The notes beneath the pieces were generated by a model. The model made no database searches. It was not told where the DNA came from and worked only from the letters and a program-made list of their open reading frames with translations. From a virus: DNA of 26,234 nucleotides. This document shows, one piece after another, positions 1-26,234 of the stretch. How positions within the stretch are numbered: position 1 is the first letter of the stretch; each line of letters opens with the position of its first letter. The stretch is taken from IMG/VR virus record IMGVR_UViG_3300042868_002695, positions 1 through 26,234 of that record. One strand, given 5' to 3'. The position numbers were made by a program, and so were the translations under genes.

Positions 1-1390
1 TCACGTCACGGATGAACATGTGCGAATAGATCGCCTCCTCCAGTTGCAAGCCGGTGCGCGACTCCCATGCAGCGCGTGCCGTGTCCACCAACCACTTGTT
101 GGCGCGGGGCACCCGCACGGTCATGCCGTCCGTGTTCACCTGGATGATCTTCAACCCGTCAATGTGCATCATCCCTTCGGCCAGCACGCACAGCAGCAGT
201 TGCCCGTTGAGCGTGATGCTCATGGTGAACAGCGGGTCGTAGAACACGCTGAACGGGTTGTTGCTGTCACCGTACACACCGTTGAGCGCCAGCTTCAGCA
301 TGGCGTTCTCTGCGCTGTTTTTGGCGTAGGTTTTACGCTGCTCGTACAAGTGTTTGTAGATGTCGCAGAACGACTCACCTAAATGGGCAGGATAGAACCG
401 GTTGCTGATCGCCAGGTTAGGGTAGTAAGAACTGACATCCAGATCAACAATGACATGGTCAGCATCGGACTCAATAACCTCCGACTCAACAGAGCCGTGA
501 ATGCCACCAAGGCCAAACACAAATTCAAAACCATCAACCCGAGCAACAACGTCATCAAAGACCCCTTTGGTTTCAGTGATCACTTGGTCCTTGAGCCAGG
601 CCAGCACCCGTGTGAACTCGGGCTGCTCGAATGTGATCCAAGGCAAGACGGCGTCCTTGAGCGCCAACTGGGGGCGTGGGGTCTGCCGAGGTGTGCGCCC
701 CTTGGGGCCGAAGTCGTACAGCGTGACACCGGCTTCCTCGAGCTTCATTGCGAAGAACTCTTTGCCGATCTTGGTGTCGTTGTAGTTGATCCAGTCCTTG
801 CCTGGGTACAAGCGGCACAGCTCCTCGCGGAACTTGATCATGTCAGCGGTGTGCCCGAGGAACAGCTTGGTCTGCGCCACATCGTGCGCGTTGTACTGCT
901 TGAGCTTGACGGCCTGCTCCTGTGTCAACTCGGTACCCACCTTGAACGGCAGATCCTCGATGTTGTCAGAGCGCATGTTGAACTCGAGCACCTTGAGGCT
1001 GGTGGCTCGGGCCTTGTTGTCGAAGTGGTGAATCTTGAACAGGTCCACCTGCTCAATGAATCGGTCACTCGGGTTGACCATGTGCATCCATCGGTCGCTG
1101 TCATCTTGCGAGTTGATGATGGCCATGGCCTTCTGGTACAGCGTGAAGGCATCGCTGTGACCCATGCGGATCAGCGTATGCAGGACGGGGTAGTCGAACC
1201 CCAGGTTATTGAACCCGACCATGCGGGCGTTCGTATCCTTGAGATACTGGAGAAACGCGATGATTTCTTTGGAGTCGTTGCGCCAGGGTGTGATTTCAAA
1301 AGCCCATCGGATCGGCGCTTCTGCGTGCTCCACCGCCAGCGTGAAGACGTTGGGGTAGGTTTCGATGTCGAAGACATATTCGTTACTCAT
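1..1390 (-). CDS. Family B DNA polymerase with 3'-5' exonuclease (C-terminus beyond window)
   Basis: Replicative phage DNA polymerase; 463 codons are visible and the gene runs off the left edge. Exonuclease motifs are seen directly: Exo I as DIETYPN (D8, E10), Exo II as NNLGFDYP (N62, D66) and Exo III as YNAHD (Y166, D170). Polymerase motif A is DVSSYYPN (D318, Y323), motif B is KLALNGVYG (K366, N370, Y373, G374) and motif C is NTDG around D421. The distance from motif A to B is only about 50 residues, so palm and fingers are compact. Motif C reads NTDG where DTDS is usual in family B. The ATG at 1390 has no strong ribosome site, and a long inverted repeat lies just upstream. It is the last visible gene of a leftward operon with the SSB and nuclease genes. 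Confidence 0.88.
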   Translation of the reverse strand, partial: MSNEYVFDIETYPNVFTLAVEHAEAPIRWAFEITPWRNDSKEIIAFLQYLKDTNARMVGFNNLGFDYPVLHTLIRMGHSDAFTLYQKAMAIINSQDDSDRWMHMVNPSDRFIEQVDLFKIHHFDNKARATSLKVLEFNMRSDNIEDLPFKVGTELTQEQAVKLKQYNAHDVAQTKLFLGHTADMIKFREELCRLYPGKDWINYNDTKIGKEFFAMKLEEAGVTLYDFGPKGRTPRQTPRPQLALKDAVLPWITFEQPEFTRVLAWLKDQVITETKGVFDDVVARVDGFEFVFGLGGIHGSVESEVIESDADHVIVDLDVSSYYPNLAISNRFYPAHLGESFCDIYKHLYEQRKTYAKNSAENAMLKLALNGVYGDSNNPFSVFYDPLFTMSITLNGQLLLCVLAEGMMHIDGLKIIQVNTDGMTVRVPRANKWLVDTARAAWESRTGLQLEEAIYSHMFIRDV

Positions 1391-1408
1391 TACGGTTACT
1401 CAAAAGGT

Positions 1409-1454
1409 GGGGCCACTGGCCGGTCCCCCAGGAACCCCCAGAGGCAGTGGCCCC
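1409..1454 (-). other. Long inverted repeat between SSB-like and polymerase genes
   Basis: GGGGCCACTG at 1409-1418 is exactly complementary to CAGTGGCCCC at 1445-1454, enclosing a 26-nt loop that itself holds two copies of CCCCCAG. On the leftward transcript the stem is followed by ACCTTTTGAG, a short broken U-run. It could be a weak terminator, an RNA processing site or a structure limiting polymerase translation relative to the SSB. The pairing is seen; the role is inferred. Confidence 0.5.
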
Positions 1455-1461
1455 GATTCAA

Positions 1462-2133
1462 TTACTGACCACCCAGGAAGGATGGCAGGCCAGCAAACGG
1501 TGCAGCGGGCATCGCAGGAGCCACGGCACCAAAGCCAGCAGGAGCAGCACCGGCCACAGCGCCGAACAGACTCGACGCATCCACGGCACCTTCACCGAAG
1601 GGTGTGTCGTCCTTGAAGAACTGGACAGCGATCAAGTCGCAGCGGATGCCACGGCCATGCTTGTTGTCCTGTGGCCAAGGCTTGATGGCTGCATTGACAC
1701 GGCAACCACCGTACATCTTGCGGGCCAGTTGCTGGTAGGCCATCGTGTTCGATGGGTCAATGGGTGAACCATCAGCTTGAATCATCTGAGGCGCGGTGTC
1801 ACGGCCAGCAGTGATGAACACGTTGCCAGCGTAGCCATCGTAGGGTTGGAAGGTCTTTTTGTTGATCTTCTCATTGCCCATGCCAAAGCAACGTTGCTTG
1901 CGATCCTGTTGAATCATGCCCATGACGGTCTGGGCGTGCTCTTTCCACTTCTCCAGTGCCAAAGCACCGTAGCGGGCCATGAACTGCGCAAAGCCGGGAT
2001 GATCCTGCGGCATGATGAACTCGCAGTTGAAGCTGATGCGCTCTTTACCTGTTTTGGCATCAATTTGCTTCTGGGGTTCAGCGAGGTGGGGGAAAGACAG
2101 ACGGACATCGGACAGGAAGATGATTTCGGACAT
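1462..2133 (-). CDS. DUF2815 / Enc34-like single-stranded DNA-binding protein
   Basis: A 223-aa protein resembling the DUF2815 family, whose characterised relative in phage Enc34 is an OB-fold ssDNA-binding protein. It opens with the typical 'LSDVRLSFPHLAEP' segment, followed by the body with NCEFIMPQDHP and the KMYGGCRVNAAIKPW stretch. The tail from about residue 185 is Ala/Pro/Gly-rich and flexible, as in many SSB proteins, but it ends GLPSFLGGQ rather than in an acidic tip. The start ATG at 2133 has GGAG eight bases upstream, next to the stop codon of the nuclease gene, so the two are probably co-expressed. Its position between a nuclease and a polymerase supports a replication or recombination role. 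Confidence 0.8.
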   Translation of the reverse strand: MSEIIFLSDVRLSFPHLAEPQKQIDAKTGKERISFNCEFIMPQDHPGFAQFMARYGALALEKWKEHAQTVMGMIQQDRKQRCFGMGNEKINKKTFQPYDGYAGNVFITAGRDTAPQMIQADGSPIDPSNTMAYQQLARKMYGGCRVNAAIKPWPQDNKHGRGIRCDLIAVQFFKDDTPFGEGAVDASSLFGAVAGAAPAGFGAVAPAMPAAPFAGLPSFLGGQ

Positions 2134-2148
2134 TACATTTACTCCAGT

Positions 2149-3483
2149 TTAAGAAAGCCACGAGGGCAGGGATTCGGCAGCGGGTGCTGCCTCTACTGCG
2201 CTGAACAGCGGCGCAGCATTCATGATGACAGCGGGTCGGCTGTCAGATTCAGGAACCACGGTGAGCTTGCCAGCCATCTTGGCCACGTACTCTTGGTCCA
2301 TGCGCTTGAGTTGGCGCTCGGTCAGTTGGACCTTGGTGCCATCACGCTTTTCCCACGTCAGCTTCTCAGCCTTGGCAGGGGACACGAGTTTGGTTTCGTA
2401 GACAGCGCCCTTGGGGATGCCCATCTTCACGAGCTTATCGGCCATCTCGGCTTCAGGCAGTGCCCATGCACGGGAGCCACGACCATTGACCAGCTTGAGG
2501 CCAGGGATGGTTTGGCCAGCTTGCATGCGGCGCAACGCTTCAGCTTCGACACCTTCGAGGAGTTGACGCATCAGGGGGGCAGCTTCCATGATCTGAGCGA
2601 TCTGGGCATCGTCCATCGTGGATGGATCTTTGTCGGCACTTTGCTGTGCGACATCGAGTGGTTCGTATGAAACACTCAAGGGTTGTGGATTACCGATAGG
2701 GTGGAACATGATTCCGACCTCTTTCATTACGTTGTTTGCCAGTGCAGAGCAGGAACCCTTGGCACGGCAGAATTTACATTGACTGTCACCCGGTACAAGC
2801 GGTGCATCTGGTCGATCAGTTGCAGCAGCTTGAGCCACGATTGTACCCATGTCGGCCAACAGTTTGCTTACAGGCACATCGTGCCATGTGACGGCAGGCA
2901 TCCCGCGCAGCGCCAGCTTGGGCTGGATGATCGTCATGCGCACCATCTTGAATGGATAGGTGCCGTTAACGGGCAACTTGAAGCCAGCCAGGACACCGTA
3001 GGCGTACTGCTCAAGCTGCAAATTACCTTCTGCGCTAACGACACCCATACCATCCTTGTAGTCGATCAGCTCGAGCAGGTCGTAGCCATGGATCTGGATG
3101 TCCACGGTGCCCGACAAGTCGTCACGACCGAGCAGGTGTTCAGGGTCCACACGGGTTTCGCTGATCACCTTGGGGATGTAAAGAAATGGTGTGGACTCCT
3201 CGGCCACTCGTTTGGCGATGTAGTCAAGGGCAATCTGCACACGTTCGGCACGAGCCTTGTCCACGATGAACGTGCCTTCGTGGTCAGTCAGCGATGCGCC
3301 GATGTAGGCTGCGGCTGGCTCGGATGAACCAATGCAGCGCTCCAGCAGCGTGTGGCTGTGTGTCCCGTCAATGGCGGCAGGGCCACCACCAGTCTCAGGG
3401 TACTTGGCTTCCTCTCGAATCGAGCCAGGGCACAAGGCCCAACGGTTACGCTTCGATGGAGACAGTTGGGCGTGTGCGCTCAT
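2149..3483 (-). CDS. DUF2800 PD-(D/E)XK exonuclease with likely Fe-S cluster
   Basis: A 444-aa protein matching the DUF2800 type of phage RecB/Cas4-like nucleases. Visible nuclease elements are GTHSHTLLE (H44, E48), GTVD (D128), IDYK (D141, K143) and a QLEQY motif near Q156-Y160. Four cysteines fit the Cas4/AddB Fe-S arrangement: C18 in LCPGS near the N-terminus, then C236, C239 and C245 (C-x2-C-x5-C). It probably resects DNA ends for recombination with the neighbouring SSB. The ATG start overlaps the stop of the preceding 63-aa gene by ATGA. The C-terminus (about 430-444) ends AESLPSWLS, which resembles the LPSFLGG ending of the SSB next to it, possibly a shared docking peptide. Confidence 0.82.
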   Translation of the reverse strand: MSAHAQLSPSKRNRWALCPGSIREEAKYPETGGGPAAIDGTHSHTLLERCIGSSEPAAAYIGASLTDHEGTFIVDKARAERVQIALDYIAKRVAEESTPFLYIPKVISETRVDPEHLLGRDDLSGTVDIQIHGYDLLELIDYKDGMGVVSAEGNLQLEQYAYGVLAGFKLPVNGTYPFKMVRMTIIQPKLALRGMPAVTWHDVPVSKLLADMGTIVAQAAATDRPDAPLVPGDSQCKFCRAKGSCSALANNVMKEVGIMFHPIGNPQPLSVSYEPLDVAQQSADKDPSTMDDAQIAQIMEAAPLMRQLLEGVEAEALRRMQAGQTIPGLKLVNGRGSRAWALPEAEMADKLVKMGIPKGAVYETKLVSPAKAEKLTWEKRDGTKVQLTERQLKRMDQEYVAKMAGKLTVVPESDSRPAVIMNAAPLFSAVEAAPAAESLPSWLS

Positions 3484-3671
3484 TTCTTCCTCGCTTCCAA
3501 CATGGTGTCTGCCATGTCATACGCCCATGCAGCAGCCGTATCTAAGTTGCCAACTACATCAGGGTCAGACCAATAAGACTGCAACGCATTGGCTGCAAAG
3601 TAGTCGCGCAGGGTCATGTCTTGCACACGCTCAGCGAGTGGGTGCCAACTAGGCAAATCTTTCGTGCTCAC
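3480..3671 (-). CDS. Small conserved phage protein, unknown function
   Basis: A 63-aa protein starting at a GTG that overlaps the stop of the upstream gene (GTGA) and ending in an ATGA overlap with the nuclease gene. The segment MTLRDYFAANALQ and the ending AYDMADTMLEARKK resemble a widespread family of small phage and prophage proteins of unknown role. Two amphipathic helices are likely and no catalytic motif is visible. Tight coupling to the nuclease suggests a replication-module accessory role. Confidence 0.7.
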   Translation of the reverse strand: MSTKDLPSWHPLAERVQDMTLRDYFAANALQSYWSDPDVVGNLDTAAAWAYDMADTMLEARKK

Positions 3672-4105
3672 TTGAGTGCTTCCACACCAGCGAACAAAGC
3701 GCCGTAGTGCTCGGGCTTCACATCGTTGATGTTCTGGTAACCCAGACCCACCAGGACGTTCTGGATCTGTGCGCCCTTGGCAGCACCCAGAGCCTTGTAT
3801 GCGCCCATGACGTAGTCGATCAGACCTTTGCCATCCGTGAACGGTGCGCCAGTGGCCACAGGGGCAGCAGCAGGCGCTGGGGCCACGAAGGCAGGAGGCG
3901 CTGGCATTGCGGGTGCAGCAGTCACGGGAGCAGCGGCCACGGGTGCGGGGGTGTCCACGACAGACACAACCACGGGGGCAGCTTGTACCACGGGTGCGGG
4001 TGTTGGCGCAACAGTGGCGGGGGCTGTTACATTGATGCCTTCAATTTTGGCAGTCAGTGCGATCACGGCTTGAGCCAGTGCTTTGATTTCAGCTTCGAGT
4101 GACAT
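3668..4105 (-). CDS. Ala/Pro-rich linker protein with C-terminal globular domain
   Basis: A 145-aa protein of unknown function. Residues 1-24 form an amphipathic helix, about 28-85 are a low-complexity Ala/Pro/Val linker, and about 87-145 are a compact domain (FTDGKGLIDYVMGAYKALG and a hydrophobic C-terminus). The layout resembles a tether joining two folded parts. The ATG at 4105 lies inside the 3' end of the RHH gene (17-base overlap) and has AAGGA about nine bases upstream. The stop overlaps the GTG of the next gene. Strong bias toward GCx and CCx codons explains the open frames on the opposite strand. Confidence 0.7.
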   Translation of the reverse strand: MSLEAEIKALAQAVIALTAKIEGINVTAPATVAPTPAPVVQAAPVVVSVVDTPAPVAAAPVTAAPAMPAPPAFVAPAPAAAPVATGAPFTDGKGLIDYVMGAYKALGAAKGAQIQNVLVGLGYQNINDVKPEHYGALFAGVEALK

Positions 4106-4286
4106 AGAGAGATTCCTTTACGGTAACGGGAGGTTGAATGATCAGGCGGTCGTCAATGAACGCCTGAATGATTTCACGCAAGACCTCAGACGGTTGCCCG
4201 AACTTCTTGACCTTGCCGTGAAATTTCTTGTGATCATCCGGTGTCACCCGGATGGTCAGAAACTTTGATTTGGATTTGGTTGCCAT
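4089..4286 (-). CDS. Ribbon-helix-helix (CopG/Arc-like) regulator
   Basis: A 65-aa basic protein. 'KFLTIRVTPDDHKKF' fits the N-terminal beta strand and first helix of RHH DNA-binding proteins, and 'QPSEVLREIIQAFIDD' fits the second helix with its conserved Ser/Glu start. It is the first gene of the leftward replication operon, with AGGAAAT upstream of its ATG. An inverted repeat (TGTAGCACA / TGTGCCACA) lies about 30 bases upstream, so autoregulation of the divergent promoters is plausible but inferred. Confidence 0.7.
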   Translation of the reverse strand: MATKSKSKFLTIRVTPDDHKKFHGKVKKFGQPSEVLREIIQAFIDDRLIIQPPVTVKESLYVTRS

Positions 4287-4304
4287 GATTTATTTCCTGA
4301 TCGG

Positions 4305-4345
4305 TTGCACAAAGTGTAGCACACCTGTGATACGATTGTGCCACA
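4305..4345. promoter_or_regulatory. Divergent promoter/operator region
   Basis: TGTAGCACA (4315-4323) and TGTGCCACA (4337-4345) form an inverted repeat with 8 of 9 positions matching across a 13-base gap. Leftward, TGCTACACT is a candidate extended -10 (TGn plus TACACT). Rightward, TGATACGAT at 4328-4336 is a candidate extended -10, with TTGCAC at 4305-4310 as a poorly spaced -35. The candidate sites overlap the inverted repeat, the arrangement expected of an operator for the adjacent RHH protein. Promoter calls are by eye only. Confidence 0.4.
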
Positions 4346-4371
4346 GATTTGAAATTATTTTTGCAAAAGAA

Positions 4372-4400
4372 AAAGCCCTGACCTTGTGAGTCAGGGCTTT
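4372..4400 (-). terminator. Perfect 11-bp hairpin, terminator-like on the minus strand
   Basis: AAAGCCCTGAC (4372-4382) pairs fully with GTCAGGGCTTT (4390-4400) around the loop CTTGTGA. Read leftward, the stem is followed by TTCTTTTGC, giving a good U-rich tail, so it could stop antisense transcripts coming from the primase gene. Read rightward, it has no U-tract and sits directly before the ribosome site of the leader ORF. There it would be a structured 5' UTR, possibly stabilising the mRNA. Confidence 0.5.
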
Positions 4401-4415
4401 CAAAGGAGAAACACC

Positions 4416-4457
4416 ATGAAACTGGCAACTGCGATCACCAGCGAGTCCATTGTATGA
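4416..4457 (+). CDS. Putative 13-aa leader peptide coupled to primase
   Basis: A 13-codon ORF (MKLATAITSESIV) has a strong Shine-Dalgarno (AAAGGAGAA) at the right spacing. Its stop TGA overlaps the ATG of the primase gene (ATGA at 4454-4457). The primase ATG itself lacks an independent ribosome site, so its translation probably depends on ribosomes finishing this ORF. The peptide has no run of a single amino acid, so classical attenuation is not indicated. Alternatively, it is simply a coupling device. Confidence 0.5.
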   Translation: MKLATAITSESIV

Positions 4458-6931
4458 CAGCAATTCCAACCGTTCAAGCACATCCTGCATCCATTGATGC
4501 GTACATCCGTCATGGCTGGTCACTTGTGCCCATCCCCGCAGGCACCAAGGGGCCACGCACACCTGGCTGGAACATCAAGGCCAACGCGCTCAAATCCCAG
4601 GGTGACCTGCCCGCAGGCTACGGCATCGGCTTGGCCCATGCCTACAGCGGCACCATGGCGCTGGACATTGACGAGTGGGACAACACCACCGTGGCACTCA
4701 GGGCACACGGCATCAACCTGCAAGAGTTGTATGATGCCAACGATGCTGTCATCGTGGACTCGGGCAGGGCTGGTCACGGCAAGCTGCTGTACCAGATGCC
4801 CTTCGGCCTGGCTTTGCCGTCCAAGAAGATCCTGATCAACAGCGTCACAGCCTACGAGCTGCGCTGCGCCACGGCCAACGGCCTGACGGTGCAGGACGTG
4901 ATGCCTCCCAGCATCCACCCCGACACACAGCAGCCCTACCGGTGGGCTGGCAAGGGTCACTGGACCCGTCTGCCCACGATCCCCCAGCCCCTGCTCGATC
5001 TGTGGCAGGGCATGCTGGCGCAGGACAAGGAGCGCACCATCGGCACCGGTGAGGCCATCGACGCATCGTGGTCCGACATCCGATCAGCCCTCGAGGCAAT
5101 CCCCGCCAACTGCTCCCGTGAGGAGTGGGTCACCGTGGGCATGGCGCTCAAGTGGGCAGGGGACCAGACCGATCAGCTTGACCAGGGCCTGACCCTCTGG
5201 CATGACTGGAGCCAGCAGTCGGTTGACAAATACCCTGGCGAAAAAGAGATCGTCAACCAGTGGGTCAGCTTCAGAAACGACAAAGCCACAGCGGTCAAGC
5301 TGGGCAGTCTGTTCCACATCGCCAAGCAGCACGGATGGATCAAGCCTATGCCCGACATCTCCACCTTGTTCTCGGCTGTCGAGGCACCCGCCGACCCAAA
5401 GTCGGTCATCGTTGACCTGCGGCCACGGCCACCGATGATGGACGTATCTCTGTGGCCTGCTGTCATTGCCCGCCGTGCCGAGGAGATCGGCCAGACCGTG
5501 GGCTGTGATCCTCTGGTGCCCCTGTTCGCGGGCTTGGCTGCTGTCTGTGGTGTCGTGGATGCCCGCACCCGTCTGGAACTGATCAAGGACTTCAAGGTGC
5601 CACCGGTGCTGTGGCTCATGACCATCGGTGCCCCAGCGGACAAGAAGACCCCTGGCTCTGCGCCCATGCTGGCCCCACTCAAGAACCTCGAGATGGAAGA
5701 CCGGCCACGGTTCAAAAAGGATCTGCTGGACTGGGAGGGTCAAGAGGCCATGTTCGCCAGCAGCAAAAAGGCATTCCTCGAGTTCTCGGCCAGCCCCGAG
5801 GCGATGCTCGGCGGTGATCAAGCGCCCCAGGTGCATGAGTTGCCACCGCAGCCAGTGCCCCTGCGCATCACGGTGGATGACGTGACCAGTCAGAAGCTGG
5901 TGCGCCTGGCGGCAGATCGCCCTCGGGGTCTGCTGTGCGCCCTTGACGAGATGAACTCGTGGGTGCGCAAGCTGACAGACAAGGCCAGCGGCGAGGACCG
6001 CTCGGCATGGGTCAAGGCGTACGAGTCGAGCAGCTACGAGATGGACCGTGTGGGTAGTGGCTCGATCTTTGCCGAGAACCTGGCTGTGTCGATCTACGGG
6101 AACATCCAACCCCGTGTGTTCCGTGAGAACCTGCACAACCTGAGCGCCGATGGTCTGGTGCAGCGGTTTGTGCCCTGCATCCTGAACGGTGACCTGACCC
6201 GCAAGCCCGTGGAGATCCCCGACTACCTGCTCAACAAGCAGCAGTGGGAGCAGACCCTGCGCATCGTGTTCGCTTTGCCTGCGATGACGTACCAGTTGTC
6301 CCCAGAGGCCAAGGCTGCGTATCAGGAGTTCCAGGACTGGTATGACGCCAAGCGCCACGACGAGCGGCTGTTGCAATCAGACGACACATTCATGACGGCA
6401 TTCGGCAAGATCGAGGGCTTGGCTGGGCGCATCATGCTCATGTTCCACCTGATCGAGTCGCCCTTCAGCATGACAGTGTCCGCAGACCTGGCCAAGCGGG
6501 TGATCCAACTGGTGCAGTCCTACGTGGTGCCCGCTTACCGGTATGCCCTGAGCGAGTTGTCTGGTGCGTCCAACTTCGACACCTGGCTGCGCGACTACAT
6601 CATCCAGCACGCCGACGAGTCCACGATCACCTTGGCCGAGATCAAGCGATCAGCACGCCGCCAGATCGAGAAGGTGAACGTGTGGCAACAGGACCAGATG
6701 ATCTACGGGGCCATGTACCCTCTGGAGCAGGGCAGGTGGGTCATGCGCATGGACGATGGCAGCAAAGAGAACCAGCACCATGCCCAGTGGGCCATCAACC
6801 CTGCGCTGGCTGTGCAGTTCAAGGATCACCGCAAGGCCGTGATTGACGCCAAGCAGCGCCAGCTTGATGACATCTACAGGTTGTCCAGAAAAGAAAAGCC
6901 CCGTGTGTACGGGGCCGAGTTGCTGGATTGA
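4454..6931 (+). CDS. PrimPol-PriCT-DUF3987 primase/helicase-like replication protein
   Basis: An 825-aa multidomain protein. Residues about 15-190 form a bifunctional primase/polymerase domain: the metal-binding motif ALDIDEWD (D71, D73), the SGRAGHGKLLY motif (H108) and PPSIHPDTQQPYRW before the domain end. Residues about 205-293 resemble PriCT_2 (WSDIRSALEAIPANCSREEW). Residues about 340-720 resemble DUF3987, with a degenerate P-loop GAPADKKT (392-399) in which the usual Gly before Lys is replaced by Lys, and a Walker B-like LLCALDEM (D498, E499). It likely primes, and perhaps unwinds, DNA for the family B polymerase. It is the only gene in its rightward unit and ends just before an intrinsic terminator. 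Confidence 0.85.
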   Translation: MTAIPTVQAHPASIDAYIRHGWSLVPIPAGTKGPRTPGWNIKANALKSQGDLPAGYGIGLAHAYSGTMALDIDEWDNTTVALRAHGINLQELYDANDAVIVDSGRAGHGKLLYQMPFGLALPSKKILINSVTAYELRCATANGLTVQDVMPPSIHPDTQQPYRWAGKGHWTRLPTIPQPLLDLWQGMLAQDKERTIGTGEAIDASWSDIRSALEAIPANCSREEWVTVGMALKWAGDQTDQLDQGLTLWHDWSQQSVDKYPGEKEIVNQWVSFRNDKATAVKLGSLFHIAKQHGWIKPMPDISTLFSAVEAPADPKSVIVDLRPRPPMMDVSLWPAVIARRAEEIGQTVGCDPLVPLFAGLAAVCGVVDARTRLELIKDFKVPPVLWLMTIGAPADKKTPGSAPMLAPLKNLEMEDRPRFKKDLLDWEGQEAMFASSKKAFLEFSASPEAMLGGDQAPQVHELPPQPVPLRITVDDVTSQKLVRLAADRPRGLLCALDEMNSWVRKLTDKASGEDRSAWVKAYESSSYEMDRVGSGSIFAENLAVSIYGNIQPRVFRENLHNLSADGLVQRFVPCILNGDLTRKPVEIPDYLLNKQQWEQTLRIVFALPAMTYQLSPEAKAAYQEFQDWYDAKRHDERLLQSDDTFMTAFGKIEGLAGRIMLMFHLIESPFSMTVSADLAKRVIQLVQSYVVPAYRYALSELSGASNFDTWLRDYIIQHADESTITLAEIKRSARRQIEKVNVWQQDQMIYGAMYPLEQGRWVMRMDDGSKENQHHAQWAINPALAVQFKDHRKAVIDAKQRQLDDIYRLSRKEKPRVYGAELLD

Positions 6932-6933
6932 TC

Positions 6934-6955
6934 AAGGGGCCGATGGCCCCTTTTT
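6934..6955 (+). terminator. Intrinsic terminator after primase gene
   Basis: AAGGGGCC (6934-6941) pairs with GGCCCCTT (6945-6952) around a GAT loop, followed by TTT. It begins three bases after the primase stop codon. The leftward small-gene operon ends at 6955 on the other strand, so the hairpin may serve both convergent units, though the minus-strand side has no U-tract. Confidence 0.8.
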
Positions 6956-7071
6956 CATTGTGTCTTCAGTCTGGTGAAGATGATGCCGAAGCAGCGGGTG
7001 CATTGGTAGATGTGTGTGCCTGGCCGCTTATGCTTGTCGAAGCTCGGCTCCCAGCGGTGTTTGCAGGTCAT
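6955..7071 (-). CDS. 38-aa zinc-ribbon-like microprotein
   Basis: A 38-aa ORF with the pattern C-x-H near the N-terminus (C3, H5) and QCTRCFGIIF (C24, C27). These four residues could bind one zinc ion as in minimal zinc ribbons. Its ATG follows the stop of the upstream 43-aa gene by one base, so it is likely translated by re-initiation. The aromatic and basic content (HRW, FDKHKR) suits nucleic-acid or protein binding. The function is unknown; the gene is last in its operon, ending at the edge of the shared terminator. Confidence 0.55.
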   Translation of the reverse strand: MTCKHRWEPSFDKHKRPGTHIYQCTRCFGIIFTRLKTQ

Positions 7072-7072
7072 G

Positions 7073-7204
7073 TCAGTGCCCCAAGTAAAGGAAGATTCCG
7101 AAGATGATCATGTGGACAGCCCATCCCAGCGCTGCCCACTTTTTATCTACGAACCGCGCCAAGAATATGTTGGCCAAAAGGAATGCGTAGTCAGAGTCTT
7201 TCAT
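7073..7204 (-). CDS. 43-aa small membrane protein
   Basis: A 43-aa ORF starting in an ATGA overlap with the upstream gene stop, with AAGGAGAA upstream. Two hydrophobic stretches (YAFLLANIFLARF and GWAVHMIIFGIFLYLG) are separated by a charged DKK turn, predicting one or two membrane segments. No lysis motif is recognisable. A holin-like or membrane-regulatory role is possible but not supported by context. Confidence 0.55.
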   Translation of the reverse strand: MKDSDYAFLLANIFLARFVDKKWAALGWAVHMIIFGIFLYLGH

Positions 7205-7608
7205 GTGTTCTTCTCCTTGAGTTTGGCTTCGATGGCTCGGATCAAGCCGCCAGTGCCGTAGTCAAGCGTGGATGCAAAATCTCTGAACTCATCATCCGTC
7301 AGCCCAACCCATTGCCGCTGTGCTGCGGGTGGGGTGGTGTAGACGGGGCCAATCTTTTGATGCCGTGGATTGTTTTTCTCAAAACCCCAGTCAACTTGCT
7401 GAACATCGACAACAGTAGTCAGTCCCGTTTCTTCATGCTGAAACAAGTACCCGAAAGGCTCCTGCACAGGTGCTGCAAGGGCTTGCTTGATAGCGGTGAT
7501 GGCTTCGCAAACATGACAGCCTTGTTCGTACTTTGATGTGCATTTGGATATCTCCAGCGCCTCCAGAACCTGCTCCAGCTTTGCTCTTTCAATTGTGATG
7601 TGTGTCAT
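7201..7608 (-). CDS. Accessory phage protein carrying the AITAIKQALAAPVQEP module
   Basis: A 135-aa protein of unknown function. The N-terminal part is an alpha-helical segment (LEQVLEALEISKC) leading into AITAIKQALAAPVQEP, which is encoded by a 48-bp sequence repeated exactly in the 108-aa gene further upstream. The C-terminal half (VGLTDDEFRDFASTLDYG and a basic helix) resembles domains common in betaproteobacterial prophage proteins. The ATG has AAAGG within the 19-bp repeat shared with the next gene boundary. The stop overlaps the 43-aa gene by ATGA. Confidence 0.65.
   Translation of the reverse strand: MTHITIERAKLEQVLEALEISKCTSKYEQGCHVCEAITAIKQALAAPVQEPFGYLFQHEETGLTTVVDVQQVDWGFEKNNPRHQKIGPVYTTPPAAQRQWVGLTDDEFRDFASTLDYGTGGLIRAIEAKLKEKNT
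7456..7503. repeat. 48-bp direct repeat, copy 1
   Basis: Identical over 48 bases to 7907-7954. It encodes the AITAIKQALAAPVQEP segment in the 135-aa protein. Identity at every codon third position indicates recent duplication or gene conversion rather than conserved protein function alone. Confidence 0.9.
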
Positions 7609-7796
7609 GGCTGGCCTTTCGTGATGCCGCGATATTCAATTTCAAATGGGCCAATGTACATTCTGGTGTAATCTGGCTTTGCTGGCACTTTTGTAAAGTA
7701 AAAATACCACCGGATACGGGCGGCAAGCGTCCATCTGCCAAATGAAAAATGGACGCCATTACCTCGATGCGAGTCTGCAAACATTCCGCACTTCAT
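7605..7796 (-). CDS. Small hypothetical protein (63 aa)
   Basis: A 63-aa protein with no recognised domain. It is rich in aromatic residues (IRWYFYF, MYIGPFEIEY) and ends GITKGQP, nearly the same ending as the upstream 108-aa protein (GITKGQL), because both gene ends sit in a 19-bp direct repeat. Start and stop both use ATGA overlaps with neighbours, which supports this frame over the competing frame in the same interval. Confidence 0.55.
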   Translation of the reverse strand: MKCGMFADSHRGNGVHFSFGRWTLAARIRWYFYFTKVPAKPDYTRMYIGPFEIEYRGITKGQP

Positions 7797-8119
7797 AACT
7801 GGCCTTTCGTGATGCCGTCATCACCAAGGTGACGGGCTCGGGCGGTTGCGTCACGGTGGCCACGTGCACCGAACAATTGCTCTAGCCAGTCTTCATCGTG
7901 CGCCACAGGCTCCTGCACAGGTGCTGCAAGGGCTTGCTTGATAGCGGTGATGGCGTTCTCATGCTTTAACAGTCCATCTTCCATCCCAAGCAAACGTGCT
8001 TGGCGTGACGGATACTTCCCGTACAGCTTCTTGGCGTTCTCATAGTCCTCACGCACAAGGTCAACGCTTTCTTCCAACGCCTCCAGCGCCAGCTTCAATG
8101 CTTCGTCTTTGGTGGTCAT
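7793..8119 (-). CDS. Accessory phage protein with second copy of the AITAIKQALAAPVQEP module
   Basis: A 108-aa protein, mostly helical (EALKLALEALEESVDLV), with AITAIKQALAAPVQEP at about residues 56-71 encoded by the second copy of the 48-bp repeat. The family pattern 'LALEALE...AITAIK.AL..P.QEP' is one I associate with Burkholderiales phages; no function is known. The start has GAGGAG eight bases upstream. It overlaps neighbours by ATGA on both sides. Confidence 0.65.
   Translation of the reverse strand: MTTKDEALKLALEALEESVDLVREDYENAKKLYGKYPSRQARLLGMEDGLLKHENAITAIKQALAAPVQEPVAHDEDWLEQLFGARGHRDATARARHLGDDGITKGQL
7907..7954. repeat. 48-bp direct repeat, copy 2
   Basis: Second copy of the sequence at 7456-7503, in the same reading frame in the 108-aa gene. 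A 19-bp repeat (7611-7629 and 7799-7817) also links the two flanking gene boundaries. Confidence 0.9.
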
Positions 8120-8397
8120 TTGGTTTCTCCTCTTATTGGTTGGTCTGGGACAAGTATCAAGATGCCATGCGGGTCACTGGCAATGTCACTCGGGTGGCGC
8201 GGCCTGCCTGTGTAAGGACAGAAAGCCAGCACGCCACGGCGCTTTGACTGCTCCCATCGCTCATCAGCACGAACAAGGGCTTCAAAGGCTTTGAGTTCTT
8301 CGGTGTAGTCACCATCACGGTCAAAGCCATGAATCTTTCCTTTGGTGATCATTGTTTCAAAGCCAGCCTCACGGGCCATGTCTATCGTGTCTCTCAT
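8116..8397 (-). CDS. Small hypothetical phage protein (93 aa)
   Basis: I chose the ATG at 8397 because GAGGTG lies six bases upstream and because its ATGA overlaps the stop of the 50-aa gene; a longer frame reaches back to 8442 but would overlap that gene. The product begins MRDTIDMAREAGF and contains FEALVRADERWEQSKR, a pattern frequent in small betaproteobacterial phage proteins. No catalytic motif is visible and the function is unknown. Confidence 0.6.
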   Translation of the reverse strand: MRDTIDMAREAGFETMITKGKIHGFDRDGDYTEELKAFEALVRADERWEQSKRRGVLAFCPYTGRPRHPSDIASDPHGILILVPDQPIRGETK

Positions 8398-8546
8398 GCT
8401 GTCACCTCTTTCATTTCCCAGCCCATGCGAAAGTAATTCCATCGCACTTGCAAGCCGGGGTTAATGTACTTGCCATTTGTCATAAGGAAGTCAGTGTGAC
8501 CCTTGGTGCGCATGATGGCCTCGAATATCCTTTGGCAGTGTGTCAT
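8394..8546 (-). CDS. 50-aa hypothetical protein
   Basis: A 50-codon ORF preceded by a strong Shine-Dalgarno, AAGGAGG, within the end of the upstream gene. It starts MTHCQRIFEAIMRTKGHTDF and ends MKEVTA. Both ends are ATGA overlaps with neighbours. The product is basic with several aromatic residues (WNYFRMGW). No known domain is recognised. Confidence 0.6.
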   Translation of the reverse strand: MTHCQRIFEAIMRTKGHTDFLMTNGKYINPGLQVRWNYFRMGWEMKEVTA

Positions 8547-8722
8547 TTGCGTGCCTCCTTGCGGCCTTGCTCGATCTGGTCTCGGGCATAGGATTGGTCC
8601 TCGATCCTCTCGCTGGCCAGCATGGCACGCAGCTTGTAGGCGATGGCCCGAGCGGTGTCGGGGTTTGTGGCTCGCTCGTAGCGTGCGCCCTCGTTGATGT
8701 ATTCGGATTCAGTGTGATTCAT
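8543..8722 (-). CDS. 59-aa charged helical hypothetical protein
   Basis: A 59-aa ORF, almost entirely charged helix (RAIAYKLRAMLASERIEDQ). It supplies the AAGGAGG ribosome site of the following gene in its own final codons and overlaps it by ATGA. The start ATG at 8722 lacks a clear ribosome site and lies downstream of the HTH gene with a gap of about 37 bases. The function is unknown. Confidence 0.55.
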   Translation of the reverse strand: MNHTESEYINEGARYERATNPDTARAIAYKLRAMLASERIEDQSYARDQIEQGRKEARK

Positions 8723-8759
8723 TTTGGGTCATTCCAATTTCAAAAAAGTTCCAAACGCC

Positions 8760-9065
8760 TTATAAAGGGCTTTTTTCCATTTTGGGTTTCTGCTTAGGGG
8801 GTTTCGGTGGAAGTGGTGCAGGGATCAGGCCAGCGAGCAGCGCGGGCGCCAGTGCGCCCACCATGTCGAGCACCTCCACCAGTCGCACGGCGGCGGCGCT
8901 GGGCGCGCGGGTACCCGTGCGCCATTTGCGAAGGGTGAACACTGGCACGCCCAGCAGACCGGCAGCGCGGGCTTCGGTCAACTGGTGGCGCTCGATGATT
9001 GCGGCCAGTGCGGCCACGAATTCAGGGTTTTGCGGGGCTTTTTCATCGGTCATAGGGGTTTGCAT
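8760..9065 (-). CDS. HTH (Cro/CI-like) transcriptional regulator
   Basis: A 101-aa protein. Residues about 20-65 form a helix-turn-helix of the Cro/CI or antitoxin type (LTEARAAGLLGVPVFTLRKW, then TGTRAPSAAAVRLVEVL). The C-terminus is Ala/Leu/Pro-rich and ends in a basic KPPKQKPKMEK tail. The ATG at 9065 was chosen over an in-frame TTG two codons earlier. No good ribosome site is present. A terminator-like hairpin ends about 12 bases upstream of the start, so expression may depend on read-through. The stop codon TAA lies in an AT-rich imperfect hairpin. Confidence 0.72.
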   Translation of the reverse strand: MQTPMTDEKAPQNPEFVAALAAIIERHQLTEARAAGLLGVPVFTLRKWRTGTRAPSAAAVRLVEVLDMVGALAPALLAGLIPAPLPPKPPKQKPKMEKSPL

Positions 9066-9076
9066 GGTCAAGGGTC

Positions 9077-9107
9077 AAAAAATGCCCCTAGGGGCTAACC
9101 TAGGGGC
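9077..9107 (-). terminator. Intrinsic terminator directly upstream of the HTH gene
   Basis: On the leftward strand GCCCCTAGG pairs with CCTAGGGGC (9 bp, loop TTAGCC) and is followed by ATTTTTTG, a textbook terminator shape. The distal arm is also part of a 12-bp palindrome GCCCCTAGGGGC at 9084-9095, so an alternative fold exists. It would separate the 9131-12465 genes from the HTH regulator and the genes after it, or act as an attenuator. Confidence 0.7.
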
Positions 9108-9130
9108 GCTGGGTTACGGGTTTCGCTGGG

Positions 9131-9190
9131 TCAACTGTCCCAAGCGGCGAGAATCAAGGCGACGATGGCCGAAACGACAATGATGGTCAT
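9131..9190 (-). CDS. 19-aa single-span membrane micropeptide
   Basis: The ORF encodes MTIIVVSAIVALILAAWDS: a continuous hydrophobic span with a WDS end. GGAGG lies seven bases upstream, and the ATG overlaps the stop of the 36-aa gene (ATGA), both of which support translation. It is too short for automatic gene callers. The role is unknown. A 29-aa hydrophobic ORF at the start of the same operon is of a similar kind. Confidence 0.45.
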   Translation of the reverse strand: MTIIVVSAIVALILAAWDS

Positions 9191-9297
9191 AACGGGGCCT
9201 CCGGCATCGCTTCGCGCTGCTCGCGGGCGTATCGTTTCACTTGGGCAGCGGTCCACGGGATCGGGCCAGTAGGTGGTGGAAAGGGCCAATTGTTCAT
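9187..9297 (-). CDS. 36-aa hypothetical protein
   Basis: A 36-aa ORF with ATGA overlaps on both sides. It begins MNNWPFPPPTGPIPWTAAQV, a Pro/Trp-rich segment followed by a charged helix (KRYAREQREAM). Its last codons contain the ribosome site of the 19-aa gene. No family is recognised. Confidence 0.5.
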   Translation of the reverse strand: MNNWPFPPPTGPIPWTAAQVKRYAREQREAMPEAPL

Positions 9298-9551
9298 TTG
9301 GTCACCTCCTCAAAACATAGTGGAATTGTCGGATCGTAGACGGGCGAAGGGTTCGCCAATGTATCGGGCAAAAAATCCAGCGTTACCCGTGTGCGGTACT
9401 TTCCAGAATTGAGCGCGTTATATTTGCGGACATATTCGCCACCCGTCATACCCGGCACGAACTTAGGATAAGTCCGTTTTTCAAGGCTTCGTTTTTCACG
9501 GCGAAGCCCGGCCATCAGGGCTTGAATTTTGGTTTTTTGGTTCATGCTCAT
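9294..9551 (-). CDS. Basic hypothetical protein (85 aa)
   Basis: An 85-aa protein of unknown function. The N-terminal 30 residues are strongly basic (KTKIQALMAGLRREKRSLEK), suggesting nucleic-acid contact; the rest has a YPKFVPGMTGGEYVRKYNAL motif and an acidic C-terminus. AAGGA lies upstream; the ATG at 9551 overlaps the previous stop by ATGA, and a second ATG two codons later has better spacing. Confidence 0.6.
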   Translation of the reverse strand: MSMNQKTKIQALMAGLRREKRSLEKRTYPKFVPGMTGGEYVRKYNALNSGKYRTRVTLDFLPDTLANPSPVYDPTIPLCFEEVTK

Positions 9552-9895
9552 TCGTCCTTATTGATCCATGCTAAAAATTCCACTTTGAAATAGTCCAAAA
9601 CCTCGGCCACCTCGGGCGGATTGTGGAATTTTTCAATTAACCACTCCCCCATGGGTTCGATCAATTCATAGACGAACACGCCGGGGAATTCGTCGCTTCG
9701 AGTTGTCAACCATTGGTCAATTGCAAGGGCGTAACCCGTGCAGTGACCCACAAACCCGGTGTGACCACTCCAACTGTCAAGGTCCATCCCTTCCCCCCGG
9801 TTCCCCAACGTGGGGTGTTGGATCGCGCCCGCATAGAGGAAGGCGACTATTTCCGCGATGCTGTAGACATCGGTTTTGGTAAATTTTTGATCCAT
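9548..9895 (-). CDS. Hypothetical protein (115 aa)
   Basis: A 115-aa acidic protein with no recognised domain. It has a hydrophobic helix (YSIAEIVAFLYAGAI), then a Gly/His-rich centre (SWSGHTGFVGHCTGYA) with two His and one Cys, and a C-terminal helical part rich in Glu, Phe and Trp. The start ATG is three bases after the stop of the 35-aa gene. The end overlaps the next start by ATGA. Confidence 0.6.
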   Translation of the reverse strand: MDQKFTKTDVYSIAEIVAFLYAGAIQHPTLGNRGEGMDLDSWSGHTGFVGHCTGYALAIDQWLTTRSDEFPGVFVYELIEPMGEWLIEKFHNPPEVAEVLDYFKVEFLAWINKDE

Positions 9896-9898
9896 GGT

Positions 9899-10006
9899 TC
9901 AATTCCTCACGGGTTGATTTTGTTGGGCTTTCCAGCGTGCGTTAGTTGCATCCCAAGCGCGGCGGAAGTCTTCATTTTGTGTGGGTGTGTTGTGAGCGTT
10001 CATCAT
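9899..10006 (-). CDS. 35-aa hypothetical protein
   Basis: A 35-aa ORF beginning MMNAHNTPTQNEDFRRAWDA, with GGAG at about eight bases upstream and an overlap with the stop of the 48-aa gene. It is hydrophilic and rich in Asn, Gln and Arg. The function is unknown. Support comes only from the ribosome site and the tight packing between genes. Confidence 0.5.
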   Translation of the reverse strand: MMNAHNTPTQNEDFRRAWDATNARWKAQQNQPVRN

Positions 10007-10149
10007 TCTGAAGTCTCCAAAATTTCGGCATTTGAGTATTGACCCATCAGCATGAATGCCGTTTTCATGTTCTGGGCTTCCGTCAAGGTGTCATAGGTCA
10101 GGCGGGCGGTTTCGCCATTATTGGCGGTCAAAATTAGAACGAATTTCAT
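10003..10149 (-). CDS. 48-aa hypothetical protein
   Basis: A 48-aa ORF starting in an ATGA overlap with the Gp88-like gene. The sequence MKFVLILTANNGETARLTYD followed by TLTEAQNMKTAFMLMG suggests a small beta-alpha fold. No family is recognised. Confidence 0.5.
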   Translation of the reverse strand: MKFVLILTANNGETARLTYDTLTEAQNMKTAFMLMGQYSNAEILETSE

Positions 10150-10799
10150 GCAACCACCTTCAAGCGAATGACACGGGCCATCTTTTGACCGTGGGCAGGG
10201 TAACAGATCAATCCAATGGATCTATCCCAGCAGGCACGACACCCAGAGCACTGGCCCCCGTGCTCATAAGCCCGGCACAGTGCAGCGCCGGGGCGGTCCT
10301 GATAAGTCTCAGCACTGGGTCCAATGACGGACCCGTGAAGGCCGGGGATGTATTCCCCGGTGATGCTGTCAGCGGAAAACCTCACGGCCACATTGGGCAG
10401 CGCTCGCATCTGATCCAAGACCAAACGGAATTTGGGGAATTTGTGCATTCGAGTTGGTAACCAGTGCTTGACCCATGGCGTGCGTTGCATGACTTCGAGC
10501 ACTTTTTCAGCCAGTGCCAGCGAATACAGATCCCCCGAGTCAAACCACCTGAAGTAACGATCATTGTCAAGCTCGGCCACCATCTCGTCGCACCAGTCGA
10601 GCCGCTGCCAGTCGAGCCGGTTGTATTCCCGTGGGGCTTTGACGTTCAGGTAACGATAATTCCCCGTGGTGGCGTAACAGCCTTTACAGGCGTCCACCAG
10701 CACGCCCGGTGACTCTATCGACCCGGGACAGGTGTCAAGGGCTTGAAGGGACCACGAACGGATCCCGTCCAGCTTTGAAGTGATGGAAATTTTAGGCAT
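10146..10799 (-). CDS. Gp88-like Cys-rich phage protein
   Basis: A 217-aa protein that resembles the phage 'gene product 88' family, based on memory of its pattern. DACKGCYATTGNYRY gives a C-x2-C cluster near residue 38. FRWFDSGDL and LPTRMHKF follow in the middle, then RFSADSITGEYIPG. The C-terminal region holds a second Cys set (LCRAYEHGGQCSGCRACW, near 175-192) and ends LICYPAHGQKM. The two Cys sets suggest a metal or Fe-S site; the family has been compared with radical-SAM-like folds but no activity is established. It overlaps the HTH gene upstream by eight bases and the 48-aa gene by ATGA. Confidence 0.6.
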   Translation of the reverse strand: MPKISITSKLDGIRSWSLQALDTCPGSIESPGVLVDACKGCYATTGNYRYLNVKAPREYNRLDWQRLDWCDEMVAELDNDRYFRWFDSGDLYSLALAEKVLEVMQRTPWVKHWLPTRMHKFPKFRLVLDQMRALPNVAVRFSADSITGEYIPGLHGSVIGPSAETYQDRPGAALCRAYEHGGQCSGCRACWDRSIGLICYPAHGQKMARVIRLKVVA

Positions 10800-11049
10800 T
10801 GGTTCCCCCTTCGATCATTTGGCGAACGTGTGCGGGCAGGCGGGCCAGTTGATCAGCGGTCCACACGGGCAGGCGCGGCGCTGGGGCGCGGGTCAAGTGC
10901 TCCACGGTTGACCGGCTGACATTCAGCTGGGCGGCGATGGCGGCGCGGGTTTCCCCGTCATCGAATAGCGCGCGGGCTTCGGTGCCTTTATCGCTCACGG
11001 TGACAAGGGTAAAGTGGTCCCGGAAAAATTGGGCGTTCATTGGGTTCAT
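10792..11049 (-). CDS. Small helix-turn-helix protein
   Basis: An 85-aa protein. ARALFDDGETRAAIAAQLNV followed by SRSTVEHLTRAPA is a clear HTH (resolvase/HTH_23-like: helix, turn at the Gly/Val, recognition helix SRSTVEHL). It is therefore a candidate regulator, and a possible ligand for the palindrome array at 12.5-13.1 kb, which is inference. GGTG upstream of the ATG at 11049 is a modest ribosome site. Confidence 0.65.
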   Translation of the reverse strand: MNPMNAQFFRDHFTLVTVSDKGTEARALFDDGETRAAIAAQLNVSRSTVEHLTRAPAPRLPVWTADQLARLPAHVRQMIEGGTNA

Positions 11050-11357
11050 TTGGTCACCCCCATGGCAGCAATTTGAGAATCAATCAACCGGGTGACCCCG
11101 GCCACCAGTGAGTCGAGATCCCGCGCCCATTGGTTGACCCCGCCCGTGAAGTCCTTCAGGTGCTGGGCCGTGCGGTACATGTAACCCAGCGAGCCGCAGG
11201 GCTCAGTGTTCACGTAAACGATGGCACCACCACGGGCGATGAACCCGGAACAGCCACGTTTATCGTCATTTACCCGGATGTTACGAAGGGTGACCACATG
11301 GTCAGGCGAAAAACGGTTTTTGAGTTTACCCAGTAAGATTTTGTTGAAGTCGGCCAT
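11046..11357 (-). CDS. Hypothetical protein sharing an N-terminal cassette with its neighbour
   Basis: A 103-aa protein, unknown function. The first residues MADFNKILLGKLK are identical to those of the next gene upstream, through a 49-bp direct repeat at 11320-11368. The rest (VVTLRNIRVNDDKRGCSGF, then a hydrophobic strand and a helical C-terminus) is unrelated to that gene. The inner ATG is preferred because AGGGG lies seven bases upstream; an ATG two codons earlier overlaps the previous stop. Ends in ATGA with the HTH gene. Confidence 0.6.
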   Translation of the reverse strand: MADFNKILLGKLKNRFSPDHVVTLRNIRVNDDKRGCSGFIARGGAIVYVNTEPCGSLGYMYRTAQHLKDFTGGVNQWARDLDSLVAGVTRLIDSQIAAMGVTK

Positions 11358-11368
11358 GATCATGCCCC
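11320..11368. repeat. 49-bp direct repeat, copy 1 (gene-start cassette)
   Basis: Identical over 49 bases to 11778-11826. It covers the ribosome site, the start codons and the first 13 codons (MADFNKILLGKLK) of the 103-aa gene. Confidence 0.92.
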
Positions 11369-11815
11369 TTTATTAATTGCATTGCAGGTAAATTGCCAAA
11401 CAGCGTCAAGCACTTTAGAAAGATCAGCGTTTATTTGTGCGGCGCGTTCTTTGTTGTGAATGATGTCAATCAAGCTGTGTTGACTTGTCTGGTGCCCCCC
11501 ATGCTCATAAACCTCAGCGGCTTTTTTAAGGGCGTACGCCTGCACGAACAGATCACGAATAACCCACCATTCAAGATCAGTTATGGAAGTGGCTTCAAAT
11601 AGATCGCTTGCCGTGTATTTGTACGATCCTTTGCCGTCCTTGATGTAAAGCAAACTCTCAAAATGGAAATGACAGTTTTTATTTCCGATATATCCGAATC
11701 CCCAATACCATCCGCATTCCCATTTGTGCTTTTCAAGCCAAATGTTTTCACCATCGGCGAAGGTGCCCGCGTTGCTCTTGAGTTTACCCAGTAAGATTTT
11801 GTTGAAGTCGGCCAT
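11360..11815 (-). CDS. Conserved phage hypothetical protein with duplicated N-terminal cassette
   Basis: A 151-aa protein. After the shared MADFNKILLGKLK segment comes KHKWECGWYWGFGYIGN and HFHFESLLY, a pattern I recognise from many prophage hypothetical proteins, then a helical C-terminal half (LEWWVIRDLFVQAYALKKAA). It probably represents the original owner of the N-terminal segment, since homologues of this body are common. It shows lower GC and more AT-rich codons than its neighbours, consistent with separate acquisition. The inner ATG has the better ribosome spacing. Confidence 0.62.
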   Translation of the reverse strand: MADFNKILLGKLKSNAGTFADGENIWLEKHKWECGWYWGFGYIGNKNCHFHFESLLYIKDGKGSYKYTASDLFEATSITDLEWWVIRDLFVQAYALKKAAEVYEHGGHQTSQHSLIDIIHNKERAAQINADLSKVLDAVWQFTCNAINKGA

Positions 11816-11826
11816 GATCATGCCCC
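11778..11826. repeat. 49-bp direct repeat, copy 2 (gene-start cassette)
   Basis: Second copy of the sequence at 11320-11368, at the start of the 151-aa gene. The two copies lie 458 bp apart, so recombination between them would delete one gene body cleanly. Confidence 0.92.
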
Positions 11827-12120
11827 CTTACGTGCGGACACGCGGACAGTCGAGTAAGGCGTCCCCGTTTCAGTGTGAGCGGTGATCAGTTGGCGCGATG
11901 GTTTGAAGTGTTCAGCGATGGCACGCCACGCGATAACCTCACGGCCCGGGCAGTGGCTCACGGCAACACGGTAAAGATCCCCTTCGAGTGTCTCCACCCC
12001 GGCAAGGATCAGCTCAGCCTTCAGGGCCTTGACTTCAGTTTCAATGTCGGCAGCAGCAGCGGCCAGCACGCCCAAGCGGTCAACAATGGCGGACAGGGTT
12101 TGTGAGTGTTCGTTTTTCAT
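11818..12120 (-). CDS. Coiled-coil phage hypothetical protein (100 aa)
   Basis: A 100-aa protein. Residues about 8-38 are a heptad-like helix (LSAIVDRLGVLAAAAADIET then VKALKAELI), followed by a small beta-rich part with GDLYRVAVS and a basic C-terminus (STVRVSARKG). Similar proteins occur in many phages near early genes; none has a proven role. AAGGAC lies ten bases upstream of the start, and the intergenic space contains TTACGGGTT repeats. Confidence 0.62.
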   Translation of the reverse strand: MKNEHSQTLSAIVDRLGVLAAAAADIETEVKALKAELILAGVETLEGDLYRVAVSHCPGREVIAWRAIAEHFKPSRQLITAHTETGTPYSTVRVSARKGA

Positions 12121-12131
12121 GGTGTCAGTCC

Positions 12132-12150
12132 TTACGGGTTACGGGTTACA
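12132..12150. repeat. TTACGGGTT repeat, intergenic (tandem)
   Basis: TTACGGGTT directly followed by an overlapping TTACGGGTTACA in the gap between the 100-aa and 67-aa genes. Further full copies lie at 12369-12380 and 12481-12492. Confidence 0.7.
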
Positions 12151-12349
12151 GGGTTGAAATTAAGTCAAGGGCGTGGGTTGTTACATCACGTTCACGGGTT
12201 GTCAGTTGACCGTTGAGAATTACCCGTTCAACTTCGACAATTCGTTCAATATCCGAACGGCGGTGCGCGGTATATGCGGCTAACTCAAACGACAGATGGC
12301 GGCTTCGTTTGCCTGAGTCAGTGATTGTGAAATATCCGGTGTCAAGCAT
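12146..12349 (-). CDS. Hypothetical protein (67 aa)
   Basis: A 67-aa ORF (MLDTGYFTITDSGKRSRHLS and a C-terminal helix DVTTHALDLISTL) of unknown function. The central part is Arg/Glu-rich (AAYTAHRRSDIERIVEVERV). No strong ribosome site is seen. Both flanking gaps carry the TTACGGGTTACA repeat. Confidence 0.5.
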   Translation of the reverse strand: MLDTGYFTITDSGKRSRHLSFELAAYTAHRRSDIERIVEVERVILNGQLTTRERDVTTHALDLISTL

Positions 12350-12368
12350 GGTTACGGTCTTTCAGTGG

Positions 12369-12380
12369 TTACGGGTTACA
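12369..12380. repeat. TTACGGGTTACA repeat, second site
   Basis: A full copy between the 67-aa gene and the 29-aa gene; it includes the TAA stop codon of the latter on the minus strand. Confidence 0.65.
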
Positions 12381-12465
12381 GGGGAAACAGGGCGCCCATG
12401 GCGTGCAGCAGCACGGCCAGCAGGGCAAGAGCGATGAACACAGCGAGGGTGATGTCTTTGATCAT
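12376..12465 (-). CDS. 29-aa membrane micropeptide, first gene of leftward operon
   Basis: The 29-aa ORF has a long hydrophobic span (LAVFIALALLAVLLHAMGAL) after a short charged start, MIKDIT. GGAGA lies seven bases before the ATG, which is the best-supported ribosome site in this part of the operon. As the first product after the presumed promoter at 12518-12526 it would be made early. A membrane role is inferred; no holin or Rz feature is evident. Confidence 0.5.
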   Translation of the reverse strand: MIKDITLAVFIALALLAVLLHAMGALFPL

Positions 12466-12480
12466 GAGGTTCTCCAAGAT

Positions 12481-12492
12481 TTACGGGTTACA
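12481..12492. repeat. TTACGGGTTACA repeat, third site
   Basis: A full copy in the leader between the presumed leftward promoter and the 29-aa gene. A partial copy (TTACGGGTTT) lies at 9114-9123 after the 19-aa gene. Confidence 0.65.
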
Positions 12493-12517
12493 AGGCCGCA
12501 TTGTGTGCGGTGATGTA

Positions 12518-12526
12518 ATCATAACA
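12518..12526 (-). promoter_or_regulatory. Candidate leftward promoter of the small-gene operon
   Basis: On the minus strand TGTTATGAT is an extended -10 (TGn plus TATGAT, five of six matches to TATAAT). No good -35 is present; instead that position is covered by the palindrome at 12533-12547, as expected if a protein bound there controls the promoter. About 50 bases downstream comes the first gene, with a CCGCA/TGCGG inverted repeat (12496-12510) in the leader. Confidence 0.5.
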
Positions 12527-12532
12527 CAGATA

Positions 12533-13089
12533 TGACCCAGCGGGTCAACAATTATTTGCATCAGTAGTTTCCCTACCCGCTGGGTGGTGCCTTTGTTGCC
12601 ATGGTGTCAGTGCGTCAGTTGTGACTTACAGAGGGGAGAGAGATTCTAGGATTCTGAAAAAAAAGACCCTTTCCAAAAAGTCGTATTTTTAAGCCTCGCC
12701 TGCGCGATGTCACCGGTGTACCACTCACCGCCATTTTCCCCGATCCCTTGACCCGCTGGGTGCATTGTGACCCGCTGGGTCATTGGCCCATTGGGTCACG
12801 GGTTCACCCACTGGGTTTGCCCCTTGAGCCACGGAATCACGGGATCAGGTGACCCGCTGGGTGACTGGTACTGGGTGCAGTGGGTGACCCGCTGGGTGAT
12901 GCTCGGGGTGCTCGGGCTCACTGGATCGCGGCACCATGGTCACACGGGCTCACGCCATGGACCCATGGGATCGCGGGTGCCGGGGTGCCAAGGGGGAGGG
13001 GGTAGGGCCGAGCGACAAGGGTCTGCGGCTACGGAGGCATCAGACTAAATTTTTTATTTTTCAAATGACTCCCTAGACCCAGTGGGTTC
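12533..13089. repeat. Array of nine imperfect palindromes (TGACCC-N3-GGGTCA type) in a 655-bp gene-free region
   Basis: The interval 12466-13120 has no supportable gene. It carries TGACCCAGCGGGTCA (12533), TACCCGCTGGGTGG (12574), TGACCCGCTGGGTGC (12749), TGACCCGCTGGGTCA (12768), TGGCCCATTGGGTCA (12784), TCACCCACTGGGTTT (12804), TGACCCGCTGGGTGA (12850 and 12885) and AGACCCAGTGGGTTC (13075). Half-sites lie between the two at 12850-12899. Six full sites are packed in 12749-12899 with centre spacings of 16-46 bases. Two GGATCGCGG copies (12923, 12968) and an AT-rich run (13046-13066) follow. Candidate roles are operator array, replication origin iterons or terminase pac site. Confidence 0.85.
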
Positions 13090-13090
13090 A

Positions 13091-13120
13091 TTGCAACTCC
13101 AGACACACATGTGCTACCCT
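13091..13120 (+). promoter_or_regulatory. Candidate late promoter before terS
   Basis: TTGCAA (13091-13096) and, 18 bases on, TACCCT (13115-13120) preceded by TGC (extended -10). The TGTGCTACCCT core resembles TGTGCTACACT in the leftward replication promoter near 4.3 kb. Transcription would start within a few bases of the terS ATG codons. The palindrome at 13075-13089 abuts the -35. Confidence 0.35.
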
Positions 13121-13663
13121 ATGGCCACTATGGACACATTGAACCCCAATCCCGTAGGCGCAGATGTCGCACATCAAATCGAACTACCAGACTGGCTCGA
13201 CCCTGCGCCACGTAAACCTTCGCCCGAAGGCAGAGCACTCGTACTTGTGCAGTATGAGCAGGTCTTCATGCGAGCCATCGACTCGATTGCCCACGGCATG
13301 TCCCTGTCCCAAGTGCTGCGGGATGACCAGCGGGACATCGACTACAACGACTTCTACCGGTGGATCAAGAAGGACCCGCAGAGGAAGATGCTGTTTGACG
13401 AAGCCCAGGAGATGCGCACCGAGTTCATGGCCGGTGAGATCATCGAGATTGCCGATGCCGATGACTCCTTGGAGGATGTCCAGCGTAGTCGCCTCAAGAT
13501 CGACACTCGCAAGTGGCTCATGGGTGCCCACAATCGGAAGAAGTACGGCGAGACGAAGACCGTGGAGCTCGGCGGGTCGATCTCGATCACCGAGGCGCTG
13601 GCTGCGGCACAGGCCCGGATCATTGACGCTGAAGTGATTGACGTGGACTCGAGGGACATTTGA
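13121..13663 (+). CDS. terS: Terminase small subunit
   Basis: A 180-aa protein with the shape of Sf6/P22-group small terminases. An HTH-like N-terminal part (AIDSIAHGMSLSQVLRDD followed by DYNDFYRWI) is typical of 'Terminase small subunit-like' proteins. Next comes the helical segment MRTEFMAGEIIEIADADDS, then RLKIDTRKWLMGAHNRKKYG, and an Ala-rich C-terminus. It recognises the packaging site and recruits the large terminase. I chose ATG 13121; ATG 13130 is equally possible and neither has a ribosome site, so a leaderless or nearly leaderless message is possible. It ends in a TGATG overlap with terL. Confidence 0.8.
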   Translation: MATMDTLNPNPVGADVAHQIELPDWLDPAPRKPSPEGRALVLVQYEQVFMRAIDSIAHGMSLSQVLRDDQRDIDYNDFYRWIKKDPQRKMLFDEAQEMRTEFMAGEIIEIADADDSLEDVQRSRLKIDTRKWLMGAHNRKKYGETKTVELGGSISITEALAAAQARIIDAEVIDVDSRDI

Positions 13664-15195
13664 TGCAAAAACCCCGCTACTCCCCCGAGGAGGAACAAAC
13701 GCTGATGACCCAGCTTTGGAGCGCCCAGGTCAAGGACAACCCAGAGACGTTCGTCCTGTTCGCGTTCCCCTGGGGCCAGAAGAACACCCCGCTTGAGAAG
13801 TTCAGTGGGCCTCGTAAGTGGCAACGCAAGGTGCTGCGCGAGATCACGGCGCACATCAAAGAGAACCAGGGCCAGCTCGACATGGACGCCCTGCGCGTGG
13901 CCGTGTCCTCGGGCCGTGGTATCGGTAAATCGGCACTCGTGAGCTGGCTGATCCTGTGGATGCTGTCCACCCGCATCGGCAGCTCAGTCATCGTGTCGGC
14001 CAACAGCGAGAACCAGTTGCGCACCGTCACCTGGGGTGAACTGACCAAATGGGCCACCATGGCCATCAACTCGCACTGGTGGGAGCCCTCGGCCACGAAG
14101 CTGACCCCTGCACAGTGGCTGACCGAGCTGGTCGAGCGGGATCTGAAGAAGGGCACGCGCTACTGGTCCGCCGAGGGTAAGCTCTGGAGCGAGGAGAACC
14201 CCGACTCGTACGCCGGTGTCCACAACCATGACGGCATGATGGTGATCTTTGACGAGGCGTCAGGTATCCCCGATGCGATCTGGAGCGTGGCAGCGGGCTT
14301 CTTCACAGAGAAGATCCTCGACCGCTACTGGTTCGCGTTCTCCAACCCACGGCGCAACACGGGGTACTTTTTCGAGACGTTTCACGGCAAACGGGACTTC
14401 TGGAAAGGGCAGATCATCGACGCCCGCACCGTCGAGGGCACCGACCAGGCCATCTACAACCAGATCATCGCGGAATACGGCGAAGACTCGATCCAGGCCC
14501 GTGTCGAGGTCTACGGCGAGTTCCCCGCAGCCGGTGAAGACCAGTTCATCTCGCCCCTGGTGGTCGAGGACGCCATGAAACGGCCCCCGTACAAGGACCA
14601 AACGGCCCCGATCGTGATCGGCGTGGACCCCGCCCGTGGCGGCATGGACTCCACTGTCATCTTGGTGCGCCAAGGACGGGACATCGTGGCCATCAAGCGC
14701 CTCAAAGGTGAGGACACCATGAGCGTTGTGGGGCACGTCATCGACGCCATCGAGGAGTTCAAGCCCACTTTGACCGTCATCGACGAGGGTGGCCTGGGCT
14801 ACGGCATCCTTGACCGCCTGACCGAGCAGCGGTATAAAGTGCGCGGGGTGAACTTCGCATGGAAGGCCAAAAACCCCGTGATGTGGGGCAACAAACGGGC
14901 TGAAATCTGGGGCGCAATGCGCGATTGGCTCAGAACTGCCTCAATTCCCAACGACAGATCGCTCAAAAACGACCTGGTCGGACCCATGAAGAAGCCCAAC
15001 TCAGCGGGCACAATCTTCCTGGAGGGCAAAAAGGAGATGAAAGCCCGTGGGCTGGCCTCTCCTGATGCGGCTGACGCCCTGGCCGTGACGTTTGCGTTCC
15101 CCGTGGCCAGCCGTGGGGAGTACAATTCTCGTAGCACACCACGCACGATCAATGTGGATCGCAGCGGTGTATCAACCGGATGGATGGGTTCATGA
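13663..15195 (+). CDS. terL: Terminase large subunit
   Basis: A 510-aa packaging motor. The ATPase domain has a Walker A at 83-90 (SGRGIGKS, K89) and a Walker B MMVIFDEAS (D197, E198). The C-terminal RNase H-like nuclease shows IGVDPARGG (D322), VIDEGGLGYG (D374) and SPDAADALAV (D468, D471), giving the expected acidic cluster. Length and motif spacing fit headful-packaging terminases. ATG 13663 overlaps the terS stop (TGATG); an in-frame TTG just before it is not needed. The end overlaps the GroES-like start by ATGA, so the three are translationally coupled. Confidence 0.93.
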   Translation: MQKPRYSPEEEQTLMTQLWSAQVKDNPETFVLFAFPWGQKNTPLEKFSGPRKWQRKVLREITAHIKENQGQLDMDALRVAVSSGRGIGKSALVSWLILWMLSTRIGSSVIVSANSENQLRTVTWGELTKWATMAINSHWWEPSATKLTPAQWLTELVERDLKKGTRYWSAEGKLWSEENPDSYAGVHNHDGMMVIFDEASGIPDAIWSVAAGFFTEKILDRYWFAFSNPRRNTGYFFETFHGKRDFWKGQIIDARTVEGTDQAIYNQIIAEYGEDSIQARVEVYGEFPAAGEDQFISPLVVEDAMKRPPYKDQTAPIVIGVDPARGGMDSTVILVRQGRDIVAIKRLKGEDTMSVVGHVIDAIEEFKPTLTVIDEGGLGYGILDRLTEQRYKVRGVNFAWKAKNPVMWGNKRAEIWGAMRDWLRTASIPNDRSLKNDLVGPMKKPNSAGTIFLEGKKEMKARGLASPDAADALAVTFAFPVASRGEYNSRSTPRTINVDRSGVSTGWMGS

Positions 15196-15434
15196 CTTTT
15201 CGTGCAATGCAAAACTGCCTGATCATCGAGCGTGATGTCGAAAAACACGCCATGTTCGAGCTTCTTTCGACAGAAAAGCAGGAAACGGGTATAGTCGTGT
15301 CCGCAGGCCCTGATTGCAAAGAACTGAAGGTCGGTGACCACCTTTATTTCGGCGTAGGGCAAGAATTCACGCACGGTGGCAAAGAATATGTCGTCATGCG
15401 TGAACCTCACGTTTTAGGAGTCCTGAATGGCTGA
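15192..15434 (+). CDS. GroES-like co-chaperonin
   Basis: An 80-aa Cpn10-like protein. 'NCLIIERDVEKHAMFEL' matches the first strand and the start of the mobile loop. GIVVSAGP, LKVGDHLYFG and GKEYVVMREPHVLGVL match the GroES core, including the VGD turn and the closing strand. The segment in the mobile-loop position (HAMFELLSTEKQET) lacks the usual GGIVL, so it may bind GroEL in a different way. Start ATG 15192 overlaps the terL stop (ATGA); an in-frame ATG four codons upstream lies inside terL. It overlaps the portal start by eight bases. Its likely job is folding of coat or other virion proteins with host GroEL. Confidence 0.78.
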   Translation: MTFRAMQNCLIIERDVEKHAMFELLSTEKQETGIVVSAGPDCKELKVGDHLYFGVGQEFTHGGKEYVVMREPHVLGVLNG

Positions 15435-17625
15435 CCCAACTGGCATGGTTGCCGCCGCTGCTGTGGCAAACGGCGGTAAGCCCAAGAAAAGTGCCTCTGA
15501 TGTTCTGGCTCTGGCCCGATCCCGCCTTGATTTGGCGGTTTCCGCGCTCTCAGAGTCCCGCGAAGATGAGATCGACGACCTGCGGTTCTACGCAGGCTCC
15601 CCTGACAACCAGTGGCAGTGGCCAGCCGATGTGCTGGCGACCCGTGGTGCTGTGCAGGGCCAGACCATCAACGCACGCCCCACACTGACCATCAACAAGC
15701 TGCCCCAGCACGTTCGTCAAGTCACCAACGACCAGCGGCAAAACCGCCCGGGTGCCAAAGTGATCCCCGTGGACGACAAGGCCGATGTCAAGGTGGCCGA
15801 GGTGTTCAACGGCATGATCCGTCACATCGAGTACATCTCGGACGCTGACGTGGCCTATGACACCGCCTGCGAGAACCAGGTGGCCTACGGCGAGGGCTAC
15901 ATCCGCCTGCTGACCGAGTATTGCGACGACGACACCTTCGATCAGGACATCAAGATCGGTCGCATCCGCAACAGCTTCTCGGTCTACATGGACCCCCTGA
16001 TCCAAGACCCCACCGGCGCTGACGCCAAGTGGTGTTTCATCACGGAAGACGTGACCAAGGCTGAATTTGAGCGCATGTATCCCGATGCCACCCCCATCAC
16101 GACCCTTCAGTCGCTGGGTGTGGGTGATCAGTCGATCAGCAACTGGCTGAACGAAGACACAGTGCGCATCGCGGACTACTACTACATCGACTACGACAAA
16201 GCCACGCTGAACTTGTACCCCGGCAACGCGACAGCCTTTGAAGGCACGCCCGAGGACAAGCAACTGCGTGCGGTCTACGGCAAGCCCAAGCGCAGCCGTG
16301 AGTCGGACCGTCCAAAGGTCAAGTATTGCAAGATCAACGGCTACGAGATCCTCGAAGAACGTGAATGGGCGGGCAAGTGGATTCCGGTGATCCGCATTGT
16401 CGGCAACGAATTCGAGGTCGATGGCCGGTTGTACGTGTCGGGCTTGGTGCGCAACGCCAAAGATGCCCAGCGCATGTACAACTACTGGGTGTCCCAGGAA
16501 GCCGAGATGCTGGCGCTGGCGCCCAAGGCCCCGTTCATTGGCTACGGTGGCCAGTTTGAGGGCTACGAGGAAAAATGGAAGACCGCCAACACGCAAAACT
16601 GGCCCTATCTGGAGGTCAATCCTGACGTTACGGATGGTCAGGGCAGCGTGTTGCCCCTGCCACAGCGTGCGCAGCCCCCAATGGCGTCTTCTGGCCTCCT
16701 GCAAGCCAAATCGGGCGCTGCCGAGGACATCAAGGCGACCACCGGCCAGTACAACGCATCGCTGGGCATGGGCTCCAACGAGCGCTCTGGCAAGGCCATT
16801 TTGGCCCGCCAAAAAGAAGGCGATGTGGGCACGTACCACTACGGTGACAACCTGGCCCGTGGCGTTCGCCACATTGCCCGCCAGTTGATCGACCTGATCC
16901 CCAAAATCTATGATACCCAGCGCATTGCTCGGATCATTGGTGAGGACGGCGAGACAAAGATGGTCAAGATCAACCCTGATCAAGACCAACCCGTCAACGA
17001 GATCCGCGACGAGCAGGGCATCGTGCTCGAGAAGATCTACAACCCTGGCGTTGGCAAGTACGATGTTGTGGCTGTGACCGGCCCAGGCTATGCAACCAAG
17101 CGCCAAGAGGCTTTGGAAGCAATGGCTCAGTTGCTGCAAGGCAACCCTGAGCTGTGGAAAGTTGCCGGTGACCTGTTCGTCAAGAACATGGACTGGCCTG
17201 GCGCCCAAGAGATGTCCAAGCGGTTTGCCAAGACCATCGACCCCAAGATCATGTCCGACGACGACAAGTCACCGGCACTGCAAGCTGCCGAGATGCAGAT
17301 GCAGGCGATGGGTCAGGAGATGGAGCAGATGCACCAGATGCTCACCAACGTGGGCAAGTCGATTGAAATGCAAGAGCAGCGCCGCAAGGACTACGAAGCT
17401 GAGATCAAGGCATACCAGGCTGAGACACAGCGCATCACGGCCACCCAAGCTGGCATGAACGAGCAGCAGATCCAAGACATCGCAATGGGTGTGGTGGCCG
17501 CTGCGATGGAGTCCAACGGCCAGATCGGCGGCATCCCTGAGATGCCCGGTCAAGAGATGGATGTGGGCATGGAAGGCATGCCTGAGATGCCGCAGCCAAT
17601 GCAACCGATGGAGATGCCACAATGA
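15427..17625 (+). CDS. P22-type portal protein
   Basis: A 732-aa protein matching the P22-like portal family in size and pattern. The N-terminal part has RFYAGSPDNQWQWP, then RPTLTINKLPQHVRQVTNDQ, typical of this family; the centre has YGEGYIRLLTEY and the SVYMDPLIQDPTGADAKW segment, and later MGSNERSGKAILARQKEGD. From about residue 610 the protein is a long helical, Met/Gln-rich tail ending in PEMPQPMQPMEMPQ, as in barrel or tail extensions of P22 portals. TAGGAG lies six bases before the ATG. It forms the dodecameric ring through which DNA enters the head. Confidence 0.92.
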   Translation: MADPTGMVAAAAVANGGKPKKSASDVLALARSRLDLAVSALSESREDEIDDLRFYAGSPDNQWQWPADVLATRGAVQGQTINARPTLTINKLPQHVRQVTNDQRQNRPGAKVIPVDDKADVKVAEVFNGMIRHIEYISDADVAYDTACENQVAYGEGYIRLLTEYCDDDTFDQDIKIGRIRNSFSVYMDPLIQDPTGADAKWCFITEDVTKAEFERMYPDATPITTLQSLGVGDQSISNWLNEDTVRIADYYYIDYDKATLNLYPGNATAFEGTPEDKQLRAVYGKPKRSRESDRPKVKYCKINGYEILEEREWAGKWIPVIRIVGNEFEVDGRLYVSGLVRNAKDAQRMYNYWVSQEAEMLALAPKAPFIGYGGQFEGYEEKWKTANTQNWPYLEVNPDVTDGQGSVLPLPQRAQPPMASSGLLQAKSGAAEDIKATTGQYNASLGMGSNERSGKAILARQKEGDVGTYHYGDNLARGVRHIARQLIDLIPKIYDTQRIARIIGEDGETKMVKINPDQDQPVNEIRDEQGIVLEKIYNPGVGKYDVVAVTGPGYATKRQEALEAMAQLLQGNPELWKVAGDLFVKNMDWPGAQEMSKRFAKTIDPKIMSDDDKSPALQAAEMQMQAMGQEMEQMHQMLTNVGKSIEMQEQRRKDYEAEIKAYQAETQRITATQAGMNEQQIQDIAMGVVAAAMESNGQIGGIPEMPGQEMDVGMEGMPEMPQPMQPMEMPQ

Positions 17626-17984
17626 ACGCAGCACAACTGATGGGACTGCTGTTTTTGGGCCGCAATGTGGCCCATTCGGTCCATCTGAACACCCGCAGCT
17701 ACGCCAAACATGTGGCGCTGAACACGTTCTACGACAGCGTGATTGACCGTGCGGACGCATTCGCAGAAGCCTATCAGGGTCGTCATGGCCTGATCGGTCC
17801 GATTGCCATTCCTGCGGCAAAGAAGACCACCAACATCATTGAGTTCTTGCAGGACCAACTTGCTGAGATCGAGAAAGGCCGCTACGATGTGGCGGACAAA
17901 TCGGACTCCTCGTTGCAGCAGCTCATTGACAACATCGTCGAGCTGTATTTGACGACCCTCTACAAACTCCGATTCCTGGCGTAA
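17622..17984 (+). CDS. Small helical phage protein (DUF5856-like, ferritin-like by pattern)
   Basis: A 120-aa protein. MGLLFLGRNVAHSVHLNTRS followed by YAKHVALNTFYDSVIDRADA is a pattern I recall from proteins encoded beside portal genes in many phages, some annotated DUF5856 or Dps/ferritin-like. His and Glu/Asp residues lie along helices as in four-helix-bundle ferritin-like folds (H18, H21, D43, E49), but no metal site can be confirmed. The ATG overlaps the portal stop (ATGA), implying co-expression. A virion or accessory role is unknown. Confidence 0.6.
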   Translation: MNAAQLMGLLFLGRNVAHSVHLNTRSYAKHVALNTFYDSVIDRADAFAEAYQGRHGLIGPIAIPAAKKTTNIIEFLQDQLAEIEKGRYDVADKSDSSLQQLIDNIVELYLTTLYKLRFLA

Positions 17985-17993
17985 GGACAAATC

Positions 17994-18392
17994 ATGGCAA
18001 CGTACAACAAATTCACCCCCGCGATTGAGAACCTTTTTGAAGGCATCGACTCGGGTTCCGATTCGTGGGTCATCAAGCTGGCCACTGCGGTCAACCAGTC
18101 TGCTGGCACGATCACTGAAGTCGCCAACGGCAACGGCTACACCACGGGTGGTAATGCTGCCAGCACGACAAGCGCATCGCAGACAGGTGGCACGTTCAAG
18201 CTGGTGCTGGCAAGCCCAAGCGTCTGGACTGCCTCGGGCGCTGGCTTCACGTTCCAGTATGCTGTGCTGGTCGATTCGACCACCGGCACCAACGTGGGTT
18301 ACTGGGATTACGGCACCAGCCAGGCAGTTGCCTCTGGTGAGACTGTCACCGTGACTCTGGACGGCACCAACGGCGTGTTCCAGGCAACATGA
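17994..18392 (+). CDS. Structural-like phage protein (132 aa)
   Basis: A 132-aa protein with Ser/Thr/Gly-rich beta-strand character (FKLVLASPSVWTASGAGF, FQYAVLVDSTTGTN, VGYWDYGTSQAVASG). It resembles proteins often found between portal and tail-fibre genes, with a probable jelly-roll or Ig-like decoration fold. AAGGA lies upstream. No enzyme motif is visible. It overlaps the 55-aa gene by ATGA. Confidence 0.65.
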   Translation: MATYNKFTPAIENLFEGIDSGSDSWVIKLATAVNQSAGTITEVANGNGYTTGGNAASTTSASQTGGTFKLVLASPSVWTASGAGFTFQYAVLVDSTTGTNVGYWDYGTSQAVASGETVTVTLDGTNGVFQAT

Positions 18393-18556
18393 AGATTGAT
18401 TTCGAGTTCCAGACCGCGCACGGTATGTACCGTGACGCGCTGTATTTGCCTGATGACCACGGTCTGAGCGATGCTGAGATCGAGGCCATGAAGCAACAGC
18501 GCGTGGACAACTGGATCGCCATCATCACTGCACCGCCCCCTGATGAGGTGATCTAA
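18389..18556 (+). CDS. 55-aa hypothetical protein
   Basis: The ORF encodes MKIDFEFQTAHGMYRDALYL, then a helical acidic part (LSDAEIEAMKQQRVDNW) and APPPDEVI. 'MYRDALYLPDDHGLSDAEIE' resembles small phage proteins near tail genes. It starts in ATGA with the gene before and its TAA overlaps the ATG of the adhesin (TAATG), so all three are coupled. Confidence 0.65.
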   Translation: MKIDFEFQTAHGMYRDALYLPDDHGLSDAEIEAMKQQRVDNWIAIITAPPPDEVI

Positions 18557-20985
18557 TGGCGAACAGATTCTGGGTTGGCGGTACAGGCAACTGGGACAGC
18601 ACCAACACCGCAAACTGGTCAACCACCTCAGGCGGCGCTGGCGGTGCGTCTGTTCCTATTGCAGGCGACACCCCACAGTTTGATGGTAACTCGGGTACAG
18701 GTACGGTCACGTTCACCAACAGCGGAGTGACCGTAGGTGCGGTGACGTTTGCAGGCACAGCCACAGGTATCACACTGGACTTGGGAGCTGCTTTTACGTG
18801 TTCTAGTACGTTCACGCTTGGTGCAGGGACACTAAACACCAATAACTATAACTTCACCGCTTCCTCTATTTCGTCTAGCAACTCAAACACTCGGTCGATC
18901 AGTCTTGGTTCGTCCACGGTTTCGTTGAGCGGGACAGCGCCTGTCATTTTCACGACAAACACCAACTTGACATTTAACGCAGGCACTTCGCAGATTAATT
19001 TGTCTACAGGAAGCCCTGCTTTTACAGGTGGAGGATTGACTTTTCATAACGTAACTTTTACAAGCGCGTCACCTTCCAGTCCATCAATATCAGGCGCAAA
19101 TACGTTTAACAATTTGACGTTTACTGGGCGCACCTCTGTTGGAATAGCGAAAATCAGTATTTCAGCAAACCAGACTGTTTCAAATACTTTGACATTCAAC
19201 GCAGGCACAAACGCCGTGATGAGGTTGATGCTACAGTCTGACGTATTTGCTACTCAGAGAACCATATCGGCTGCTTCTGTTGTTGCCACAGATACAGATT
19301 TCCGAGACATTGCAATTACAGGCGCTGGTGCGCCTGCAAGCGGTACTCGATTGGGTGATTGCAAAGGTAATAGTGGAATCACGTTCGATGCAGCCAAGAC
19401 TGTTTATTTTCGATCCACTGTGTCTGCAAACTATGGAAGCGCGTTGGCGTGGTCTGCCACATCTGGCGGCACTATTGACTCAACGCAGTTCCCGTTAGCG
19501 CAAGACACTGCAATCATTCCATCAGCCACATACCCTTCGTCTGGCGCAGTAATCACGCTGAACGCCGAATACAACATCGGTACGCTTGATATGTCAGGAC
19601 GTACGACAAACACTGTTGTATTTGCCACAGGTACTACTGCAACAAACGTATATGGAAATTGGATTAACGGAACAGGGTGTTCATTTACAGGGACAGCCGT
19701 AGTCAGTTTTCTTGGACGCACAACTCAGACGCTGACAACTGCTGGTTGCACGTTCACTCAGGAATTTACGATTAACTCGCCAAGCGGGTCAGTCACTCTA
19801 CAAGATGCGTTTGCGACAAATAGAAACCGAAATTCCGCAATCAGTCTTATTGCTGGAACATTTGATGCTAACGGTTACAACGTCACTTTGTCAGGAGCAA
19901 GCGGTGGAACGTTGTCTACGGGTACAGCAACTCGTACATTGGCAATCGGCACAGGTACTTGGGCTATTAGCGGAAGCGGGACAAACCCTTGGGCTGTTAC
20001 ATCCACAGGATTGACCGTCACAGGAACAGGAACAATCAGTCTTGTGGCAGCCACAGCAAAGACATTTGCAGGTGGTGGTATCCAAACATGGCCCACCTTA
20101 AACCAAGGTGGTGCAGGTGCGCTAACCGTCACAAGCTCGAACAAATTTGCCAACATCACCAACACGGCTATTGGTTCTGTCCTGTTCACTGGCGGAACGA
20201 CCAACGAGTTCACAGCATTCAATTTAAGTGGTGCATCAGGCACTCCAGTGGTTCTTGGAAGCACCAACACCACGCAGGCGATTCTCAAGAAGTCGTCAAC
20301 GTGGTACATGGGTGCAAACTCGACCGATAATGGCAACAACACCGGCCTGACGTTCACCGCTGGTGGCGGCATCGACTATTTGGTAGTCAGCTACATCAAC
20401 GGTCAGTTGGGCGCGGCCAATTACGTTGTCACGGCCAACAACGGCACCTACGCCCTGACTGGCCAGAACGCCACAATCGCCTACGCTGGCGCAGGTGGGT
20501 ACACCCTGGTCGCCAACAACGGCACCTACGCTGTCACCGGTCAAGCCGCCAGTCTGCTGCGGTCGAGGCTGGTGTCTGCGGTCTACGGCACCTACGCCCT
20601 GACTGGTCAGAACGCCACGCTGTTGAAGTCCAGGGTAATGCTGGCCAACACCGGCGCATATTCGGTTGCCGGTCAAGCCGCCATCGTGGTCTACACCCCT
20701 GCTGGTGGTGCCTACACGATCATGGCTGGCAGTGGCCTGTACGCTGTCACAGGCCAATCGGCCTCTTTGTCAAGGGATCGGTTGATCTCTGGCGGCGTTG
20801 GGACGTACAATACAACCGGATTTGCCGCGACAATCCAAAAATCACGGATTGTCTACGCCAACAACGGGTCGTACACTGTGGCAGGGCAACCTGCCGCCGT
20901 TGTGGTCAGCGGGGTCACGCCAATTGTCCCCACTGACGACTTGCTGATCAAACTTCGGTCATTCACCGAAAGAAGGAGATTTTAA
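18556..20985 (+). CDS. Large repeat-containing adhesin / receptor-binding structural protein
   Basis: An 809-aa Gly/Ser/Thr/Asn-rich protein. Residues 1-45 (RFWVGGTGNWDSTNTANWST, SVPIAGDTPQFDGNSG) form a module known from phage and bacterial surface proteins. A diverged copy appears near 282-315 (ANYGSALAWSATSGG, PLAQDTAII). Between and after are beta-solenoid-like repeats (VTFAG, LTFNAGT, LSGASG). Residues 622-795 hold about seven repeats of the GTYALTGQNAT type separated by LLRSRL or LLKSRV linkers. Codons in about 18790-20340 are AT-richer than in neighbours, suggesting transfer. It is probably a surface adhesin or fibre on the virion; the exact receptor is unknown. It overlaps the next gene by TAATG. 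Confidence 0.72.
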   Translation: MANRFWVGGTGNWDSTNTANWSTTSGGAGGASVPIAGDTPQFDGNSGTGTVTFTNSGVTVGAVTFAGTATGITLDLGAAFTCSSTFTLGAGTLNTNNYNFTASSISSSNSNTRSISLGSSTVSLSGTAPVIFTTNTNLTFNAGTSQINLSTGSPAFTGGGLTFHNVTFTSASPSSPSISGANTFNNLTFTGRTSVGIAKISISANQTVSNTLTFNAGTNAVMRLMLQSDVFATQRTISAASVVATDTDFRDIAITGAGAPASGTRLGDCKGNSGITFDAAKTVYFRSTVSANYGSALAWSATSGGTIDSTQFPLAQDTAIIPSATYPSSGAVITLNAEYNIGTLDMSGRTTNTVVFATGTTATNVYGNWINGTGCSFTGTAVVSFLGRTTQTLTTAGCTFTQEFTINSPSGSVTLQDAFATNRNRNSAISLIAGTFDANGYNVTLSGASGGTLSTGTATRTLAIGTGTWAISGSGTNPWAVTSTGLTVTGTGTISLVAATAKTFAGGGIQTWPTLNQGGAGALTVTSSNKFANITNTAIGSVLFTGGTTNEFTAFNLSGASGTPVVLGSTNTTQAILKKSSTWYMGANSTDNGNNTGLTFTAGGGIDYLVVSYINGQLGAANYVVTANNGTYALTGQNATIAYAGAGGYTLVANNGTYAVTGQAASLLRSRLVSAVYGTYALTGQNATLLKSRVMLANTGAYSVAGQAAIVVYTPAGGAYTIMAGSGLYAVTGQSASLSRDRLISGGVGTYNTTGFAATIQKSRIVYANNGSYTVAGQPAAVVVSGVTPIVPTDDLLIKLRSFTERRRF
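20419..20916 (+). repeat. Seven tandem GTYxxTGQxAx repeats in the adhesin C-terminus
   Basis: Repeat cores read GTYALTGQNATI, GTYAVTGQAASL, GTYALTGQNATL, GAYSVAGQAAIV, GLYAVTGQSASL, GTYNTTGFAATI and GSYTVAGQPAAV, each about 20-28 residues apart. Copies are also similar in DNA (GGCACCTACGCC and TGACTGGTCAGAACGCCAC motifs), so copy number may change by recombination. Confidence 0.8.
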
Positions 20986-21290
20986 TGGCTATCAACCTCA
21001 AAGCAATCACCTCGGTGATGGGCTACCAGCAGATCACAAGTCTGAGTTCTGCGACCAAACTCACCGTCCCCCAGCGCGACTTGAACGGCCTGGTGGGCAG
21101 TCCCCGTATCGCCATCATCACCCCCGAAGGTCAGGCTGTTCGCTGGCGCGATGACAACGTGGCCCCCACGGCATCCGTGGGCATGCCCCTGGCCGCAGGC
21201 GTCACCTTGCAGTATGACGGCGATCTGTCCCAGATCCAGTTCATTGAGCAAGCCGGTGGTGCCAAACTGAACATCACCTACTACTCCTAA
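20985..21290 (+). CDS. Small structural-like protein (101 aa)
   Basis: A 101-aa protein beginning MAINLKAITSVMGYQQITSL, with AVRWRDDNVAPTASVGMPLA followed by LQYDGDLSQIQFIE. The beta-rich pattern ending in strands (KLNITYYS) resembles small proteins in phage late operons that bind or decorate virions. AGGAG lies seven bases upstream of the ATG, which also overlaps the adhesin stop. The function is unknown. Confidence 0.65.
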   Translation: MAINLKAITSVMGYQQITSLSSATKLTVPQRDLNGLVGSPRIAIITPEGQAVRWRDDNVAPTASVGMPLAAGVTLQYDGDLSQIQFIEQAGGAKLNITYYS

Positions 21291-21299
21291 GAGGTCAAA

Positions 21300-21788
21300 A
21301 TGAACGTCTCCAACGACACCCCATCCGTGAACTACGTTGAGTATTTCAGCAAGCAGTTGCCCATCGACCTTGCCAAAATGGCGGTGTTGCGCGACGAGTT
21401 GGAAGTCCGACAAGGCGCGATGACAGCGGTCCAAGACGCTGTGGCCGACCGCGAAGCTGCTCGTAAAGAGCTGGCCGCTGCCCGTGCCGAGATTGCCGAA
21501 TTGCAAGCTGTCACCAAGCAGACACTGAACGAAGCCAACACCTCGCTGGCCGAGTCCAAGGCCAAGGCCAAGGAAATCGCGGCCAAGGAAAAGGCGTTCA
21601 ACGCTGACGTGACTGCTCGTGAAGCTGATCTGAAGAACCGCGAGGCGTTGGCTGAAACGGCTGCTCAATCGCTGGCTGCTCAGAAGGCAGACATGGACGC
21701 ACGCAGCGCCGCACTTGCCGAGCAAGAAGTGACCCTGCAAGCCCGTGTCAAAGCATTCCAAGAAAAAGTCGCTGCGTTGAGCGCATAA
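21300..21788 (+). CDS. Coiled-coil protein (162 aa)
   Basis: After a short N-terminal segment (VNYVEYFSKQLPIDLAKMAV) nearly the whole protein, about residues 30-160, is an Ala/Glu/Lys-rich heptad pattern (AAARAEIAELQAVTKQ, SKAKAKEIAAKEKA) predicting a long coiled coil. Such proteins can serve as fibre assembly chaperones or linkers; the position between the adhesin and the tailspike favours that, but this is inference. GAGGT lies upstream. Confidence 0.65.
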   Translation: MNVSNDTPSVNYVEYFSKQLPIDLAKMAVLRDELEVRQGAMTAVQDAVADREAARKELAAARAEIAELQAVTKQTLNEANTSLAESKAKAKEIAAKEKAFNADVTAREADLKNREALAETAAQSLAAQKADMDARSAALAEQEVTLQARVKAFQEKVAALSA

Positions 21789-21797
21789 GGACCAACC

Positions 21798-24014
21798 ATG
21801 GCTGTTACCCTCTCCCCTCTCGGCGGCGCAGCCGGTCAGTTCTTTTCCAACGCTGGCGTGCCGCTGGCAGGTGGGAAGATCTACACCTACGCTGCCGGTA
21901 CGACCACCAACAAAGCCACCTACACCAGCTCCTCGGGCGGCACGGCTCACACGAACCCAATCATCTTGGATTCCACTGGCCGCATTCCTGGCGGTGAAAT
22001 CTGGCTGTTGAGCACCGACTCGTACAAGTTTGTCATCAAGGACTCGACGGACGTTCTGCTCGGCACCTACGACAACCTGGCTGGCGGCGCCACCTCGATT
22101 GCGCTGGATAAGTTGATCACCGATCTGGCATCGTCCACCGGTGCAACCATGGTCGGCTACGGCGCAGGTACGGTGGCCACAGCCTTGGCTGCAAACGCCA
22201 CTGCGATCTCCAGCTTGGCCAACAAGTTTGTCAACAGTATCCTCGACCTGTCGGCTTTGACGTATTCCACCGTGACCGCAGGTGACAAGGTGTACGCCAA
22301 GACCGAAGACCTGCTGTTTGAAGTGCTGGCCACTGGGTCAACCAATGCGCCCTACGACTTCACTGCCACGGGCGGCGTCAAGCTGACATTTGCCGAAGGT
22401 GCAACGCAGACATTCTCGACGGCTGTCAAAGAAACCGCATTCAGCCAGCAACAGGCCATCGACATGGCTGCGGACATTTCCGACATGTCGGGCTACGCGC
22501 TGACCGCAGGCACCACCGGTGGCTACGGCTACTCGACCTACTGGGTGACCAATGCACTGACAGGCTACGAGCCAGGCAGTCTGCTGTGGGCTGTGGAGCA
22601 GGCCCGCACTGCTGGCGGTGGCAACGTGCTGTTCTTCCCACGGGGTCAGTTCAACATTCACCTGAATGCACAGATTCTGATCCCTGGCAACGTCACCATC
22701 GACGCGCCTGGCCGCAACGTCAACATCTGGGCCGCATTCGATGTGACTCGATTCAAGGTGACCGGCCAGAACGTGATCATCCGCCGCTTGCAGTTTGGCG
22801 CAACGGCCAATGCCGCCACCGCCACCCTGCGTGACAGCATCTGGATCGAGCCTTCCACCGCTGACAAGGTCTGGGTTGACCAGTGCTCGTTCCAGTGGTC
22901 CGGCGACGCCTGCATCGACATGACCACTTTGGTGGAACTGACCGCCAACTGCCGAGTGACCGTGTCCCGCTGCTACTTCAGCACGCACGACAAAGGCTCA
23001 CTCATCGGTTCGTTGGTCTGCTACCAGTTGACCGGTCGCCCAGCATGGTGCCCAACAGCCCTGACTGGTCAGACTGTGCGCCTGTTCGTCACGATGCGTG
23101 AGAACTTCTGGCACTGCGTTGGCCAGCGCCAGCCCAAGGTTGTCAGCCAGGCCTTTGTGGACAGCATCAACAATGCCATCCGCATGTCGCCATTTGAGCG
23201 CGATGACGGCACCACAGGTGCGTGCTACGGCATTTTCACCGCCACTGGTGGTCTGGCCCGCTCCACAAATGATCTGTTCATGTCGGCTTCGGGTTCGGGC
23301 TACGTGGGCACCGATGCATCGACCGCAGCGTATGTGCCACCCTCGTCCGGTGTGTTGACGGTTGAAGGCCCAGGCGCCATGGATGTGAACGGCTCCGTTG
23401 CCGCAGACAGCATCACGCTGGTCGAGCAGCAGACCGCCAGCGTGCCCACAACGCCCTACACGATCACGCCGTTGCCGATCACCGACACTCCCGCTGGTCG
23501 CCGCAGTTTCATGGAGTCGATCCAAGCCAGTGCAGGAGCCGCTGCGGACAATGTCCCAGCGGGCGTGTTTCGTTGGGACGGTGCCAGCACCCTCTCCCCC
23601 AACACCGTCACCCAAATCTCGGAAACCAATGGCGCTGGTCGTTGGTTGCGCATTGATCGCTGGGCTGCTATTCCTGACTACACTGACATCTCCAGTGCGC
23701 TCGCACCTGTTATCTATCCTCGGGGTAGCACCCTGACGATTGCCACAGGCAGCATCACGGCGCCTGCCACCGGCGTCTACTTTGCGGTGGGTACCGAAGG
23801 CGGCGCAGCCACAGATGATCTGGACACCATCGTGAACACGTTGGACTATCGCATGATCATCCTGCGATCCGCTGATTCCGCCCAGGACGTGACCGTCAAA
23901 AACGGCACAGGTAACATCCGACTGGCCAGCGGTGACTACGTAATGTCCACAACGACCAACAAAATTGGTCTGATCTACGAAGCACCGTACTGGTACGAGC
24001 TGTACCGCGCATAA
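21798..24014 (+). CDS. Tailspike with P22-type head-binding domain and pectate-lyase-like beta-helix
   Basis: A 738-aa protein. Residues about 5-100 (LAGGKIYTYAAGTTTNKATY, NPIILDSTGRIPGGEIWLL) match the N-terminal anchor domain of phage tailspikes. Residues about 297-455 resemble pectate lyase family 1: NVTIDAPGRNV, NVIIRRLQFG, DKVWVDQCSFQWSGDACIDM, VTVSRCYFSTHDKGSLIG and RENFWHCVGQRQPKVV. R444 sits where the first Arg of the PL1 R-x-P-x-x-R motif is expected; the second Arg position is V449. The C-terminal 120 residues form a beta-rich cap domain (VTVKNGTGNIRLASG, YEAPYWYELYRA) seen on many fibres. It probably binds or cleaves a host surface polysaccharide. AAGGA precedes the start, and a hairpin follows the stop. 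Confidence 0.78.
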   Translation: MAVTLSPLGGAAGQFFSNAGVPLAGGKIYTYAAGTTTNKATYTSSSGGTAHTNPIILDSTGRIPGGEIWLLSTDSYKFVIKDSTDVLLGTYDNLAGGATSIALDKLITDLASSTGATMVGYGAGTVATALAANATAISSLANKFVNSILDLSALTYSTVTAGDKVYAKTEDLLFEVLATGSTNAPYDFTATGGVKLTFAEGATQTFSTAVKETAFSQQQAIDMAADISDMSGYALTAGTTGGYGYSTYWVTNALTGYEPGSLLWAVEQARTAGGGNVLFFPRGQFNIHLNAQILIPGNVTIDAPGRNVNIWAAFDVTRFKVTGQNVIIRRLQFGATANAATATLRDSIWIEPSTADKVWVDQCSFQWSGDACIDMTTLVELTANCRVTVSRCYFSTHDKGSLIGSLVCYQLTGRPAWCPTALTGQTVRLFVTMRENFWHCVGQRQPKVVSQAFVDSINNAIRMSPFERDDGTTGACYGIFTATGGLARSTNDLFMSASGSGYVGTDASTAAYVPPSSGVLTVEGPGAMDVNGSVAADSITLVEQQTASVPTTPYTITPLPITDTPAGRRSFMESIQASAGAAADNVPAGVFRWDGASTLSPNTVTQISETNGAGRWLRIDRWAAIPDYTDISSALAPVIYPRGSTLTIATGSITAPATGVYFAVGTEGGAATDDLDTIVNTLDYRMIILRSADSAQDVTVKNGTGNIRLASGDYVMSTTTNKIGLIYEAPYWYELYRA

Positions 24015-24019
24015 TCTCG

Positions 24020-24047
24020 ACACCTGTGGCAAATTCCCCACAGGTGT
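24020..24047 (+). terminator. Hairpin after the tailspike gene
   Basis: ACACCTGTGG (24020-24029) pairs exactly with CCACAGGTGT (24038-24047), loop CAAATTCC, six bases after the tailspike stop. It is followed by TGTAAGATAAAG rather than a full U-tract, so termination may be partial. TAAGAT within that sequence could act as a weak -10 for the scaffold and coat genes. Confidence 0.55.
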
Positions 24048-24106
24048 TGTAAGATAAAGAACACCGTACCGGCGAGGTTCACCGGGGAATCGAAAGGTTC
24101 ATTTCA

Positions 24107-24886
24107 ATGACTGAAGAAGTCCAAGCCTTAGCGGAAGTTGACTCCGCGCCTGCACCAGAAGTGACGGCCACTCCTGAAAGTGCTGAAAGTACGCCGGAAG
24201 TCGCTGAAGAACAGCCCTCGAAGACCTTCACACAAGAAGAACTCGATGCTGCAATCGGCAAACGCCTCGCAAGAGAGCAACGTAAGTGGGAACGAGAGCA
24301 AGCGCAACGCCAGGCCGAACAGCAGGTGTTGAAAGCAGCCCCAACGGCATCCGCTGACCAGTTTGAAAGCCCTGAAGCCTATGCTGAAGCATTGGCCCTC
24401 CAGAAAGCCGAAGAACTGATCGCCAAGCGTGAAGCCGCCAAGCAGCAGTCGCAAGTCCTCGAGAGCTATCAGGAACGTGAGGAAGCAGCACGGGACAAGT
24501 ATGATGACTTCGAGCAAGTCGCCTACAACCCCAAGCTCCCAATCACCAACGTGATGGCCGAAACGATCCAGTCTTCGGACATTGGCCCCGAGTTGGCTTA
24601 CTACCTCGGCTCCAACCCCAAAGACGCAGAACGTATCTCGCGCATGACGCCACTTGCACAGGCAAAAGAAATCGGGAAGATCGAAGCCAAACTGGCCGCT
24701 GAACCTCCCGTGAAACGTACCACGTCAGCGCCTGCGCCGATTTCACCTGTCACCGCACGCTCCTCTGGAGCACCGGCCTATGACACTACGGACCCACGGT
24801 CTACCAAGACCATGTCGGACTCGCAGTGGATTGAAGCCGAACGTGCCCGGCAGATGAAGAAACTGCAAGCAATGGCAACCCGCTAA
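24107..24886 (+). CDS. Scaffolding protein
   Basis: A 259-aa acidic, helical protein placed directly before the coat gene, as expected for a P22-like scaffold. Residues 1-45 are an acidic, Pro-rich disordered region. About 45-140 form charged helices with coiled-coil character (ELDAAIGKRLAREQRKWERE, EAYAEALALQKAEEL). 'LAYYLGSNPKDAERISRMTP' is a hallmark I recall from phage scaffold or head-assembly proteins. The C-terminal 30 residues (WIEAERARQMKKLQAMATR) are basic helix, as in the coat-binding end of P22 scaffold. GAAAGG lies upstream of the ATG. Confidence 0.85.
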   Translation: MTEEVQALAEVDSAPAPEVTATPESAESTPEVAEEQPSKTFTQEELDAAIGKRLAREQRKWEREQAQRQAEQQVLKAAPTASADQFESPEAYAEALALQKAEELIAKREAAKQQSQVLESYQEREEAARDKYDDFEQVAYNPKLPITNVMAETIQSSDIGPELAYYLGSNPKDAERISRMTPLAQAKEIGKIEAKLAAEPPVKRTTSAPAPISPVTARSSGAPAYDTTDPRSTKTMSDSQWIEAERARQMKKLQAMATR

Positions 24887-24904
24887 ACTTTTGAAAGGAC
24901 TCAC

Positions 24905-26113
24905 ATGTCTAACAGCATTCTGACCATTGACATGATCACCCGCAAATCGCTGGAGATCTTGGAAAACAACCTCGTGTTGACCCGCAACGTGAACCGACAG
25001 TACGACGACAGCTTCGCTGTTGAAGGTGCCAAGATCGGTTCCACACTGCGTATCCGCCTGCCCGACCGCGCTCTGGTGACTGACGGTGCCGCCCTGCAAG
25101 TTCAGGACGACAACGAGCAGTACACCACCCTGACTGTCGCCAACCAAAAGCACATCGGCGTGAACTTCACTTCTGCCGAATTGACCATGCAGTTGGACGA
25201 CTTCGCAGAGCGTGTGTTGAAGCCTCGTATCAGCCAGTTGGCATCCAGCATCGACGCTGATGTCGCCAACGCTTACAAGACCATCGGCAACTCGGTCGGC
25301 ACCCCTGGCACCACTCCAGCCACTTCTTTGGTTCTGTTGCAAGCTCAACAGAAACTGAACGAAAACGCTGCCGTGATGAACCCTCGTTACGCCACCGTCA
25401 ACCCAGCCGCCAACGCTGGTTTGGTCGAAGGCATGAAAGGTCTGTTCAACCCCACCGACACCATCAGCAAGCAGTTCAAGAACGGCATGATGGGCACTGG
25501 CGTGTTGGGCTTTGACGAGATCAACATGTCTCAGTCGATCAAGCAGTTCACCACCGGTTCGCGTACAGCCACTGGCGGTACAACTTCCGCTGCTGTGACT
25601 TCTGAAGGCGCAACCACCATCGCCATCACCGGCGCAGGCACTTCGACAACCATCAAGGCTGGCGATGTGTTCACTGTGGCTGACTGCTACGCTGTGAACC
25701 CACAAACCCGTGAATCCACTGGTTCGTTGTTCCAGTTCGTCGCTTTGGCTGACGTGGCCCTGAACGGCTCTGGTGCTGGTAACGTGACCGTGGCTCCGAT
25801 CTACTCGGCTGCTCACGCTCTGGCTACCGTGAACACTTTGCCTGCTACCAGCAAGGCCATCGTGTTCGTGGGCGCTGCCTCCACCCAGTACGCTCAGAAC
25901 TTGGTATACCACAAGGATGCCATCACCTTCGCAACTGCTGACTTGCTGTTGCCACAAGGCGTTGACATGGCTGCTCGTGCCGTTCACAACGGTATCAGCC
26001 TGCGCGTTGTTCGTCAGTACGACATCAACAACGACCGTCTGCCTTGCCGTATTGACGTTCTGTACGGCTACAGCACGATTCGTCCTCAAATGGGCGTTCG
26101 TCTGTGGGGCTAA
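24905..26113 (+). CDS. Major capsid (coat) protein, P22 gp5-like
   Basis: A 402-aa protein of HK97-fold type related to P22 gp5. N-terminal segments MITRKSLEILENNLVLTRNV, IGSTLRIRLPDRALVTDGAA and KHIGVNFTSAELTMQLDDFA are characteristic. An inserted domain (about 215-300, Gly/Thr-rich) corresponds to the P22 I-domain region. The C-terminus DRLPCRIDVLYGYSTIRPQM is also typical. AAAGGA lies five bases before the ATG, a strong site for an abundant protein, and the codons are the most biased in the window. A UUCG-loop terminator follows. Confidence 0.92.
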   Translation: MSNSILTIDMITRKSLEILENNLVLTRNVNRQYDDSFAVEGAKIGSTLRIRLPDRALVTDGAALQVQDDNEQYTTLTVANQKHIGVNFTSAELTMQLDDFAERVLKPRISQLASSIDADVANAYKTIGNSVGTPGTTPATSLVLLQAQQKLNENAAVMNPRYATVNPAANAGLVEGMKGLFNPTDTISKQFKNGMMGTGVLGFDEINMSQSIKQFTTGSRTATGGTTSAAVTSEGATTIAITGAGTSTTIKAGDVFTVADCYAVNPQTRESTGSLFQFVALADVALNGSGAGNVTVAPIYSAAHALATVNTLPATSKAIVFVGAASTQYAQNLVYHKDAITFATADLLLPQGVDMAARAVHNGISLRVVRQYDINNDRLPCRIDVLYGYSTIRPQMGVRLWG

Positions 26114-26121
26114 ACTGAAAC

Positions 26122-26141
26122 GGGGACTTCGGTCCCCTTTC
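26122..26141 (+). terminator. Intrinsic terminator with UUCG tetraloop
   Basis: GGGGAC (26122-26127) pairs with GTCCCC (26132-26137) around a TTCG loop, followed by TTTCTT. It lies directly after the coat gene stop. The next gene begins 30 bases later with its own AAAGGA ribosome site, so partial read-through probably sets the coat-to-downstream ratio. Confidence 0.8.
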
Positions 26142-26170
26142 TTGCATCTCAATCTTGAAAGGAAATTATC

Positions 26171-26234
26171 ATGGCTCTCCCTAACGGCGCAGGCGGTTAC
26201 CAAGTCGGTGACGGCAACCTGAACGAAGTTCTCC
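26171..26234 (+). CDS. Start of a further late gene (partial)
   Basis: The window ends after 21 codons beginning MALPNGAGGYQVGDGNLNEV, preceded by GAAAGGA. This N-terminus resembles small structural-type proteins found after coat genes in P22-like environmental phages; the function is not known to me. Confidence 0.6.
   Translation, partial: MALPNGAGGYQVGDGNLNEVL

Follow-up and report, generated by a model that had tools for sequence, protein, structure and literature searches.

Divergent phage promoters governed from one multi-site operator are familiar from lambda, where CI and Cro act at OR and OL through sites in the promoter core and beside the -35 box. The PRM transcript that encodes CI is leaderless. 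An operator placed inside the core or spacer of a promoter is the classic position of a repressor. In phi29, the product of early gene 4, p4, controls the passage from early to late transcription; it has four sites between promoters A2c and A3 and stabilises the polymerase at A3 (PMC11476376). For MqsA (YgiT), residues Asn97 and Arg101 are reported to bind the palindrome ACCT-N3-AGGT (PMC4901048, PMC5422877). The locus analysed here shares features with each of these systems. A literature search turned up no account of an array or regulator like this one, and a search of annotated phages with DNA of the array region gave no match; the closest annotated records to these phages are metagenome-assembled too.

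The window (the whole stretch of 26,234 bases that was analysed) is uncultured freshwater phage DNA held as a single linear virus record. It contains eight exact copies of ACCC-N3-GGGT (ACCCNNNGGGT), all of them inside 12535-13087 (whole-window count; positions 12535, 12575, 12751, 12770, 12806, 12852, 12887 and 13077). By chance, 0.40 copies are expected in the window (maximum 2 in 100 shuffles), and for 12480-13130, 5000 dinucleotide shuffles gave a mean of 0.04 and a maximum of 2 against the eight observed. A ninth palindrome, GCCCATTGGGT at 12786, has one mismatch and an additional, weaker site lies at 12961. An earlier note, made from the letters of the window, had described nine copies of TGACCC-N3-GGGTCA. 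The eight ACCC cores and the near-match stand, but the outer TGA and TCA are loosely kept and the full form occurs only twice (12533 and 12768). It had correctly placed six of the sites within about 150 bp (12751-12897), and the spacings of this central cluster are without helical phasing (R about 0.17 at 10.5 bp). The features of the locus are given below, where 'early' and 'late' are labels inferred from gene content and the promoters are predicted from consensus.

8760-9071, minus strand: gene for a 103-aa Xre/MqsA-HigA2-type HTH protein, the putative array binder; recognition helix V44-W50 with K49
12518-12523, minus strand: predicted extended -10 of the leftward early promoter (TGTTATGAT on the minus strand), from comparison with relatives; site 1 covers its -35 region
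12535-12545: site 1 (ACCCAGCGGGT), exact match in the predicted leftward early promoter core, its centre 17 bp from the -10; geometry kept in relatives
12575-12585: site 2 (ACCCGCTGGGT), exact match 57 bp from the -10 of the leftward promoter, on its upstream side
12609-12735 (approximate limits): conserved element X, between sites 2 and 3, with inverted-repeat-like ends GTGCGTCA..GTGAC / GTCAC and CTCGCCTGCGCGATG
12751-12761: site 3, exact match, central cluster
12770-12780: site 4, exact match, central cluster
12786-12796: site 5 (GCCCATTGGGT), one mismatch, central cluster
12806-12816: site 6, exact match, central cluster
12852-12862: site 7, exact match, central cluster
12887-12897: site 8, exact match, central cluster
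12999-13066 (approximate limits): element Y, conserved in relatives, GGGTAGGGCCGA... followed by an AT-rich tract
13077-13087: site 9 (ACCCAGTGGGT), exact match, 3 bp short of the late promoter -35 and in helical phase to the -10 and ATG
13091-13120, plus strand: predicted late promoter, with -35 TTGCAA at 13091-13096, a spacer of 18 and an extended -10 TGCTACCCT (hexamer 13115-13120)
13130-13663, plus strand: terS, Sf6-type small terminase (PF20901, E=1.4e-19), with its start at 13130 taken from the conserved CACTATGGA

Eighty relatives, mainly uncultured virus contigs, were obtained from a TerS search of IMG/VR. The array upstream of terS is kept in most of them, across TerS identities of 53-91%, with 4-11 exact copies in most of those having enough upstream sequence. 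The layout is stable: two sites on the left, a cluster in the middle and a single one before terS. Comparison gives the conserved motif as ACCC-R-N-Y-GGGT. Across 20 relatives, mostly near-full-length contigs, exact ACCCRNYGGGT copies numbered 0-8 each. The earlier note had named equal density elsewhere in the genome, or absence from close relatives with the same gene order, as findings that would count against it. The motif is present in such relatives and almost absent off the array; the off-array copies examined were rejected as further operators, lying in primase or portal genes or in another apparently coding stretch. Some relatives have a split array; in L006, L007, L021, L037 and L052 the left pair is about 1.1 kb away. 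In L008 the central cluster is separated from terS by apparent homing-endonuclease-like DNA (judged by eye), and the late -10 has no neighbouring site. Reading of the sites in L036, L038-L044 and L079 revealed a changed or weakened motif in place of the exact ACCC form. That of L036 is a weakened ACCC form, and the L038 group has the same layout with GCCA-N-TGGC sites.

The concerted change of motif in the L038 group points to a trans-acting protein of altered specificity, and a single small protein made by the phage very probably binds all nine sites. It is almost certainly the 103-aa HTH protein, encoded downstream of site 1 on the leftward strand. A '101-aa HTH protein', here taken as the 103-aa ORF at 8760-9071, had been put forward as a binder in the earlier note, and this proposal is supported, since the motif tracks the protein across relatives. 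In the window the recognition helix reads G-V-P-V-F-T-L-R-K-W; the L038 group has G-V-S-V-S-T-L-R-H-W. A second HTH search gave five more contigs with the helix F-T-L-R-H-W. As these were found through the HTH protein and their arrays were read afterwards, they constitute a second test of co-variation, and the arrays (ATCCGCTGGGT and TGCCACTGGGT) are relaxed at the same base as in the phages with the S/H helix. When sites were picked by the CC-R-N-Y-GG core alone, half-site base +4 was G in 85% of half-sites for ..RKW proteins (50 contigs), C in 70% for STLRHW proteins (5 contigs) and G55/A26/C19 for FTLRHW proteins (4 contigs). As the sequences share ancestry, p-values overstate their independence here and elsewhere in the analysis. 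The HTH tree requires two separate Lys49-to-His changes, both forced by well-supported branches. Among the sequences compared, the sites and the predicted DNA-reading residue of the protein have changed together in two independent clades, with the H proteins differing from the K proteins at further residues besides position 49. If this code is true, the 103-aa protein would prefer ACCCGCTGGGT over GCCACTGGC; likewise, a K-type protein should favour ACCCGCTGGGT and an STLRHW protein GCCACTGGCT. The twofold paired change of Lys49 and one base would then amount to an experiment of nature on how MqsA/HigA-type HTH domains choose their DNA. In L142 the helix is FTLAKW, the otherwise invariant Arg48 being Ala, and the array still reads ACCC-N3-GGGT.

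Phages do use host regulators, and a host transcription factor borrowed by the phage might be imagined at the array. This is extremely improbable, as in each of two independent clades the altered base goes together with an altered recognition residue in a protein that the phage itself encodes. The suggestion that the palindromes are TerS binding sites for packaging (pac or cosB-like) draws on the position of the array directly upstream of terS, and on element Y, which could be a cleavage or packaging signal. However, the TerS tree and the motif disagree. The TerS of the STLRHW phages is about 72% identical to that of the window and nested in its clade, yet their motif has changed, whereas ACCC phages with TerS identity down to about 54-57% keep theirs. 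Moreover, two sites stand at the early promoter, far from terS (about 1.1 kb away in L006 and L007). The motif therefore follows the 103-aa HTH protein and not TerS relatedness, which contradicts the packaging reading offered at first and leaves it very improbable, and TerS was rejected as the binder. An 85-aa HTH protein, also proposed previously, was discarded because the only full-length copy besides that of the window is in L006. A 65-aa ribbon-helix-helix protein (4089-4286) belongs to a plausible class of binder; it too was set aside, because ACCC and GCC phages scarcely differ in its N-terminal strand region.

The AlphaFold model of the 103-aa protein has five helices, with pLDDT above 90 over the HTH. 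The best Foldseek match was HigA2 (probability 1.00), which shares about 23% identity over the HTH; the MqsA C-terminal domain (3fmy) followed with probability 0.98 and TM 0.72 on target, the target TM being about 0.7 for HigA2 as well, and no match having an E-value below 0.01. A family-profile search returned MqsA entries 3fmy, 2kz8 and 3gn5 at E=0.0011-0.0043, and in the profile alignment Lys49 falls on MqsA Arg101 and Phe45 on MqsA Asn97. Judged by profile and predicted fold, the C-terminal-type Xre HTH is related to MqsA, with the contact residues aligned. However, the protein misses the curated MqsA cut-offs (PF15731, 15.2 bits against 30; TIGR03830, 17.1 against 61.8) and, being devoid of cysteine, has no N-terminal CxxC zinc domain, so it does not belong to the MqsA family. 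The nine-site array and the phage developmental setting also differ from MqsA. The palindromes have the same geometry and are one base per half-site apart (ACCT-N3-AGGT against ACCC-N3-GGGT); the motif, at first not recognised from any named phage system, is thus not wholly unfamiliar. A homologue search in one genome per species gave one weak match, L183.

The positions of the outermost sites fit those first read from the window. Site 1 overlaps the predicted leftward promoter core and covers the -35 region, and site 9 ends 3 bp ahead of the predicted late -35. On the leftward side, many relatives carry TTGACA-N6-ACCC-N3-GGGT-TATAAT, in which the operator fills the promoter spacer. The distance from the site-1 centre to the -10 falls at 6-7, 15-17 or 25-28 bp in relatives (R=0.95 at 10.5 bp, n=44 de-duplicated) and the window belongs to the 17-bp class. 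The location of site 1 within the predicted core promoter can be read with good confidence as repression. A terminator-like stem-loop is found at 11104-11085, with others inside the leftward block, and one transcript may or may not reach the HTH gene past them. Within the same block, TTACGGGTTAC heptamer repeats at 12132, 12139, 12369 and 12481 mark short leaders before successive leftward early genes. They read GUAACCCGUAA on the early transcript and recur in most relatives checked (in L155 on the opposite strand, oriented the other way). A 53-nt direct repeat (98%; 11320-11372 and 11778-11830) spans the starts of two successive leftward genes, both of which begin with the N-terminus MIMADFNKILLGKLK, a gene-start duplication.

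On the late side, relatives conserve TGnTAnnnT 15-16 nt ahead of the terS ATG; all cases examined have 15-16 nt between the start of the -10 and the ATG, and 9 of 92 show a Shine-Dalgarno-like string before terS. The fixed distance and the rarity of such strings suggest that the terS mRNA is probably leaderless or nearly so, as is the lambda CI mRNA at PRM. Distances from the last site to the terS ATG group near 48, 59, 69 and 80 bp (47-51, 57-61, 67-70 and 80 bp; R=0.79, 38 cases, a value reached by none of 100,000 Monte Carlo draws), which places the site about 33, 44, 54 and 64 bp from the late -10. Its end is 3-4 bp before the -35, or higher up by one to three helical turns. A consensus promoter scan of the window did not list the early and late promoters, which have weak -35 boxes or a long spacer; both rest on comparison with relatives. 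That the sites at both opposed promoters sit at steps of whole helical turns shows that their geometry is under selection, and from it one would predict which promoter is blocked and which helped. A recognised site next to the late promoter is absent in the FTLRHW contigs, L008, L062, L064 and L071; the right-hand site is therefore not universal.

The phased position of site 9 upstream of the predicted -35 suggests, with moderate confidence, late activation. The activator positions of lambda cI, CRP and phi29 p4 differ in phase from site 9 by about 3-5 bp relative to the -10, and activation accordingly stays a proposal. It is possible, though unlikely, that the same protein represses both promoters in the manner of Cro and CI, with the late operon held until dilution, or titration by newly replicated array copies, removes the protein. 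Site 1 clearly stands where a repressor would, the homologue in DSL-LC05, a near relative, is annotated 'repressor protein C', and so large a number of sites could soak up the protein as phage DNA multiplies. However, a repressor of late genes that is made early would have to be released at some stage, and the last site stands upstream of the -35, not over the promoter core, with its phase kept, which suits contact with polymerase.

We consider it likely that the 103-aa HTH protein, as a dimer, binds the nine operators, represses the early promoter and probably activates the late one. An early/late operator had been among the first suggestions for the array, and promoter geometry, helical phasing and the co-variation with an early-block HTH protein give it strong support. 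The protein would be made from the leftward early gene block and accumulate; on site 1 (with site 2) it would block RNA polymerase at the early promoter driving its own block, and on site 9, upstream of the terS promoter -35, it would probably contact polymerase and activate late transcription. The six central sites may raise the local concentration, allow looping or serve another role. With the HTH gene in the leftward block, the simplest order would be early on, protein accumulates, early off, late on.

Such a switch is best read as resembling phi29 p4 in design while built from an antitoxin-type HTH. Both would employ an early phage protein, here placed by comparison, with several sites between early and late promoters. 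However, the present protein has an Xre-type HTH, its motif is another one, there are nine sites against four, a site directly overlaps the early promoter core and the phage has a P22-like portal. Like lambda OR and OL, the locus combines divergent promoters with an operator of several sites, which lie in the promoter core and beside the -35; its regulator gene, however, belongs to the early block and stands apart from the array, and a tyrosine integrase (PF00589) was found in 0 of 20 relatives. Together with the description of DSL-LC05 as lytic (PMC10611076), the latter argues against an immunity switch.

The central sites adjoin neither promoter. Their unphased arrangement between two other conserved elements, beside an AT-rich tract, could indicate that the cluster, the tract and elements X and Y form a replication origin for which the HTH protein is (also) the initiator, its promoter sites serving auto-control as in plasmid Rep. 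We regard this as distinctly unlikely, since the sites are palindromes of variable spacing and not one-orientation, iteron-type direct repeats. The phased direct repeats of an iteron-type origin were not found in the array, and the cumulative GC skew of DSL-LC05, which is confounded by gene strand, has no clear turn there. Elements X and Y are candidate origin or packaging elements. Element X was rejected as a structured RNA, having just a 4-bp hairpin, no compensatory change and no Rfam match. A broader scheme, in which one antitoxin-like HTH protein and a single array make a three-way hub that represses early genes, activates late genes and licenses replication at the central cluster with X and Y, and which changes at one recognition residue have retuned two or more times, is quite improbable as a whole.

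The array yields a testable regulator, a putative DNA code and target promoters from sequence alone. A related phage, MW202483 (L087), is without a homologue of the 103-aa protein and carries a different palindrome array, TGTTTA-NN-TAAACA, at 10210-10590, left of the terminase genes. An unrelated array in the same place suggests that such hubs may be a common design overlooked by phage annotation. Elsewhere in the window, six imperfect 45-nt direct repeats (20429-20896) lie inside an 809-aa ORF (18556-20985), the product of which is probably a repetitive structural protein.
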